From: Halobacteriovorax marinus
GTDB lineage: Bacteria > Bdellovibrionota > Bacteriovoracia > Bacteriovoracales > Bacteriovoracaceae
Length of the DNA: 64,000 bases
Assembly (NCBI GenBank): GCA_002163155.1
Contig: MAAO01000006.1
Location: 62,001-126,000 of the forward strand
Direction: 5' to 3'
In this document: one piece after another, positions 1 to 64,000 of the stretch
How positions within the stretch are numbered: the stretch's first letter is position 1
Layout of the letters: the number at the start of each line of letters is the position of its first letter
Notes under the pieces: generated by a model
What the model saw: only the letters and a program-made list of their open reading frames with translations
What the model was told of the DNA's origin: nothing
The model's database searches: none
Made by a program: the position numbers and the translations under genes

Positions 1-267
1 GGTTACTCAATTGTAGAATTAAAGCTTGGTAAGAAATTTGAAGGTAAGACCATTGTCGAAAGTAAGATTAGACAACGTTACAACTTGAACATTGTCGCTC
101 TTCAGAAGAAAATTCCTTATATTTCTGAAGATGGAAAATCTGCCTATAGAGTTGAGATTAATGATTGTCCGATGCCTATGGATGTTATTGAATCCGATGA
201 TATTATTGTATTAGTTGGTAGTGAGAAGAACTTTAACAAGCTCTTTGCTGAATTAGTGGAGGGATAA
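1..267 (+). CDS. trkA: TrkA/KtrA-type K+ channel regulatory protein, C-terminal part (partial)
   Basis: Only the last 88 codons lie in the window; the reading frame is open from base 1 to the TAA at 265-267. The visible part looks like an RCK_C (TrkA-C) ligand-binding domain: an alternating strand/helix pattern containing the segments GYSIVELKL, NIVALQK and DDIIVLVGSEKNF. These match the hydrophobic strands that in this family bind nucleotides or ions to gate a TrkH/KtrB potassium transporter. The N-terminal Rossmann domain must lie upstream. The next gene starts one base after the stop, so the two are probably co-transcribed. Recognition rests on the C-terminal domain only; another RCK_C protein is possible. 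Confidence 0.75.
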   Translation, partial: GYSIVELKLGKKFEGKTIVESKIRQRYNLNIVALQKKIPYISEDGKSAYRVEINDCPMPMDVIESDDIIVLVGSEKNFNKLFAELVEG

Positions 268-268
268 A

Positions 269-1480
269 TTGAATTTATCATTAAAAAATAGAGTTGCTGC
301 TAGTTTTATTATCGCCTGCTTTGTCGTACTTGTTGTAGGCTTCACAGTTTTCTTTCATTTGAATTCTTTAAATAAAGAAATTGAATCGATTACAGTAAAA
401 TCAAATAGGGTTTCTCTTCTAACAGATGAAATTCGAATTTCAGCTGTGTCGATTTTAAAGTATCAAAGAAGAATTTTGGCAAATAAATCTTCTCCGGAAC
501 TCGTAGAGAAAATTGTAAACCTTTGTGACAGTTTTACTTCTCAATTGCAAACACTTGATTCGCTCTATCGTGATCCTGATGTAAAGAGGGTTGTGGCGCA
601 AATGCAATCATATGTTGATTCTTTGAAAGTTGTTCTAGGAAAGGCCTCTCTCTTTCATAGGGATAATATAGGAATGGCCTCTATTGGAGATCTGGCTGAT
701 AAGATTTTAGATTCCTTTAGTGAATTTCAAGATATCCAATATTTTCAATCAGTGGAGAGAGATAAGAAGATAAAGAAAATTATCAATGAAACGAAGAGAA
801 ATATGATGATTACTTTAATTATCAGTTTCCTGGGAACTATTATTTTAGGTCTCGTCGTTCCTGGTAAGATTGCTCTTCCATTTAAGAAAATTAAGGACGC
901 TATTAGGGAGCTACAAGATTGTAACTTTGATGTATCCATCTACTACTCTCAGGATGATGAAATTGGTGAAATTGCCAGAGAGATGAATAAAATGATTCAT
1001 TCTTTTAAAGTCTTTGAAGAGCTGAGAACTGATAGGATCTCACTTGAGAATAGAAAATTCGATGCTCTAGCAAACTTAGTGAAAAAACCAGTTCTTCTAG
1101 CGAACGCAAATAATCAAATTATTTACATGAACTCTAGACTTTATTCTCTCTTGCAAGTTCAATCCGAAGACGTCATTGGGAAAACTATGAGTGATACTCT
1201 CATTCCTGAGTCGATCATTGAAACTTATCAACTGGCGATTAAGAGGCGAAGTAAAATTGAAAATGCGGATATCATTATCCCGCCAAAAAAGGTTAAGGAG
1301 AAAGATCTTGAGGTGGATCAATCAATAGTCCTAGATGAAGACGCACCGAAGCAGGAAAGTACTGAGCCAGTAGTTGAAGAGAATATTTTTCAAGGTTATG
1401 GAAATGTTATCCCTATTAGGGGTAAAGAAAGCTCAATGGACTACTATCTTATGGTCCTTTCTGAAGAACTTCACGTTTAA
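269..1480 (+). CDS. Membrane protein with HAMP and PAS domains, no output domain
   Basis: The TTG start at 269 follows the trkA stop by one base, with GGAGG at 258-262 as ribosome site. The 403-residue product has a TM helix at about 10-32, a helical extracytoplasmic sensor region at about 33-177, a second TM at about 178-200, a HAMP domain at about 200-250 (PFKKIKDAI, then DDEIGEIAREMN), and a PAS-like fold starting near 262 (NLVKKPVLLANANNQIIYMN). An acidic linker of about 70 residues seems to interrupt the PAS, whose last strands (DYYLMVLSEELHV) end the protein. No histidine kinase, GGDEF, methyl-accepting or phosphatase domain follows. It may modulate the potassium transporter or signal through a partner. 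The function is not known. Confidence 0.75.
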   Translation: MNLSLKNRVAASFIIACFVVLVVGFTVFFHLNSLNKEIESITVKSNRVSLLTDEIRISAVSILKYQRRILANKSSPELVEKIVNLCDSFTSQLQTLDSLYRDPDVKRVVAQMQSYVDSLKVVLGKASLFHRDNIGMASIGDLADKILDSFSEFQDIQYFQSVERDKKIKKIINETKRNMMITLIISFLGTIILGLVVPGKIALPFKKIKDAIRELQDCNFDVSIYYSQDDEIGEIAREMNKMIHSFKVFEELRTDRISLENRKFDALANLVKKPVLLANANNQIIYMNSRLYSLLQVQSEDVIGKTMSDTLIPESIIETYQLAIKRRSKIENADIIIPPKKVKEKDLEVDQSIVLDEDAPKQESTEPVVEENIFQGYGNVIPIRGKESSMDYYLMVLSEELHV

Positions 1481-1509
1481 AATCAAGTTCTTGATGCAAT
1501 AGGTAATAT

Positions 1510-1550
1510 GAGAGGATATATTTTTAGTAAATATCCTCTCCAGCCTTTTT
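1510..1550 (+). terminator. Rho-independent terminator after the HAMP-PAS gene
   Basis: GAGAGGATAT pairs with ATATCCTCTC across a loop of about 11 bases. CAGCC and a run of five T follow. It lies 30 bases after the stop at 1480 and separates the trkA/HAMP-PAS unit from lepA. Confidence 0.7.
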
Positions 1551-1610
1551 AAATGCCTAAAAATTGGTTAATATAGTGCTTTTTAGGCAGTAGAAAATAG
1601 GCACAAATAA

Positions 1611-3410
1611 ATGGACCAGAAATTCATCAGAAACTTCTCTATCATTGCACATATTGATCATGGTAAATCGACACTTGCAGATAGATTATTAGAAATAACA
1701 AATACCGTTACAACTAGAGAGTCGAAAGACCGCCTTCTAGATAATATGGATATTGAAAAAGAGCGTGGAATTACCATTAAAGCTCAGACTGTCAGGCTTT
1801 CTTATAAAGCCAAAGACGGAAATACTTACTATCTAAATTTAATCGATACTCCGGGGCACGTAGACTTCGCCTATGAAGTGAGTCGTTCTCTTGCTTCTTG
1901 TGATGGAGCCCTCTTAGTTGTTGATGCTTCTCAAGGTGTTGAAGCACAAACATTGGCCAATGTTTACATGGCCATGGAAAATGACTTAGAAATTATACCA
2001 GTTTTAAATAAGATCGACCTTCCACATGCTGACGTAGATAAAGTTAAACAAGAAATTGAAGATGTAGTTGGAATTGATGCTCTAGAGGCCGATGAAGTTT
2101 CTGCCAAATCAGGTATTGGAATGGAAGGGTTACTGGAAACTATTATTGAAAGAGTTCCTGCTCCAAGTGGAAAACCTGAAAATGATCTACAAGCACTTAT
2201 TTTTGATTCATGGTTTGATCCGTATCAAGGTGTTGTAGTTCTTGTAAGAGTGGTTGAAGGGACTTTAAAAAAGAAAGAAAAAATATTTTTAAAATATTCA
2301 GATCAGGAATATGAAGTCCTAAAAATGGGAATTAATAGTCCTTTCTTTACTGATGTTAATGAACTTGCCGCAGGTGAAGTAGGAATGCTTATTTGTGGAA
2401 TTAAGGCCGTAAGAGATGTGAAGATCGGTGATACAGTTGTTCACGCAAAGAAAAGGGATACCCCTAATCTTGCGGGATATTCGGAATCAAAGCCCATGGT
2501 TTTCTGTGGAATTTTTCCTGTAGAATCTGTTGATTACGAGCCTTTAAAAGAATCATTAGAGAAGTTAGCTTTAAATGACTCATCTTTTACTTATGAACCT
2601 GAAACTTCAGGGGCCCTTGGCTTTGGTTTTAGATGTGGATTCTTGGGTCTACTTCATATGAATATTATTCAGGAAAGATTGGAGAGAGAGTTTGATTTAA
2701 ATCTCATTTCAACAGCACCTTCAGTTTCCTATAAAGTTGAACTTAATGATGGATCAGTTTTAGATGTAGAAAATCCAGCAGACCTTCCAGAAGCTGGGGA
2801 ATATGAAACCATTTCTGAACCTATCGTAAGAATTTCTATTCACCTTCCAAATGAATTTGTTGGAAGAATTATAAAACTATGTGAGCAAAGAAGAGGAATT
2901 CAAACAGACCTGAACTATATAACTGAAGACCGTGTGCAAATTACTTACGATCTTCCTTTAAGTGAAATGGTTTTTGACTTCTATGATAAATTGAAAGGTA
3001 TGTCCAAAGGTTATGCCTCAATGGATTATGAATTTAAAGGCTATGTACCATCAACTCTTGTGAAGGTAGATATTCTTTTAAATGGTGAAAACGTTGATGC
3101 TCTTTCTCTCATATGTCACAGAGATAATGCTCATCAAAAAGGTAAAGTCTTAGTTATAAAATTAAGATCAATTATCGACAGACAACAATTTGATATTGCA
3201 ATACAGGCCGCTATTGGGGCTAAAATTATATCCCGTGAAACGGTAAAAGCACTTAGAAAGAACGTACTTGCTAAGTGTTATGGTGGAGATATCTCAAGGA
3301 AGAGAAAACTCCTAGAAAAGCAGAAAGCTGGTAAGAAGAGAATGAAGATGGTTGGGAGTGTAGAAATTCCTCAGGAAGCATTCTTGGCCGTACTTAAGGT
3401 TGATGATTAA
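1611..3410 (+). CDS. lepA: Elongation factor 4 (LepA), translational GTPase
   Basis: This is a ribosome-associated GTPase that binds stalled or pre-translocation ribosomes. Its 599 residues match the family's usual length of about 600. The GTP-binding motifs are all visible: G1 [10 protein letters not shown] near the N-terminus, G2 [11 protein letters not shown]3 DTPGHVDF, G4 NKIDLP and G5 SAKSG. The LepA-specific C-terminal domain ends with the typical basic segment [10 protein letters not shown] and then [15 protein letters not shown]. There is no signal peptidase (lepB) gene next to it, unlike in E. coli. The next gene overlaps its stop codon. Confidence 0.97.
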
Positions 3411-4035
3411 AATGATTGAAGTGGTAATGGAGCATTTAGGTAGAGCTCTACAAATCTACAGTGATGGATCGCACTATGACACTATGCTTGAAGCAAAGAA
3501 CCAATACTTTGCTTTAACTGGTCAAGTTTTTGAAGAAGATGAAGACTATGAATCTCGTATGTCGGCATTTAATGACTGGTACCTTTTACAGTTTGTTTCT
3601 GAAGATGGATGTCCTATTTGGAATTATGTAGAAGAAAATACAGTTGAGGATAATGTCTCCAAGGCATTGCGAACGGTTAAACATTCTATTTATGAATATG
3701 TTGGAAAAAACTTTAAAAAGCAGCATGTTCTTAAAGATATTGTTCACAATAGAAAAATTGTCCTCTCAAAGAGAGCAATTATTCCTTCGTTATTAAAGAA
3801 TGATCTTTTCATTGGAAGAGTGATTGAGACTGAAGGTGAGTATTTTACCTTGTCTGGTCTTTGCTTACTTCCAGGGGAAATCAAAGGCATTTTGAAGAAA
3901 GAAGGAAAGAGAATTCGAGCTTTTAATGATTTGAAAAAAGAAGTCGAGTTTCTTTTACTAGTTGAATCCTTAAAAACAAAATGGATTCGCTATGGTCACT
4001 TAGATGCAAAATCTATTTTTGTATTTGATTCTTAA
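3403..4035 (+). CDS. Conserved hypothetical protein coupled to lepA
   Basis: I do not recognise the family. The product is about 210 residues, soluble, with no signal peptide or membrane helix. It is rich in acidic and aromatic residues, for example the stretch EDEDYESRM followed by NDWYLLQFV. Start codons ATG 3403 and ATG 3412 are both possible, and TTG 3400 is a third option. AAGG at 3396-3399 sits 3 bases before the first ATG and 12 before the second. All options overlap or abut the lepA stop (3408-3410), so the gene is probably translated by coupling to lepA. A link with ribosome function can be guessed only from this context. Confidence 0.6.
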
Positions 4036-4056
4036 ATGATTTGGATTGTGAACGTT

Positions 4057-5043
4057 TTAAGCGTTCACATCCTCAAACTCTTCTGCTTCTTCTAAAGTGT
4101 GTTTCTTACTAAGTAGGTAAGGAATCATTCCAAATAGATTCGTACTCACAGAAATAACAAAGTAGAGATTAAATAAAGAGGCACCACCGCTTATATTTAC
4201 CAGCTTATACAGTTCATCAAATATGAGATGGCCAACTCCAAGACCTGCTGGAGAAATAGGCACTGCTATAGAAATTAAACCAATGGGAATAAATGTAAAA
4301 AGTTGACCTATAGGAACAGCAACCTCTAAGAATGGATGAGTCACTAACCAAAAAACAACAATATTTCCAAATTGAAGTAAACAGCTTAGAGCAACTCCAC
4401 CAAGTATAGTTTTCTTATCTTTACCAATTGTCCAAACTTGAACAAAGGTCTTCCTCAATTTATTTCCAATAACTGGAACTTTTTCAGAAATTTGGAGAAT
4501 TAGATTTTGAAATTTCTCCGGAAGAAAAAGAGAAATAATAAAAACAAGGGATCCTATAAATAGCACACCATTAAATGTGAGTAGTGCGCTCATTTTAGGT
4601 GAGAGTGCAGCCATCTCTTGATAATTTATAAGAGAGAAAATACCCGTTAAAAAGATAAGTCCTACTAGACCTAAGATTCTATCAATGAAAGCTGTCATAA
4701 CGAGAAATGTCTTAGGAAGACTCTTGTCGAGATCTCTGGCATAGACAAGTTTTATAAGATCTCCTGTAACAGCACCTGGTAGAAAGGTATTAAAAAATTG
4801 TCCAATCCAAGTAAGGCTCATTAATCTGACAACAGGAAGTTCCGCTTTTGATTTGGTTTTAAGTAACGCACGCCAACGAAGACTTGATAGATTGATTATA
4901 ATAATGAAAAGAATAATGGCATAAATCCAATTATTTGATTCACTAATGAGCCTTTTTACGAGACTGAAATCAAGTTTTCCACTATTTACGAGCCACCCAA
5001 TTAGTGCCCCTGCCAAGAGAAATTTTGCGAGAGTTTTAATCAT
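4057..5043 (-). CDS. Flippase-like integral membrane protein (YbhN / LPG-synthase TM-region family)
   Basis: The protein has about eight hydrophobic helices and the family marks of lysylphosphatidylglycerol-synthase TM-region proteins (PF03706, UPF0104). These include an N-terminal LAKFLLAGALIGWLV helix, then WIGQFFNTFLPGAVTGDLIKL, FIDRILGLVGL, and near the end IPIGLISIAVPISPAGLGVG. Such proteins are thought to move lipids or lipid-linked sugars across the inner membrane. ATG 5043 has AGG six bases upstream on its own strand; GTG 5064 would add seven residues but has no ribosome site. It is divergent from ugd, which makes UDP-glucuronate, so a shared role in envelope glycan synthesis is possible. 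Confidence 0.8.
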   Translation of the reverse strand: MIKTLAKFLLAGALIGWLVNSGKLDFSLVKRLISESNNWIYAIILFIIIINLSSLRWRALLKTKSKAELPVVRLMSLTWIGQFFNTFLPGAVTGDLIKLVYARDLDKSLPKTFLVMTAFIDRILGLVGLIFLTGIFSLINYQEMAALSPKMSALLTFNGVLFIGSLVFIISLFLPEKFQNLILQISEKVPVIGNKLRKTFVQVWTIGKDKKTILGGVALSCLLQFGNIVVFWLVTHPFLEVAVPIGQLFTFIPIGLISIAVPISPAGLGVGHLIFDELYKLVNISGGASLFNLYFVISVSTNLFGMIPYLLSKKHTLEEAEEFEDVNA

Positions 5044-5147
5044 TCTTAACCTATATTTTTGCACTGCAGGGATTAATTTTTTTCATTCTATATTTAATGA
5101 ATTTAGTGTTATTGTAAAGGGCTTAAAGAAGTAAAAAGGTGAAATTA

Positions 5148-6470
5148 ATGAAAGTATCAGTAATAGGGACGGGCTATGTAGGCCTTGTAAGTGGAACTTG
5201 TTTTGCAGAGATAGGTCATGAAGTGACATGTATCGATATAGATCCAAAGAAAATTGAGAAATTAAATAATGGAGAGTCTCCAATTTATGAACCTGGTCTC
5301 GATGAGCTCATTCAAAGAAATATGAAGTCAAATAGACTCCATTTCTCCACTGATTACTCTTCTGTGAATGGTGCAAAATCAATTTTCCTAGCAGTGGGAA
5401 CTCCTTCAAGTGAGGATGGTTCTGCTAATCTTAACTACTTAAAAGAAGCGGCCTTAAGTGTCGCAAAAGTTATGGCCGAAGATGCCATTATAGTTATCAA
5501 ATCAACTGTTCCAGTTGGAACTTGTGAGATGATTCGCTCGCTAGTGTCCGAGTGCACAACAAAGAAATTTCACATTGTGAATAATCCTGAATTTTTAAAA
5601 GAAGGAACGGCAGTAGATGACTTTATGAGACCTGATAGAGTTGTGATTGGTCACTGTGATCAATACGCTGCAGATGCCATGAGTGAACTCTACGCTCCGC
5701 TAGTAAGACAAGGGAACCCCATTTTTATGATGTCGAACCTTTCGGCAGAGATGACTAAGTATGCAGCAAATTGTTTCTTGGCCACTAAAATTTCTTTTAT
5801 TAATGAAATTGCAAAACTTTGTGATCTTTGTGGAGCAGATATTAATGAAGTTAGAGATGGAATTGGAAGTGATAGAAGAATTGGAAATCATTTCTTATAT
5901 CCAGGGCCAGGATACGGTGGAAGCTGTTTTCCTAAAGATGTAAAAGCACTTATGTATACCGCAAAAGAACATGGCATGACTTTGAAGGTTGTAGAGGCGA
6001 CAGAAGTCGTCAACGAAGAGCAAAAGAAGAGAATGTTTGAAAAAATGGTTTCTTACTACGGAGACCTCTCCGGGAAAACTTTTACTTTTTGGGGTGTTGC
6101 TTTTAAGGCGAATACTGATGATATTAGAGAAACCAGTGCCATCACTATGGTTGATGAGCTTATCAAAGTAGGCGCTAAAATTAATTACTATGATCCTGAA
6201 GCTTCGAAGAACTTTGAAGAACTTATGGAGTCAAATGAAGCGACAAAGGGTCATACTAAAGCTTTTGATAGTAAGTATGATGCTTTAAAAGGAAGTGACG
6301 GTCTTGTCGTTATGACTGAGTGGAGAGAATTCACTGCACCTGACTTTGATGAAATTAAAAAGAACTTAAATAAAGCCGTTATTTTTGATAGCCGAAATCT
6401 TTATAAAACTAAGACAGTTTTAGATCTTGGTTTTGATTACTATGCTATTGGAAAAAGAATCTCAAAATAA
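5148..6470 (+). CDS. ugd: UDP-glucose 6-dehydrogenase
   Basis: This enzyme oxidises UDP-glucose to UDP-glucuronate with two NAD+ and supplies precursors for capsule or LPS sugars. The Rossmann motif VIGTGYVGLVSG begins at residue 4. The catalytic motif GGSCFPKD puts the nucleophile at Cys260, and the C-terminal UDP-binding domain contains GVAFKANTDDIRETSA. The 440-residue length is normal. ATG 5148 is preferred because AAAAAGG at 5133-5139 is eight bases upstream; GTG 5139 overlaps that ribosome site. The amidase gene follows after 14 bases. Confidence 0.95.
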   Translation: MKVSVIGTGYVGLVSGTCFAEIGHEVTCIDIDPKKIEKLNNGESPIYEPGLDELIQRNMKSNRLHFSTDYSSVNGAKSIFLAVGTPSSEDGSANLNYLKEAALSVAKVMAEDAIIVIKSTVPVGTCEMIRSLVSECTTKKFHIVNNPEFLKEGTAVDDFMRPDRVVIGHCDQYAADAMSELYAPLVRQGNPIFMMSNLSAEMTKYAANCFLATKISFINEIAKLCDLCGADINEVRDGIGSDRRIGNHFLYPGPGYGGSCFPKDVKALMYTAKEHGMTLKVVEATEVVNEEQKKRMFEKMVSYYGDLSGKTFTFWGVAFKANTDDIRETSAITMVDELIKVGAKINYYDPEASKNFEELMESNEATKGHTKAFDSKYDALKGSDGLVVMTEWREFTAPDFDEIKKNLNKAVIFDSRNLYKTKTVLDLGFDYYAIGKRISK

Positions 6471-6484
6471 ATTGGAGTCGAGAA

Positions 6485-7276
6485 ATGAAAGTAGCTATTG
6501 TTCAAATAACCTCAGTTCTCGACTATAAAAAAAACCTAAAAAAACTAGAAAATCTATTAAATGAAATTAAAGGTCAATCCGTTCAGGCAGTCTTTTTGCC
6601 TGAATGTTTCTACTCTATGTCCAATGGAAAGGGAGCGACCCCTCACTTGGTAGCAGAAGGTAATGAGCACTATAAAAATATTCAAGCATTAGCTCGAAAA
6701 TTTGATGTCGCTTTAATTGGTGGTACAGCCGCAACAATGAGTGATGGAGCTGTAGTTAATAGGGCCTATAATTTTGATAGCTCTGGAGTCGATTTAGGTT
6801 TCTATGATAAGGTTCATTTATTTTCATGTGATATAACAAAAAACGGAAAGAGAAAGAAAATCAATGAAGGTGATGTTTATACAAGTGGTAAGCTTGATAA
6901 ATTACTAGAATTTCAAAAGATAAAAATTGGTCTCGGAGTATGCGTCGATTTACGCTTTAGTGAAATGGCCCTACGATATCGAAATATGGGAGCTCAAGTT
7001 CTGACTTACTCCTCAGCTTTTACAGTTCCCACAGGTAAGGCCCATTGGCACACTCTAGTCATAGCAAGGGCCATTGAATCTCAATGCTTTGTTATAGCTT
7101 CTGCCCAATGGGGAGAGAATAATGAAATCATCCAAACATTTGGTCATTCTTTAATTGTTGATCCATGGGGAGAGATTCTCGTTGATTTAAAAGAAGGGGA
7201 GGGGATTTCCGTTTGCGATATTGATCTCACTCTCATTCAAGAAGTTAGAAGCCAAGTGATAATGGGAAGAGAATAA
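6485..7276 (+). CDS. Carbon-nitrogen hydrolase (nitrilase superfamily amidase)
   Basis: This cytoplasmic nitrilase-superfamily protein has 263 residues. The catalytic triad is visible: Glu40 in FLPEC, Lys109 in YDKVHLF and Cys153 in GVCVDLRFSE. The Cys loop resembles the Nit1/Nit2 branch, which includes deaminated-glutathione amidase and omega-amidase, more than the aliphatic nitrilases. The exact substrate cannot be read from sequence. The N-terminus MKVAIVQITS is the usual first strand. The next gene starts with TTG immediately after its stop. Confidence 0.85.
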   Translation: MKVAIVQITSVLDYKKNLKKLENLLNEIKGQSVQAVFLPECFYSMSNGKGATPHLVAEGNEHYKNIQALARKFDVALIGGTAATMSDGAVVNRAYNFDSSGVDLGFYDKVHLFSCDITKNGKRKKINEGDVYTSGKLDKLLEFQKIKIGLGVCVDLRFSEMALRYRNMGAQVLTYSSAFTVPTGKAHWHTLVIARAIESQCFVIASAQWGENNEIIQTFGHSLIVDPWGEILVDLKEGEGISVCDIDLTLIQEVRSQVIMGRE

Positions 7277-7732
7277 TTGAATTTAAAAGTATCTGACCAT
7301 TTTAAGTTTGATGAAATTCTCAAACTCTACAGAAACCCAGAAGATTTAAAATTGGCTTATCCAAGTGCTGACTATCCCGTAAATAGCTCAGAGTGGAATG
7401 AATGGATAAATTGTGAGAAAGCAAATTGCTTCTCATTATTATTCTATCAAGATGAAGAGCTTGTCTCTCATTTGGCCATTAAGGATTACCATGCTAATCC
7501 CGGTCTATGTTATCTATGTTTCTTCATTATTGATCCTAACCATAGGAGCAAAGGTTACTCAAAAGAGATTTTAAATCAGACCTACGAATTTGTTAAAGAA
7601 CAATTGCAAAAAAAAGACTTGTGGTTGGTAGTAAGTGAGGAAAATCCCATCGCCCATGGGCTTTATACTAAGGAAGGATTTCTTCAGATAGATACAAGGC
7701 CCGGAGGAATAAGGATGAAAAAGAGATTATGA
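7277..7732 (+). CDS. GNAT-family N-acetyltransferase
   Basis: The 151-residue protein has the GNAT acetyl-CoA fold. A strand ending in CYLCFFIIDPNHRSKGYSKEI gives the pyrophosphate-binding loop (R-S-K-G-Y-S, matching Q/R-x-x-G-x-G/A with Ser in the last place). VSEENPIAHGLYTKEGF near the C-terminus is the usual N-x-x-A-x-x-x-Y-x-x-x-G-F motif. The TTG start directly follows the upstream TAA, so translation is coupled. The acceptor substrate is unknown. The last six bases overlap the end of the convergent NifU-C gene. Confidence 0.8.
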   Translation: MNLKVSDHFKFDEILKLYRNPEDLKLAYPSADYPVNSSEWNEWINCEKANCFSLLFYQDEELVSHLAIKDYHANPGLCYLCFFIIDPNHRSKGYSKEILNQTYEFVKEQLQKKDLWLVVSEENPIAHGLYTKEGFLQIDTRPGGIRMKKRL

Positions 7733-7984
7733 GAAGTAAGGGTTATCTCCAGAATCATGATCTGTAAGATCAATAACTTCTTCAATTTCTGGAAAGGTCT
7801 CTTTAATAAGTCTTTCAATTCCATCTTTTAGAGTGGCACTAGAGCTAGAACAACCTTGGCAACCACCACTTAATTTTAAGAAGAGTTTACCGTTATCAAT
7901 ATCAATAACTTCAACATTTCCACCGTGGGCAGCTAGTGCTGGACGGATTTGCTCATCTAGTAATGACTCAATTTTTCTAATCAT
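7727..7984 (-). CDS. NifU C-terminal domain protein, Fe-S cluster carrier
   Basis: This is an 85-residue single-domain NifU-C/Nfu protein that can carry a 4Fe-4S cluster, usually as a dimer, and deliver it to apo-proteins. The family signature LSGGCQGCSSSSATLK is complete, with Cys42 and Cys45 as cluster ligands. The N-terminal helix (LLDEQIRPALAAHGGNVEV) is standard for the family. It lacks the A-type domain found in E. coli NfuA. A region of about 107 bases separates its start from the divergent receiver gene. Confidence 0.92.
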   Translation of the reverse strand: MIRKIESLLDEQIRPALAAHGGNVEVIDIDNGKLFLKLSGGCQGCSSSSATLKDGIERLIKETFPEIEEVIDLTDHDSGDNPYFS

Positions 7985-8091
7985 GATTACTCCTGTTTTA
8001 CCCTATTGTTCTACTATTATATCAAATTGAAGGTCAATATCTTAGGCTAAAATTGATAATAATTAACTAAATTTCATGTAGAATTTGCTAT

Positions 8092-8460
8092 ATGAAACTA
8101 CTTCTTGTTGATGATGAGCCCGAAATTTTAAACTTCCTTCAAAAAACCATTGAAGATAAATTCAAATGCCAAATTGAGAGGGCAGAGAGTGGACTTGATG
8201 CTTTTATAAAGTGTCAGGATAATATCTTCGATTTTATTATTACTGACTATAAAATGCCCTTTATGACAGGTGCCGCACTAGTTATGGCACTCAAGACAAG
8301 AAATAATGTAAATAGTGATACTCATTGTTTAATTTTAACGGCGTATTTAACAAAAGATCTAAAAGAACAATTGAATGTGGATCGTGTTCAATTTCTTTCC
8401 AAGCCAATTCAGTTGGATCAGCTCTTTGAGATTATTGGCCCTTTCTTTGAGTTGAGATAA
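8092..8460 (+). CDS. Stand-alone response regulator receiver domain (CheY-like)
   Basis: The 122-residue protein is a single REC domain. Acidic pocket residues are Asp7 and Asp8 (LLLVDDEPE). The phosphoacceptor is Asp52 (IITDYKMP), the switch Thr is Thr83 (LILTAY), and the conserved Lys is Lys104 (FLSKPIQ). It has no output domain, so it should act by protein-protein contact as CheY or Spo0F do. No partner kinase is nearby. Its last 43 bases overlap the end of the convergent rsmE gene. Confidence 0.9.
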   Translation: MKLLLVDDEPEILNFLQKTIEDKFKCQIERAESGLDAFIKCQDNIFDFIITDYKMPFMTGAALVMALKTRNNVNSDTHCLILTAYLTKDLKEQLNVDRVQFLSKPIQLDQLFEIIGPFFELR

Positions 8461-9164
8461 ATCATTTCTAATTGACCAAGGGAAGAGAACACTGCATGTT
8501 CGACCCTTAGAGTACTTCTACTTATTCCAATGGGATGAAAACCATTTTCAATGAGTTTTTGTTCTTCTTGTTTAGTCCAGCCTCTTTCGGGTCCAATGGC
8601 AATGAGAGGATTTTGTATTTTCTCTAAAGCTAACTGGTTAAAAGTTTCAGTTGAGTTTAGTGATAGGAAAAATTTATTTTCAAACTTCGCAAATTGCTTA
8701 AAGTCTAAATATTTTGAAAGGTGAAAGTCTGGAATTTGAAAATACGTCTTAGATTGGGCGAGTCCATCAATCATATATTCTAGATACTTTTCATTTTCAT
8801 ATATCTTAGATTGTAGGTAACTCTTCTCTGAAAGAGTGGCCTTAAATAAGTGAAACGATTTTACTCCAAAAGTTGTCGCGTGCTCTAGAACTTTTTTTAT
8901 TGTTTGTGGACGGCTCAGTCCAATTGCCAAATGAAATTGTCCTTCAAGACCATTGATTCTTTCTTCAATTTTAAGGATCGCCGATTTTTCGTTGATCTCT
9001 AAGACCTTCGCTTCAAAAATACCTTTATTTAATATTGTAATTTTCAGGAGATCTTCTGGCTTCACTTTTAAGTGAATATTTAAATGATTCAATCTCTTGG
9101 AGTCATTCAACTCTATTAAAGACTTGTCATTAATTTCATGTTCAAAAAAGCAGATACTATTCAT
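8418..9164 (-). CDS. rsmE: 16S rRNA (uracil1498-N3)-methyltransferase RsmE
   Basis: This SPOUT-class enzyme methylates N3 of U1498 in 16S rRNA using S-adenosylmethionine. The C-terminal knot carries the family motif IGPERGWTKQEEQKLIENGF and then GISRSTLRVEHA (normally LG-x-R-I-L-R-x-E-T-A), with mild substitutions. The N-terminal PUA-like region contains LNHLNIHLKVKPEDLL. The 248-residue length is typical. The gene converges on the receiver gene with a 43-base tail-to-tail overlap and no terminator between them. Confidence 0.88.
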   Translation of the reverse strand: MNSICFFEHEINDKSLIELNDSKRLNHLNIHLKVKPEDLLKITILNKGIFEAKVLEINEKSAILKIEERINGLEGQFHLAIGLSRPQTIKKVLEHATTFGVKSFHLFKATLSEKSYLQSKIYENEKYLEYMIDGLAQSKTYFQIPDFHLSKYLDFKQFAKFENKFFLSLNSTETFNQLALEKIQNPLIAIGPERGWTKQEEQKLIENGFHPIGISRSTLRVEHAVFSSLGQLEMIYLNSKKGPIISKS

Positions 9165-9235
9165 AATTCTTCTTATTCCAGTTATATTAGTTACTTTTCA
9201 TACCTAAATTTCTCAGAGCTTGCAAAATAAAAGAA

Positions 9236-10264
9236 ATGAAAAAGGAAATAAATTTATCCCCCATCATTTCATTAAAAAGCACATTTACTTTAATGTTAGC
9301 GCCCCCTGGTTGGGGGAAAACTACTTTAATATTAAACATTTACGAAGAGTTTAATGGGAAAATTGTTTTCATTTCTCCTCTAAAAGCACTTGCGTGTGAA
9401 TTTTTTAAAAGGGCAAGCCATTTAAAAGGAGTTTACTCACTAAGTTCAAACGACTCTAAAGAGGATGCTAAGAAGTTATTTATTGAGTCTAAGAAGGCGA
9501 TGCTCGTTCTAACGGCTGAGAAGTTGAGCGACGATATAATAGCAAGAAGTAGTGATGAAAATATCTTATTTATCTTTGATGAATTCCATCTCTTTTATTA
9601 TTGGGGGCAAAGCTTTAGACCTATACTCTTTGAAAAACTCATGGCAGCTGCCAATAATAGTGCCCAGATGTTAGGATTGACCGCAACGATGGATCCTGCT
9701 CTTTTGGAAACTTGGAAAAATGACTTTAATTTGGCGGTGGAGAATATGTATCTTCTAAACCTTGGAAATCAAAAGTTATTAAATATACCCACTAAAATCT
9801 ACAATTTCTCTCTCTTAAGTAAGATGGTTTTTTATCGTTACTTCTTTAGAGAAGTTTTCTTCAATGACCAAGCAAAAACGATTCTCTTCTTTTGTAGATA
9901 CAGAAGGGATGTTGAAATGTGGTTAGATTTTAGTAAGAGAAGAAACCTAAATGCCATCGGTTGTGTTGGAGGAGCGGTTGAGGATTTCATTAGAGATCTA
10001 GAGGAGAATCCAAGTCCTCGCTGTATCTTTTCAACTTCTGCGTTAAGTCATGGGGTGAACCTTCCCACTATTACACAGGTATTTATTGATTACCCTGTTG
10101 ATAACAAAGATTTTTGGATTCAAATGGTTGGGAGAGGAGGTAGAGATGGCACCAGTTTTCAGGTCTTTGAGCAAGAAAAGAAATCCTGGAGTTCCATTGG
10201 GAATTTGTATCATTCAATGCTACTTTTTATAAAAGATCTTTTTCTATTAAGGCAAAATCTGTGA
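9236..10264 (+). CDS. Small superfamily-2 DEAD/DEAH-type helicase
   Basis: The 342-residue protein has the SF2 motor motifs and almost nothing else. Motif I is APPGWGKTTL at about residues 22-31 and motif Ia is ISPLKALA. Motif II is DEFH at 115-118, motif III is LTATMD, and motif VI is QMVGRGGRDG near residue 306. The order and the DEFH box suggest a Ski2/RecQ-like helicase, but it is roughly half the usual length and has no accessory domain. It overlaps recO by four bases, so the two are translationally coupled and a role in recombination repair is likely by context. Confidence 0.8.
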   Translation: MKKEINLSPIISLKSTFTLMLAPPGWGKTTLILNIYEEFNGKIVFISPLKALACEFFKRASHLKGVYSLSSNDSKEDAKKLFIESKKAMLVLTAEKLSDDIIARSSDENILFIFDEFHLFYYWGQSFRPILFEKLMAAANNSAQMLGLTATMDPALLETWKNDFNLAVENMYLLNLGNQKLLNIPTKIYNFSLLSKMVFYRYFFREVFFNDQAKTILFFCRYRRDVEMWLDFSKRRNLNAIGCVGGAVEDFIRDLEENPSPRCIFSTSALSHGVNLPTITQVFIDYPVDNKDFWIQMVGRGGRDGTSFQVFEQEKKSWSSIGNLYHSMLLFIKDLFLLRQNL

Positions 10265-11064
10265 TTACAAAAGTTGAGGGAATAATCCTCTCAAAAACAC
10301 CATTTAAAGATCGGCATCTTATCTGTCGTTTACTACTGAGAAGTGGTGAAAAAATCTCTGCTATTTTCTATGGTGGACAAGGTGGTGGTACTAAGAAAAA
10401 GAGCTCATTTCTAGAATTAGGTCATCTCGTAAAATTAGAGCTAACTAGGGCCAAGGCCAATGCTGAAATTTTTTCAGTTAAAGAATGGACACTAAGTTGG
10501 CATCACAACGAAATTAGAACAAATCATAAAGCGTTCTATCTTCTTTGCTTTTTCTTAGAAGTCACAGATAAATTAGCCGTTGAGGCAAATCTCTTTGATG
10601 ATCTCTATGATGATAGACCTAGTCTAGAGTCGATGTTTAAGGTCTTGAGTAATGCTATTTTCTATTTAGAAAAAAGAACGACACTCTCTGGAGATAATTT
10701 TTCGGTAGACCTCTTTGTTTTTTTGGCAAAAACTCTTATAGACCAAGGTGTTTTCCCCGAGAGAACTCACTGTGTATTAAGTGGACATGAATTGGTTGAT
10801 GTAACTGAAATGACTTTATTAAATGAGCAAGGTGGGTTTGCAGATGCAAGTTGTATAAATTCAGATATGCTTGACTCTAAGGTGAATGCTAGGGACTCAA
10901 AGAACTTGTGGTCGTTCCTTTGTCAGACTGCAATTAACAAATATGATTATTTTGAAAGCCTTGAGACTATACCTAAAGAATTTTCGAATAGTTTAATTGA
11001 TTATCTCTGTTATCAAATTCAAATGAATAGAGCAGATTTCAAATCTCTTAGTTTAATCTTTTAA
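10261..11064 (+). CDS. recO: DNA repair protein RecO
   Basis: RecO works with RecF and RecR to load RecA on SSB-coated DNA gaps. The N-terminal OB-fold is recognisable (VEGIILSKTPFKDRHLICRLL, then KISAIFYGGQGGGTKKKSSF), followed by the helical domain. The zinc-finger Cys pairs found in many RecO proteins are mostly lost: a C-x-x-S-G remains where C-x-x-C-G is common. The GTG start lies inside the helicase stop (GTGA overlap). It ends with a 12-base tail-to-tail overlap with the next minus-strand gene. Length 267 is slightly above the norm. Confidence 0.85.
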   Translation: MITKVEGIILSKTPFKDRHLICRLLLRSGEKISAIFYGGQGGGTKKKSSFLELGHLVKLELTRAKANAEIFSVKEWTLSWHHNEIRTNHKAFYLLCFFLEVTDKLAVEANLFDDLYDDRPSLESMFKVLSNAIFYLEKRTTLSGDNFSVDLFVFLAKTLIDQGVFPERTHCVLSGHELVDVTEMTLLNEQGGFADASCINSDMLDSKVNARDSKNLWSFLCQTAINKYDYFESLETIPKEFSNSLIDYLCYQIQMNRADFKSLSLIF

Positions 11065-11640
11065 ACATTTAAATGATGATAGAATTTTCTTTATTTGTTT
11101 TCCATAAGTCTTGTTCTGCTCCCAAGTCATGAGAGTTGAAATATTATAGAGTTCACCATTACAGTTAAAGAAATATGCCTTTTCGAGGAATAGATCATTC
11201 CCTAGCGTGTAGGAATAACCAATTGAGTGAACTTCCTTTACAAAATTCCATGCTGAAATTCTATAACCAGTAAAACGAACTACTTTTCCTTTATTTTTCT
11301 TGATCCATTTAAGGCGACCTTTCTTGTAGTTACTTTGATTTTCAGAAAGCTCTTTCTTATCAAAAGAAAAATTCTGAACATTTGTATTGTTAATAGAAAT
11401 AACAGCTCTTCTGTTTTTTAGTTTAGGGCCAAATAGAGTTAATGGTGTACTTAGGAAGTTGTAAGCATATTGCCAATTTTTAGGGTAGTGTAAAGAGATT
11501 TTATTTTTAGTAATTTTAAATGTCTTTTGTTGTGAATAGGAATTATTTATAATGAGGAAAAAGCTAAATAGCGCTAGTGAAAGTCTATACTTCCATTCTC
11601 TTTTTAAAATAGTTCTTAAATAGTTCTTATTCAACTGCAA
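11053..11640 (-). CDS. Exported hypothetical protein
   Basis: The family is not recognised. The 195-residue product has a basic N-terminus and then a hydrophobic stretch (LSLALFSFFLIINNSYSQ) that reads as a Sec signal peptide, with likely cleavage after the S-Y-S-Q region. The mature part is rich in Lys, Asn and aromatic residues and has two Cys near the C-terminus that could form a disulfide (FNCNGELYN and SSFKCLKD). It stands alone between recO and the large coiled-coil gene. Confidence 0.6.
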   Translation of the reverse strand: MQLNKNYLRTILKREWKYRLSLALFSFFLIINNSYSQQKTFKITKNKISLHYPKNWQYAYNFLSTPLTLFGPKLKNRRAVISINNTNVQNFSFDKKELSENQSNYKKGRLKWIKKNKGKVVRFTGYRISAWNFVKEVHSIGYSYTLGNDLFLEKAYFFNCNGELYNISTLMTWEQNKTYGKQIKKILSSFKCLKD

Positions 11641-11780
11641 ACCTTTTTTTATTATTCTTAATTATCTTTCGGGAAAAAGGATAAAATAGTTAAAGGTTTT
11701 TATGAAATCATTCGAAAAAAATAGAGAGTGAAGTGCTTTAATTTCATTTGTTTATAAAGAAAAACTTTAGAGATTCGAAT

Positions 11781-14700
11781 ATGAATATTACTTTTATCTT
11801 ATTAATTACCTTCTTCAATTTTGGACTTCGCGCCGAGGTGAAAGTTGATTCATTTCAAAACACTCTAGATAAATTCGAAAAATATTGTATCGATCAAAAT
11901 GACGAACTTAGAGAAGATGTTTATGTAAAGGAAGAGTATTACTCATGTCGTGACGAAATGAATTTTCTTCAAGATGAGTTTGCAAAACGTGAAGAATTAA
12001 TGACATCAAATCCAGATATCTATAAGCAATATAAAGATTGTATTGCTAATAGAGTCAAACCAAAAGTTATACCTTTTATTGAACAAATTAAAGATGTCAC
12101 TGAGCAGGTTACATGTAATGCTGATGAAAAAGCAGAATTTGAAAAAGATTGTGGAAAAGCTTGGGAGTGCAATAAGTTTAGGGCCATTCTTTCTGGTGCT
12201 AAGCTACTTCCAGAAATGATTGAAGAACCAATTACAAAGTTTGTAAGAAATAGCGTACAAAAAAAGAATTATGATAGTGAATGTATTGGAGATGGAAGAT
12301 CAAATTGTATCGAAGACTTTATTACAGCTTTTCTCTCAAATTTATGGTCATCAGCTTCAAGTGTTTGGTCTCTTGTTTCTAGTGGTGCGAAGTCTCTTTT
12401 TAATATGGATAGCTGGTTTGATTCTGAAGCAGATAAACTTCAAGTTAAGGCCACACAAAGTAAACAAGATGTTAAAGACTTTTGGGACAGTCCAGGTCTT
12501 TGGTTTTCAAATACGATGGATAAATTGAAAAAAGGTGTAGATGAGTGGGTGAAATCCTCAGTCTTTTGTCAAAAATGGGAAGGTCGCGCACAGTTTTCAA
12601 AATGTTTAAAACCACTCGAGAGTTACGAGTGTATTGATTGTGATGATAAAATCAATGCCACCTGTATTGCCATTGGGGCCATTGCTTCAGAGGCTGGAGT
12701 TGCGATTCTGACGGCTGGTGTTGGAACTGCTGCTAGTTTAACAGCTAGGGCCGGAGCTAGAACTATGGCCGCTGTAGCTGCCAAGGTTTCGTCAAAAGTA
12801 AAAGCTGTTGCACCTTCCTTTAAAACTGGCTCAAAAGGTAAACCATCCTCAAAAATGATGATCGCAGCTTCCGTGGCGGCAAAGGGAATTTCTAGTGGAA
12901 CGCGAATTGCTAAAGAGTACTACTTAATAACTTCAGATAAAGCACGAAGAATTAAAGAGAAGATGGATAAAATTTCCCTGGCCGTAAATAACGCAAAGGT
13001 CGTAGTTGTGGCCAAGAAAATTATTGAAAAGGGAAACATTCCTGCACGTATAAGTGAAAAACTTGGAGAGAAAGGTGTTCTACTTGCAGCTAAGGTCACT
13101 TCGAAAGTAGGAAAAGGAACACTTAAGAAAGAAGCGAATACTCTTGTTAAACTTTCTAAGAAGTCGAAAAGGTCTGCTAAAGCGAAAGGAATTATTCAAG
13201 ATAAGTCCCATGGAAAAGGTAGAACTGTTACTCACACAGGTAAGGGGTCAAGGGTTTATTCAAAAGGCAAAAGGGCCTCTGAGACTGACCGAAAAACAAA
13301 TACAGAAAATGATCGAATAGCAAACTCAAGGGAGTCTCGAACTAGTAGTGAAAGAAACAGTCATAATCAAAGAGAAAGAGCAAAAGTAAGTCAAGAGCGC
13401 TCTAAGAAAAAAGATAGTCAAAGAAATTTATCGGAACAAAGAAAGAGTGATGAACAAAATCGAATAACAAGTGAAAACAAGAAAAGAGATGATCAGAGAA
13501 GAGTAGATCAACAAAGTAAAAGAGAGCAACAGAAGAAAGATCAACAGAAGAGATTAACAGAAGAAAGTCGTAAGAAGAAGGAAAAGAAGAAACTCGAAGA
13601 CAAGAGAGTGGCTGAAGAGAAACGTAAGAAAGAGTTGAAAAATAAAGAAAAAGAAAGTGAAGAAAATCGTAAGAAGAAGAATATTAAAAGAGGACTTGTC
13701 GCATCTGTTGTTGCAGCAGATCTCGCAGCTAAAGGAATTGCTATAAGTGAGAAGCAGGCTGCAAAAGAATTAGAGCAGATATCAAAGGCAGCCAACGGTA
13801 AGGCAGAGAAATTTGAAAAGAATCTATTCTCCGCAAAGAAAGTTTTAGGTATTGATTCTGATTTTTCTAATAGTAGCAAGGACTTAAAACAAGCAGCAGC
13901 TGTAAAAGAAATGTATAGTGATAAAAATAAAAATGAAATGATTTCCCAAATTCAAAAAACGAATTCTAATCTTAGTAAGAGTGAAGCGAGACAAGTTTTC
14001 AATGATCGGCAGAGTGAAGTTAATGAGTCTTATGACTATTTGGATAATAGAAATAAACTAAATTCTAGCTCTAATTTTAGTTCTAACTCTAACTCTAACT
14101 CCAGTTCTCAAAGTATCTCTACTGAGAGAAGGCAACTTTCTGATGAACTTGCAAAAATAAAAAGCGAGAGAAAGTTAGCAGGTGTTAATTCTGAAATAGC
14201 ATCAATTAAATCGCAAAGAGATGAAATTAAAAATAGCATTAAGGACACTAAGCAAGTTGCAAGTGGCGATGAAAAATTAGCAACTAATGATTCAGAACAA
14301 ATCGCTGACTCTAAGAGCTCTATTTCTGGATCGTCATCTAGCTCGGACATAGCTAAAAAAGCGTCGAGAATTCCTTCGGGATCTCAATCGAGTACAATTG
14401 GTGGTGCCAGTTCTCCTACTGCTCAAATATCTGAGCAAGGATTAGATGAGGGGATAAGCTCTAAGCAAGAGACAGCAGATAATACTGAAGTAGATAATCT
14501 TGAAGATGAAATTGACGTGCTTGAGGATGAAAGTATTGCTGAGACAGAGAAAAAGGAAGAAAAAGAGGAAGCCTTGAAAGAGCAAGAGCAGAGAAAGGTT
14601 GGGAAGAGCAAAAATCTTAAGAACCTCCTAGACCTTCTAAATAAGAAAGATATGAAAATAGAACTAGATGTTGCTTTTGATAGAGATTTTACAGAAATCA

Positions 14701-14933
14701 AAGTCACTGATGCAGCTTCAAAGCAGAGACTTAAGTTATTAAAATACAAAGTTGATTCAGGAGTTATGGCCACTAGGAAAGTCACTTACCAAGTGGCGAC
14801 AGGAGAGTTGGAGATTTATCAATTCGATAAGGAAAACTTCACTCTTGCCATTGATAAATTTGGTAAAGCTGAATTATTGGATGAATCAAAGTCAAATTCC
14901 ATACTACAGAGCTCAGTTCTCCCAGATGAATAA
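11781..14933 (+). CDS. Large exported protein with long charged coiled-coil region
   Basis: I do not recognise the family. From ATG 11781 the product is about 1050 residues and starts with a clean signal peptide (MNITFILLITFFNFGLRA). Residues about 20-290 form a Cys-rich region (for example CIDCDDKINATC). Then comes an Ala/Val-rich helical stretch with small residues (GAIASEAGVAILTAGVGTA). A basic Lys/Arg/Gln/Glu coiled coil spans about 480-640. After it come Ser/Asn-rich linkers, including a TCTAAC hexanucleotide repeat near 14085, an acidic helix, and a small C-terminal domain. TTG 11748 would add 11 residues ahead of the signal peptide and is unlikely. It is a candidate structural or secreted-effector protein. 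Confidence 0.7.
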   Translation: MNITFILLITFFNFGLRAEVKVDSFQNTLDKFEKYCIDQNDELREDVYVKEEYYSCRDEMNFLQDEFAKREELMTSNPDIYKQYKDCIANRVKPKVIPFIEQIKDVTEQVTCNADEKAEFEKDCGKAWECNKFRAILSGAKLLPEMIEEPITKFVRNSVQKKNYDSECIGDGRSNCIEDFITAFLSNLWSSASSVWSLVSSGAKSLFNMDSWFDSEADKLQVKATQSKQDVKDFWDSPGLWFSNTMDKLKKGVDEWVKSSVFCQKWEGRAQFSKCLKPLESYECIDCDDKINATCIAIGAIASEAGVAILTAGVGTAASLTARAGARTMAAVAAKVSSKVKAVAPSFKTGSKGKPSSKMMIAASVAAKGISSGTRIAKEYYLITSDKARRIKEKMDKISLAVNNAKVVVVAKKIIEKGNIPARISEKLGEKGVLLAAKVTSKVGKGTLKKEANTLVKLSKKSKRSAKAKGIIQDKSHGKGRTVTHTGKGSRVYSKGKRASETDRKTNTENDRIANSRESRTSSERNSHNQRERAKVSQERSKKKDSQRNLSEQRKSDEQNRITSENKKRDDQRRVDQQSKREQQKKDQQKRLTEESRKKKEKKKLEDKRVAEEKRKKELKNKEKESEENRKKKNIKRGLVASVVAADLAAKGIAISEKQAAKELEQISKAANGKAEKFEKNLFSAKKVLGIDSDFSNSSKDLKQAAAVKEMYSDKNKNEMISQIQKTNSNLSKSEARQVFNDRQSEVNESYDYLDNRNKLNSSSNFSSNSNSNSSSQSISTERRQLSDELAKIKSERKLAGVNSEIASIKSQRDEIKNSIKDTKQVASGDEKLATNDSEQIADSKSSISGSSSSSDIAKKASRIPSGSQSSTIGGASSPTAQISEQGLDEGISSKQETADNTEVDNLEDEIDVLEDESIAETEKKEEKEEALKEQEQRKVGKSKNLKNLLDLLNKKDMKIELDVAFDRDFTEIKVTDAASKQRLKLLKYKVDSGVMATRKVTYQVATGELEIYQFDKENFTLAIDKFGKAELLDESKSNSILQSSVLPDE

Positions 14934-14971
14934 AATATACTAACTGTTTTATTCTTTGCTATGATTGCCCA

Positions 14972-16681
14972 ATGAAGAGTTTTGTATCTAAAAAATTATT
15001 TCCTTATATTAAACCGTATAAGTCCAAAGTCATCGCCGCCTTCCTCTTATCTTTTATTATAGCAGGAGTCGGTGGAGCGCAAATTAGACTTGTTAAGCCT
15101 ATATTTGACACAGGTCTTGGGGGATATTCTTCATTAAATGATGTTCTTCTCTTAGCTGGTCTTCTCATTCTTCTTGGTGTTATTCATTTTCCAAGTAGAT
15201 TCTTTCATTTTTACTGGCTGCGTTATGTTTCAGATAGGGCCACATTAAAAGTTCGTGAAGAAATTTTCCAAAAACTTCAAAAGTTGCCAGTTTCCTACTT
15301 TGCTACAAAGAAACAAGGAGAGCTGATTTCCAGTATATTAAATGATACTCAAATTTTTTCCTACGGTTTCAAGGCCGCTCTTGATGTGGTTAGAGAGTCA
15401 TTAAAAGCAATTGTTTATTTAGGTATGGCAGTGTGGAGTGATTGGCAATTGACTCTAGTGATTTTTGTTATCGCCCCTTTTCTCGCAGTCATCTTTAGTA
15501 AGAGTGGTAAGAAAGTACGTACGAATCAAGGAAGTGTGCAAGAAGAGCAAGCTCAGCTTACTCACAATATTGCTGAAGGAATTCACGCTCAGAAAATTAC
15601 GAAAGCATTTAATTTACAAGACTTTGTGAATTCAAGATTTTCTGCTGCTCAAGAAAGATACTTTTCAGCTCAAATGAGAACGACTTTTATTGAAGAGTTC
15701 GCTCATCCTCTAGTTGAGATAGTGGGAACATTTGCTTTTGCAGGTCTGATCGTTTTTGCTCATTACAGATTAAAAGAGGGAACTACGATTGGGGATTTCA
15801 TTTCTTTCGCCACGGCCCTTGCTCTTTTCATGGATCCACTTAGAAAATTTTCTCAGGCCAACGTTCGTCTCTCTCAGGCGAGAGCAGCCTCGGATAGAAT
15901 TTACGATTTGCTAGATACTCCTGATGAGCCAGATTTTGGAAAAGAAGATTTGAGCTCTTTTGAAAATGTCATCGATGTTAAAAACTTAACTTTCTCCTAC
16001 GGTGAAGGTGATGTTATTAAGAATTTAAACCTCACTATAAAAAAAGGTCAAAAAGTTGCACTGGTAGGCCTTTCTGGCTCTGGGAAATCAACACTCATTA
16101 ATCTCTTATTAGGACTTTATCCTGTAGCTCAAGGAGCAATTTCGATTGATGGAAAAGACCTCAACGATATAAAACTAAAATCACTAAGAAATTTATTTGG
16201 TCTTGTCAGTCAGGATATTTTCCTCTTTAACGACTCAATTAAAACTAACCTTTTAGTAGGTAATAGCTTCTCTAGTGAACAAGTTACTAAGGCCTTAGAT
16301 GTAGCCTATGCCAGTGAGTTCGTAGATAAACTCCCTGAGCTTAGTGAAACGATCGTAGGAGATAGAGGGGCGAGGCTCTCTGGTGGACAACAGCAGAGAA
16401 TTACTATTGCTAGGGCCTTTTTGCAGGATACGGAAATTCTTCTCTTTGATGAGGCGACTTCAGCTCTAGATAATGAATCTGAAAAATTAGTACAAAAAGC
16501 TCTAGACTCGATCGGTGGTAAGAAGACTGTTGTTGCAGTGGCTCATAGGTTGTCGACAATTCAGAATTTTGATCAAATATACGTCCTTCATGAAGGTCGT
16601 TTGGTGGAGTCGGGAAATCACGCTGAACTTATCTCCAAGAACGGTGAGTACGCTAAACTTTACGACCTGAGTCAAAGCTAG
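14972..16681 (+). CDS. msbA: MsbA-type ABC exporter (lipid A flippase family)
   Basis: This half-transporter has an N-terminal ABC-transmembrane domain (about residues 1-310, six helices) fused to a nucleotide-binding domain. Walker A is GLSGSGKST, the Q-loop is VSQDIF, the signature is LSGGQQQR, and Walker B is ILLFDEATSALD with a following AHRLST switch His. The length of 569 and the overall fusion fit MsbA, which flips lipid A core across the inner membrane. A related multidrug exporter cannot be excluded from sequence alone. The start ATG at 14972 is 36 bases after the preceding stop. Confidence 0.82.
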   Translation: MKSFVSKKLFPYIKPYKSKVIAAFLLSFIIAGVGGAQIRLVKPIFDTGLGGYSSLNDVLLLAGLLILLGVIHFPSRFFHFYWLRYVSDRATLKVREEIFQKLQKLPVSYFATKKQGELISSILNDTQIFSYGFKAALDVVRESLKAIVYLGMAVWSDWQLTLVIFVIAPFLAVIFSKSGKKVRTNQGSVQEEQAQLTHNIAEGIHAQKITKAFNLQDFVNSRFSAAQERYFSAQMRTTFIEEFAHPLVEIVGTFAFAGLIVFAHYRLKEGTTIGDFISFATALALFMDPLRKFSQANVRLSQARAASDRIYDLLDTPDEPDFGKEDLSSFENVIDVKNLTFSYGEGDVIKNLNLTIKKGQKVALVGLSGSGKSTLINLLLGLYPVAQGAISIDGKDLNDIKLKSLRNLFGLVSQDIFLFNDSIKTNLLVGNSFSSEQVTKALDVAYASEFVDKLPELSETIVGDRGARLSGGQQQRITIARAFLQDTEILLFDEATSALDNESEKLVQKALDSIGGKKTVVAVAHRLSTIQNFDQIYVLHEGRLVESGNHAELISKNGEYAKLYDLSQS

Positions 16682-16778
16682 ATTTCTCTCACTTTTTAGG
16701 GGCTAGGTAATAGACCAAGCTTTAATCCTAAGGTAGACTGAGCCACAATTATTAAAGAATTTTGTGGGAGTATACGCA

Positions 16779-18104
16779 GTGTCTGAGAGCAATTTAAAAT
16801 CAATGAATGATCTTGTTAGTCTTTGTAAAAGACGAGGATTCATTTTTCAATCATCAGAAATTTATGGTGGTCTTGGCTCTTGTTGGGATTATGCCCCTTA
16901 CGGAATTCAATTAAAAAATAATATTAAAGAAAGTTGGTGGAAGGCCATGACATTTCGTGAAGATGTTGTGGGAATAGATGCTTCAATTTTCATGCATCCA
17001 ATGGTTTGGAAAGCTTCTGGTCACATTGATGGATTCAATGACCCTATGGTTGATTGTAAAAACTGTAAGGAAAGATACCGTGAAGACCAAATTGACCTAA
17101 CTAAGCCGTGTGCAAAGTGTGGGGCTAAAGATTCTTTCACAGAGCCTAGAGACTTTAACTTAATGTTTAGTACTCAAATGGGTGCAGTAGCAGATAGCTC
17201 TTCAAAAGTTTACCTAAGACCTGAGACAGCTCAGGGTATTTTTGTAAACTTCTTAAATGTTCAACAAACAATGAGAAAGAAACTACCTTTTGGTATTGCT
17301 CAAATTGGTAAAGCTTTTAGAAATGAGATCACTCCAGGAAACTTCATTTTTAGAACAAGAGAATTTGAACAAATGGAAATGCAATTCTTCGTAAAGCCTG
17401 GAACTCAGATGGATGCGATGGAGAAATGGAAAGAAATTCGTTGGCAATGGCATTTAGATAATGGAATTAGAGAAGAGAAGCTTAAATGGGTTCCCCATGG
17501 TCCAGACAGTCTTGCTCACTACGCAGATGCTGCCACAGATATAGAATACGAATACCCGATGGGTTGGGGAGAGATGGAAGGAATTCACTCTCGTACCGAT
17601 TTCGATTTAAAGCAACACGAAGAATTTTCTAAGAAGAATTTAAAGTACCTTGATACTGAAGATGGAAATAAGAAATACCTTCCGTACGTTTTAGAGACTT
17701 CAGTCGGTTGTGATAGATCACTTCTTGCTATTCTTTGTGATGCTTACAGACTTGAAAATGAAGGCGATAAAGAAAAAGAAAGAGTCGTTTTAAAATTTCA
17801 CCCAAAATTAGCTCCTGTAAAAGTAGCCGTTCTTCCTCTTGTAAAGAAAGAGAAGTTAGGTACTCCTGCAAGAGAGTTATTTGAAGCGATTCAGAAAAAT
17901 TACCAAGCTGAGTACGATGTAGCAGGATCAATTGGTAAGAGATATAGAAGACAAGATGAAATTGGAACTCCACTTTGCGTGACTTTTGATTTCGACACTC
18001 TAGATGATAATGCTGTCACGGTTAGAGACAGAGATACGATGGTCCAAGAAAGAGTGGCCATTGATCAACTAGATAAATACTTAAGAGATAAATTAGGATT
18101 TTAA
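16779..18104 (+). CDS. glyS: Glycyl-tRNA synthetase, alpha2 dimeric type
   Basis: This class II enzyme charges tRNA-Gly. It is the single-chain alpha2 form, not the E. coli alpha2beta2 type. Visible marks are [18 protein letters not shown] (motif 1 region), four zinc-type Cys (C-x-x-C then C-x-x-C in the segment around [10 protein letters not shown] and PCAKCGA), [12 protein letters not shown], and [19 protein letters not shown] (motif 2). A C-terminal anticodon-binding domain starts at about [14 protein letters not shown] 16779 is chosen because GGGAG at 16766-16770 lies eight bases upstream; GTG 16764 sits in the ribosome site itself. Confidence 0.95.
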
Positions 18105-18108
18105 GAGA

Positions 18109-18134
18109 AAAGGTGCCTTCGGCGCCTTTTTTTT
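18109..18134 (+). terminator. Rho-independent terminator after glyS
   Basis: AGGTGCC and GGCGCCT pair around a three-base loop, preceded by A residues and followed by a run of eight T. It lies directly after the glyS stop at 18104. Confidence 0.9.
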
Positions 18135-18172
18135 GGTTATTTTAATAGCACCATCACCCACGGGAGGGTTAC

Positions 18173-20836
18173 ATGGCTACTGAGAATAAATGGGTTTACA
18201 GCTTTAGTGCAACTCGCACTGAAGGGAATCAAGGAATGAAAAATCTGCTAGGAGGAAAGGGAGCCAACTTGGCTGAGATGTCTTCCCTAGGACTCGCGGT
18301 TCCTCCAGGTTTTACAGTTACTACTGAAGCCTGCTTAGATTATGAAAATAAATCAAACTCTATTGATGAAGAAATAAAAGCTCAAGTGATCGCTGCTCTT
18401 AAAGAAGTAGAAATCTCCACCGGGAAGAAGTTTGGTGATGAATCCAATCCCCTTCTTTTCTCAGTTCGCTCCGGTGCTAGAGTGTCAATGCCAGGAATGA
18501 TGGATACGGTCCTTAATCTTGGTTTAAATGACAGCTCTGTAAAAGGTTTAGGAATACTTACAAAGAATCCTAGGTTTGCATGGGACTCTTATAGAAGATT
18601 TATTCAAATGTACGCCAATGTCGTTATGGGATTCAATGTTGCCATTCTAGAATCAACTCTTGAGGACCTAAAAGAAGCTAGAGGTGTTGAAGAGGATACT
18701 GAGCTAACAGCGGAAGATCTTCAAGATTTAGTTGAAGTCTATAAACAAATTATACTAGAAGAAACGGGAATTTCTTTTCCCTCAGATCCTATGGACCAAC
18801 TATGGAGAGCTGTTGCTGCTGTATTTGGTTCTTGGAATAATCCTCGTGCCATTAAGTATAGAGAGATCAATGAGATTGGTCACGAGTGGGGAACTGCTGT
18901 AAATATTCAATCAATGGTCTTTGGAAATATGGGAGACTCTTGTGCCACAGGAGTTTGTTTTACGAGAGATCCTTCAACAGGTGATAAGAAATTCTTTGGA
19001 GAGTATTTAATTAATGCTCAAGGTGAAGATGTTGTGGCGGGAATTAGAACTCCTCAACCTATCAATGGACCATCAAAGAATGAAACTAATAAAGATTTAG
19101 AAACTCTAGAAGAGGTCATGCCTGTTGTTTATAAGGAGTTGGTAGAAGTCTACCAAAAACTTGAAAAGCATTATAAAGATATGCAAGATATTGAGTTCAC
19201 TATTGAAAACGATAAGCTCTACTTGCTACAAACAAGAAGTGGTAAGAGAACGGCAGCTGCTGCTATACAGATTGCAGTTGATTTTGTTTCAGAAGGGCTT
19301 TTAACAAAGAAAGAAGCTCTTTTAAATCTTAATCCAGAAGACTTAAATCAACTTCTTCACCCACGACTAGATCCTGAAGCGAGTAAGAATATTATTGCTA
19401 GAGGTTTACCGGCTTCTCCTGGTGCAGGTTGTGGAATGATTGCTCTAACTTCTGAAAAAGCAAATACTATAAATGAGAGTGGGGAAAAAGCTCTACTCGT
19501 AAGACAAGAAACAAGTCCCGAAGATATCGCTGGTATGGTTGCTTCGCAGGGGATTTTAACAGCTCGTGGCGGAATGACTTCCCATGCTGCTGTTGTTGCG
19601 AGAGGCATGGGAAAACCATGTGTCGCAGGTTGTTCTGAGTTGCAAATTAGTTATTCGGCCTTAACGGTAACAATTAATGGCAAAGTTTATAAAGAGGGAG
19701 ACTTCCTAACAATTGACGGTGCCACTGGTGAAGTTATTGAGGGTGAAGTTCCTACAATCGCTGCTGATATTTCTGATAACTTTGCTCTTTTTATGAGCTG
19801 GGCAGATGAAGTGAGAACACTTGGTGTTCGTACAAATGCAGATAATCCTGAAGACAGTGCTACGGCCCTACGCTTTGGAGCAGAAGGGATAGGTCTTTGC
19901 AGGACAGAACATATGTTCTTTGAGCCTGAGAGAATTTTAGCTGTAAGAGAAATGATCTACGCAAATACTAGAGAAAAGCGAAAGAAGGCAGTTGATAAGC
20001 TTCTTCCTTTTCAAAAAGAAGATTTCATTGGAATCTTTACAGCAATGGCCGGAAAACCAGTTAATATCCGTCTCTTAGATCCTCCTCTCCACGAATTTCT
20101 ACCTCACACTGAAGAAGATCAAAAGCAACTAGCTGATTATCTAGGAATTGATGTGGCCCATGTGACTGATCGCTGTGAACAACTTCATGAATTTAATCCA
20201 ATGCTTGGTCATAGAGGTTGCCGTCTTGGTGTGACTTATCCTGAAATTTATAGGATGCAGACTCGCGCAATTATAGAAGCTGCTATAACTTGCCTAGGTA
20301 ATGGCATAGAAGTATTCCCTGAAATTATGATTCCTCTAATTTCTTTAAAAGGAGAATTAGTTCTTCTTAAAAAAGAATGTATAGAGGAAATTAATCTTGT
20401 TTTTAAGGAAACAGGAAAAGAAGTGAAATATAAACTTGGAACTATGATTGAGTTACCAAGAGCTGCTATTACAGCTGGAAGTATTGCACCTGTTGCAGAT
20501 TTCTTTTCTTTTGGAACAAATGATTTAACTCAAACAACTTACGGTCTCTCTAGAGATGATGCTGGAAAGTTTCTACCAGAATATGTAGGAAGAGGCCTTA
20601 TGCCTATTGACCCTTTTGTTTCTATTGATAGAGATGGAGTCGGTTTCCTTGTGAATCATGCTTGTATTGAAGGTCGTAAGGCCAATCCTGATATTCATTT
20701 AGGAATCTGTGGAGAACATGGTGGTGAGCCTAAGTCTGTTCAATTTTGCCATGAAATTGGACTCGACTACGTAAGCTGTTCTCCCTATAGAGTTCCTATC
20801 GCAAGGCTGGCAGCGGCCCAGGCGGCACTACAATAA
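18173..20836 (+). CDS. ppdK: Pyruvate, phosphate dikinase
   Basis: The enzyme interconverts pyruvate + ATP + Pi and PEP + AMP + PPi, and can run in either the glycolytic or gluconeogenic direction. The 887-residue length matches the family. The N-terminal ATP-grasp domain begins with LLGGKGANLAEMS and includes AVFGSWNNPRA. The phosphohistidine domain has GGMTSHAAVVARGMGKPCV, with the swivelling His in SHA. The C-terminal PEP-binding barrel shows GLCRTEHMFF, SFGTNDLTQ and GICGEHGG. The ribosome site GGGAGGG lies just upstream of ATG 18173. The next gene follows after two bases. Confidence 0.97.
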   Translation: MATENKWVYSFSATRTEGNQGMKNLLGGKGANLAEMSSLGLAVPPGFTVTTEACLDYENKSNSIDEEIKAQVIAALKEVEISTGKKFGDESNPLLFSVRSGARVSMPGMMDTVLNLGLNDSSVKGLGILTKNPRFAWDSYRRFIQMYANVVMGFNVAILESTLEDLKEARGVEEDTELTAEDLQDLVEVYKQIILEETGISFPSDPMDQLWRAVAAVFGSWNNPRAIKYREINEIGHEWGTAVNIQSMVFGNMGDSCATGVCFTRDPSTGDKKFFGEYLINAQGEDVVAGIRTPQPINGPSKNETNKDLETLEEVMPVVYKELVEVYQKLEKHYKDMQDIEFTIENDKLYLLQTRSGKRTAAAAIQIAVDFVSEGLLTKKEALLNLNPEDLNQLLHPRLDPEASKNIIARGLPASPGAGCGMIALTSEKANTINESGEKALLVRQETSPEDIAGMVASQGILTARGGMTSHAAVVARGMGKPCVAGCSELQISYSALTVTINGKVYKEGDFLTIDGATGEVIEGEVPTIAADISDNFALFMSWADEVRTLGVRTNADNPEDSATALRFGAEGIGLCRTEHMFFEPERILAVREMIYANTREKRKKAVDKLLPFQKEDFIGIFTAMAGKPVNIRLLDPPLHEFLPHTEEDQKQLADYLGIDVAHVTDRCEQLHEFNPMLGHRGCRLGVTYPEIYRMQTRAIIEAAITCLGNGIEVFPEIMIPLISLKGELVLLKKECIEEINLVFKETGKEVKYKLGTMIELPRAAITAGSIAPVADFFSFGTNDLTQTTYGLSRDDAGKFLPEYVGRGLMPIDPFVSIDRDGVGFLVNHACIEGRKANPDIHLGICGEHGGEPKSVQFCHEIGLDYVSCSPYRVPIARLAAAQAALQ

Positions 20837-20838
20837 CA

Positions 20839-21741
20839 ATGAAAGAAATAAAGAATTTCATAAATCTAGAAATGCCTAATCAACACTTTGACAGTATTGC
20901 TGTCTCAGTGATTGATTTTGAAAATTTATCTTATGAAACAGTAGAATGGCACGAGGGAGATTTTGTTAATAAATCAGGAAAATACTATTTTGACTTGGCT
21001 TCACTAACAAAACCTCTAACTCTTGCAACAGTATATTTATTAGACCCTTCTAAGTTTTCAAGTGATATGACATTACTACTCAATCACCGAGCAGGACTCA
21101 CTTCTGGAGGGAGAATTACGCCTAATACATGGCGAGAATATATAGCAGATTTTAATATTCTTGAGTCTCCAACTTTATACTCTGACTATTCGGCACTAAG
21201 AGCAATGCTTGAAATTGAAAGTGTGTACGCTAAGGATCTCTATTCTATTTGCTCTTATTATTGGGACGAGGAGCTCTTGCATTGGAGCGATATTGTGGAT
21301 CCTAAAAGATGTCCTATTACAGGGATAAGACATAGAAAAGTTATCCAAGGGATTGTACACGATGACAACGCTTATTACCTCAAGCAAAAGGTCTCCCATG
21401 CGGGACTTTTTGGAACAATTGATGGTGTAAGTAAGAGTTTACTGAAACTTGATAAGAAGAATAATCTTATTAAATTTATGTTAGATGGATTTAAAAATCC
21501 TGTCGAAAGGTTCTTACATGGTTGGGATACAGTAACAGACCTTGAAAATACTCTTGCCGGTCGTGGATGTTCTGCAAAAACATTTGGTCACTTAGGCTTT
21601 ACTGGCACTTCTATCTGGATAGATTGTGATAAGAAGCGAGGGGCAGTTATTCTTACAAATGCCACTCAAAACTACTGGTACGATCGAGTAGGCCTAACAA
21701 AAATTAGAAAAGAGATAGGGCGCTTGATCTGGTCCTCATAA
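20839..21741 (+). CDS. Serine beta-lactamase-like hydrolase
   Basis: This protein belongs to the beta-lactamase/penicillin-binding-protein-like serine hydrolases. The S-x-x-K nucleophile is Ser55-Leu-Thr-Lys58 (DLASLTKPLT) and the second motif Y-S-D occurs in LYSDYSALRAM. The C-terminal FGHLGFTGTSIWIDCDKKRGAVILTN is the usual H-x-G strand region. No signal peptide is seen, so it is probably cytoplasmic, which argues for an esterase or amidase and against a true beta-lactamase. It starts two bases after ppdK, so it is presumably in the same operon. The substrate is unknown. Confidence 0.8.
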   Translation: MKEIKNFINLEMPNQHFDSIAVSVIDFENLSYETVEWHEGDFVNKSGKYYFDLASLTKPLTLATVYLLDPSKFSSDMTLLLNHRAGLTSGGRITPNTWREYIADFNILESPTLYSDYSALRAMLEIESVYAKDLYSICSYYWDEELLHWSDIVDPKRCPITGIRHRKVIQGIVHDDNAYYLKQKVSHAGLFGTIDGVSKSLLKLDKKNNLIKFMLDGFKNPVERFLHGWDTVTDLENTLAGRGCSAKTFGHLGFTGTSIWIDCDKKRGAVILTNATQNYWYDRVGLTKIRKEIGRLIWSS

Positions 21742-21801
21742 ATTAGAAATCAAGATATCCTAATACTTTAAAATTCAATCCAATATAAAAACCTTTATAA
21801 A

Positions 21802-21830
21802 TGCTACAAGATAAGACTTTGGTGTATAAT
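21802..21830 (+). promoter_or_regulatory. Candidate sigma-70 promoter for mpl
   Basis: A perfect TATAAT at 21825-21830 sits 40 bases before the mpl start. The -35 position 17 bases upstream (TGCTAC) is poor. The call rests mainly on the -10 hexamer. Confidence 0.35.
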
Positions 21831-21869
21831 AATAGGTGCTAAGAACTCTGTTATTGAGTGGACGGAAAA

Positions 21870-23315
21870 ATGAATTTAATGAATAAAATTTCAAATAGTG
21901 AACTTAAATCACAAAAATCAAAAATTAAGAGAGTTTTTCTCTATAGAGTTTGTGGAACGGGGATGGGGGCATGTGCCTTACTTCTGCGAGAAAAGGGTTA
22001 CCATGTAGAAGGGGGAGACACGACTTACTATCCTCCAATGAGTGACTATTTAAAATCCACAGGCATACCTCTGCATGATCTAAATAAATTCGATATGGAT
22101 TACTTGAGAGATTTTGATCTCATTGTAGTTGGAAATGTAGTTCCTAGAAGTAGTGAGGAAGCTCGACTCATTGAAGATCTAGGAGTTCCTTTTACAAGTT
22201 TTCCTTCGGCACTTGGTTCTTTAGTCTTAGATGACGTAAATGTTATTGGAATTGCTGGAACACACGGTAAGACAACTACGACTTATCTTATGACACAAGT
22301 TTTTGAAAAACTTGGTTTTGATCCTGGTTATTTTATTGGTGGTGTTATCGAGGGAAGAGAATCTTCTCGTCTAGGTGATGGGAAATATTTCTTTATAGAG
22401 TCTGATGAATACGACAGTGCCTACTTTGAGAAAATCTCTAAATTCAGATTGTATTCTTTAGATCACCTGATTTTGACTTCTTTAGAATTTGATCACGCTG
22501 ATATCTTTAATGATATTGAAGATATTAAAAATGAGTTTCGCGCTATCCTTGGAGAATTTAAAGGGAAAATTATCTATGACGATAGTTATATCGCTTCTAC
22601 GGACCTCTTAACTGAATACGAGGATAAAATTGAAAAATCTAAATTTTATCCTTATGGCGATAATGTCCTCAAAATAAAAAATATTTCAAAAGAGGGAACA
22701 TCGTTTTCTATTATCTGGGAAAACTCAGAGCTAGACTTTGAAACGAATTTAGTAGGGAAACATAATATTCTTAATCTCTGCTCAGTTATTTTATTTACAC
22801 TTGGCGAAGGTATTTCTCCAGAAAAAATCAATGAATCTATAAAAGATCTCTTATTAGTAAGAAGGAGACAAGAAGTCAGAGGACTCTATAACGGTGCAAT
22901 CGTCATTGATGATTTTGCTCATCACCCACGGGCCGTGGAGTTAACAACCTCTGGAATCAAAAGTCTCTACCCAGATAAGTTAGTTAAAGTAATTATTGAA
23001 CCCAATTCTGCGACTGCCAGAAGTAATATATTTCAGGATGAGTTTGCAGAGGCCCTTAAAGTAGCTGACTACGTAGTTTTTTCTAAACCTTCAAGATCTA
23101 CCAGCGTTAAAGGTGCAACTGATTTAGATGGAGTGAAAATTGTAGATGTTTTAAATAAAGCAGGTGTTAAAGCTTGTATAGTGGAAGACTTAGAACTTCT
23201 TAGAAAAGAAATAGACATAATTTCTGATGAGAATACTGTGCTTCTTGTTCTAAGTAATGGAACTTGTTTGGGATTATGGCAGTCTTCCTTTGTTAATGAA
23301 CTTACTAGTATTTAA
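21870..23315 (+). CDS. mpl: UDP-N-acetylmuramate:L-Ala-gamma-D-Glu-meso-Dap ligase (murein peptide recycling)
   Basis: Mpl joins the recycled murein tripeptide to UDP-MurNAc. It is a Mur ligase: the ATP loop is GIAGTHGKTTTTYL. The Mpl-specific segment ESDEYDSAYFEKISKF distinguishes it from MurC, and DDFAHHP is the conserved C-terminal ligase motif. ATG 21870 is preferred; GTG 21858 is a four-codon extension and ATG 21879 is also possible. The product of about 481 residues is slightly longer than the E. coli enzyme. A recycling ligase suits a predator that digests prey peptidoglycan. The exported gene that follows begins directly after its stop. Confidence 0.92.
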   Translation: MNLMNKISNSELKSQKSKIKRVFLYRVCGTGMGACALLLREKGYHVEGGDTTYYPPMSDYLKSTGIPLHDLNKFDMDYLRDFDLIVVGNVVPRSSEEARLIEDLGVPFTSFPSALGSLVLDDVNVIGIAGTHGKTTTTYLMTQVFEKLGFDPGYFIGGVIEGRESSRLGDGKYFFIESDEYDSAYFEKISKFRLYSLDHLILTSLEFDHADIFNDIEDIKNEFRAILGEFKGKIIYDDSYIASTDLLTEYEDKIEKSKFYPYGDNVLKIKNISKEGTSFSIIWENSELDFETNLVGKHNILNLCSVILFTLGEGISPEKINESIKDLLLVRRRQEVRGLYNGAIVIDDFAHHPRAVELTTSGIKSLYPDKLVKVIIEPNSATARSNIFQDEFAEALKVADYVVFSKPSRSTSVKGATDLDGVKIVDVLNKAGVKACIVEDLELLRKEIDIISDENTVLLVLSNGTCLGLWQSSFVNELTSI

Positions 23316-25031
23316 ATGAAAAAATATCATCACTTAAGAATATTCATTTGTTTCTGTATTATTTCTCAAAATATATGGGCAACTAAATCAACAATTTCTT
23401 CTCAGGTAATATCTATCGATATTCCTAATAGTAAAGTCGTAAGTATCTATTTAAAGCGATTGAATGATTTTTCTAAGAAACATTGTGCCCCTGGGGTTGA
23501 AGAAGATTTTTGGAAGAAATACAAAGTCTTTAAGGGAAATGGTAATTTTATTCCCCTGCTGACTAATGGTCGTCTCGATAAAGTTACTGTTAACCGATTT
23601 ATTCCTGAATTAGAAAGGAAACAGAAATGGATTTTTTCTCAAATAAACTATTTGAAATCTAAGAAAAATTTTAAAAGTGAATTAGAGAAATTTAAAAAAC
23701 TAGAGAAAGAATTTAAGAGTTTACTCTTATATAAGAGAGATTATTTTCTAGCTAAGAATCAATCGAGTAAAAATAAAATTCGTAATGCCTCAAAGTACCA
23801 ATACATAGTTTTTAGGCAACAACTAAAAGAATTAATAGAATCAATTACATTCTTACAATCTTATAGATTTCCAGTAGATCATTTCGATCTTCGAATAAGC
23901 TACGATCAATTCAAATCATCTGAAACTGTTGAAGGTAAGAGCAAATCGAATGAAATCTATTTCTACAGAAAAATAGTTCAAGATGGAGCTCAAAACCTCA
24001 ATCATAAAAAAAGTGATAGGTTTCTTAGGGCCACTATTGATTCGATATATTTAAAACTAAATGAAAAATCAGATTTTATTACAGAGGACTCTCGCTATGA
24101 CCTTAGTGCTGCCTTTAGTGCTATTAAGTGGCATCTTAATTCTCGAATTAAGCATCAATTAACTAGATTGGGAGAGTGGCATAAGAGAGTAGGTAGAGGC
24201 CTTAGTTTTTATAAGAAATTAAGGGATGGTAAAATTGAAGAAAAAGGACATTCATTTAGCGCAAAAAACTTATTAGAAGAAAGAGCTAAGGGAAGATATA
24301 TCTTAAAGGATTATGTCCTTAAGAAAGAAGCAGATGTTTATAGATACTGGATGAATCAATCTACATTGTTACAGGCGGTCTATGTAATCGACACAATTCT
24401 TTTTAATGAAGTCGGTGGTATTGATGGAAGAGATGCTCTTGAGAGAAAAGATGTAACACAGGTGATTATTAACCGCCTTAGTGATCCTGACTATAATTTA
24501 ATAACAGCAGATGAGTCACTCTATTCTTATTTAAAATTAAAAGACAAAGTGATCGCTAAAAACTCTTGGTTAAATGTAATGCTAAAGGAAGGAGAGTTTT
24601 CATTTAGCTATTTCTTTATTCCTGGAAATTTAAGAATTTATTGCCCTGACATGACTAGAACGGGAAAGTTTTTAAGACGTGAAAATATTTCCATGGCCAT
24701 ATCTCTACTTCAAAAACCAAATGATCAATTTAAGGCAGTCCGTTATTTTTCTAGGGCCTCGATGTTAGGTAGAATTGATATGTCTAAAATATGGACTAAT
24801 TTTCGTGCTGTGGCAGAGAGACCAGGGCTTCCTTCTCCTAGAAGCCACTACTTAGCTCGTCAATATAGGGCCGGCAAATATGATTTCCTCTATGATTTTA
24901 AATCAGATGAAGGGAAGGTCTTCCAAGTTATAAAAATACGAAAGAAACTCTACGTCTCCGATAAAGATGGAACCCGATTTTTTAAATATCGAAATCGACA
25001 CTACTTTAAATACTTCGAAACACACCTCTAA
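23316..25031 (+). CDS. Exported protein of unknown family, coupled to mpl
   Basis: The 571-residue product begins with a signal peptide (HHLRIFICFCIISQNIWA), so it should be periplasmic or secreted. The middle is strongly charged and helical (Lys/Glu rich, about 90-330). A C-terminal part contains TILFNEVGGIDGRDALERKD followed by TQVIINRLSDP. That pattern loosely recalls the N-E-A-R-G ... V-x-N-R segment of SleB-type cell-wall hydrolases, but the match is weak. Its ATG follows the mpl stop with no gap, so the two are co-translated and a role in murein turnover is inferred from context. Confidence 0.65.
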   Translation: MKKYHHLRIFICFCIISQNIWATKSTISSQVISIDIPNSKVVSIYLKRLNDFSKKHCAPGVEEDFWKKYKVFKGNGNFIPLLTNGRLDKVTVNRFIPELERKQKWIFSQINYLKSKKNFKSELEKFKKLEKEFKSLLLYKRDYFLAKNQSSKNKIRNASKYQYIVFRQQLKELIESITFLQSYRFPVDHFDLRISYDQFKSSETVEGKSKSNEIYFYRKIVQDGAQNLNHKKSDRFLRATIDSIYLKLNEKSDFITEDSRYDLSAAFSAIKWHLNSRIKHQLTRLGEWHKRVGRGLSFYKKLRDGKIEEKGHSFSAKNLLEERAKGRYILKDYVLKKEADVYRYWMNQSTLLQAVYVIDTILFNEVGGIDGRDALERKDVTQVIINRLSDPDYNLITADESLYSYLKLKDKVIAKNSWLNVMLKEGEFSFSYFFIPGNLRIYCPDMTRTGKFLRRENISMAISLLQKPNDQFKAVRYFSRASMLGRIDMSKIWTNFRAVAERPGLPSPRSHYLARQYRAGKYDFLYDFKSDEGKVFQVIKIRKKLYVSDKDGTRFFKYRNRHYFKYFETHL

Positions 25032-25046
25032 ATAGCCACAAAAGTA

Positions 25047-25075
25047 TTGTTAATATGTAGTTACGCAAGTATAGT
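25047..25075 (+). promoter_or_regulatory. Sigma-70 promoter for metK
   Basis: TTGTTA (25047-25052) and TATAGT (25070-25075) are separated by exactly 17 bases, in the 100-base gap before metK. No SAM-riboswitch-like fold was seen in this short leader. Confidence 0.55.
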
Positions 25076-25131
25076 TGCTTAACTATTAGTGTATTATTTG
25101 TTTAATAAAATCTATTTAATGGAGTTTGTAT

Positions 25132-26295
25132 ATGTTAAAGGATTACGTATTTACATCTGAATCTGTTACAGAAGGTCACCCTGATAAAATGGCTGATCAA
25201 ATTTCTGATGCAATTGTAGATGCAATGTTTACTCAAGATCCACAGTCTCGTATTGCCTGTGAAACAATGATTTCTACTGGAATGGTTGTCCTGGCCGGAG
25301 AGATTACTTCTAATGCAAATATTGATTTTCAAGAAGTCGTAAGAAATAAAATTAGAGAAATTGGTTATGATCACTCTGACAAAGGGTTTGATTGTAATAC
25401 TTGTTCTGTAATGGTTGCTCTTGATAAGCAGTCTGCAGATATCGCTCAAGGTGTTAATGTTGGAGAAGGTACTTTCACTGAGCAAGGTGCCGGAGATCAA
25501 GGTTTAATGTTTGGTTACGCAATTAACGAAACAGAAAGTTTAATGCCTTTGACTATTGATTTATCTCATAAGCTTGCTATGAGATTATCTGAAGTAAGAA
25601 AGAATGGAACAATGCCTCTTCTAAGAGCGGATGGGAAGACTCAAGTTTCTGCTCAATATGTGGATGGAAAAATTACAAGGTTAGATGCCATCGTAATTTC
25701 TACTCAACACGCTGAAGAAATGACTCTTAGCCAAGTTCAAGAAGGATTAAGAGAAGAAGTTATTAATAAAATTGTTCCTTCACACTTAATTGATAACGAT
25801 ACAAAAATCTTTTTAAACCCTACAGGTAAATTTGTCATTGGTGGACCAATGGGAGATTGTGGACTAACTGGTCGTAAGATTATCGTTGATACTTACGGTG
25901 GTCACGGTGCTCATGGCGGGGGAGCTTTCTCAGGAAAAGATCCTTCTAAGGTAGATAGATCTGCTGCTTATGCAACAAGACAAATTGCGAAACATGTTGT
26001 TGCCGCAGGTCTTGCTGATAGAGCTCTAGTGCAAGTTGCTTATGCAATTGGTGTAGCTGAGCCAATGTCTCTTTTAGTTGATTGTTTTGGAACTGAAAAA
26101 GCGGATATTGTTAAAATTAATGCTGCAATCAATGAGATCTTTGACATGAAGCCTAAGGCGATCATTGAAAGATTGGATCTATTAAGACCTATCTACTCTG
26201 AAACGGCTGCCTATGGTCACTTTGGACGTGAGAGTGCAACTTCTTTCCCTTGGGAAAAGTTAACTTACTTAGATCAACTTAAAGGTATGTTCTAA
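25132..26295 (+). CDS. metK: S-adenosylmethionine synthetase
   Basis: MetK makes S-adenosylmethionine from methionine and ATP. The motifs are complete: [20 protein letters not shown] at the N-terminus, [12 protein letters not shown] (substrate-binding hexapeptide region), and [25 protein letters not shown] (P-loop-like nonapeptide). Length 387 is typical. ATG 25132 is chosen because GGAG at 25121-25124 lies seven bases upstream; TTG 25126 overlaps the spacer. The gene is flanked by its own promoter and terminator and looks monocistronic. Confidence 0.97.
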
Positions 26296-26326
26296 TTTAA
26301 GAATAAAAAAAACTAGAAATAAGTGG

Positions 26327-26371
26327 GCCAGTTGGCTAATTCTTCGGGGTTAGTTAACTGGCTTTTTTTTT
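26327..26371 (+). terminator. Rho-independent terminator after metK
   Basis: GCCAGTT pairs with AACTGGC, extended by CTAA/TTAG inside, around a loop holding TTCTTCGGGG. A run of nine T follows the stem. Confidence 0.88.
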
Positions 26372-26393
26372 GGTCTAGGACTATCATCTATTT

Positions 26394-26624
26394 ATGGACA
26401 TAGTTTTCTTTATAATAAAATACATTCCTTTTTGGTCAGTACCTATGGTGATAATTGCAGGTTACTTTTCCTACCTTTACTGGATCAAAGATATTCGAGA
26501 AATTGCTCTAATTTTTGGGGTTGTCGCATTTTTTTCTTTCGTATCATTGTCATATTGGATTATTGCCGGTGGCCCAACTGGTTCTGTGCAGTATATTCAA
26601 CAATTTGAGAAACAAGACTTCTGA
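26394..26624 (+). CDS. Small membrane protein, two predicted helices
   Basis: The 76-residue product is unrecognised. It has two hydrophobic segments, about residues 2-28 (containing YIPFWSVPMVIIAGYFSYL) and 36-58 (EIALIFGVVAFFSFVSLSYW), and a short polar tail. The start lies 22 bases after the metK terminator, with little room for a promoter. It is called mainly because the frame is clean and the composition is membrane-like. Confidence 0.5.
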   Translation: MDIVFFIIKYIPFWSVPMVIIAGYFSYLYWIKDIREIALIFGVVAFFSFVSLSYWIIAGGPTGSVQYIQQFEKQDF

Positions 26625-26686
26625 TAAAATCGTTCAAATGTAAGTATTCTTTAGGATTAGGTAACTATTTCCAGGGTGTTGAGAAA

Positions 26687-26715
26687 TTGACACTACCTAG
26701 TATCTTCGTTACGAT
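26687..26715 (+). promoter_or_regulatory. Sigma-70 promoter for the NtrC-type regulator
   Basis: TTGACA (26687-26692) and TACGAT (26710-26715) are spaced by 17 bases, 52 bases before the TTG start. This is close to the consensus and one of the best matches in the window. Confidence 0.65.
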
Positions 26716-26767
26716 TTTTACACCTACAAAACTAGTGAGTTTTGATTAGGTTGCTAAGGAGTATATT

Positions 26768-28282
26768 TTGAATGAATTGGAATTTCTTCATGATTCATAT
26801 AATAACGACGAAATTAAGACACAGTTACCTGAAATTTATCTGGTAGAAGATGATCTGATTTTTGGGAAAACTCTGAAAAAGTTTTTAGAGAAGAAATTGA
26901 GTATAACTGTCAATTACTTCAGTAGCCCAGCTCATGCTATTACGGCCATAGACGAAAGATCAGACTTTGGTCAGTTCATACTCATTACTGATATTAGTTT
27001 TGATGAGGGAGGCGCTGATGGGCTTCTCCTTATTGATCTACTCAAGGAGAAGGGTCATAAATTCATTCCTATAGTAATGACAGGTTTTGCCTCAATTGAA
27101 ACGGCCATTACAGCAACTAAGAAAGGTGTTTTTCATTATCTAACGAAGCCCTTTGAATTAGATGTTTTAACAGATCTAGTAATCAAAGCAGCTGTTTCGA
27201 AACTTGGTTATAAAGAAGAAGACTTCAAGGCAACAACTAGAGTTTCACTAAGTTCAAGAAGAGGTAATTCTTCAGAATATTATAAAATTGAAGCACCTAA
27301 TGAAGAAGATATGTTCTGTGGAATGATAGGACGATCTCCTAGAATGAAAAAAGTCTTTGAAAGAATTCAAAAGGTTGCCGCTTCCGATTCGACTGTTTTT
27401 ATAAATGGTCCATCAGGAACGGGGAAAGAATTGATTGCTATGGCGATCCATTCGCTATCTGCTAGAAATAATAATTCAATGATTTCTGTTAACTGTGGAG
27501 CTATTCCAGGTGAGCTTTTAGAGAGTGAATTATTTGGTCACGAGAAGGGCGCTTTTACTGGGGCCATATCTAGTCGCAAAGGTCGATTTGAATTAGCAGA
27601 TAAAGGTTCAATCTTTCTAGATGAAATTGGTGATATGCCACTTCTTCTTCAAGTTAAGCTTTTAAGAGTATTACAAGCTCGAGTTATAGAAAGGGTAGGT
27701 AGTACTAGTGTCACGCCTGTTGACGTAAGAATTATAACTGCGACACATAGAGAGCTAGAAAGACACGTCGAAGCGGGTGATTTTAGAGAAGATTTATATT
27801 ACAGGTTAAATGTTATACCAATAAAAGTTCCTTCTCTTTGTGAAAGAAGAGAAGATATTCCATTGCTCATTTCTTATTTCCTTTCTCGCTTTGTAAGTGC
27901 GGATGGAAGAAATAGTATTGAATTTGATGATGAAGCACTAGACCTTCTTTTAACTTATGATTGGCCAGGAAACGTTAGGGAGTTAGAAAACCTAATGGAG
28001 AGGTTAGTGATACTTAGAGGGGGTAGCATTATTAGAGCAAGTGATCTTCCAATAAAGCTCTTAGAAAGAGCTCCTCATTATATGAATTCATATGAAAGTC
28101 TAATTTCTCTGCCGGACAATGGTTTAAATTTAAAAATGGCCCTTTCAAATATTGAAGATTCTCTTATTCTTCAGGCCTTAGAAAAGACTTCGGGAAATAA
28201 GAATCAAGCCTCAAAGCTCCTTTCAATGAATAGAACTACACTTATTGAAAAAATGAAGAAGAAACAAATTCAATTCCAATAA
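26768..28282 (+). CDS. Sigma-54-dependent response regulator (NtrC family)
   Basis: This is a three-domain transcription activator. The receiver (about 22-145) has Asp28/Asp29 and phosphoacceptor Asp75 in ILITDISFD. The AAA+ domain carries Walker A GPSGTGKE, an intact GAFTGA loop that contacts sigma-54, Walker B SIFLDEIGDMP, and R-E-D-L-Y-Y-R-L-N-V. The C-terminal Fis-type helix-turn-helix contains NKNQASKLLSMNRTTL. The TTG start is fixed by AGGAG at 26757-26761, six bases upstream. Standing just ahead of the flagellar block, it is the probable activator of sigma-54 promoters there. The cognate kinase is not in the window. Confidence 0.93.
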   Translation: MNELEFLHDSYNNDEIKTQLPEIYLVEDDLIFGKTLKKFLEKKLSITVNYFSSPAHAITAIDERSDFGQFILITDISFDEGGADGLLLIDLLKEKGHKFIPIVMTGFASIETAITATKKGVFHYLTKPFELDVLTDLVIKAAVSKLGYKEEDFKATTRVSLSSRRGNSSEYYKIEAPNEEDMFCGMIGRSPRMKKVFERIQKVAASDSTVFINGPSGTGKELIAMAIHSLSARNNNSMISVNCGAIPGELLESELFGHEKGAFTGAISSRKGRFELADKGSIFLDEIGDMPLLLQVKLLRVLQARVIERVGSTSVTPVDVRIITATHRELERHVEAGDFREDLYYRLNVIPIKVPSLCERREDIPLLISYFLSRFVSADGRNSIEFDDEALDLLLTYDWPGNVRELENLMERLVILRGGSIIRASDLPIKLLERAPHYMNSYESLISLPDNGLNLKMALSNIEDSLILQALEKTSGNKNQASKLLSMNRTTLIEKMKKKQIQFQ

Positions 28283-28310
28283 AAACCACCTTAATAAATA
28301 AATTTATCGA

Positions 28311-28337
28311 TACTTCAGACTGTTTTAGTCTGAAGTA
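28311..28337 (+). terminator. Strong hairpin after the NtrC-type regulator
   Basis: TACTTCAGACT and AGTCTGAAGTA form an 11-bp perfect stem with a five-base loop. No long T run follows directly (GTGTAGTTTTTA), so termination efficiency is uncertain. The structure is nearly palindromic and could also act on the other strand. Confidence 0.55.
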
Positions 28338-28421
28338 GTGTAGTTTTTAGCTAGGGCATTATGCTCCCAGTCTGCTCTAAATGACTATTAATGCAATAGA
28401 TTCTACTGGTGTCAAAATAAT

Positions 28422-28455
28422 GGGCGGAAAAATTGTCCTATTGGAAAAATTTTCC
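28422..28455 (+). promoter_or_regulatory. Tandem imperfect palindromes, operator-like
   Basis: GGAAAAATTGTCC (28426-28438) and GGAAAAATTTTCC (28443-28455) are two near-identical dyads whose centres are 17 bases apart, about 100 bases before the TPR gene. A partial -24/-12 match (GGC then TTGT) overlaps the first copy. They may be binding sites for a regulator of the flagellar block. Confidence 0.4.
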
Positions 28456-28574
28456 TTTAAAAATTCTCAAAAAAGGGTAAAATAATCCTGTGTGATGGGA
28501 TTCAGTGTTTAGGATGAACATTTAATCAGACCAATCACGGTAGCATTAACTTGAAACAGGAAGTTTCTATCAGT

Positions 28575-31208
28575 ATGCAGCCTACTAAGCTCAAAATATT
28601 GACATTATTGATTCTATTCACAGTGCTAAATGTGAACGCGGGAATTATTTCTGAAGAGAAAGGATCAACTCACTTAAGATGGAACATCTTTACACCAAAA
28701 GATCTTGTTCAGATTCAAAAGAGAGAAGACAAGGTTTATCTAAAAACTTTGAATTCAGAATTATATGTAAAATTAGAAAATGCGATTAAAGAATTAGATC
28801 CAGATAAGTTATATATCACTTCTGTAAAAGCCATTGGGCCAACAGAAATGAGCAACTCTTCAAAAATTGAAATCCAATTAAAGTCAAAAGATGTCGAGCT
28901 ATTTAGTTTCTATAAAGAAAGAGATAAGAAGCTTGTTATAGATTTTTGGGTAGAAGAAAGTGAAGAAAAGTCAGTAACTACAAAGACAGTAGTGAAAAAA
29001 GTCGTTGCTCCAAAAGTTGCTAAGGTAAAAAAGAAAGTTACAGTAAAAAAGACTATTAAGAAAGTTAAGAAAATTGTGACTTCTAAATATAGGGACTTCA
29101 GATATGGTGCATCTTTCCTGTGGGATTATGCTCCGCTTGCACCGACCTTGAAGAAAGTTATTAACTTAGAAAGAAAGACTCCAGAGTATTTCTATACTGT
29201 AAAAAATAAAAAAGAAATAAAGAATGAGGCAGATGCTCATATGCAACTTACAATCAATCTCTTTAGAAAGAAGAAATGGGGATTGATGTATAAGTCTATT
29301 AAGCTCTATACAAAGAAATATGGTGATGAATTAGATGTTGATTTAAATGAATATATGAAAGCGAATGCTATTTTAAGAGAAAACTTTGCCAAGGGTAAAG
29401 TTGAGCCAGTTAAAATGAGTGTAAGCATGTTTGAAAATATCGTCCAGCAGAGTTCAAGGTATGACTTAAGAAGTGGAATATATAAGTACTTAATACCCTT
29501 TTATATTGGAGCAAATGATCATTTAAAAGCACTGGAATTATCAAAGAAATATTATGTAGATTCAAAAGAAAACTTTGATTACGAAGAATCTAACTATGCA
29601 GCAGAGGCTATCCTTTATAATCTCGCGAAAATGAAGCAAATAGAAAAAGTTCAAGAGCTTTTAAAAGAAAAGACAATTCAGAAAATCCTACCAAAGCAAG
29701 TTATGTTGGCTTATGAAATCTTTACTTATCTAAGTCTAGAGAAGTCTGAAGAGGTTATTAAGCTATACAAGAAGAGACGAGCAGGACTCGTGAAGCCTAT
29801 TCATCCCATTATCATTTATAATGTTGCAGAAGCATTCTTTAGAAATTCTAAGTATAATGAAGCAATAAAACTATATGATGAGTTTTTAAAGGATTACTCT
29901 TTCCATTCTCATAGCTCTCACGCAAGAATTAGAATCGCTCAGTGTTGGGAGATACAAGAAAAAGATTTTGGTGAATCAGTCAATCTATATAGAAATGCTA
30001 TAAATAGATCTCAGAATGCAGCAGTTAGTTATGAAGCTAGAATTAGATATGTAGCACTAAGAAATTTAAGAAAAAAGAAAGTGACTAGAGAAGATAGAGA
30101 AACTCAGGTCTTTTTAAATTCAGGTCTTAAGAAAAAAGATATGAATGCAAATTTACGTAAGACTCTTTGGTTAGTTAGACTTAGATCATTTATCGTAGAG
30201 AAAAAGTTTGAAGAGGCATTATCCTATTTAAATGCTCTTCCTTTAAAGTCGATGGTTCCAACGGATAGAAGAGTATTTGAAAGTGATGGAGCTGAAGTCG
30301 TTTATGGTTTGATTGAATCAAACTTTAACAAAAGTGAATATGCTCAGGCGATTAAGGTTTGGGAAATATATAAAGATAGATTTGTAGACAAAGTTGCTAA
30401 CGACCCACAAATGAATTTTCTCGTGGCAAATGCCTATATGAGATTAAATCTTATTGATGGGTTCGATAAGTTATATAGTAAGTTTTCAAAATCACAGCTT
30501 GAGATTTCTAAGACTTTTCCAATTTGGGTTAAAAGGTCAATGGAAACCGATAATCAGTCAATTCTTTCTGAACTTCAAATTATTAGAAATTTAAAGTTAA
30601 AAAATTGGAATGTAGTAAAAGAAGAAATCTCAAAAATAGCAAAAAGTAAAAAACCTTTAGAAAAGCTTGAATACTATAGAGGGGTTCTTTTTTATAAAAC
30701 AGGAGATTGGAGTGCCGCTGCTAAGTCTTTTGAAAAGTTTCTTTCAAGCGGTAATGACAAGTCGATTAAAGATCCAAAACAAATTGCAGATTTAGTGAAG
30801 GCTTATACTGATTGTCTTTATGAGCTAGGGGATACGGTAAAATATCAACGAGTGGCAGATGCCCTACTTGGAGATACTACAAGATTAAAGAAAAAAAATA
30901 AGTATATGGACTCAGTAAGAGAGAAAGTCTCTTATTTGAATATTGAATTATTGGCAGGTGATGATACTTCTAAGAGTTTTTTAATAATGGAAAAGAAGAT
31001 TAAAGATTTTAAGGCTGAATTTGAAAAATCTATTTATTCAGGAAGATTGAACTATTTGTTAGGTCTTTCATTATTAAGTAATAAAAGTATAGAAGAAGGT
31101 AAGAAAATCTTTGAAGAGCTTATTTCCCAGGAAGGGATTGATGAGCACATTAAGGATCTAGCTCGTAGTGAGCTGAGTATGTTGAAAATAAAAGAAAGAA
31201 CTTTATAA
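28575..31208 (+). CDS. Exported TPR-repeat protein with AMIN-like N-terminal domain
   Basis: The product of about 877 residues begins with a signal peptide (KILTLLILFTVLNVNA). A beta-rich N-terminal part ending in KKLVIDFWV resembles an AMIN or pilus-type secretin-binding fold. A Lys/Val/Thr-rich linker follows (VKKVVAPKVAKVKKKVTVK region). The rest is helical repeats of TPR/Sel1-like type, for example YNVAEAFFRNSKYNEAIKLY and YRGVLFYKTGDWSAAAKSFE. TTG 28551 is an alternative start eight codons earlier. It precedes the activator-like gene and flgB by short gaps, so an envelope or assembly role in the flagellar system is plausible but unproven. Confidence 0.7.
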   Translation: MQPTKLKILTLLILFTVLNVNAGIISEEKGSTHLRWNIFTPKDLVQIQKREDKVYLKTLNSELYVKLENAIKELDPDKLYITSVKAIGPTEMSNSSKIEIQLKSKDVELFSFYKERDKKLVIDFWVEESEEKSVTTKTVVKKVVAPKVAKVKKKVTVKKTIKKVKKIVTSKYRDFRYGASFLWDYAPLAPTLKKVINLERKTPEYFYTVKNKKEIKNEADAHMQLTINLFRKKKWGLMYKSIKLYTKKYGDELDVDLNEYMKANAILRENFAKGKVEPVKMSVSMFENIVQQSSRYDLRSGIYKYLIPFYIGANDHLKALELSKKYYVDSKENFDYEESNYAAEAILYNLAKMKQIEKVQELLKEKTIQKILPKQVMLAYEIFTYLSLEKSEEVIKLYKKRRAGLVKPIHPIIIYNVAEAFFRNSKYNEAIKLYDEFLKDYSFHSHSSHARIRIAQCWEIQEKDFGESVNLYRNAINRSQNAAVSYEARIRYVALRNLRKKKVTREDRETQVFLNSGLKKKDMNANLRKTLWLVRLRSFIVEKKFEEALSYLNALPLKSMVPTDRRVFESDGAEVVYGLIESNFNKSEYAQAIKVWEIYKDRFVDKVANDPQMNFLVANAYMRLNLIDGFDKLYSKFSKSQLEISKTFPIWVKRSMETDNQSILSELQIIRNLKLKNWNVVKEEISKIAKSKKPLEKLEYYRGVLFYKTGDWSAAAKSFEKFLSSGNDKSIKDPKQIADLVKAYTDCLYELGDTVKYQRVADALLGDTTRLKKKNKYMDSVREKVSYLNIELLAGDDTSKSFLIMEKKIKDFKAEFEKSIYSGRLNYLLGLSLLSNKSIEEGKKIFEELISQEGIDEHIKDLARSELSMLKIKERTL

Positions 31209-31249
31209 TTTAAGTCCGATGGATTGGACTAGCATTGACAGGAGGTCAA

Positions 31250-32179
31250 ATGGAATCAGTTAGAGTTGAGCTTTTTGGTAAAGACCCTAAGGTTACGAAA
31301 GCAATTTCAGTAGCAAGAAACATTTCAGTTACAAAAGCACCAGTGCTTGTAGTAGGTGAGACGGGAGTAGGGAAAAGGGCCTTAAGCCGTTATATCCACG
31401 CTAATTCTACTAGAGCAAATAACACATATATTTGTGTTGATTGTTCAGGAGATTCTCAAAGTGTTGAAAATGAAATTCTTGGCTTTAGAGAAGAAGAGTC
31501 AGGTAGATTCGTTAAAGGTGCACTCGAGGCAGCAAACGGAGGCTCAGTCGTATTTGCAAATGTAGACTGCCTAGAAGATGATTTTCAAAAGAGACTTCAC
31601 AAAATTTTAAATGAATTAGAAGATTATGATATTGATGTAAGAATCATCGCTACTACAACTAAGAATTTATCTAAGTTAGTTGGTTCTGGAAGATTTTATA
31701 GAGGTCTTTACACTTTCATATCTTCAAACGCCATTTCTCTTACTCCTTTAAGAGAAAGAGTATCTGACCTAGAAGAAATTGCACGTCACTTTGTACAAGA
31801 ATTTTCTGAAGACAAAGTTTCTGTAGACAGCACAGCAATGGACAAAATTCTTGGTCACTACTGGACTCATAATGTTAATGAGTTAAGAACAGTACTTGAG
31901 AATGCTCTTGAAAACAATTCAACAGGCATTCTAACTGAAGCTGATTTAGAAATCGGTGAAAAGAAAGCTGTAAGTATGATGAGTGATGATGATTCTGACG
32001 GAATCAGATTAATGTCTCTTAAAGAAGCTGAAAAACTTTTAATTAGGAAAGCTCTTATTCACACAAGTGAAAATAGAACTCAAGCTGCAAAGATCTTAGG
32101 AGTTTCTATTAGAACTTTAAGAAATAAAATTAATGAGTACCGTAATAATGGATCTGCTTATTTTGTAAATTTAAGATAA
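31250..32179 (+). CDS. Degenerate sigma-54 activator-like AAA+ protein with Fis-type HTH
   Basis: The 309-residue protein has the AAA+ and DNA-binding layout of sigma-54 activators but no receiver. Walker A is intact (VGETGVGKRAL). Two essential parts are not. The GAFTGA loop is replaced by the GFREEESGRF region, and Walker B lacks its Asp-Glu (SVVFANVDCL where LFLDEIGDM is expected). The C-terminal helix-turn-helix is good (NRTQAAKILGVSIRTLRNKI). ATG 31250 is fixed by AGGAGGT at 31240-31246. It probably binds DNA without activating sigma-54, perhaps as a co-regulator like FlbD/FleQ-type flagellar regulators. flgB follows 25 bases later. Confidence 0.8.
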   Translation: MESVRVELFGKDPKVTKAISVARNISVTKAPVLVVGETGVGKRALSRYIHANSTRANNTYICVDCSGDSQSVENEILGFREEESGRFVKGALEAANGGSVVFANVDCLEDDFQKRLHKILNELEDYDIDVRIIATTTKNLSKLVGSGRFYRGLYTFISSNAISLTPLRERVSDLEEIARHFVQEFSEDKVSVDSTAMDKILGHYWTHNVNELRTVLENALENNSTGILTEADLEIGEKKAVSMMSDDDSDGIRLMSLKEAEKLLIRKALIHTSENRTQAAKILGVSIRTLRNKINEYRNNGSAYFVNLR

Positions 32180-32204
32180 TTAATTTCCATTATTGGAGTT
32201 GAAC

Positions 32205-32609
32205 ATGAATCTAAATGACAAAACGATACAAGCACTGGCCTCATCACTAAACTTTAGGCAGATGAGACAAAAAATTATCACCTCAAATATAGCTAACGCG
32301 GATACGCCTGGTTATAAAACTAAGAGGATTGATTTTGAAGCTGCTCTGGCTCGTGCATTAGATGTCGATGGACAACAACAATTGAATACAGCAGATGGTG
32401 GTCACTTTGACGTAGGAAATGGTGGATTTGGAAATTTGAAGCCAGAAGTCTACGAAGATCCTAATGGGGTTGTGAGTGACGATGGAAATACTGTTGATCG
32501 AGATGCTGAGCTGGCAAAAATGGCTGAGAACAAGATTCTCTACGATGCTGCAGTTCAACTCTTGAATAAAAAAATTGGACTCATGAAATACGCAGTTGGT
32601 TCAAACTAA
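32205..32609 (+). CDS. flgB: Flagellar basal-body rod protein FlgB
   Basis: FlgB is the proximal rod subunit. The 134-residue product has the rod/hook N-terminal motif ANADTPGYKTKRIDFEAAL and a C-terminal helix ending in NKKIGLMKYAVG. ATG 32205 is preferred over TTG 32193 because GGAG at 32195-32198 is six bases upstream. It opens the tightly packed rod, MS-ring and export gene cluster; flgC follows after nine bases. Confidence 0.95.
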   Translation: MNLNDKTIQALASSLNFRQMRQKIITSNIANADTPGYKTKRIDFEAALARALDVDGQQQLNTADGGHFDVGNGGFGNLKPEVYEDPNGVVSDDGNTVDRDAELAKMAENKILYDAAVQLLNKKIGLMKYAVGSN

Positions 32610-32618
32610 GGAGATTAA

Positions 32619-33059
32619 ATGGATTTATTAACATCATTAAAAATAAGTGCATCAGGCCTAGCAGCTAATAAAAAACGCATGGCCGCGATATCTTCTAATA
32701 TTGCAAATGCAGAAACAACGAGAACGGCTGAGGGTGGACCCTATAGACGTAAAGAAGTTGTTTTTGGATCTGAACCTGCTCGTGAAACTTTCTCTGAAAT
32801 TTTAGAGGGAGAGATTGATGTGAATGCCCAAACAGTTCAAGCAACTGAGGTGATTAGTACTAACAGACCTCCGATCTTAAAGTATGAACCTAATCATCCT
32901 GATGCAAATGAACAAGGTTATGTGGCTAAGCCAAATATTAATGTAATGGAAGAAATGGCAAATATGATATCGGCCTCTCGTAGTTATGAGGCCAATATCA
33001 ATGCTATGAATACTACTAAGAATATGGCCATGAAGGCCTTAGAGATTGGTAGAAACTAA
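32619..33059 (+). CDS. flgC: Flagellar basal-body rod protein FlgC
   Basis: FlgC is a proximal rod subunit. The 146-residue protein shows the N-terminal SASGLAANKKRMAAISSNIANAETT pattern and the C-terminal SRSYEANINAMNTTKNMAMKALEIG, both family hallmarks. It lies between flgB and fliE with short spacers, as in most flagellar operons. Confidence 0.96.
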   Translation: MDLLTSLKISASGLAANKKRMAAISSNIANAETTRTAEGGPYRRKEVVFGSEPARETFSEILEGEIDVNAQTVQATEVISTNRPPILKYEPNHPDANEQGYVAKPNINVMEEMANMISASRSYEANINAMNTTKNMAMKALEIGRN

Positions 33060-33072
33060 AAGGGGATAGATC

Positions 33073-33438
33073 ATGCCAGTACAAACTGTAGGTTCTATGC
33101 AAAGCATTTTAAATAGTTATAGCTCAAAAGACTGGACTAAGAGTGCAGAACTTGATGCTGCTAAGAATTTAAATTTTAATGAACTTTCAATCGATTCTGT
33201 TGAAGGTGCCCATGGCAAACAAAGCTTTGGTGATATGTTGGCGAGCTCTGTGTCTCAAGTAAACAACTTACAAAAAGATGCAAACACTGCCATTCAAAAG
33301 TTAGTAACTGGTGAATCAAAAAATCTACACGAAACTATGTTAGCTGTAGAGAAAGCAGATATTGCTTTTAAATCAATGAATCAGATCAGAACGAAAGTTA
33401 TTGATGCATATAAAGAAATAATGAGAATGCAAGTTTAA
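33073..33438 (+). CDS. fliE: Flagellar hook-basal body protein FliE
   Basis: FliE joins the MS ring to the rod and is itself exported early. The C-terminal two-thirds of the 121 residues are typical: SFGDMLASSVSQVNNLQKDA, then LHETMLAVEKADIAFKSMNQIR and KVIDAYKEIMRMQV. The N-terminal third is variable. A sigma-54-type element lies just after its stop. Confidence 0.93.
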   Translation: MPVQTVGSMQSILNSYSSKDWTKSAELDAAKNLNFNELSIDSVEGAHGKQSFGDMLASSVSQVNNLQKDANTAIQKLVTGESKNLHETMLAVEKADIAFKSMNQIRTKVIDAYKEIMRMQV

Positions 33439-33458
33439 TAGTTGGGGGCAACTACTGT

Positions 33459-33473
33459 TGGCATAGGATGTGC
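33459..33473 (+). promoter_or_regulatory. Sigma-54 (-24/-12) promoter before fliF
   Basis: TGGCAT, five bases and GTGC give the required GG-N10-GC (GG at 33460-33461, GC at 33472-33473). The expected transcription start is near 33485, just before the fliF ribosome site at 33488-33493. An almost identical element is present at 55377, which supports it. Confidence 0.5.
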
Positions 33474-33499
33474 CAGCACAATTTTTCAGGAGGATTCCC

Positions 33500-35164
33500 T
33501 TGCAAGATTTTTTAGAAAAGATCATAAGGAATTTCACAGAGTTTTTTAATAGTCTCGATTTTAATAAGAAAGTTGGTCTTGTAACCATTGCTTCTTTTAT
33601 CGTTGCTTGTTTCGTAGGAATTATTATATGGGCTTCGCAAACGCGAATGGATATTCTATATACTGAACTAAATAGAGAAGACGCAAAGAAAATTGCAGTT
33701 CTATTAGAAGAAAAGAAAATTACTTACGAAATGTCTGATGACGGAAAAACTATTAGTATTCCTGAGGAACTTATAAATAAGTGGCGATTAGAAATTGCTA
33801 CTCTTGGGGTAAACTTTTCTGGAACAGTTGGATACGAAGTCTTTGATAAACAATCATTTGGAACAACTAGTTTTGTACAAAAAGTAAATAAGCAAAGGGC
33901 CCTTGAGGGTGAGCTTATAAAGACGATTAAATATATAAGAGGAATCAAGCGAGCACGTGTACATTTATCTATTCCTGAATCAAGTCCTTTTGTTTCTGAA
34001 AAAAAGGCACCAACTGCTTCAGTTGTTGTTGATCTTGATAGGGGAGTAACTTTAACTCCCGACGAAGTTAGAGGTATAGCCTCTTTAGTTTCAAGTGCCA
34101 TTCATGGGATGAGAAATGAAAATGTAGTTATTTTAGATGATAGAGGTAAGAAATTATCTGAAAATATTGGCGATGCAATGACAGCTTATACTGCCAATAG
34201 AATGGCGTTAGAAGCTAAAGTAAATAGACAATATGAAAGACAAATTGAAGAAATACTTTCAAAAGTTGTCGGCGAAGGAAAAGTCATTGCTAAAGTTACG
34301 GTTAGTTTAGATTTCACAGAATCTATTTCAACTGAAACTGAGTTTGATGGTGAAAATAAAGCAGTACTCTCAGAAGTTGCAAACACTCAAAAGTTAAATG
34401 GTTCACGTCCATCTCCACAAGGTATCCCTGGAGCGAGGTCAAACCTTCCTGGAGAACAACCTCAACCTGGAATTCCTGAAACGAGAAATAATGTTGATAA
34501 ATCATTAACAACTAGAAACTACAATATTCCTTCAAAAGTGACAAAATCAAAGAAGCCAACAGCAGGTGTTCAAAGAGTTAGTGCTGCTGTAATGATTGAT
34601 GGTCGAAGAGTTCAAGTTAAAAATGCTGAAGGGGCCATGGTTTCGCAATATGAAATGTGGTCAGAAGCAGATCTAGCTAATTTCTCAGCAATTGTTTCCT
34701 CTACAATCGGAATAGATTCTAAAAGAGGTGATCTGATTGTCATCAAAAATATGGAATTTGCTCATGAAGACTTAGCTTCAATCGAAGCTTTAATGAGAGA
34801 GAAAGAAAATAGAGAATTAATAAAAAACATTGTTAAATATTTAACAGTTGGTTTAGCGATAACTTTATTTTTCTTCTTAGTAGTAAGACCATTTATTCAG
34901 TGGATTACAGATAACACAGTAGAAACTGTTGAAGATTTTCTACCTAAGACTTTAGAAGAGCTTGAAAAAGTACAAGCTAATCAGAAGTTACCTGGTCTCG
35001 AGGATGCTCTTCCACAAATTGAAGAGAAGTTAAATCCTGAGAAGATTGAAGGAAATATGCTTAGAGAGAAAATTATCTCTCTGGTTGAAGGAAATCCTGC
35101 AAAAGCTGCTCAGGTTATACATGAAATTATTCATGCTCAAGAATCAGATAAGCAGATTGCATAA
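33500..35164 (+). CDS. fliF: Flagellar MS-ring protein FliF
   Basis: FliF builds the MS ring in the inner membrane, the platform for export and rotor. The product is about 554 residues. TM1 is at about 26-44 (VGLVTIASFIVACFVGIIIW), the ring-building domains include FGTTSFVQKVNKQRALEGEL, and TM2 is near 455 (LTVGLAITLFFFLVV). The C-terminal cytoplasmic tail contacts FliG. The TTG start at 33500 is set by AGGAGG at 33488-33493, six bases upstream; the longer GTG frame from 33470 would place that ribosome site inside the gene and overlap the -12 promoter element. Confidence 0.95.
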   Translation: MQDFLEKIIRNFTEFFNSLDFNKKVGLVTIASFIVACFVGIIIWASQTRMDILYTELNREDAKKIAVLLEEKKITYEMSDDGKTISIPEELINKWRLEIATLGVNFSGTVGYEVFDKQSFGTTSFVQKVNKQRALEGELIKTIKYIRGIKRARVHLSIPESSPFVSEKKAPTASVVVDLDRGVTLTPDEVRGIASLVSSAIHGMRNENVVILDDRGKKLSENIGDAMTAYTANRMALEAKVNRQYERQIEEILSKVVGEGKVIAKVTVSLDFTESISTETEFDGENKAVLSEVANTQKLNGSRPSPQGIPGARSNLPGEQPQPGIPETRNNVDKSLTTRNYNIPSKVTKSKKPTAGVQRVSAAVMIDGRRVQVKNAEGAMVSQYEMWSEADLANFSAIVSSTIGIDSKRGDLIVIKNMEFAHEDLASIEALMREKENRELIKNIVKYLTVGLAITLFFFLVVRPFIQWITDNTVETVEDFLPKTLEELEKVQANQKLPGLEDALPQIEEKLNPEKIEGNMLREKIISLVEGNPAKAAQVIHEIIHAQESDKQIA

Positions 35165-35184
35165 TTAAAGAATAAGGAATTGGT

Positions 35185-36216
35185 ATGGCAGAGCAGGGAT
35201 TAGAACCAGATATTGAATACTCACTTTTATCAGGACAAGATAAAGCGGCTATTTTATTGAGTTCATTGGGTGTTCAAACAACCCAATTAATCTTCTCTTT
35301 TATGCGTGATAATGACGTAAAGAGAATGATTAATGCCATGTCTTCGGTCAATAAAGCACCAATCTGGATGATTAAAAAAGTATTAGAAGAATTCTATTCA
35401 CATCTTAATGAAGAAAATGACTTACTTTTCTCTGAAAACAGAGGAAGAGACTTTATTATCAATGCTCTTGGTGAAGAAAGAGCGAAGCAACTTCTTGGAC
35501 AAATTGTTGATGTTGGAACTTCAAACACGCTTGAGTCACTTGAGCTAGTAGATACAAGAACACTTGCAAACTTCTTAATTAATGAGCATCCACAGACAAT
35601 TGCTCTTATTATTGCTCATCTGAATGCGGAAAGAAAAGTAGATGTTCTTAGAAGACTCCCTGAAGGACTTCAGGCAGAAGTTGTTCTTAGGGTTTCAAAC
35701 CTTGATTACGTATCCCCTGAACTTATTGCTCAACTTGATGATGTTCTTAAAACTGAGCTTTCAACTCTCGGGTCAATTGATACTAACCAACTTGGTGGTG
35801 TTGAACCAATCGCTGATATGCTTAATCTTATGGACAAGAATAGTGAGAAAAATATCATGGGAAGAGTTGAGGAAAAAGATCCTGAACTTGCAGAAGAGAT
35901 TAGAAAACTTATGTTTGTTTTCGAAGATCTTGTTTATGTTGATGATAAAGGTATTCAATCACTTCTTAAAGAATGTGATCAACAAAAACTTGTTATTGCC
36001 CTCAAAACTGCACCTGAAGAGATTCGTGCGAAACTCTTTTCCAATATGTCTAATAGAGCGGCAGGCCTCCTACAGGAAGATCTTGATGCTCTAGGGCCTA
36101 CAAAATTATCAGATGTTGAGAAAGCTCAGTCTGAAATTGTTCAAAAATGTAAGGAACTTGAATCTCAAGGTAAAGCATTCATCTCTAGAGGTGGTGATGG
36201 CGATGCTCTTGTTTAA
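35185..36216 (+). CDS. fliG: Flagellar motor switch protein FliG
   Basis: FliG is the rotor protein that contacts FliF, FliM and the stator. The 343-residue length is normal. N-terminal DKAAILLSSLG, the EHPQTIALIIAHL motif of the middle domain, and the C-terminal torque helix region (IRKLMFVFEDLVYVDDKGIQ) are all present, with conserved charged residues. fliM and fliN are not in this window. Confidence 0.97.
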   Translation: MAEQGLEPDIEYSLLSGQDKAAILLSSLGVQTTQLIFSFMRDNDVKRMINAMSSVNKAPIWMIKKVLEEFYSHLNEENDLLFSENRGRDFIINALGEERAKQLLGQIVDVGTSNTLESLELVDTRTLANFLINEHPQTIALIIAHLNAERKVDVLRRLPEGLQAEVVLRVSNLDYVSPELIAQLDDVLKTELSTLGSIDTNQLGGVEPIADMLNLMDKNSEKNIMGRVEEKDPELAEEIRKLMFVFEDLVYVDDKGIQSLLKECDQQKLVIALKTAPEEIRAKLFSNMSNRAAGLLQEDLDALGPTKLSDVEKAQSEIVQKCKELESQGKAFISRGGDGDALV

Positions 36217-36242
36217 TAGATTTTATACTTTGAGGAGAATTC

Positions 36243-37211
36243 ATGGTTAAGGCAAATGATAATAGTAGTTTATACGGTGAAGTTACTGATTATGAATTTA
36301 AATCATTTGCCGTAAATGAAGATATGTCTGGTGAAGTTAAACTTTTTGAATTTCAAGAGGTTGGAAAACTATCGTCGAGACAAGAAAATTTACAAGACGA
36401 AATTGTAAAATTAGAGCGAAACTTTTCAGAAAAGTCTGATTTTCAAATTTCTCCTATTGTTAAAGAACATAGGGGATTTAATAAACAAGTTTCTAAAGAA
36501 CGAGAGCTTAGAATAGAAGAAGAGGTTAAAAGAAGAGTTTCTGCTCTTAAGGAACAAGCTTATCGAGAAGGTTTTGATGAAGGCATGCAAAATGGTAGAG
36601 AAGAGATCATTAGTCAATCTCGTGTAGCTTCTGAAGAAAAATTACAAACACTAACGAGTATGATTGTTGAAGTATTGGCAACTAAGTCCGATTTACTACT
36701 TAACCAAAAGAAACAAATTTATAGTCTAGTAAGGGTTATATCTAAATGGGTAGTTCTAAAAGAGTTAAAAGACGATGGTACTTATATAGAACGTCTATTA
36801 GAAAAATTGATAATGGAAATGCAAACGAAGTCTAATCTTTTAATTCACGTAGACCAACAATCTTTTGAACAAATGCCAGATATTCTTCAAACAGTGCAAG
36901 AAAAAGTTGGAGAATTAACAAATGTTCGTATTGAAATTGATTATGATATCGAAGGTCCAGGAATTGTTCTTGAGTGTGATAAAGGTATTCTAAACGGAAC
37001 CCTTGTTGAGCAAATGAAGAGCTTAGATAAATTATTCGAAACAGTTGGTCTTTTGAAAGATGAGGATTTTTCTGCAGATAGTATGAATCATGAAGAAATA
37101 GCAACTGAACTGATTCAAACAGCAATAGATGACTCTACAACTGAAAATAAAACTGATGAAACTGATGCGGAGAATATAGAGGACCATGATAGTGACTCAG
37201 AAGAATCCTAA
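36243..37211 (+). CDS. fliH: Flagellar export ATPase regulator FliH
   Basis: FliH binds FliI and links the export ATPase to the C ring. The N-terminus is variable. The central charged helix with AYREGFDEGMQNGREE is the diagnostic family segment. The C-terminal domain contains VRVISKWVVLKELKDD and VRIEIDYDIEGPGIVLEC. The last 70 residues are an acidic Asp/Glu/Thr tail (DETDAENIEDHDSDSEES) that is longer than usual. Its 3' end overlaps fliI by 26 bases in another frame. Confidence 0.88.
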   Translation: MVKANDNSSLYGEVTDYEFKSFAVNEDMSGEVKLFEFQEVGKLSSRQENLQDEIVKLERNFSEKSDFQISPIVKEHRGFNKQVSKERELRIEEEVKRRVSALKEQAYREGFDEGMQNGREEIISQSRVASEEKLQTLTSMIVEVLATKSDLLLNQKKQIYSLVRVISKWVVLKELKDDGTYIERLLEKLIMEMQTKSNLLIHVDQQSFEQMPDILQTVQEKVGELTNVRIEIDYDIEGPGIVLECDKGILNGTLVEQMKSLDKLFETVGLLKDEDFSADSMNHEEIATELIQTAIDDSTTENKTDETDAENIEDHDSDSEES

Positions 37212-38565
37212 TGAACTTGATCTCCTTGCCATACACAAGGCGTATGAATATTCCTCTCCTTATCAAAAAGTAGGAAAGGTTTGTGCTAGTAAAGGAATGC
37301 TTTTTGAAGTTAATCTTTCAAGAGCAGTTATTGGCAGTAATGTTGAATTTGTTACAGAGTTCGGAGAAAGATGTCTTGGTGAAGTCGTTGCAATAAATGG
37401 TCACAAATGTATGGCCATGCCTTATGACGAAATCTCAGGTATTAACACAGAAACAAAAGTCTATTTAAAAGATCTCACAACTACGATAAAGCTTTCAAAA
37501 AATATGCTTGGAAGAGTCATTGATTTCCAGGGAAATCCAATTGATGGCAAAGGTCCCATTGAGGATATAGAAGAAACTCGTTCAATTTATGGTAAAGCTT
37601 TAAATCCTCTGGATCGACCGCCAATTACTGAAGCGCTTGATACTGGAGTTCATGCTATAAATTGTTTTATGACAGCAGGTAAGGGACAACGGCTCGCTAT
37701 TATGGCCGGTTCTGGTGTTGGTAAATCAGTGACTCTTGGAATGATTGCTCAAAACTCTAGTGCTGAAGTGAATGTTATTGCTCTTATTGGAGAGAGGGGT
37801 AGAGAGGTCCTGGAATTTATGGAATCTGACCTTGGTCCCGAAGGTTTAAAGAAGTCCGTAGTGGTTGTGGCAACTTCAGACACTTCTCCACTGATTAGGA
37901 TGAAAGCTGCATATGTAGCCACCACAATTTCTGAATTCTTTAGAGATGATAATAATGATGTTCTATTAATGATGGATTCAATCACGCGTTTTGCCATGGC
38001 CAATAGAGAAATTTCTCTAAGTGCAGGTGAGCCACCAGGACAAAAAGGTTATACTCCATCTGTCTTTGCTCAATTGCCAAAACTGATGGAAAGAGCGGGA
38101 ACTAAGGCCGGTGCTGGAACTATTACTGGTATCTATACAGTACTAGTTGAAGGTGGTGATATGGATGAACCTATTGCAGATGCTGTTAGAGCAATTGCTG
38201 ATGGGCACATTATTCTAAGTCGTGAGCTAGCTTCAAGAAACCAGTTTCCTGCAATAGATGTCTTACAGTCCCTTTCCAGGGTTATGAATAAAGTCACAAC
38301 TAATGAACATAAGATTGTAGCCTCTCATTTGAGAGATTTACTTGCTTCCTATAAAGAAAATGAAGATTTGATTAACGTTGGAGCATATGCAAGAGGCTCA
38401 AATGTAAAAGTTGATAAGGCCCTTATCATTTATGAAGAACTTATGACCCTTTTAAAACAGTTTCAAGGAATGAGTGACTACCTCTCAATTGAAGAGTTAT
38501 ATGATCGCATGGTTGAACTTGCGAGAACTGCTGAAAACACTATTAATCCTCCAACAGCTGAGTAG
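37186..38565 (+). CDS. fliI: Flagellum-specific ATP synthase FliI
   Basis: FliI is the ATPase of the flagellar type III export apparatus. Walker A is GSGVGKSVTLG. The F1-like core contains GERGREVLEFME, Walker B VLLMMDSITRFA, and SAGEPPGQKGYTPSVFAQLPKL. Length 459 is normal. ATG 37186 lies inside the fliH tail, with AGAGGA about six bases upstream; GTG 37192 is a close alternative. fliJ follows after three bases. Confidence 0.96.
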   Translation: MIVTQKNPNELDLLAIHKAYEYSSPYQKVGKVCASKGMLFEVNLSRAVIGSNVEFVTEFGERCLGEVVAINGHKCMAMPYDEISGINTETKVYLKDLTTTIKLSKNMLGRVIDFQGNPIDGKGPIEDIEETRSIYGKALNPLDRPPITEALDTGVHAINCFMTAGKGQRLAIMAGSGVGKSVTLGMIAQNSSAEVNVIALIGERGREVLEFMESDLGPEGLKKSVVVVATSDTSPLIRMKAAYVATTISEFFRDDNNDVLLMMDSITRFAMANREISLSAGEPPGQKGYTPSVFAQLPKLMERAGTKAGAGTITGIYTVLVEGGDMDEPIADAVRAIADGHIILSRELASRNQFPAIDVLQSLSRVMNKVTTNEHKIVASHLRDLLASYKENEDLINVGAYARGSNVKVDKALIIYEELMTLLKQFQGMSDYLSIEELYDRMVELARTAENTINPPTAE

Positions 38566-38568
38566 TAG

Positions 38569-39021
38569 ATGAAAGGATTCAAATTTAAATTAGATGGGCT
38601 CTTAAAAGTTCGTGAATTTAAGGAAAAGAAATTAAAAATAGAGCTAGGTGAAATCCTAAAAGAAATCACTAGTACTGAAGACTATGTGAAGACTTTAGTT
38701 TCTAATATTGAAGAAACTTATAAAGCACAAGAAGAATTCTTAAGTAGTCCAACTGCTGGTGAAATGATTAAATTCTTTCCTAGGTTTATAGAAATTAAAA
38801 AAGAAGAAATTAAAAATAAGAAAAACCTCATCTACTCTCTTCAAAAGAAATTTGATCAAAAACAAACCGAACTTGGTGTTGCCAGGGGAGAAGTTAAGGT
38901 CATAGAAAATCTAAAAGAAAAAAAGACAACAGAATATAAGAAGAAACTAGATAAGAAACATCTAGAGAGTGTTGAAGAGTTAAATCAAATTAGACGTCTT
39001 CTAAAGGAGAGTCAGTCATGA
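38569..39021 (+). CDS. fliJ: Flagellar export protein FliJ
   Basis: FliJ is the coiled-coil stalk or chaperone of the export ATPase. The 150-residue product is almost entirely helical and charged and begins with the family's typical KFKLDGLLKVREFKEKKLKIELGE. Its position directly after fliI supports the call despite low sequence conservation. It overlaps the next gene by four bases (ATGA). Confidence 0.85.
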   Translation: MKGFKFKLDGLLKVREFKEKKLKIELGEILKEITSTEDYVKTLVSNIEETYKAQEEFLSSPTAGEMIKFFPRFIEIKKEEIKNKKNLIYSLQKKFDQKQTELGVARGEVKVIENLKEKKTTEYKKKLDKKHLESVEELNQIRRLLKESQS

Positions 39022-39572
39022 AAAAAATAATTATTTTAATTAGCTTATTTATAATGAATGTAGCTATTGCACAGGACGCTCCAAAAGCGAAAGATCCTAA
39101 AAAGCTTATGTTCACTAAAGAAGAATTTCGAAAAGCTGTCATGGATGAAATGACAAAGAAGATGAAGAAAATTGGTCGCTCAAAGATGACTGAATTCGCA
39201 AATCAGCTTTTAAGAAAAGAGGAAGAAGTAGAGCGCTTAGAATTAGAAATTCAAAAAAGAGAACAATCGTTAAAAATTAATGAAAAATCTTTCCTAAAAA
39301 GGGTTCAAGGCTTTAACAAAAGGCAAGAAAAATTCATTTCATGTCTAGATGATGTAGATAATAGAGAGAATAAGAGAATAGAACATATGGTTGATGTTGT
39401 GTCGGGTATGAGGCCACAAAATGCTGCAGATGTGCTCTCTGTTCAAGAATCTGCACTATCTGTACAAATTTTAGGTAAGCTTCAAGCAGCTAAGGTATCG
39501 AAAATATTCAATTTGATGGATAAGGCAGTTTCTGCCCGGCTTCAAAAACAGTACATGACTATGAAAAGATAG
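39018..39572 (+). CDS. MotE-like flagellar chaperone, MgtE-N-type domain
   Basis: The 184-residue product has a signal peptide (IIILISLFIMNVAIAQ), then a long coiled coil (residues about 55-115), and a small C-terminal helical domain (VDVVSGMRPQNAADVLSVQ ... KVSKIFNLMDKAVSARLQ) of the MgtE N-terminal type. This architecture matches MotE, a periplasmic partner of stator protein MotC/MotB found in some flagellar operons. The four-base overlap with fliJ indicates coupled translation. No mot genes are in the window. Confidence 0.75.
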   Translation: MKKIIILISLFIMNVAIAQDAPKAKDPKKLMFTKEEFRKAVMDEMTKKMKKIGRSKMTEFANQLLRKEEEVERLELEIQKREQSLKINEKSFLKRVQGFNKRQEKFISCLDDVDNRENKRIEHMVDVVSGMRPQNAADVLSVQESALSVQILGKLQAAKVSKIFNLMDKAVSARLQKQYMTMKR

Positions 39573-39628
39573 GTATGTTGCATAGTGTTGTAACGGTTTT
39601 ATAAATTTAATGAGGAATACATTAACAA

Positions 39629-41053
39629 ATGCAAATTAACTCAGATTTAATAAATTCATTATTAGGAACACAGGCCCAAGGAGAGTTATCTTCTGGTGCT
39701 TCTTCTAATGTTGTTGCTGAAGAAGGTTCTTCATCTGAATTTTTGTCATTGTTAAATGAAACGAAAGATCTAGCGAAGTCAGGGGTAAGTCCTTCTGAAT
39801 TTATTGAAGGTCTAAGTGACGAAGAGTTAGGTTTAAGTGGAAAAGAGAAAAAGGCCTTAGCCAAATCTTTTATGGACCACTTATCTGAAGATTCAGTTAA
39901 GTCTGAAGCTCCAACACTTTTGGCAATAGATTCGAAAGCTACATCAGTTCAAGACTTACTAAATAAGCAAATGCCTGTTCAAGAAACTCCTGTTCAAATA
40001 AGTGATGTAGGCTCTCAAGTTGAATCACTTCCAAAAGATTTAAAAGGCCAGGAAGTTATAGCTCCTAAATTAACTAAGGAAGACTTTTCTACTGTTAACG
40101 GAACAAAAGCCGCTTCTGGAGAAGAGGTTGTAGATCCTAAAATTTCAAATGGAAAACTTCTTTCAATCAAACAAACTACAAAGAATAATAATAATATTCA
40201 AAAAATGAATTTTCAGTCGTCAGAAGATTTTGTCAATCAAAGTAAGCTTGTCTCTAAAGATCAAGGTGCTGTTGTTGCTAATCAATCGAGAAATTCATTC
40301 TTTCCAAATGCTAAAAATAATAAAGTCTTAGCATTCAAAAATGAGCAGAAAGCTATAAGTAAAAGTGTTTTTTCTGGGAAAAATCCATTTCTAGAAAATA
40401 AAGAGTCTTCTGTAAAGGCTACAAATATTACAAGTAATGAAGGTGCATTATTTGAAGCAGTTGAGTCTGTTCAAAATAGTGAGACTGGAAATCAATCATC
40501 AGAATTTAGTAACTTTCAAAATGAAGTAGTTGCCCCTAAAGTCAGTAATGTTTCGTCATTAACTACAGGAGCCACTAGTACTAAAGTGTTAGACTTTTCA
40601 AATATCCAAGCTTCAAATACTGAACAATTAATTGATAAAATAACAGGTTACATTGCGACATCAAGACTTGAAAATCAAGAGAGCATCGACCTCCTTGTTA
40701 AGCATGATACTTTGGGTAACTTCAAGGTGACTGCTTCAAAAGGTCAATTACCTGATCAAGTTAATCTAGAAATTGTCGCTGGTAATGAACAGGGAAAAGC
40801 TTTTTTTAAGAGTAATGAAGTAGAAATGATTAAGAGTTTATCAAATTCTGGTGTAAAATTAGGTGATGTTAAAGTTGTTTTAAGTAGCGACTCTAATATG
40901 CAGTCTTCTGAAAAAGGAGACAATAATTTTAACCAAAATAACAATAACTTCGGTTCTCAACGTAATGGACAATCAGCTTCTGGACGCGACGAAAGTGGGC
41001 GTGAAAGAAGACAAGAATTGTGGGATATGTATAGAGAACGTCTAGGTGCATAA
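39629..41053 (+). CDS. fliK: Flagellar hook-length control protein FliK
   Basis: FliK measures the hook and switches export specificity. The 474-residue protein has a long low-complexity Ser/Asn/Gln/Lys-rich N-terminal part (about 1-330) and a compact C-terminal domain. That domain contains SIDLLVKHDTLGNFKVTASK and VNLEIVAGNEQGKAFF, like the family's substrate-switching domain. An Asn/Gln-rich tail ends it. Position between motE-like and flgD supports the call. Its stop and the flgD start share a base (TAATG). Confidence 0.85.
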   Translation: MQINSDLINSLLGTQAQGELSSGASSNVVAEEGSSSEFLSLLNETKDLAKSGVSPSEFIEGLSDEELGLSGKEKKALAKSFMDHLSEDSVKSEAPTLLAIDSKATSVQDLLNKQMPVQETPVQISDVGSQVESLPKDLKGQEVIAPKLTKEDFSTVNGTKAASGEEVVDPKISNGKLLSIKQTTKNNNNIQKMNFQSSEDFVNQSKLVSKDQGAVVANQSRNSFFPNAKNNKVLAFKNEQKAISKSVFSGKNPFLENKESSVKATNITSNEGALFEAVESVQNSETGNQSSEFSNFQNEVVAPKVSNVSSLTTGATSTKVLDFSNIQASNTEQLIDKITGYIATSRLENQESIDLLVKHDTLGNFKVTASKGQLPDQVNLEIVAGNEQGKAFFKSNEVEMIKSLSNSGVKLGDVKVVLSSDSNMQSSEKGDNNFNQNNNNFGSQRNGQSASGRDESGRERRQELWDMYRERLGA

Positions 41054-41904
41054 TGGCTGGAATCGGTAGACCAAAACAAGCAAATCCTTTCGGTGGCATC
41101 GCTTTAAAAAAAGCGAGCAGCAAGAAATCAAAGAAAAACATTGGAGATAAACTAAACCAAATGGCAGGTATTAGACCTGACAAAAAGTTTATTGATAAGA
41201 GAGATCATAACAAACTTGGAAAAGATGGTTTTCTAAAAATGTTAGGTCATCAGTTAGCAAATCAAGATCCGATGAAACCAATGGATCAAAAACAATTCGC
41301 CTCAGATCTTGCGCAATTTTCACAGTTAGAACAATTAACAAGTATGAATACGAAAATGGATAACGCGCGAAAAAATGACACTACTGAAAGTAAGTTCATG
41401 GCCGCAAGTTTCATTGGTAAAGAAGTTATGTCTGATGGAACAACGATTAAATATGATGGAGAAAGCAGAAATATCAGCTTACCATTTAGTTTAGATCAAC
41501 CTGCTAAGAATGTTCTTATCCGTGTCTATGATAGTAAGAATCAACTAATCGCTCAAATAGAAAAAGAGTCGATGGGTGAGGGAAGTCAAAGTGTAAGATG
41601 GGATGGTATGGCCCTTGATGGCAACGTCGCAGTAAAAGATAATTACAGATTTGAAGTTACCGCCTTCGATGAAGAAATGAATAAGTTTAGAGGTAAGACT
41701 AAATCAAAAGGTTTAGTAACCGGAGTCCATTTTGAACATGGTGAAACAGTTCTAGAGTTAAAAAATGGAAGTAAAGTTTTCTTACGTGATGTAGAAAGTT
41801 TTGGATTAGCAAAGAATGAGCAAAATAGTGCTATAAAAAATATGCCCGGGTTGAAAAAGAATGCTGCACAGGCCTATAATAAAGTTGAGTCGCAAGTAAA
41901 CTAA
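41053..41904 (+). CDS. flgD: Flagellar hook assembly scaffold FlgD
   Basis: FlgD caps the growing hook and is later discarded. The conserved N-terminal block is clear: LGKDGFLKMLGHQLANQDP, then MKPMDQKQFASDLAQFSQLEQL. A C-terminal beta domain follows (VLIRVYDSKNQLIAQIEKE, then VRWDGMALDGN). The 283-residue length is slightly above average because of a basic N-terminal extension of about 50 residues (KKASSKKSKK). Confidence 0.94.
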   Translation: MAGIGRPKQANPFGGIALKKASSKKSKKNIGDKLNQMAGIRPDKKFIDKRDHNKLGKDGFLKMLGHQLANQDPMKPMDQKQFASDLAQFSQLEQLTSMNTKMDNARKNDTTESKFMAASFIGKEVMSDGTTIKYDGESRNISLPFSLDQPAKNVLIRVYDSKNQLIAQIEKESMGEGSQSVRWDGMALDGNVAVKDNYRFEVTAFDEEMNKFRGKTKSKGLVTGVHFEHGETVLELKNGSKVFLRDVESFGLAKNEQNSAIKNMPGLKKNAAQAYNKVESQVN

Positions 41905-41915
41905 GAGTTTAAAAA

Positions 41916-42326
41916 ATGACAAACGGTAAAGTTAACAACATTCTCATACCAAATGTATCTAAGATTTCTTCTGACAAGAAAGTAAATCTTGATAACAAAT
42001 TGGGGAAAGGTGTTCAAGACTCCGAGTTTAGCAAACTCTTACAAGACCAAGTCCAACAGACAGGACAAAAGCATGGAATACAACTTTCAACTCATGCAGC
42101 TAAGAGGTTACAAGAAAGAAATCTTTCAATGGATTCAGATGAGTTTTTTAAATTAAAAGGCGCAATGGATAAGTTGAAAACAAAGGGTGGTCAGGATTCA
42201 TTAATCATAACTGACAAAGCCGCATATATTGTCGATGTTCCAAAGAACAAAATTGTTACGGCCATCGATAAGAATAGTATTTTAGATAATGTGTTTACCA
42301 AGATTGATTCGACGGTAATCGTTTAA
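41916..42326 (+). CDS. Flagellar operon protein (TIGR02530-type)
   Basis: This 136-residue protein matches the small family found next to flgD in many flagellar operons (TIGR02530). The conserved segment is IQLSTHAAKRLQERNLSMD, followed by LIITDKAAYIVDVPKNKIVTAID. Its molecular role is not established. The TAA at 42324-42326 already forms part of a potential long stem with bases near 42400. Confidence 0.8.
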   Translation: MTNGKVNNILIPNVSKISSDKKVNLDNKLGKGVQDSEFSKLLQDQVQQTGQKHGIQLSTHAAKRLQERNLSMDSDEFFKLKGAMDKLKTKGGQDSLIITDKAAYIVDVPKNKIVTAIDKNSILDNVFTKIDSTVIV

Positions 42327-42410
42327 ATATTTAGTGAGTGATGGCTGGTCCTTTCCGGAAGCCTAGTGTTTAGCCTGTAGTGTTAAACGCCTTTCACAAA
42401 TATTCTTTTT
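42326..42410 (+). other. Structured leader, possible three-way junction, before flgE
   Basis: AATATTT and GTGA (42326-42337) can pair with TCAC and AAATATT (42394-42404). Inside lie a GGCT-AGCC hairpin (42343-42363) and a GTTTA-TAAAC hairpin (about 42368-42388). CTTTTT follows the outer stem. The sequence also holds a direct repeat (AGCCT then GTGTT, twice). It may act as an attenuator or regulatory leader for hook protein expression. Confidence 0.4.
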
Positions 42411-42436
42411 AATTTGTAGGTCTAGGAGGGACTTTT

Positions 42437-43717
42437 ATGGGAATTTTACGTTCTTTTAACATTGGTGTAACTGGTTTAAACGCTGTTGGGCAAGGTATGG
42501 GTGTTATTGGTGATAACATTGCAAATGCTGGTACTAACGGTTTCAAATCTTCTCGTGCCGAATTTCAAGATGTTTTAGCTACTTCACTTAAAGGGATCGA
42601 TGGTGGTGATCAATTTGGTGCAGGTGTAAAGCTAGCGCATATCAAGTCTCTAATGTCACAAGGTGACGTTGCAAGAACAGATAATATTACAGATCTTTCT
42701 ATGAACGGAGATGGTTTCTTTAGAGTTAAGGCCCCTTTTGGACCTGGCTATACAAGAGACGGATCTTTTCACTTTAATAAAACAGGTGAGCTCGTAAATT
42801 CTGATGGTTTTCAAGTTATTGGTTTCAAGGCTAATGCCGACGGACGTATTACAACTAAAGAAGGACCAGTAAAATTAGGAAGTACAACAATTCCTGCTCA
42901 CGCTACTGAAAAATTAAGTCTCAATATGAACTTAGACTCTAGAGTTGAAGTTAAAGAATTTAATATCGAAGATCCAGATGCAAGTTCAAACTTTTCAAAC
43001 ACGATAACTGTTTTTGATAACGTGGGTACAGCTAGACTTGTAACTCTTTATTACAATAAGACAGATAATAATAATTGGACTTACAGAGGTGTCGTAGATG
43101 GTGCTGATGCTGAAGGCGGAGAAGCTGGAAAGTTTGTTGAGATGGCCCAAGGAAGTCTTATTTTTAATAACAAAGGTCAGCTTCAAGAGGAAGTAGAAGG
43201 AAATAACGCTTTTAACTTTAATAAAGGTGCAGCACCTGCGCAAAGAATTCAATTCAATTTTGGTGAATCTATTGCTGAAGGTGGAGAAGGAATTGATGCT
43301 TCTACTCAATACGGATCGAATTCTGCAATAGCAAGACATAACCAAGATGGATTCAGTGCCGCTACACTAGCTTCTATGTCATTTAATGATGAAGGAATTC
43401 TAACAGCTGTATATGATAACGGTGAGTCGAGAGACATCTCTCAAATTGCCGTAGCAAAATTTGAAAACAACGAAGGATTATTTAAAATAGGTAAGAACCT
43501 CTTTAAAGAATCTAGAAACTCAGGTCAGGCGGCGATGGGGAAACCTGGAGAGTCTGGACGTGGAGAAGTTCTATCTAAGTCGATTGAACTTTCAAATGTT
43601 GATATTGCCAACGAATTCGTAGGGCTAATGACAGCTCAGAGAAACTTCCAAGCTAACGCTAAGACTCTGACAACAGCTGATCAAATGCTACAAGAAGTAC
43701 TTAACATTAAACGATAA
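42437..43717 (+). CDS. flgE: Flagellar hook protein FlgE
   Basis: FlgE forms the hook. The 426-residue product has the N-terminal GVTGLNAVGQGMGVIGDNIANAGTNGFK, the FlgE/F/G segment ITDLSMNGDGFFRVK, and the C-terminal FVGLMTAQRNFQANAKTLTTADQMLQEVL. Its length and position after flgD favour FlgE over FlgF or FlgG. A strong ribosome site (AGGAGGG) lies before ATG 42437. It is the last gene of the cluster before a strong terminator. Confidence 0.95.
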   Translation: MGILRSFNIGVTGLNAVGQGMGVIGDNIANAGTNGFKSSRAEFQDVLATSLKGIDGGDQFGAGVKLAHIKSLMSQGDVARTDNITDLSMNGDGFFRVKAPFGPGYTRDGSFHFNKTGELVNSDGFQVIGFKANADGRITTKEGPVKLGSTTIPAHATEKLSLNMNLDSRVEVKEFNIEDPDASSNFSNTITVFDNVGTARLVTLYYNKTDNNNWTYRGVVDGADAEGGEAGKFVEMAQGSLIFNNKGQLQEEVEGNNAFNFNKGAAPAQRIQFNFGESIAEGGEGIDASTQYGSNSAIARHNQDGFSAATLASMSFNDEGILTAVYDNGESRDISQIAVAKFENNEGLFKIGKNLFKESRNSGQAAMGKPGESGRGEVLSKSIELSNVDIANEFVGLMTAQRNFQANAKTLTTADQMLQEVLNIKR

Positions 43718-43747
43718 TAATCTAAATCTCTCCTTTAGATAAATAGT

Positions 43748-43783
43748 AGAAGAGCACTGGAGTTTCCAGTGCTCTTCTTTTTT
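43748..43783 (+). terminator. Strong terminator after flgE
   Basis: AGAAGAGCACTGGA and TCCAGTGCTCTTCT form a perfect 14-bp stem with a three-base loop, followed by TTTTT. It closes the flagellar cluster. The protease start codon lies only nine bases past the T run. Confidence 0.9.
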
Positions 43784-43792
43784 AAGAAAACT

Positions 43793-44902
43793 ATGATGAA
43801 AGTAATTTTAATATCTATTCTCTCTTTATCCATGTCTCAATCTCTTGCTAAGAGTTGCTCAACCATTGATTTAGATAAAAATAATGGCGCAATGGCTAAA
43901 GTAAAACCCCTTGATCAAGGCTATACCAACACTTGTTATGCTCATGCGGGAACAGTGATGTTAGACGCTTGGTTACACTCTCACGGTGGTGACAAGTCAA
44001 AGCAAACCTCTTCGGTTGCATCTGCTGTTTTTAGTCAAGGATCTGTAATGTCTGCTGGACTTGGGAATATTTCATGTTCTGCCATAGATGCTATTTACGA
44101 TCATGGAAGATGTGAAAAAACTGGATTCGATGATAAAGTTTGGAATGAATTCGCTGATGGTATGGGGGAGTCTGGACTTTGGACTTCAAGAAGCCAGAGG
44201 TCAGTTAAGTTAATGGATCTCTTAGGGGAAATTTACGTGAAACCTCCTAGAAGAAGAGGTGGGAAAAATTTTGTAAGAAGAGGTTACTATTCAAAAAAAA
44301 GAAAGTGGAAGAAAGAAAATGCTCAAAGAGCAAACCTCATATACTGTAATTTAGATGCCATAGGATTATCGACATTTAATTCCATGAATGTGAAAGATAT
44401 TGAAAATGCACTTAATGCAAATTTTAAGTCTTCATATTTAAAGCGTATGGTAGGTGCCTTATGCGGAGAAAAATTAACCGAGCTCAAAGGAAAACAGCCA
44501 CAGTGTAAGAAGATGATGAGATATCAGCATGCAGAAAATAAAACACCTAAGAAATTTAAAAATAAAATACATGAGATTTTAGAAAATCCAAATAACCCTC
44601 AACCCATAGGTGTAGGATACTGTGCAAAAGTTTTACAGAAACCCGCTGGCTTTAGGGGCTTTAAAAAAGGGATTTTAGGTTTTGTATCTCTATCAACTGT
44701 TCTTGACGCTGATGTTTGTGGTCTTCACGAATCGGTCGTCATAGGAAGAAAAGAAATCAATGGTAAGTGCCATTTAAAAATAAGAAACAGTTGGGGAGCT
44801 GATGCTGTCTACAGAAACTGGCCTTCTGATAATAATGGAAATGTTTGGGTAGATGAAGATGACTTCACACATAACATGGGGAGTTTAACTCATCTTGAAT
44901 AA
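43793..44902 (+). CDS. Exported papain-family (C1) cysteine protease
   Basis: The product of about 369 residues has a signal peptide (MKVILISILSLSMSQSLA). The papain-type active site is visible: QGYTNTCYAHAG holds the oxyanion Gln and nucleophile Cys (normally Q-x-x-x-x-C-W/Y-A), LHESVVIG supplies the His, and the Asn is in IRNSWG. A central Lys/Arg-rich insert of about 100 residues separates the two halves. ATG 43793 is chosen; the frame open from GTG 43769 runs through the terminator stem. As a secreted protease it could act on prey proteins. The next small exported gene overlaps its end by eight bases. Confidence 0.8.
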   Translation: MMKVILISILSLSMSQSLAKSCSTIDLDKNNGAMAKVKPLDQGYTNTCYAHAGTVMLDAWLHSHGGDKSKQTSSVASAVFSQGSVMSAGLGNISCSAIDAIYDHGRCEKTGFDDKVWNEFADGMGESGLWTSRSQRSVKLMDLLGEIYVKPPRRRGGKNFVRRGYYSKKRKWKKENAQRANLIYCNLDAIGLSTFNSMNVKDIENALNANFKSSYLKRMVGALCGEKLTELKGKQPQCKKMMRYQHAENKTPKKFKNKIHEILENPNNPQPIGVGYCAKVLQKPAGFRGFKKGILGFVSLSTVLDADVCGLHESVVIGRKEINGKCHLKIRNSWGADAVYRNWPSDNNGNVWVDEDDFTHNMGSLTHLE

Positions 44903-45278
44903 TTTAATCCTAACCCTCTCTCTCTTTTTAAGTCTAAATTCTTTTGCTCAAAGTGAAAGAACATATCATGATGAAAAAAAACAATATGTCTTTATGATCG
45001 ATAATAAAAACTATCTCTTTATTACTAAGAATTGTAAGAAGAAGTGTGCCGCCTATAAAATTTTAAACAAGGTGAGTACAAAGAAAGTTTTTACCAAACA
45101 AGGGCAAAATCCTGGGGCCATACTCTGTGATGATGTACTTAGAAAAGAAGTTGTAACTTTAAGGAATGAGCTTGGTGGAGAGTCTACTTTCTGTCGTTTT
45201 AAAGATGGATCGATGATTGAGTCTTCTAGATTATTTATTCATGCCCAGATAAATGACGAAAAAGGAAAGACCCGCTAG
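44895..45278 (+). CDS. Small exported Cys-containing protein
   Basis: The family is unrecognised. The 127-residue product has a signal peptide (LILTLSLFLSLNSFA) and four Cys in the mature part (KNCKKKCAAY, ILCDDV, TFCRFKD), which could form two disulfides. The TTG start overlaps the protease stop by eight bases, so the two are translationally coupled. An inhibitor, chaperone or propeptide-like partner for the protease is a reasonable guess from this arrangement, nothing more. Confidence 0.6.
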   Translation: MNNLILTLSLFLSLNSFAQSERTYHDEKKQYVFMIDNKNYLFITKNCKKKCAAYKILNKVSTKKVFTKQGQNPGAILCDDVLRKEVVTLRNELGGESTFCRFKDGSMIESSRLFIHAQINDEKGKTR

Positions 45279-45297
45279 GGCCTTTCGTCGTTATTCT
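45255..45297. terminator. Bidirectional hairpin between convergent genes
   Basis: GACGAAA pairs with TTTCGTC, and CCC-GCTA-GGG forms the inner part, with AAGG bulged. T-rich sequence follows on the plus strand and A-rich sequence precedes it. It serves the convergent ends of the 44895 and 45291 genes, partly inside coding sequence. Confidence 0.5.
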
Positions 45298-46553
45298 TTA
45301 ATAAGTGGCATAGTATTTTTAATTTTTCCGTCTATTTCATGTTCAATTTTCAAATCTAAAATTTTTGCTAGCATTGGATAAATATCAATATTGTTCACAG
45401 TTCCCTGTTTGAATGCACTTTTAAAGTTAGGTCCTTTAGCGTAAAGGATAGAGTGCATATCTGTTCCTTCAAATTGTGACCATCCATGATTTCCTTTTGG
45501 TATAGATTTAGGTTCATGAGATATAGACCAACCTCTATCTGCGATACAGACAAAGTCCCCAATTCTCTTATTCTTTCTAAAATTTAAGTACTTTGGAGTC
45601 TTGTTCTTCTTGTAACACTTAAAGTGTTTCGCATTCTTATTTATAAGATTCATTGTTCTAGTTACATATTTAAAAGAGGAGTTACTTCTATAGAAATGGA
45701 CTAGAGGGCCTTTTCCAACAATTTTAAAACTCTCAAGGTTAGTCTTAACTTTCTTTGATTTACCAATGAGTTCAACATTCTTCTCATCAAGTTCTGCCAT
45801 ACCATGATCAGAGACAATGACAATATTCAAAGGAAGATTTAATTTGTTTAATTCATGAACTAATCTTTCAATACTCTTGTCTACTTTGTGTACTGCCGCT
45901 TCAGTTTCACTAGCATTTGGCCCATAGTTATGACCTGCACTGTCTACATCGTGAAAGTAAAGCGTTGCAAAATGTGGTCTTTTTTCTTTTGGCATTTTGA
46001 ACCACTTTAGAACTGTATTGATCCTTTCATCGTGGGGAGTTCCGTGATTATACTTTAGGTAGTAACTTGGAAACGATCCATCTATCTTGGCTTCCGATCC
46101 TGGCCAGAAATAAGTAGCTGTTTTCATTCCTTGTTCTTCAGCAAGCACCCATAAAGGTTTAGCTGTGTAGAATCTAGTGTCTTCAATAGCACTTCTGTCT
46201 CTTAGAGAATAACTTCTGTCGATGGAAGGAGCGTAGAATCTATTACCAATGATTCCATGGTTCATGGGATATCTTCCGGTAATTATAGAAAGGTGATTTG
46301 GAAAAGTTTTGGTAGGGTAGGATGGTCTTAGAGACTTTACTGAAGAACCCGTTTTCATAAAATTTGTTAGGAATTTTGGAGAATACTTCTCTGTATAATC
46401 CCATCTATAACCATCTATTGAAATGAGTAAGACGTATGGTTTATCCTCAGTTTGTTTTGAATTATTAGTGTCGTTGGAAGTAAGGTATTTACTGGTTTTA
46501 GTGGCGCAACTAACAATGGAAAATAAAATTAAAATAATAATGAGTTTTTTCAT
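45291..46553 (-). CDS. Lipoprotein of the ectonucleotide pyrophosphatase/phosphodiesterase (alkaline phosphatase) family
   Basis: The product of about 420 residues has a lipoprotein signal ending in the lipobox IVSC. The catalytic domain is that of type I phosphodiesterase/NPP enzymes. The metal-binding start is VLLISIDGYRWDY, the nucleophile Thr is in SYPTKTFPNHLSIITGRYP, and HDVDSAGHNYGP and IVSDHGMAEL give the other metal ligands. It should hydrolyse nucleotide or lipid phosphodiesters outside the inner membrane. ATG 46553 has AAGGA six bases upstream; an ATG seven codons earlier (46574) lacks a ribosome site. Confidence 0.9.
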   Translation of the reverse strand: MKKLIIILILFSIVSCATKTSKYLTSNDTNNSKQTEDKPYVLLISIDGYRWDYTEKYSPKFLTNFMKTGSSVKSLRPSYPTKTFPNHLSIITGRYPMNHGIIGNRFYAPSIDRSYSLRDRSAIEDTRFYTAKPLWVLAEEQGMKTATYFWPGSEAKIDGSFPSYYLKYNHGTPHDERINTVLKWFKMPKEKRPHFATLYFHDVDSAGHNYGPNASETEAAVHKVDKSIERLVHELNKLNLPLNIVIVSDHGMAELDEKNVELIGKSKKVKTNLESFKIVGKGPLVHFYRSNSSFKYVTRTMNLINKNAKHFKCYKKNKTPKYLNFRKNKRIGDFVCIADRGWSISHEPKSIPKGNHGWSQFEGTDMHSILYAKGPNFKSAFKQGTVNNIDIYPMLAKILDLKIEHEIDGKIKNTMPLIKE

Positions 46554-46637
46554 GATGAATCCTTCGAATGTCATTTAATATAAATAAATTATAGCTGGAA
46601 TAGTATATTGATAAAAGAACCTTTGGGAATTATAGGC

Positions 46638-46665
46638 AAAAAAAAAGGCCTCAAAAATGAGACCT
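46638..46665 (-). terminator. Rho-independent terminator after the ferredoxin gene
   Basis: Read on the minus strand, AGGTCTC and GAGGCCT pair (one G-U) around ATTTTT and are followed by a run of nine T. It lies directly after the ferredoxin stop. Confidence 0.85.
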
Positions 46666-46672
46666 GAATAAC

Positions 46673-46909
46673 TTATTTTTCTCCATCGCTGCCAATGGAT
46701 TCTACAGGACAGGCCTCAAGGGCCTGATTGCAGATTTCGATCTCTTCTGGAGTCGTTGGTTGCTTTTTAACAAAAGCATGACCATCATCATCATTCATTT
46801 CAAAGAAGTCTTCAGCTTCCATAATACAGGCGTCACAAGCGATACATTGGTCATCAACATAGAACTTACCCGCTGCATTCAATTTCCACTTGGCTGATTT
46901 ATCTGCCAT
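46673..46909 (-). CDS. 4Fe-4S single-cluster ferredoxin
   Basis: The 78-residue protein is a small electron carrier. The cluster motif is C-x-x-C-D-x-C (QCIACDACIMEAE), and the fourth ligand is in EACPVESIG. It has one cluster only, since a second C-x-x-C-x-x-C is absent. The acidic C-terminus is typical of monocluster ferredoxins. It lies 21 bases downstream of the PpiD-like gene and so is probably co-transcribed with it. Confidence 0.92.
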   Translation of the reverse strand: MADKSAKWKLNAAGKFYVDDQCIACDACIMEAEDFFEMNDDDGHAFVKKQPTTPEEIEICNQALEACPVESIGSDGEK

Positions 46910-46930
46910 TACTTCTCCTAATCTTTGAAC

Positions 46931-48418
46931 TTATAGAACGCCGTACTCAACAACTTTAACTGTTGATTCAAGATCTTTTAGAATCTCTTGTTTGAGCTTT
47001 CTTCCTAAAATAGTTCTTAAAGAGTTATTACCATCTAAGATGTCCTTTTTAGACTGCTTCTTCCCATTTGTAAATTTGAAAGACTTTAAGATGACAACAT
47101 TAGTTGCTCTATCAAAAGTATATACAGAGGATTGATCTAGGCCTTTGGCAAAAATTCCTTTTAAGTTATTTGCTTCTAAAAGAATTTTTCCTGTTGAGCC
47201 ATCAAGACGATTAATTTCTAAATTCTCTTCAACTTTTAAGCCATACTTTTGTTTAAGCTTGCTAATCTTCTTTGAATTTCCAATAGAACTTGCAACCATC
47301 GCTTGTACTTTCGCTACGATAGAATCTAATTCAGTGTTCTTAGTTTTTCTTAAAATTTCTTTAGAGAACTTAACTTTGAAGTCTTCAAATTTCGCTTCTT
47401 TTGCTTCTTTTTTACTTTGAACGTAAATTACATGGTAACCAAAGCTCGTTTTAATTGGCTTAGAAATTGTTCCAGGTTTTAAGTTAAAAGCTACAGCGTC
47501 AAACTCAGGAACCATACGCCCTTTAGTGAACCAACCAAGAGTTCCGCCTTTCCCTTGTCCGCTAGGGTCTTCAGTGTGTTTGTTAGCTTGTTTTGCAAAG
47601 TTTTTCTTAGTTAAAGTCATTCTTAACTTAGTCAGGGCCTTCAACTTATTCGCAGCATTCTTATCATCAGTTCTAAAAAGAATGTGACTAGCTTTTACTT
47701 CTTCTTTAGTATCAAGAGCTGATTTTCTTTCATTGAATAAGGAAGTCACTTTACCAAGGTTAGCTTCTTCTTTTAAGTATGTTTCAACTTCAGAGTTAGT
47801 AACTTTAATTTGTTTTCTCATTGCTTCTTTATTTATTTCAACAATGACAGCATTTAGCTTTTGTTCTTTAAATTTAGAGACATCTAGAAAATATTGTTTT
47901 GAAACAGGAATACCTTTTAGAACAGCATCAGTAGTCATCCCTCTGACTTGGTTACGCATATCTTTTTCAAAATCTTGAGGGTTCATTCTATTGCTTGCAA
48001 GAATACTCTTGTAACGATCAACAGAAAATTGCTTGTTAACTTGAAAGTAAGGGAACTTCTTAATTTCAAATTTAATTTCCTCAGAGCTTGGAATCACTCC
48101 AATTCTATCTCCAAGAATTAGTGTTAATTTTCCTTGAACTAAGTTTCTAAGGGCCGTTTCTTTTAAACGGAATTGTTGAATTTGTTGATTAGTTAAATCC
48201 TTTCCACCAAGAAGTCCTCTATAGAATTCTAGTTGACGATTAAACTCTCGTTGGTAGTCAGCAATCTTGATAGGTTCATCTCCTACTTTAGCTACTGCAT
48301 TTGGAGAACCAGTAAAACTTTGGTAACCAGTGAACATGAAGGAAACAACGATGAATCCAATAAAAATTGTGACGAACACACTTGATGTTTTCTTTTTGAA
48401 TGTTTCATTTTGAGACAT
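46931..48418 (-). CDS. ppiD: PpiD-type membrane-anchored peptidyl-prolyl isomerase/chaperone
   Basis: The 495-residue protein has one N-terminal TM helix (VFVTIFIGFIVVSFMFTGY), a SurA/PpiD-like N-domain (VAKVGDEPIKIADYQREFNRQ), and a parvulin (rotamase) domain. The parvulin part is complete (EVKASHILFRT, then GGTLGWFTKGRMVPEFDAVAF and SFGYHVIYV). It acts at the periplasmic face on newly exported proteins. The family is usually about 620 residues; this one lacks the second chaperone segment and is nearer to a single-parvulin form. It is divergent from mreC. Confidence 0.85.
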   Translation of the reverse strand: MSQNETFKKKTSSVFVTIFIGFIVVSFMFTGYQSFTGSPNAVAKVGDEPIKIADYQREFNRQLEFYRGLLGGKDLTNQQIQQFRLKETALRNLVQGKLTLILGDRIGVIPSSEEIKFEIKKFPYFQVNKQFSVDRYKSILASNRMNPQDFEKDMRNQVRGMTTDAVLKGIPVSKQYFLDVSKFKEQKLNAVIVEINKEAMRKQIKVTNSEVETYLKEEANLGKVTSLFNERKSALDTKEEVKASHILFRTDDKNAANKLKALTKLRMTLTKKNFAKQANKHTEDPSGQGKGGTLGWFTKGRMVPEFDAVAFNLKPGTISKPIKTSFGYHVIYVQSKKEAKEAKFEDFKVKFSKEILRKTKNTELDSIVAKVQAMVASSIGNSKKISKLKQKYGLKVEENLEINRLDGSTGKILLEANNLKGIFAKGLDQSSVYTFDRATNVVILKSFKFTNGKKQSKKDILDGNNSLRTILGRKLKQEILKDLESTVKVVEYGVL

Positions 48419-48504
48419 AGTGCAAAATCCTCTTTAATTGATAATCTTTTATTAAGGCACATATTATTCCACGGACTGATTAAATCCGTAAAGATTATTG
48501 GCAG

Positions 48505-48533
48505 TTGGAGCTTAATTAGTTACTCTTTATATA
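48505..48533 (+). promoter_or_regulatory. Candidate sigma-70 promoter for the mre operon
   Basis: TTGGAG (48505-48510) and TATATA (48528-48533) are 17 bases apart, 30 bases before mreC. A dyad ACGGA-TCCGT (about 48471-48489) lies just upstream in the divergent gap with the PpiD-like gene. Confidence 0.45.
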
Positions 48534-48562
48534 GCTTCCAAGTAAAATTATAGAATTCAAGG

Positions 48563-49456
48563 ATGGGCCAAGTGCGAATTGGTGAAGGAGAAGGGCAGAA
48601 AACAAAAATTATTCTGAACGTATTAGTTTGTGCAGTTGCGTTATATGGAGTCTCAACAAAAGACTTTACGCAGCAAAGAACAAGTATGTTTGAAAACTTA
48701 ATGATTGATTTTTTTGCACCTATTCAAAAAAGCGTTACATATATTCAAGGTAGTTTCACGTCTGTGTTTGATGACTATATTGCAAACGTGAATGCTTCTA
48801 AAGATAATGAAAAATTAAAAATGAGGATATCCGACCTTGGTAGTCAGATATTTTCGTTTAGAGAAATGGAGCTCGAAAATAAGAGGTTAAAAAAACTTCT
48901 CGATTTTGGTGAAGAGCTTCCTTATAAGAAGGTTCTTGCGCAAGTTGTTGCTAGGGATGCTTCGAGTGATTTTCGCGTTCTTCGAATAAATAAAGGTTTA
49001 GTAGATGGTTTAAAGCTACAGGCCACGGTTGTTACTGGCGAGGGCTTAGTTGGTTTTATTTACCGTTTAACTGACCACTTTGCAGATGTTTTAACGATTC
49101 TGGACCCAAATAATAGAGTGGATGCACTAGTTAAAAGAGTTCGTGCCCATGGAATTGTTGAGGGTGATAGTGATCGTCAATGTTTAATGAAATACGTCAA
49201 AAGAACAGATCCGATTATATTAAATGATAGAATTCTCACTTCTGGTCTAGGAAATCTCTATCCAAAAGGAATTCTTATAGGAAAGGTTTCACGTATAGAG
49301 AGAGAATCCTATGGGATGACTCAGGATATAACAATTTTGCCCAGCGTAAACTTTGGTAAACTAGAAGAGGTTATTGTCTTGGTTGCAGAAAGTAACAAAA
49401 AGAAAGACCTTGAGTGGGATGCTCTTGATAGCAATACAGAAGGAAAAGTGAAGTGA
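48563..49456 (+). CDS. mreC: Rod shape-determining protein MreC
   Basis: MreC is a periplasmic scaffold of the elongasome that couples MreB to PBP2. The product of about 297 residues has one TM near residues 16-33, a coiled coil (MRISDLGSQIFSFREMELENKRLKKLL region, about 85-115) and two beta-domains containing VVTGEGLVGFIYR and VGKVSRIERESYG-like segments (IGKVSRIERESYGMT). ATG 48563 overlaps AAGGA; GTG 48572, eight bases after AAGGA, is an alternative. mreD overlaps by four bases. Confidence 0.92.
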   Translation: MGQVRIGEGEGQKTKIILNVLVCAVALYGVSTKDFTQQRTSMFENLMIDFFAPIQKSVTYIQGSFTSVFDDYIANVNASKDNEKLKMRISDLGSQIFSFREMELENKRLKKLLDFGEELPYKKVLAQVVARDASSDFRVLRINKGLVDGLKLQATVVTGEGLVGFIYRLTDHFADVLTILDPNNRVDALVKRVRAHGIVEGDSDRQCLMKYVKRTDPIILNDRILTSGLGNLYPKGILIGKVSRIERESYGMTQDITILPSVNFGKLEEVIVLVAESNKKKDLEWDALDSNTEGKVK

Positions 49457-49986
49457 AGGGACAAATTAAAGATCTTATAATTCCTCTGTTTATTACTCTG
49501 CTGATATTGGTAGTTCTTGAGATCATTTCAACGGCCCTGTTGCCAGCATTTGGAATTCAAAAATATATAATTCCTTTTAATATTTTAATTGTCCTCTATC
49601 TTGGATTTAAACTAGAGACTCCATACTTAGCAATTCTCATTTTGATTGTTCAGTACTTCCATTCGTTCTTTTCTATTGAAGGATGGGAGCTTGGTACAAT
49701 TGCAGGTATTTTTATTTGTATAGTGATCTCGTATCTAAGAGATTTGATACATTTTTCTTCAGCTGCAATAACTATAACCGTCACTCAGGTCTTTCAAGTT
49801 GTTTGGTTTCTCATTGTGTCTTCACTCTTTTATTTAAAGACAGGAAATATGGGCATATTGGTTGAAAAGATGTGGCGCTTTATTCCTGAAAGTATTGCTA
49901 TTTCGTTATTAGCTCCTTTTTTCTTTGCTATATTTGACCGAATTTGGGGAGTAAATAGTGAAGGAATGCTAGGGGGAGACGTTTAG
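49453..49986 (+). CDS. mreD: Rod shape-determining membrane protein MreD
   Basis: MreD is a small polytopic membrane partner of MreC. The 177-residue product has about five hydrophobic helices, such as LIIPLFITLLILVVLEII and ILVLYLGF. Family conservation is low; the call rests on length, topology and position between mreC and mrdA. Its GTG start overlaps the mreC end (GTGA) and its stop overlaps the mrdA GTG by one base. Confidence 0.82.
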   Translation: MKGQIKDLIIPLFITLLILVVLEIISTALLPAFGIQKYIIPFNILIVLYLGFKLETPYLAILILIVQYFHSFFSIEGWELGTIAGIFICIVISYLRDLIHFSSAAITITVTQVFQVVWFLIVSSLFYLKTGNMGILVEKMWRFIPESIAISLLAPFFFAIFDRIWGVNSEGMLGGDV

Positions 49987-51962
49987 TGTTCGGTGAAGAT
50001 GATATCGTTCGCTCTCATAAAGCTAGAGCAGATCTAATTTTCAATATCGTTATTGGCTGTTTCGTAATAATTCTAATACGTCTTTGGTATTTACAAGTTT
50101 ATAAGGGTGACGAATTTTATAAATTCTCTGTTCAAAATCGCCTTCGTAGAGAAACTGTGAAAGCTCCTAGAGGAATGATTTTCTCTCGAAATAATCAACT
50201 GCTAGTTCAAAATGTACCTAGATTTGATGCCATTATTATTCCGCAATATTTAACTAATAAGAAAGAGACTCTTAAGAAGTTGTCTAACATTTTAGATTTA
50301 ACAGAAAAAAAGATAAAACATATTCTTAGAAAAAACTCCTATCAAGCAAGATACAGACCCATCATAATTAAGAAAAATATTTCAAGAAAAGAAGTTGCAG
50401 TTATTGAAACTGAAAATTCAAAAATGCCTGGGGTGAGAGTTCACACATTTATTTCAAGAGAGTATTCAGATAAGGAAGTTGGAAGTCATGCCTTAGGTTA
50501 TATTTCTGAAATATCTCGAAAACAATTACCAATTTATAGAGAAAGGGATGATTATCCTTATAAGTTAGGTGATTTTATCGGGCAGGCGGGAATAGAAAAA
50601 CAGTTTGATTTGAAGCTTAGAGGAACTGATGGTTATCAATTCATGGAGGTTGATGCCAGAGGAAGAATGACGAGACTTATTAAGGGAAAGAATCTCTTTG
50701 CTGGAATTGAAAATAAAGCAGCTAAACCTGGAAACAATATTCGGCTAACAATTGATAGAGATATGCAAAGAACAGCCTACAAAGCGCTAGAGGGAAAGGT
50801 TGGGAGTGTTGTTGCAGTCGATGTTAATACTGGTGAAGTTTTGGCGATGGTTTCAAGACCTAGCTTTGATCCAACTGAATTTTCTAAGGGTCTAAGCGCC
50901 AAGTATTGGAGAAAACTTAGTCAGGATGAATTTAAGCCCATGACTGATAGAACTATTCAGGAACATTATTCTCCAGGTTCAACTTTTAAAACATTTACCG
51001 CAATTGCAGCTTTGGAAGAAAAAATTGTCAGACCAGAGCAAGAAGTTCATTGTCCTCCAACTTTTAGATTAGGAAGAAGAGTCTTTCATGATTGGAGAAG
51101 AGGAGGCCATGGGCTAACTAATGTGTACAAGTCTCTTAGACGGTCTGTGGATGTATACTTTTATAAAATTGCTACGAAGCTTGATATTGATATTTTAACA
51201 AGATATGCGAAACAGTTTGGCTTTAGTTCTAAAACGGGAATCTCACTTCCAAGAGAAATCCCAGGGTTACTTCCCACAAAAGAATGGAAACTTAAGAAAA
51301 CAGGAGAGCCTTGGCAGAAGGGTGAAACATTATCTTGTGCTATTGGGCAGTCATACGTTCTAGCTACACCTCTTCAACTATCTCTAGCTTATGCCACAAT
51401 AGCTAATGGTGGAAAATTATTTAAACCCTATTTAATTAAAGAAATCTTTTCAAGTGATGGAACAATCATTAAGAAATTTCAACCGAGTCTAGTTAATGAA
51501 GTTACCGTAAGCCAAGAAACTCTAAATCATGTTAAGAAAGGTTTATATCAAGTTGTAAATCATAGAAAAGGAACAGCTTGGTGGTATCGTGGTCGTGGTT
51601 TAAGTATGGCAGGGAAAACTGGTACTTCTCAAGTTAGAAGCATGACCAAAAAAGAATTATTTTCTAAGTGCGAAAATATGCCATATAAAGATCGGCATCA
51701 TGGTATTTTTGTAGGTTATGCTCCTTTCGACAATCCTCAAATTGCAGTGGCAGCTGTTGTTGAACATGGGTGTCACGGATCAAGTGCGGCAGCTCCTGTA
51801 GTTAGAGACATAGTCACAACTTATATGAAAAAATATCAAACTAAATTCTATGAAGAGCAAGCAGCAAAAGACAAGGCCCATGCTACAAAACTCTATCTTC
51901 GAGAAAAGCGTAGACGTGAAGAATTGAAAAAGAAGAAAGACTTACTTGAGTCACAAGGATAA
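49986..51962 (+). CDS. mrdA: Penicillin-binding protein 2 (elongation transpeptidase)
   Basis: PBP2 crosslinks new peptidoglycan during rod elongation. The 658-residue product has a TM anchor at about 18-38, a pedestal/dimer domain, and a transpeptidase domain. The nucleophile is Ser332 in SPGSTFK (S-x-x-K), the second motif is S-V-D (RRSVDVYFY), and the third is KTGTSQV. An S-x-D second motif is normal for PBP2. It is followed by rodA after two bases and preceded by mreD. Confidence 0.95.
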   Translation: MFGEDDIVRSHKARADLIFNIVIGCFVIILIRLWYLQVYKGDEFYKFSVQNRLRRETVKAPRGMIFSRNNQLLVQNVPRFDAIIIPQYLTNKKETLKKLSNILDLTEKKIKHILRKNSYQARYRPIIIKKNISRKEVAVIETENSKMPGVRVHTFISREYSDKEVGSHALGYISEISRKQLPIYRERDDYPYKLGDFIGQAGIEKQFDLKLRGTDGYQFMEVDARGRMTRLIKGKNLFAGIENKAAKPGNNIRLTIDRDMQRTAYKALEGKVGSVVAVDVNTGEVLAMVSRPSFDPTEFSKGLSAKYWRKLSQDEFKPMTDRTIQEHYSPGSTFKTFTAIAALEEKIVRPEQEVHCPPTFRLGRRVFHDWRRGGHGLTNVYKSLRRSVDVYFYKIATKLDIDILTRYAKQFGFSSKTGISLPREIPGLLPTKEWKLKKTGEPWQKGETLSCAIGQSYVLATPLQLSLAYATIANGGKLFKPYLIKEIFSSDGTIIKKFQPSLVNEVTVSQETLNHVKKGLYQVVNHRKGTAWWYRGRGLSMAGKTGTSQVRSMTKKELFSKCENMPYKDRHHGIFVGYAPFDNPQIAVAAVVEHGCHGSSAAAPVVRDIVTTYMKKYQTKFYEEQAAKDKAHATKLYLREKRRREELKKKKDLLESQG

Positions 51963-51964
51963 AA

Positions 51965-53077
51965 ATGAATTCATCAGCAATCTTAGACGCCATAAAAAAG
52001 TACGACTTTAGTTTCTTTGGAATTTGTGGTGCTATCTTTTTAATGGGTGTTGTAAACTTATATTCTGCAACCCATGCTTCTACTAGTGCTCATATGGCCA
52101 ATCTCTATAAAGTTCAAATCGGTTGGTATGCGGTTTCATTACTTGCTGGGGTTGTGGTCAGCTTCATTCAACCTAAGAATTTTTTTAGATTCTCATGGTT
52201 ACTGTATGGAATAAATGTTTTCCTACTCATCCTCGTTTTATTCTTAGGACACAAAGGAATGGGGGCACAGAGATGGCTCGTTATTGGTCCTGTTAGGATT
52301 CAGCCTTCTGAACTTATGAAAATGGCAGTTATTCTTGTTCTAGCGAGATGGTACTCAAAAGCAGAACCTAATAAAGAGATTGGCTTTAGAGAGTTGATCA
52401 TCCCTTTTTTTATGGCATTTATTCCTGCAATTCTTATTATAGCGGAGCCAGACTTAGGAACAGGATTACTAGTTCTTCTTATTTTCTTTGTTATAACTTT
52501 TTATAGAAAATTAAAGTGGAAAACGATCGCTATCCTCGCCATCATTGGTGTGATTAGCGGTGGAATCATGTATCAATTTGGTCTTAAACAATATCAAAGA
52601 AATAGAATCTTAACTTTTATAAATCCAACGGCTGATGCGAAAGGAACGGGATACAATGCCATTCAATCTAAGATTGCCATTGGCTCTGGTAAAATTATCG
52701 GGAAAGGTTTTAAGAAGTCATCTCAGGCTTCACTTAATTACCTTCCTGAGAATCACACGGATTTTGTTTTTTCAATTTTCAATGAAGAGCATGGATTTGT
52801 AGGTTCACTATTTCTCATTTCATTATTCCTGGTGCTCTTCTATCGATTCATTTGGCTCGCACAATCTGTGCCCAGGATTTATGAATCTATTGTGGTGATT
52901 GGAATCATGTCCGTTTTCTTTTGGCACACATTTATCAATATGGGGATGGTGACAGGGCTCATGCCTATAGTTGGTTTACCACTACCATTCATGAGCTATG
53001 GTGGCTCAAGTCTGTTAACTTTTAGCCTCTGTTGTGGAATAGCCACTTCAATTAGTAATTCTAGAAACCTATTCTAA
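51965..53077 (+). CDS. mrdB: Peptidoglycan glycosyltransferase RodA
   Basis: RodA is the SEDS-family polymerase that works with PBP2. The 370-residue membrane protein has about ten helices. Conserved family segments include GAQRWLVIGPVRIQPSELMK, PDLGTGLLVLLIF, LPENHTDFVFSIFNEEHGFVG, and the C-terminal MGMVTGLMPIVGLPLPFMSYGGSSLL. It completes the mreC-mreD-mrdA-mrdB operon. Confidence 0.95.
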   Translation: MNSSAILDAIKKYDFSFFGICGAIFLMGVVNLYSATHASTSAHMANLYKVQIGWYAVSLLAGVVVSFIQPKNFFRFSWLLYGINVFLLILVLFLGHKGMGAQRWLVIGPVRIQPSELMKMAVILVLARWYSKAEPNKEIGFRELIIPFFMAFIPAILIIAEPDLGTGLLVLLIFFVITFYRKLKWKTIAILAIIGVISGGIMYQFGLKQYQRNRILTFINPTADAKGTGYNAIQSKIAIGSGKIIGKGFKKSSQASLNYLPENHTDFVFSIFNEEHGFVGSLFLISLFLVLFYRFIWLAQSVPRIYESIVVIGIMSVFFWHTFINMGMVTGLMPIVGLPLPFMSYGGSSLLTFSLCCGIATSISNSRNLF

Positions 53078-53145
53078 GTCTTTAAATTTAAAGGGTTAAG
53101 TTCATTAATACTAAGGTATTGGTGAATATACCCGATAAGTTTACA

Positions 53146-54525
53146 ATGGGAATAGCTAAACAACTGATACTCTTAACATTTATATTATTACTCAATGCTT
53201 GTTCTACAAATCAGTCGCAAAGACTTGTACGTCATCCTGCTTCACAAATGAGTGGAGACAAGCTTTCTTGTAAGAAAGTTAGCGCAACATTTATTGAAAA
53301 TCATCAAGCTAGTAATGAATTAGCTAATCTTTCTGGGATAAAATATCTCACTCAGAAACTTTCAGAAATTGAACACTTAGACTCATCGAATATTACCGCC
53401 TTGTTGCTTCGCTATAATTTAGTGATGAGAAATGATGGTAAGGAAGTCATCAAGGTTCCACTTTCAAAATTAAAATCAATTCACCCTGTGGATAGAGGAG
53501 CATCGATAGCAAAAACAAAAGCGAGATCAGATAATATAAAAGACTTCATTGCTAAAAATGGAGTACCGGAAGCCTTTACTACAGATATTCAAGAAATTAC
53601 GATTAAATCTAGAATGCTAATGAGGGCGGTCAAAACAGATGAAGGTAATTATATTATCTTTGATGGAAATGGTAGATTGTATGCTTTAAGAGATTACTTT
53701 CAAAGTAATGATCTCTCTGAAATGCCTATTGAAATTGAGCTTTATAAAATTGAGTATAAGAAGATTAAGAGTCTTATGGAGATTAGAAGAAGAAATCTCT
53801 ATGCCACCGGTGAAGATGTAAGTCAGGCAAGAAAGTCTCTCTATCAAAGTCATATCTCTAACGAAGAATTGGATGAAATGATTTCTAATTTAAAATCTGA
53901 GAGTAAGAAGTATTGGAAGTATAGAGGATTCTTTGGAAAGAGAGAGAATCGGGTTGCCATGAAAGAATTATCTGAAGCTCTTGATGTTAAAGTCAGGCAA
54001 TTAGAAAATGTAAAACTTTGGCGAGAGAAGGGTTATGGAATCGCGTATAAAGAAAAAATTACAACAAAACAAATTGAAGCCATGGCCAATAAAGAGGTCC
54101 CGCTGGGGATGACAAAATATCAGTTCAAAGAGATGAAGTATGATCTGGCCAAGGCGCTAAGAGTTGAAGAGCTAGATGATGGTCACGTTATTATGGATGG
54201 AACTTCCACGACATTCTATTCTGCTAATCCAAAGAGAAGATTGGGAACCCATTTTCAAAAAGCGGGAATTACTAGAAGTGATTACAACTTTAAGATTCAT
54301 TCACCAAAGTTAGTAAAGAAAATGATGGAAAAAGACCTCAAATGGTACGGGCATGAGAGATTTTATAAAACCAGATGGGTTGAGAAAATTTACCCCGAAA
54401 TACAAGCTTTTAAGAAGAAGTGGTCTAAGATTCTTGGTCGAAAAATTTCAATTGTAGGCGCGGATATTGAAGTTGAAGATGTGGATCAACACGGTCGTTT
54501 TATTATCGATCTCACAAAAGATTAA
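53146..54525 (+). CDS. Lipoprotein with ParB/sulfiredoxin-like segment
   Basis: The family is not known to me. From ATG 53146 the product is about 459 residues and starts with a lipoprotein signal ending in LNAC (cleaved before Cys). A region at about 100-190 reads VIKVPLSKLKSIHPVDRG, then, 60 residues later, YIIFDGNGRLYALRDYF. This order of a strand plus D-G-N-G-R-L-x-A-L-R recalls the ParB/Srx fold, which binds or hydrolyses nucleotides. The rest is charged and helical. Two palindromes (CTTTAAATTTAAAG at 53080 and AATAC-GTATT near 53108) lie between rodA and this gene. TTG 53119 and GTG 53122 are alternative starts. Confidence 0.65.
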   Translation: MGIAKQLILLTFILLLNACSTNQSQRLVRHPASQMSGDKLSCKKVSATFIENHQASNELANLSGIKYLTQKLSEIEHLDSSNITALLLRYNLVMRNDGKEVIKVPLSKLKSIHPVDRGASIAKTKARSDNIKDFIAKNGVPEAFTTDIQEITIKSRMLMRAVKTDEGNYIIFDGNGRLYALRDYFQSNDLSEMPIEIELYKIEYKKIKSLMEIRRRNLYATGEDVSQARKSLYQSHISNEELDEMISNLKSESKKYWKYRGFFGKRENRVAMKELSEALDVKVRQLENVKLWREKGYGIAYKEKITTKQIEAMANKEVPLGMTKYQFKEMKYDLAKALRVEELDDGHVIMDGTSTTFYSANPKRRLGTHFQKAGITRSDYNFKIHSPKLVKKMMEKDLKWYGHERFYKTRWVEKIYPEIQAFKKKWSKILGRKISIVGADIEVEDVDQHGRFIIDLTKD

Positions 54526-55294
54526 ATACTGCTCTTAGGCCATAGTGATCAGAAATAGGATGGCCTTCAAAGGTTTTTCGAACATTTAATAATTCAAAAA
54601 ATTTCTTTTGATAGAAAATATAGTCTAACTTACTATTCCAATCACCGTCAGTGTAAGGATTGTCATCACAAAATGTACACCCAACTTTTTCTTTTCGTGC
54701 AGAATAGGAAAATCCAATTTTGAGTAAAGGAGAAAAGAAATCTTTCTCTTGATCTTGATTGAAGTCACCAGTTAGGATGATTGGCTTGTCTGAGAATCTA
54801 TTTTTAATTTTTTCAATAATGAACTTTAGTTGCTCTATTCTTTCATGTTTACGATCACCAAAGGGGGAGAGGTGAACATTTATCACGTATATGCTTTTCT
54901 CAGCTGAAATAGCAATTTCGCTAACAAGCATTAGTCTTTTTCCAAAGAACTTACTAAAGGGAAGTTTAAAAGAATGCTTTTTTCCCGATTGTTGAAAAGT
55001 AGAAACAATGGCCAGGCCTTCTTTCATAATTCCTGTGTTATTTGATCTTACATAGTGAACATTATAATCTTCATTTCTAAGGAATGCCTTGAATAGACTC
55101 TTTCCTCTATAGTGTTTCCAGGCCTCTTGAAAAGTCATGATATCGGCTTTTTCAAATTCAATGAAACTTTCTAATTCGAATAATCTCTGATCGTAGTCAC
55201 GAGTGTAGTGCCAAAGGTTTTGGGTACTAACGGAGAAACTCTTTGAGAAACAAAGGGGCGATATTAATAGAAATAGTAGCGCAAGTTTAGACAT
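54512..55294 (-). CDS. Exported endonuclease/exonuclease/phosphatase-family hydrolase
   Basis: The 260-residue product has a signal peptide (LALLFLLISPLCFS) and an EEP (DNase I-like) fold. Active-site marks are present in order: N-L-W (TQNLWHY), the metal-binding Glu in MTFQEAW, VHLSPFG, LTGDFNQDQ with the catalytic Asp-x-Asn, KLDYIF, and SDHYGLRA at the end. Such enzymes cut DNA, RNA or sphingomyelin-like phosphodiesters. Export suggests external nucleic acid or lipid as target. Its 3' end overlaps the convergent lipoprotein gene by 14 bases. Confidence 0.87.
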   Translation of the reverse strand: MSKLALLFLLISPLCFSKSFSVSTQNLWHYTRDYDQRLFELESFIEFEKADIMTFQEAWKHYRGKSLFKAFLRNEDYNVHYVRSNNTGIMKEGLAIVSTFQQSGKKHSFKLPFSKFFGKRLMLVSEIAISAEKSIYVINVHLSPFGDRKHERIEQLKFIIEKIKNRFSDKPIILTGDFNQDQEKDFFSPLLKIGFSYSARKEKVGCTFCDDNPYTDGDWNSKLDYIFYQKKFFELLNVRKTFEGHPISDHYGLRAVFNLL

Positions 55295-55376
55295 TTATTC
55301 TCTCAGTAGTAACTCTAAAAATTGTTTCAAATCACGAATCTTATGTCAAAATTCAGTTGTGTCGCATGGCGTCTCT

Positions 55377-55392
55377 TGGCATAGGGATTGCT
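55377..55392 (+). promoter_or_regulatory. Sigma-54 (-24/-12) promoter before the 89-aa exported protein
   Basis: TGGCAT, AGGGA and TTGC give a near-consensus sigma-54 element (GG-N10-GC; GG at 55378-55379, GC at 55390-55391). The expected start near 55403 leaves a leader of about 39 bases to ATG 55442. Confidence 0.65.
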
Positions 55393-55441
55393 CTATATAT
55401 AAGTAAGATTTCTAATTATGTTATTTTAAGGGGATAGAGAA

Positions 55442-55711
55442 ATGAAATTGCTTAAATTATTATCAATTGTCGCATTAATGGCCAGTTCAACTATGGCAAC
55501 TCAAGCTTCTGAAAGATCTGTAACTCACTTAAATCAGGTGCGAAATAGTCTTTGGGTATTCGGAGTGGACAATGGTCTTACGACTGAAGTTGAGCTTGTT
55601 GGACAAGGGATAGAAGGACTTCACGGTGTAATGGAAAATTCTGGCGCTGAACAAAGCCTATTAGAGGTTCCAGAAGAGCTCGGTATGGCCATGAACAAGT
55701 TTGAGTCCTAA
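55442..55711 (+). CDS. Small exported protein under a sigma-54 promoter
   Basis: The family is unrecognised. The 89-residue product has a signal peptide (LLSIVALMASSTMATQA, cleavage likely after T-Q-A) and a mature part of about 65 residues, with no Cys and mildly acidic (LIEGLHGVMENSG-like, EEL). The ribosome site AAGGGGAT lies about 10 bases upstream. The -24/-12 element before it matches the one before fliF, so expression may follow the flagellar or another sigma-54 programme. Confidence 0.65.
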   Translation: MKLLKLLSIVALMASSTMATQASERSVTHLNQVRNSLWVFGVDNGLTTEVELVGQGIEGLHGVMENSGAEQSLLEVPEELGMAMNKFES

Positions 55712-55783
55712 ACTTGACTCCTTAAGACGAGCGTAGTTATATAGTCTTATAAACATACTACTTGATGTATGTGGGAAGATTAT

Positions 55784-56269
55784 ATGAGAAGAATTTCAAC
55801 GATCGGTGGGCTCCTTAAAAGGCTTTATCGAATGTATAATTCACAAATGCTACAAGTTCTAGAATCTAGAGGATTCACTGATCTTCGTCCAAGCTTTCTC
55901 GAAGTTCTCCTATTTATCTGTGAAAATGAAGGCCCTTCAATCAAGGAAATTGGTTTTGGATGTGGTCTAAAAAAACAAACAATGACAAGTCATCTTAATG
56001 AACTCGAAAAACGTGGTTATGTTTTTAGACAAGTTAATGCGTCTGATAAAAGAGAGCAGAAGATTTTTCTAACTGAATATGGCGAAAAATTTAAGCTGAA
56101 CCTCTTTGAGTGTCTGGGTAACATTGAAAATGAATATTCTCTTCTTGTTGGTGAAGTCGAAATGGATAGAATCGAGCATGTTCTTGAAAACTTCCACACT
56201 CGTCTAACGACAAATCAAATACAGAGAAAAGCCTCAGAAGCTTTTCAAAATCTTACTCTCGACTTTTAG
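55784..56269 (+). CDS. MarR-family transcriptional regulator
   Basis: The product of about 161 residues is a winged-helix regulator. The DNA-binding region IKEIGFGCGLKKQTMTSHLNELEKRGYVFRQVNASDKREQKIFLTEYG (given here only as its position, residues about 54-100) is typical MarR: recognition helix, then a wing with D-K-R-E. ATG 55784 is preferred because GGAAG lies six bases upstream; ATG 55769 has no ribosome site. The regulated gene may be the exported protein just before it or the next minus-strand gene, but no clear operator was found. Confidence 0.85.
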   Translation: MRRISTIGGLLKRLYRMYNSQMLQVLESRGFTDLRPSFLEVLLFICENEGPSIKEIGFGCGLKKQTMTSHLNELEKRGYVFRQVNASDKREQKIFLTEYGEKFKLNLFECLGNIENEYSLLVGEVEMDRIEHVLENFHTRLTTNQIQRKASEAFQNLTLDF

Positions 56270-56769
56270 CTTAAGCTTGCTTCATTATTTCTTTTAATGG
56301 GCCAAAAGCGGTGACCCCCAGAAACATTATTAAGATTAAAGAAACCTTTTTTAATTAAGAGCTCACAGGCTTGAATAGATCTTAGTCCTTGTTCAGAGAA
56401 TACTAAGATGGGAGTTGTTTTGCTATTGATCTCGGCGTATCTTCTTCCTAAATCTTCTAAGGGAATTCTAATAGCACCGTCAAGAATTTTAGCTTCTTTA
56501 AATCCCTCTTTAGAAACATCAAGAATAATATAATCTAAATCGGCATTATTATAAATTTCAACTGCCTTTTGCGGTGAAAGATCGTTATAAGGTTTACCCA
56601 TTAAGATATTTGAATCATCTATAAATTCACCATTTTTAATTCTGATAAGATGGTTTCTTTGTAGGGATAGAGAGAATTCCATTTTCTCATCGATTCGTGA
56701 GATATTTTTCTCAATATTACTCAGTCTGTTATTAATAAACTCGAGCATTTGAAACGCTTTAAGATCCAT
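56266..56769 (-). CDS. Rhodanese-like protein with Ser in place of the catalytic Cys
   Basis: The 167-residue product has an N-terminal helix pair (residues about 1-40, coiled-coil-like LEFINNRLSNIEKNISRID) and a rhodanese domain: YIILDVSKEGFKEAKILDGAIRIPLEDL, then TPILVFSEQGLRS. The active-site loop normally reads C-x-x-G-x-R-S; here Cys is Ser, so sulfur transfer is unlikely. Such inactive forms usually act as binding or regulatory domains. The gene ends four bases into the MarR gene's tail on the opposite strand. Confidence 0.8.
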   Translation of the reverse strand: MDLKAFQMLEFINNRLSNIEKNISRIDEKMEFSLSLQRNHLIRIKNGEFIDDSNILMGKPYNDLSPQKAVEIYNNADLDYIILDVSKEGFKEAKILDGAIRIPLEDLGRRYAEINSKTTPILVFSEQGLRSIQACELLIKKGFFNLNNVSGGHRFWPIKRNNEASLS

Positions 56770-56790
56770 AAATGTAGCCTCAAAAGAAAA

Positions 56791-56826
56791 TTTAAATAAG
56801 TAAAACGACTCATCTTATTGAGTCGT
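56791..56826 (-). terminator. Terminator after the DUF350-type gene
   Basis: On the minus strand ACGACTCA and TGAGTCGT form an eight-bp stem with a six-base loop, followed by TTTTACTTATTT. It sits about 75 bases after the stop of the 56901-57809 gene. Confidence 0.6.
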
Positions 56827-56900
56827 ATATGTCACTTAATTATACTTTTATTCGAGAATTGATAGAATTGGGCAAGATATCCCTGAGGTAAATGGTCAGG

Positions 56901-57809
56901 TTAGAATGTTGGATAGAAATTCCCAAAGTTAATATTTCCAGTAATCACAGTAGTTAAGTAGCAAGCCGTGAAGAAAATAGAGCCCTCAAAGACTCCATAT
57001 CCAATTTCTGCTGAGCCGTCTTCATTGCTTACGCCTTCTTTACCTGGACTGTTAAAATCATCTTGTAGTTTAAAGATGAAGGCGAGACCAATTTTGAAAA
57101 TGGGAATGATGATTAAGGCCAATAGAATTTTTAAGATCACATAAATCGTATACCACTTGATATTTTCCAATTCGTGGTCAAAAGCAGAGTTGATAATTAT
57201 CGTCCAACCCCAAATGAAACCTAAGTATGAAATACCGACGGCGAGATTTTTTTGAACAAGCAGTCTATTAAATGACAATTTAGAAATTAAAGAATAAGTC
57301 TTAGTTGAAAATCCTAACAAGACCATGGCGAGTAACCAGAGAAATAGGAGAATGATGACTGATGATTTAGAAACAGAACTGACTCCTTTTATTATATAGG
57401 CGACAGCTGTTGCGTTAGCAAAAGAGATAAGAGCGTAGGACATATTCTTTCTTTTGATAATTTCATCATGATACTCAAAGTTGTACAAAACAATACTTTC
57501 AATAATGTAGATAGAAATTAAATATATAAAACTAACGAGTGTAGCGTGGATAAAGAAATCAATTAGAGTGAGATAGAATTTATCAGACATAGTGAAATAA
57601 AATTCAGAAAAAATAATTCCTATTCCAATGAGCCTTGAAAAGAGATGAATAGTATCGGATGAGTTTTTTGAAGGAAAAAATCTTTTAAAAATCTGAGTTC
57701 TTGATGAAGGATAAAGAAAACTGTGAGCATACTTATAAATAAAGAGAATACCACATAGAAAAAGGGTAAATACTATTCTCAAAATGAGCTTATCAAATAA
57801 TTCATTCAT
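56901..57809 (-). CDS. DUF350-type multi-helix membrane protein
   Basis: The 302-residue product has about eight hydrophobic helices. The C-terminal GYGVFEGSIFFTACYLTTVITGNINFG and the pairing of two similar four-helix halves resemble DUF350 (YjfL-like) membrane proteins. The N-terminal half holds IRIVFTLFLCGILFIYKYAH. No catalytic residues are evident. It lies 17 bases downstream of the 225-aa gene and is probably co-transcribed with it. The function is unknown; in other bacteria DUF350 genes often sit near polyamine synthase genes, but none is here. Confidence 0.65.
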   Translation of the reverse strand: MNELFDKLILRIVFTLFLCGILFIYKYAHSFLYPSSRTQIFKRFFPSKNSSDTIHLFSRLIGIGIIFSEFYFTMSDKFYLTLIDFFIHATLVSFIYLISIYIIESIVLYNFEYHDEIIKRKNMSYALISFANATAVAYIIKGVSSVSKSSVIILLFLWLLAMVLLGFSTKTYSLISKLSFNRLLVQKNLAVGISYLGFIWGWTIIINSAFDHELENIKWYTIYVILKILLALIIIPIFKIGLAFIFKLQDDFNSPGKEGVSNEDGSAEIGYGVFEGSIFFTACYLTTVITGNINFGNFYPTF

Positions 57810-57826
57810 ATCTTTTCTTCTCGTTA

Positions 57827-58504
57827 TTAATTATTCCATTTAGGAATGTAGAAAGTCTTTTCAATTATATTCTTTAAGTCAGATTTTATAACGTCTTCAC
57901 TTTCTTTCTCTTTAATTTCTAACTTTTCTCGAGTTAGGGAGCCTTCGGTTCCAAATTCACCATTCTCTCCATAGTAACTCTTATCGTGCGTTAAAAAGGT
58001 GAGAGCTGTTTCATAAAATTTTTCAGAAGGTCTAAAAATATTCCAGTTAAATATATTTGGAAAATGTCTATAGGCACGATGAAAGAACCAGAGTTTCTCT
58101 CCTGAATCTTGAATTTCCCAGTGCCCATAAGCAGGATCTCCAATATATAAAATTCCAGGAGGCATTGGGATTAAACTTTCTGTGTTCTTTCTTTCTCCAC
58201 GTCTAAAAATAGACATACCTACATTCTTTTTATTCTTTTCCCAGAAAGAATATGATGTTCTTACGATAAGAGTTTCAGGATGTTTAAATCCATGAATTAT
58301 TTTATACTTTTGAAAGAATGTTTTGATCAAGAATCCTGTTTGAAAACTTTCAAGTAGAATAATTGAAATAGGGGCACCATAGAAGTAGCTAGGAAATACT
58401 TTTTCATTTGGAATATACGGCGCCTTCTTTTCAGAAGGCGAGAAACTCTTAGAGAGACCTAAGTATATTAAAATCAGTAATATATATATGGAAATCTTGT
58501 TCAT
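57827..58504 (-). CDS. Conserved hypothetical protein with N-terminal anchor
   Basis: The family is not recognised. The 225-residue product begins with a hydrophobic segment (ISIYILLILIYLGLSKSF) that could be a signal anchor or signal peptide. The mature part has many aromatic residues, with GILYIGDPAYGHWEIQDSG and WFFHRAYRHFP. It could be a periplasmic domain protein working with the DUF350 neighbour. The C-terminus is charged. Confidence 0.6.
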   Translation of the reverse strand: MNKISIYILLILIYLGLSKSFSPSEKKAPYIPNEKVFPSYFYGAPISIILLESFQTGFLIKTFFQKYKIIHGFKHPETLIVRTSYSFWEKNKKNVGMSIFRRGERKNTESLIPMPPGILYIGDPAYGHWEIQDSGEKLWFFHRAYRHFPNIFNWNIFRPSEKFYETALTFLTHDKSYYGENGEFGTEGSLTREKLEIKEKESEDVIKSDLKNIIEKTFYIPKWNN

Positions 58505-58569
58505 TACTTTAGCTTAAACCTCTGTTTGTCTTGAAGGATATTATCTCTCAAGGCAGGAAAAGATTCAAG

Positions 58570-59874
58570 TTATGAGCGCATTAATCTCTCAACTTCAGTC
58601 TTTTGTGACTCACTAAGTAAATCTATATTACAGTGTAGTCTATTTATTGAATGAGCATTAGAGAACTTACTAAAGAGATCTGTTGCCATATTAATATTAA
58701 AATACTCTTTTGAATCACTTCCATGAATTGTTCTTACAACTTTCATTGAGAAGTTATTGAGTTCAGTGTCTTCGTTGTAGTATTTAGATAATCTACTTTT
58801 TGAAGAGCATCTAATAAATTCTATTCCCTCTTTCTCAAAATAAGCCTGAATTTCTTCCAAATGCTTAGTTTGGTCTTTATTAAATGACTCATATATCTTT
58901 TTCGGGATTTTATTCTTAACAATAGATTGAGCGATAGGATTTGAGCTGTTTCTCATGATTTTCATTAGGAAATGATCATCATGCTCAATATATTCTTCAA
59001 TATTTGCAGGAATAGTGTATTCACCCGGAGATGTTTTAAAATATTTAAAAAGTAATTGCTCTAAACAAACTGATCTATAGTGGAAATAAACCATAACAAA
59101 CATATGGTAACGACTTAAAAGAAAATCATCAAATGTTACGACAGCACGTTCAGAAATCCCAAGGTAGGCCTTATTATCAATGATTGCAGGTTCAAGGTTG
59201 TCTAGTAACCAGTCAAGGTCATATGAACCGTAACTGACACCACAGAAATAACTATCTCTAAGGAGGTAGTCCATTCTGTCACAATCAAGTTCGCCAGAGA
59301 CTAATTGATGAAGAAGAATAAAGTAATCTATTCCCTCGATTGTAAAATAGTCTGAACCATCAGATTCTCCACGAATAAGATCTGCAACATTCTCTTTTCT
59401 CACTCCAAATACTCTTTCAACATCATTGAAAGACTCTGAAAATGAGCTATCTGTGATCGCCTTAATTGTGTAGTCTTCGTGAGTTGCTTGTCTTTTGGAG
59501 TTCTTATCTTTTTTACTTAGAAATCTATCCGGCATCTGTATTTGATCGAGATTAGGCATCACTGACTCTGTTGAGTGAGAGAGTGGTCCATGGCCTATGT
59601 CGTGAAGTAAGCAAGCGAGTTTAAAAGTTTCTTTAATTCTTAGGATGTCTTTTGTTTGAGGCTTTGACTTAAATAACTTATCAAAAGCCTTTTCTCCAAT
59701 ACACATAACTCCAATTGAGTGAATGAATCTCGTATGAGTTGCCCCTGGAAATACAAATTCAGAAAATCCTAATTGTTTTATATTTCTAAGACGTTGAAAG
59801 AAATCGTGTTGAATAATTGCAATTTCTTCATCAAGTATGTGAATCGAACCGTGTACTGGGTCTCTGACTTCCAT
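58570..59874 (-). CDS. HD-domain phosphohydrolase (dNTPase-like, SAMHD1/YdhJ type)
   Basis: The 434-residue cytoplasmic enzyme belongs to the HD superfamily with dGTPase-like architecture. The N-terminus MEVRDPVHGSIHIL and QRLRNIKQLG are family-typical. Metal ligands are seen in HTRFIHSIGV and in the HD pair LLHDIGHGPLSHSTE. A later D appears in SGELDCDRMDYLLRDS, a third HD-family mark. It should hydrolyse nucleoside triphosphates, possibly to adjust the dNTP pool. The glutaredoxin gene lies 15 bases upstream, so they may form one operon. Confidence 0.88.
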   Translation of the reverse strand: MEVRDPVHGSIHILDEEIAIIQHDFFQRLRNIKQLGFSEFVFPGATHTRFIHSIGVMCIGEKAFDKLFKSKPQTKDILRIKETFKLACLLHDIGHGPLSHSTESVMPNLDQIQMPDRFLSKKDKNSKRQATHEDYTIKAITDSSFSESFNDVERVFGVRKENVADLIRGESDGSDYFTIEGIDYFILLHQLVSGELDCDRMDYLLRDSYFCGVSYGSYDLDWLLDNLEPAIIDNKAYLGISERAVVTFDDFLLSRYHMFVMVYFHYRSVCLEQLLFKYFKTSPGEYTIPANIEEYIEHDDHFLMKIMRNSSNPIAQSIVKNKIPKKIYESFNKDQTKHLEEIQAYFEKEGIEFIRCSSKSRLSKYYNEDTELNNFSMKVVRTIHGSDSKEYFNINMATDLFSKFSNAHSINRLHCNIDLLSESQKTEVERLMRS

Positions 59875-59889
59875 TTATGTTTCCTATAT

Positions 59890-60138
59890 TTAATTTTTCT
59901 CTAGTGAGTCTGCGTTGTCTTCTAGCCATTTCATTATATCAGCTGATTCAAACATTGGCTTATTATCGATATACAGACAAGGAACAGTTCTTCTACCCGT
60001 ATCACTTATTAGTCGGTTATAACTTTTTTCATCCTCTTGAATATTACAGTAGTCGACTTTAATATTGAGGTTTTTAATTGTGCTTAAAACGTATTGGCAG
60101 TATGGGCATCCATCGTAATAAAAATATTCTAGCTTCAT
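59890..60138 (-). CDS. Glutaredoxin
   Basis: The 82-residue protein has the thioredoxin fold and dithiol active site C-P-Y-C at residues 11-14 (YYDGCPYCQYVL). The T-V-P motif is in RRTVPCLYIDN, and SADIMKWLEDN ends it. It is a thiol-disulfide oxidoreductase using glutathione or a similar thiol. It lies between the HD-domain gene and the terminator of the histone-like gene. Confidence 0.92.
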   Translation of the reverse strand: MKLEYFYYDGCPYCQYVLSTIKNLNIKVDYCNIQEDEKSYNRLISDTGRRTVPCLYIDNKPMFESADIMKWLEDNADSLEKN

Positions 60139-60160
60139 ATTGTTTAGTACCTTTAAAATG

Positions 60161-60182
60161 AAAAAAGCCCCTTTCGGGGCTT
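60161..60182 (-). terminator. Terminator after the histone-H1-like gene
   Basis: On the minus strand AAGCCCC and GGGGCTT form a stem with a four-base loop (GAAA), followed by TTTT and ATTTT. It lies directly after the stop codon region of the histone-like gene. Confidence 0.85.
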
Positions 60183-60184
60183 GT

Positions 60185-61141
60185 TTATGACTCTTCTTTT
60201 TTGTCTGTTTTCTTATCTAGGCCTTTCGCATAGAGTTCGTCTTCGTCGAGAACTTCTTTCTCGTCCTCGTCTTCAGGTTTATCAAACTCATCATTGTAGC
60301 CCCAACCGTAACCGTAACTACCGGCTCCACTTCCATCTTCTTTTTCATCATCTGGATTGTATTCATCTAATGAGTCAGTGTTGTTAGATGGCTTTGACTC
60401 TGTCGTCTCTGCCACCTCTGGCGTTAAGTTCTCAGTTGAGTTAGAAGCTTGAACTGTTTCAACTTCTTTCTCTTCTTGCACAAAGCTCTCTTCAGATTCT
60501 TGTAGATCTTGATTGAGCTCAACTTGATGAGCTTTCTTGTATTTTTCAATGGCCTCTTCTTTAGTCATTTTCTGAGGACCAGTATTTTCCTTCTTAGGAG
60601 CTACTTTTTTAGCAACTTTTTTCTTGGATACTTTCTTAGCAACTTTTTTCTTGGCTACTTTCTTTGCAACTTTTTTCTTAGCTACTTTCTTTGCAACTTT
60701 TTTCTTCGTTGCTTTCTTAGCAACTTTTTTCTTAGTTGCTTTCTTAGCGACTTTTTTCTTTGTTGCTTTCTTAGCAACTTTTTTCTTAGTTGCTTTCTTA
60801 GCAACTTTTTTCTTCGTTGCTTTCTTAGCAACTTTTTTCTTCGTTGCCTTTTTAGCAACTTTTTTCTTCGTTGCTTTCTTAGCAACTTTTTTCTTCGTTG
60901 CTTTTTTAGCAACTTTTTTCTTAGTTGCTTTCTTTGCAACTTTTTTCTTCGTTACTTTCTTAGCAATTTTTTTCTTCGTTACTTTTTTTGCAACTTTTTT
61001 CTTCGCTGCTTTCTTAGTAGTTTTCTTGGCAACTTTTTTCTTAGTTACTTTCTTAGCAACTTTTTTCTTGGCCACTTTTTTCTTTGCCACGAGTAAGTCC
61101 TTTTTTTTAGTTATTAGATTAATAATTTTTTTAATGCTCAT
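60185..61141 (-). CDS. Histone-H1-like protein with tandem Lys/Ala repeats and acidic tail
   Basis: The product of about 318 residues has a basic repeat region made of a nine-residue unit, K-K-K-V-A-K-K-A-T with small changes, repeated about 17 times. This is the composition of bacterial histone-H1-like/AlgP-type DNA-binding proteins. After it the character reverses: the last 110 residues are acidic (DEYNPDDEKEDGSG, then YNDEFDKPEDEDEKEVLDEDE). The start at ATG 61141 has GGAG five bases upstream; the frame open 18 codons further (61195) is less likely. It probably binds and compacts DNA or RNA; the acidic tail may tune this. Confidence 0.87.
   Translation of the reverse strand: MSIKKIINLITKKKDLLVAKKKVAKKKVAKKVTKKKVAKKTTKKAAKKKVAKKVTKKKIAKKVTKKKVAKKATKKKVAKKATKKKVAKKATKKKVAKKATKKKVAKKATKKKVAKKATKKKVAKKATKKKVAKKATKKKVAKKATKKKVAKKVAKKKVAKKVAKKKVAKKVSKKKVAKKVAPKKENTGPQKMTKEEAIEKYKKAHQVELNQDLQESEESFVQEEKEVETVQASNSTENLTPEVAETTESKPSNNTDSLDEYNPDDEKEDGSGAGSYGYGWGYNDEFDKPEDEDEKEVLDEDELYAKGLDKKTDKKEES
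60600..61090 (-). repeat. Tandem 27-bp coding repeat, about 17-18 copies
   Basis: The unit, read on the plus strand, is like TTGCTTTCTTAGCAAC plus TTTTTTCTTCG (27 bases, nine codons). Copies differ mainly in third positions and in Thr/Val changes (ATK, VTK). The repeat produces long spurious open frames on both strands. It is prone to length variation by slippage or recombination. Confidence 0.9.
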
Positions 61142-61163
61142 AATAGCTCCATGCCACTGCGTC

Positions 61164-61179
61164 AATTTGCGGGCAAATT
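61164..61179. promoter_or_regulatory. Palindrome in the leader of the histone-like gene
   Basis: AATTTGC, GG, GCAAATT is a perfect seven-bp dyad lying between the predicted transcription start and the ATG. It could be a repressor site or a hairpin in the mRNA leader. Confidence 0.4.
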
Positions 61180-61199
61180 TCAGAGGAGTATTCAAGGAG

Positions 61200-61229
61200 A
61201 GTATATATAGAAATGGTGACTATTTTCAA
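61200..61229 (-). promoter_or_regulatory. Sigma-70 promoter for the histone-like gene
   Basis: On the minus strand TTGAAA (complement of 61224-61229) and TATACT (complement of 61200-61205) are spaced by 18 bases, about 58 bases upstream of ATG 61141. It gives this gene its own promoter, separate from the 61236 gene. Confidence 0.5.
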
Positions 61230-61235
61230 GTATTT

Positions 61236-63878
61236 TTAGTGAGTAAGATCACCAAAATCATTTAATTGTCCACTTTGAAGGCTGTTTACTATGGGTTTAC
61301 CATTTAAGTCCGGAGCAATCTCTCCCAAATTAGACGATTCAGAGTAAATTGGTTTTTCTTGATAAGTTCCTTGACCACTCTCAGCAACAGATTTCATGGC
61401 GACAAATTTAGTAGAATAGTAATTTCTCTTTGCACTGAGGATTGTAGGGTAAACATTATAAGGGTGAAGAAGCTCTCCATCTTCATTGGAGCCCTGCCGT
61501 GGTCCTGGAACATAAGCTGAGAGCATATCTTTATTTTTAAGAATAGGGTCTAGAGTCGGTTTTACGTAACTAGAACTATAGAAATTTTGGTAATTTGCAC
61601 TTAAATCAGACTGCTCAGAAATGTAACTTTGAATCATATCTGGTAGTGGGTTTATGTCACAAGCAGTGCTGGTACCATTGAAAAATTGATTAAACCTTGT
61701 GGCCATACTCAACTTGTCACAATTCGCCATGTTGGTTAATCCCGCAACTAATGGATAAATTGATTCGGCAGCATCTTTGTAAGTTGAGGCTCCCCCAATG
61801 GTTGCGGTACCGGCAATATCGGTGGCAACAGTCTTGAGTGAATCAAGGTATAGCTCTATGGCATCACTACTTTGTCCTAGGTATTCTTGAATAACACCAA
61901 TGATGACTGCGGGAGTTGTGTAGAGAGTGTCTGGCCCAAATAAAGGGGCGTACAGCTCATAGAATGGGTTACCAGTTATGGGGTTGTTCCCTTTTTTAAC
62001 TGCACTGGGAAATGCCGCTAGGTTTTCAGGGTTTTGACTACCTTCTTCCATGGTAGGAATCATATAATTTAAAGCTTCGTATCTGGTGGCTTGCCTGACG
62101 CTTTCAAGAGATTTTTCAATTTCAGTAGCAGTTACGAGAGTAGGGTCAGAAACATCAAGATGACTGGCAAATCTCGCGTATTGTCTTGAGTCGTAGAGCC
62201 CAACTTTTTCTCTTCCTGATACGAGTGCGTTAGCATTTTGCTCAATAATGAGAAGTTTACCTGTGGGGTCAGTAGCGTGTTGAGAGAGGTCCGCTTCACT
62301 CACATAATCGTAGAGGATATTTGGAATTCCAAAAGTTATGGGAGTTCCTGATGTCGGTGCCCCGCCAATAGGTGAAGAGAGTCCCGAAAGCCAGAAGGCT
62401 TGGTCTGTAGGAATAGGTTGTCCCGCCGCAAAAGATCCTCCAGGTACACGAAGTCCTGAGAGGTAGGGAAGAGTTCTTCTTTGACCGGCTGTACTATCCG
62501 CCCTTGGAACAATATGAGTTACAGACTGATCACCAAAACCAAAGAGCATGGGTCCTACTCTTCCTCCAAAAGGTTTCGCAGAAGCGTAAGCTTGGAGAGT
62601 AATCCCTTTATCTTCAGTGAAAGGATAAAAGAGTCCAATGAAATCAGCTTCACCTTTTACGGCGTAGTAAGTGAGAACCTTTGGATTTTTAACATAGCCG
62701 AACATGTAACCTGGAACAGGAAGGCCTGTTTTAGTGGCTCCACAGTTTCCTTCAACTGGAGTGTTTCCAACAATTGACTTAATTGCTTCACCTGAGTTGT
62801 TAACGACGAGAGTTGTATAAAATGAAACTAAATTAAGAGGGTAAGCAATTAGATCAAGGTAGCTCTTTTGAGAGGGACTATGTTGACCAATGGAGCCGAT
62901 GTTTATACTCGCACCTTGGGGAATGAGTGTGTGACTTAGAGTTCCAGGGAGAGCGTTGAAAACTTTTGGTTTTAATTCTGTTAACTTGAACGAGCTCGCA
63001 AATTCGTCTCTAATGACTCCCGACTTATAGGCTCCTCCTGAAAGGTTTCTAAAAGCGGACTTGAAGGCCTTAATAGGTCTTTCATTATAAGGATTTCCAA
63101 ACTGGCCAACTATATCACTTGTGAGTAATCCAATTCGAGTACACGAGTTTGAATTAAAACAAATGGGATCGTCTAGTGGCGGACGATTCACAAGGGCCTC
63201 TAGGTTTCTCATGCGAAGACCAAGCTCAATAGCTTGAATCCAGGCTCCTGTTCTATGGGAAGCAGCACTGGGCGTATCATTGAAAAAATCTTTCTTAATT
63301 CCGTAGGCCCAAATCATGGCACTCGCAAAATTTCTCACTGATTTCTTTGAACAGTTTGAGGCCTTAATTTTAGTAATTACGTTTTCAAAACTCTGATGTT
63401 GATCATCAATTCCAGGCATTCCTGGCGCCTCAAATCTTGGAAGACCGGGAGTGTTATAGAGTTTACAAATATCTTTAGATCCACCAAAAGACATACAAGT
63501 AGAAGGTAAATTAAAGGGGTCAAATTCACTAGAACCTGGGAAGGGGATGAGTTTGAAATTCGTTTCAGAGTTTGCAGTAACAACAGCTGGGTCCAATTGT
63601 TCACTTAAACCTAATTGCCCAATGACATAGTATTTAAACATCCATTCTTTATAAGTATTTCTCATTTCCCAATTGAGATAGGCGATATTAGTCAGTTGTC
63701 TTGCTTGAACAGCTGCACCTGACCAGGCCGCGGCATCAACGGCATTTTGTAAATTAATTTTAGCTTTAACAAAGAGTCCAACATTAATAATAAAGGCCAT
63801 TAAGGTAATGATAATCACCATAATGATGCCTAAGAAAATACTGAGCTGACCCTTCTGGCCTTTTAAATTCTTTTTCAT
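61236..63878 (-). CDS. Large TadE/G-like pilus-assembly or secreted protein
   Basis: The 880-residue product has a prepilin/TadG-like N-terminus: basic KKNLKGQKGQLSIFLGI, a TM helix (IIMVIIITLMAFIINVGLF), and then KAKINLQNAVDAAAWSGAA, the classic TadE/TadG pattern (D-A-A-A near residue 48). The rest is a large extracytoplasmic part with Gly/Pro-rich surface and paired Cys. It is much longer than usual TadG proteins. No tad gene neighbours are in this window, so its system cannot be named; the upstream operon partners may lie beyond 64000. Confidence 0.8.
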   Translation of the reverse strand: MKKNLKGQKGQLSIFLGIIMVIIITLMAFIINVGLFVKAKINLQNAVDAAAWSGAAVQARQLTNIAYLNWEMRNTYKEWMFKYYVIGQLGLSEQLDPAVVTANSETNFKLIPFPGSSEFDPFNLPSTCMSFGGSKDICKLYNTPGLPRFEAPGMPGIDDQHQSFENVITKIKASNCSKKSVRNFASAMIWAYGIKKDFFNDTPSAASHRTGAWIQAIELGLRMRNLEALVNRPPLDDPICFNSNSCTRIGLLTSDIVGQFGNPYNERPIKAFKSAFRNLSGGAYKSGVIRDEFASSFKLTELKPKVFNALPGTLSHTLIPQGASINIGSIGQHSPSQKSYLDLIAYPLNLVSFYTTLVVNNSGEAIKSIVGNTPVEGNCGATKTGLPVPGYMFGYVKNPKVLTYYAVKGEADFIGLFYPFTEDKGITLQAYASAKPFGGRVGPMLFGFGDQSVTHIVPRADSTAGQRRTLPYLSGLRVPGGSFAAGQPIPTDQAFWLSGLSSPIGGAPTSGTPITFGIPNILYDYVSEADLSQHATDPTGKLLIIEQNANALVSGREKVGLYDSRQYARFASHLDVSDPTLVTATEIEKSLESVRQATRYEALNYMIPTMEEGSQNPENLAAFPSAVKKGNNPITGNPFYELYAPLFGPDTLYTTPAVIIGVIQEYLGQSSDAIELYLDSLKTVATDIAGTATIGGASTYKDAAESIYPLVAGLTNMANCDKLSMATRFNQFFNGTSTACDINPLPDMIQSYISEQSDLSANYQNFYSSSYVKPTLDPILKNKDMLSAYVPGPRQGSNEDGELLHPYNVYPTILSAKRNYYSTKFVAMKSVAESGQGTYQEKPIYSESSNLGEIAPDLNGKPIVNSLQSGQLNDFGDLTH

Positions 63879-63949
63879 GAGGCCCTATATTAGCATCATA
63901 AACTACTGATAAAAAAGGTCTGTCTTTCAATAAATAGGAATAATTTGCC

Positions 63950-63966
63950 GGGAGCAGGGTGCTCCC
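63950..63966. other. Small hairpin upstream of the TadE/G-like gene
   Basis: GGGAGCA and TGCTCCC pair around GGG. No other feature was seen in 63879-64000, which is the upstream region of the minus-strand gene and the window end. Confidence 0.4.
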
Positions 63967-64000
63967 AGTGCCAAACGATTCGACACCACTTTTTGTGAAT

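Follow-up and report, generated by a model that had tools for sequence, protein, structure and literature searches.

A probably ATPase-dead relative of sigma-54 activators encoded before flgB in Halobacteriovorax marinus, a candidate sigma-70-type regulator of its own early flagellar operon

The gene directly before flgB in the stretch of Halobacteriovorax marinus DNA analysed here (64,000 nucleotides, called the window below) encodes a receiverless relative of sigma-54 activators, which we call P_X. We propose that P_X is an ATPase-dead former sigma-54 activator that now serves as a sigma-70-type regulator of the early flagellar operon encoding it, and we regard this reading as rather probable. 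Its basis is comparative: alignment of orthologous proteins and loci established the losses in the protein, their fixation, purifying selection, a change of promoter and a shared DNA motif. The class of the operon promoter seems to have changed to match the losses in P_X, and P_X therefore appears to have been rewired, and not merely broken.

One operon with both intact and dead orthologues and with matched promoters would form a natural series leading from a sigma-54 activator to a sigma-70-type regulator. It makes testable the role of an AAA+ domain after loss of hydrolysis, and the joint change in class of a promoter and its activator. P_X is also a candidate for the top position in the control of motility in predatory bacteria. 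Little is known of flagellar regulation in these bacteria beyond FliA (for Bdellovibrio, PMC3627812), and we found no description of degenerate bEBPs from Bdellovibrio in the open-access literature.

P_X and its orthologues

P_X is a protein of 309 amino acids, and AGGAGG precedes its ATG at 31250. As the initial annotation had stated, flgB comes next; flgC, fliE and fliF follow it (Table 1). Pfam places a Sigma54_activat domain (PF00158; E 3e-22, 79 bits against a cut-off of 20) and a Fis-type helix-turn-helix (HTH_8; E 1e-9, 38 bits against a cut-off of 22) in P_X; it gives no Response_reg match, and the AAA+ domain starts near residue 9. Pfam and alignment agree with the annotation that GAFTGA and Walker B are lost, that Walker A and the Fis-type HTH are kept, and that there is no receiver. 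In the alignment, the GAFTGA loop falls on ESGRF, with the G and F kept, the A replaced by R, and TGA and its neighbors deleted, and the Walker B D-E position is A103-N104. The annotated list of losses was nevertheless incomplete, because both arginine fingers (now Y150 and F156) and the sensor II arginine (now N210) had been overlooked.

Table 1. Positions in the window of P_X, its motifs, neighboring genes and candidate regulatory sites
Feature	Position	Strand	Remarks
EBP_A, intact NtrC-type activator	26768..28282	+	Receiver, GAFTGA and Walker B; Pfam, alignment
Remnant of TGTCAA-N4-TTGACA, TGTCAAAATAATGGGC	28410..28425	+	Only the left half good; 1.6 bits
Palindromic box 1, GGAAAAATTGTCC	28426..28438	+	About -58
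Palindromic box 2, GGAAAAATTTTCC	28443..28455	+	About -41 from the inferred start
Sigma-70-like -10, TAAAAT	28478..28483	+	20 nt after CCTT of box 2, as in most loci of the family
TPR protein gene, conserved first gene of the operon	28551..31208	+	Likely ATG at 28575; ORF, profile match, synteny
P_X, receiverless sigma-54-activator relative	31250..32179	+	Without GAFTGA, Walker B, arginine fingers and sensor II Arg
Walker A, GETGVGK, residues 36-42	31355..31375	+	Kept; Lys in 60/60
Shortened loop 1, LGFREEESGRFVKG, in place of the GAFTGA loop	31478..31519	+	Alignment
Walker B strand, SVVFANVD	31544..31567	+	Asp-Glu replaced by Ala-Asn
Former arginine fingers, YRGLYTF	31697..31717	+	Neither arginine left
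Fis-type HTH, recognition helix LGVSIRTLRNKINEYR	32018..32140	+	Helix nearly invariant across the phylum
flgB, first flagellar gene downstream of P_X	32205..32609	+	Followed by flgC, fliE, fliF, fliG, fliH and fliI, to 38565

The same losses occur in every orthologue read from the order Bacteriovoracales. Among 60 distinct P_X rows from the window's family (f1), all 60 have the Walker A lysine and all 60 lack the T-G-A of GAFTGA, whereas the Walker B glutamate (mostly Asn), the arginine fingers and the sensor II arginine are each found in 0/60. Their loop 1 follows the consensus LG-x-R-[DE]-x-E-[ST]-G-[RK]-F. P_X is present in 119 of 129 genomes of the order, including all 73 near-complete ones, and its dN/dS, estimated from five congeneric species, is about 0.04, alike in the AAA+, lid and HTH parts, as expected of a protein that is maintained and not decaying. 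Losses common to all orthologues read, together with this presence and constraint, rule out a local mutation or a pseudogene. For the same reasons we find it scarcely credible that P_X is a relic in decay with no regulatory role: the catalytic residues are indeed all lost, but the gene is universal, every domain is constrained, the HTH is near-invariant, and P_X is retained even in genomes lacking FliG and FlgB.

Those genomes are five from two lineages in which the flagellum was lost, four of genus g32 (G035, G104, G105 and G106) and G031. All five lack a full FliG, and G031 yields no more than a weak 149-aa FliG_C match, of a short kind also seen in flagellated relatives. Rod genes and FlgB were not found in the flagellum-less genomes checked. 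P_X persists there, followed by a lone FliF-like protein, and it thus outlives most of the flagellum. The FliF-like genes (L136:3696-4997 and L138:918-2417, minus strand; L137:5663-6934, plus strand; L090:3503-5002, minus; L091:5927-7519, plus) encode a divergent protein with a Pfam YscJ_FliF N-terminus, possibly a leftover MS-ring protein.

An AlphaFold model of P_X (pLDDT 84) fits the AAA+ domains of PspF, FlrC, NtrC4, FleQ and VpsR with Z of 23-25, which argues that the AAA+ domain has been kept as a structure. Judged by what is established for bEBPs, P_X should be able to fold and perhaps to bind nucleotide, and it should neither hydrolyze ATP nor open E-sigma-54 complexes. The annotation's description of a DNA-binding, non-activating relative holds to this extent, in that sigma-54 activation by P_X is very probably impossible.

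Elsewhere in the Bdellovibrionota, the gene preceding flgB encodes a receiverless bEBP of the same size as P_X, and the TPR-bEBP-flgB synteny is found throughout the phylum. The flgB-adjacent proteins form one clade (SH-aLRT 99), separate from other bEBPs, and the family f1 proteins form a clade (100) within it; P_X belongs there by synteny, by monophyly and by its IRTLRNK helix. The flgB-adjacent bEBP is intact in nine families (f3, f8, f11, f14, f15, f18, f19, f21 and f22); in f6 and f12 it is degenerate, and in f23 partly so. Since f12 is nested among the intact f8, f15 and f19 (98), and f23 among the intact f11 and f14, the motor appears to have been lost at least three times, that is, at least in f12, in f23 and in f1/f6, with f1 and f6 counted as one. 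The annotation had named intact orthologues as a sign of local mutation; such orthologues do exist outside family f1, where they represent the ancestral state, and there are none among the orthologues read inside it. They (L092, L095, L099, L168, L173 and others) resemble P_X in place, size and recognition helix but differ from it in keeping GAFTGA, Walker B, the arginine fingers and sensor II, and in having a sigma-54 promoter ahead. The recognition helix, LG[IV]SIRTLRNK[IL]NEYR, is almost equal in intact and dead members, and the DNA target was therefore probably kept through the loss of the motor.

Family f6, which we guess to be the Bdellovibrionaceae, combines both conditions. At four of its loci (L160, L161, L185 and L190) the flgB-adjacent bEBP lacks loop 1 and Walker B, and a sigma-54 promoter, TGGCACCGTATGTGCA, still stands before the bEBP operon at the two loci scanned. 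With a dead homologue and a sigma-54 promoter, the operon must there be served by another activator.

The promoter before the TPR-P_X-flgB operon

The usual gene order in genomes of the order is TPR gene, P_X, flgB, flgC, fliE and fliF. With each locus counted singly and kinship ignored, a sigma-54 site (TGGCA[CT]-N5-[TG]TGC[TA], at least 12 bits) lies ahead of this operon at 14 of the 16 loci whose bEBP is intact, at 0 of 56 loci of family f1 and at 0 of 2 loci of f12. The site is kept in f6 (2/2 loci) and in the partly degenerate f23, and promoter and protein are thus not strictly coupled. In f3, which has an intact bEBP, a sigma-54 promoter lies before flgB itself, as it does in f2, f7, f17, f20 and f24; none was found directly before flgB in family f1. 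The family f1 genomes searched have rpoN, with the exception of one assembly that is 67% complete, and exact sigma-54 sites number 12-39 per genome in the ten genomes counted (0-3 in the control). The persistence of rpoN and of these sites indicates that the absence of a sigma-54 site before this operon is specific. In the window, a minus-strand sigma-54 site at 33460 has two mismatches. A good match at 55377-55392, TGGCATAGGGATTGCT, recurs as an identical 16-mer at G000:C1:784830; we rejected it as a flagellar promoter because the gene downstream (55769) is MarR-like and non-flagellar.

In place of the sigma-54 site, loci of family f1 have the conserved block TGTCAAAA... GGnAAAAAnnnCC-N4-[AG]GnAAAATTTTCCTT-N20-TAnAAT, which in the window spans 28410-28483. 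TAnAAT follows the box by exactly 20 nt at 33 of 45 non-redundant loci, by 21 nt at three more, and nearly nowhere else. Across 11 genomes, perfect or near-perfect copies of the composite lie solely before the TPR-P_X-flgB operon, and other promoters gave only two-mismatch matches, at about the control rate. We placed the transcription start 7 nt after TAAAAT, from the -10, which puts the two boxes at about -41 and -58 and the site upstream of them at about -72; the -35 is poor. If that start is right, all three would occupy classical places for activators of sigma-70 promoters. The conserved TAnAAT, the phased boxes and the lack of a sigma-54 site together suggest that this promoter is sigma-70-like.

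The upstream site belongs to a palindrome, TGTCAA-N4-TTGACA, that was learned solely on families other than f1 (score 52, against 23-28 for shuffled sequence). At a threshold of at least 9 bits in family f1, it lies ahead of the TPR operon at 41% of loci (4% in shuffled sequence), ahead of the gene for the neighboring activator, EBP_A, at 52% (1.6%) and ahead of the flgF operon at 46% (7%); it was not found before flgB, flgC, fliF or P_X itself in this family. Its distance to the -10 in family f1 is 62-64 nt in 15 of 17 cases, whereas in other families its distance to the sigma-54 promoter is scattered from 74 to 310 nt. Orthologous loci of family f1 often have both halves, unlike the eroded copy in the window, which speaks against our reading and calls for caution. 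Because helix and site are both common across the phylum, we favor P_X over EBP_A as the candidate binder, the P_X helix having been compared across the phylum and EBP_A within family f1. EBP_A, whose HTH survives even where its AAA+ domain is lost, could instead be the binder of the palindrome.

Two other repeats near the start of the TPR gene were considered as operators. GAAAC-N5-GTTTC was rejected because it is the repeat around the ribosome-binding site of this gene: the SD lies between the arms of a perfect 5-bp inverted repeat, in its loop (GAAAC-AGGAA-GTTTC; 28553-28567, plus strand; GAAACAGGAAGTTTC). The repeat is exact at 24 of 51 family f1 loci, and translational control is possible. 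TCAAA-N2-TTTGA was set aside as a second operator since it sits within the first codons of the TPR gene. The element TCAAA[AT]TTTTGACA is conserved at the DNA level about 60-110 nt past the start of the TPR frame (e.g., at L050, L053 and L054) and encodes KILT. It could be a further binding site, and its place inside the coding start leaves a coding constraint as the other possibility.

Regulation of the operon and the role of EBP_A

We postulate that the ancestor of P_X was a receiverless sigma-54 activator encoded before flgB, in an operon with its own enhancer and sigma-54 promoter. In the ancestor of family f1, the loop that contacts sigma-54 would have been lost together with the entire ATPase cycle, while the P-loop and the AAA+ fold stayed and the recognition helix did not change. 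Alongside this, the sigma-54 promoter would have been replaced by one of sigma-70 type, whose operator palindromes have a fixed spacing. P_X may bind TGTCAA-N4-TTGACA at about -72, and possibly the GG-A/T-CC boxes at about -41 and -58, and may contact sigma-70 RNA polymerase as a nucleotide-bound, non-hydrolyzing oligomer, thereby switching on the early flagellar operon in which it is encoded. It probably also acts before EBP_A, and perhaps before flgF. EBP_A would in turn activate sigma-54 operons, flgF-flgG among them, and the outcome would be a FleQ/FlrA-like cascade whose top tier works without sigma-54.

That P_X activates, and does not repress, is inferred from the spacing; the sequence fits either. 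FlbD at fliF and TyrR at its repressed genes are precedents for repression, and P_X could be an autorepressor or timing brake that shuts the early flagellar genes off. The boxes lie about 22 nt upstream of the -10, P_X is itself a product of the operon, the DNA alone is compatible with such a role, and a motorless HTH protein suffices for it. However, a box at about -41 combined with a poor -35, and a site phased at about -72, are typical of sigma-70 activators and not of blocking sites, and a conserved P-loop and AAA+ domain (dN/dS 0.04) would be superfluous in a repressor. We consider autorepression rather unlikely.

EBP_A, the NtrC-type activator encoded two genes upstream of P_X, was correctly annotated as intact. 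The window's genome has a sigma-54 promoter before flgF-flgG (G000:C5:26629). Among relatives, such a promoter precedes flgF at 10 of 19 loci with EBP_A and at 0 of 10 without it (Fisher p 0.005, kinship ignored). Because the flgF promoter tracks EBP_A, EBP_A is likely the sigma-54 activator of later flagellar genes, in the flgF-flgG operon.

The annotation had suggested that P_X and this neighbor make up a paired system, in which P_X could be a co-repressor, anti-activator or hetero-oligomer partner. P_X would then form mixed rings with EBP_A, recruit it to DNA or block it, and FleQ and FleT of Rhodobacter sphaeroides are a precedent for two cooperating bEBPs. The two genes are neighbors at most loci, the palindrome also occurs before the sigma-54 flgF operon, and the degenerate P_X homologue beside a sigma-54 promoter in f6 calls for another activator there. 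The distribution of the two proteins weakens the suggestion, because EBP_A is missing or broken in six of the 73 near-complete genomes of the order (a full-strength orthologue is present in 67/73), all of which have P_X. P_X is unchanged where EBP_A lacks GAFTGA and Walker B (L058:835-2151, L067:651-2117 and L068:832-2145) or has lost its AAA+ domain and retains only the Fis-type HTH (L077:1416-1793 and L080:1573-1995). In addition, P_X lacks the parts that act between subunits, the arginine fingers and Walker B, and the operon promoter in family f1 looks sigma-70-like and has no sigma-54 site. A partnership with EBP_A is, we believe, distinctly improbable.

Extending the preferred reading of P_X as a sigma-70-type regulator, we speculate, with somewhat less than even confidence, that the early-flagellar master activator of this phylum repeatedly lost its sigma-54 motor. 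In family f1, one and the same gene, DNA site and operon would have passed from a position-flexible sigma-54 enhancer to position-locked sigma-70 control, and the dead AAA+ ring might serve as a nucleotide-bound scaffold or sensor that has outlived the flagellum in two lineages.

Relation to known regulators

FlbD, FleQ/FlrA and FlgR are flagellar regulators with the same fold as P_X. FleQ and FlrA keep their ATPase. The LFRS element of FleQ would sit in an N-terminal extension that P_X does not have, and because P_X begins at the AAA+ domain, such an element is unlikely in it. TyrR and PhhR are bEBP-like proteins that do not activate sigma-54 and act at sigma-70 promoters. TyrR has N-terminal sensory domains and aromatic ligands, whereas P_X starts directly at its AAA+ domain. 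NCBIfam places FlbD among the best matches of P_X (E 2e-44; NF050807 scores 152 bits, below its cut-off of 750). FlbD itself is reported to keep GAFTGA (PMC10274813).

The closest parallels are among bEBPs without GAFTGA. NtrC of Caulobacter and of Rhodobacter capsulatus lacks GAFTGA and is reported to act at sigma-70 promoters, and for the R. capsulatus protein ATP binding, and not hydrolysis, has been reported to matter (PMC10274813). P_X is like them in lacking GAFTGA and keeping the Fis-type HTH and Walker A. Unlike P_X, these NtrC proteins have a receiver and control nitrogen genes; unlike them, P_X also lacks Walker B, the arginine fingers and sensor II, and is encoded in a flagellar operon. 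Similarly, VpsR of Vibrio cholerae lacks GAFTGA and works with sigma-70 (PMC10274813). It is a non-hydrolyzing sigma-70 activator of the bEBP fold, and its AAA+ domain (7v2b) is near the P_X model (Z 23). In contrast to P_X, which lacks both a receiver and an N-terminal extension, VpsR carries a receiver-like domain and binds c-di-GMP.

GAFTGA-less bEBPs acting at sigma-70 promoters are thus already known from R. capsulatus and Caulobacter NtrC and from VpsR. What appears to be new is a flagellar, receiverless member with its ATPase residues lost and conserved throughout an order, along with orthologues in sister families that occupy this locus and are still intact, and what looks like a matching change of promoter class. 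The window's own genome encodes three further bEBP-like proteins without GAFTGA, L009, L011 and L012 (C1:283106, C13:527606 and C1:1199809), which also lack a normal Walker B; their N-terminal regions differ, being PilZ-like and GAF-like by eye.
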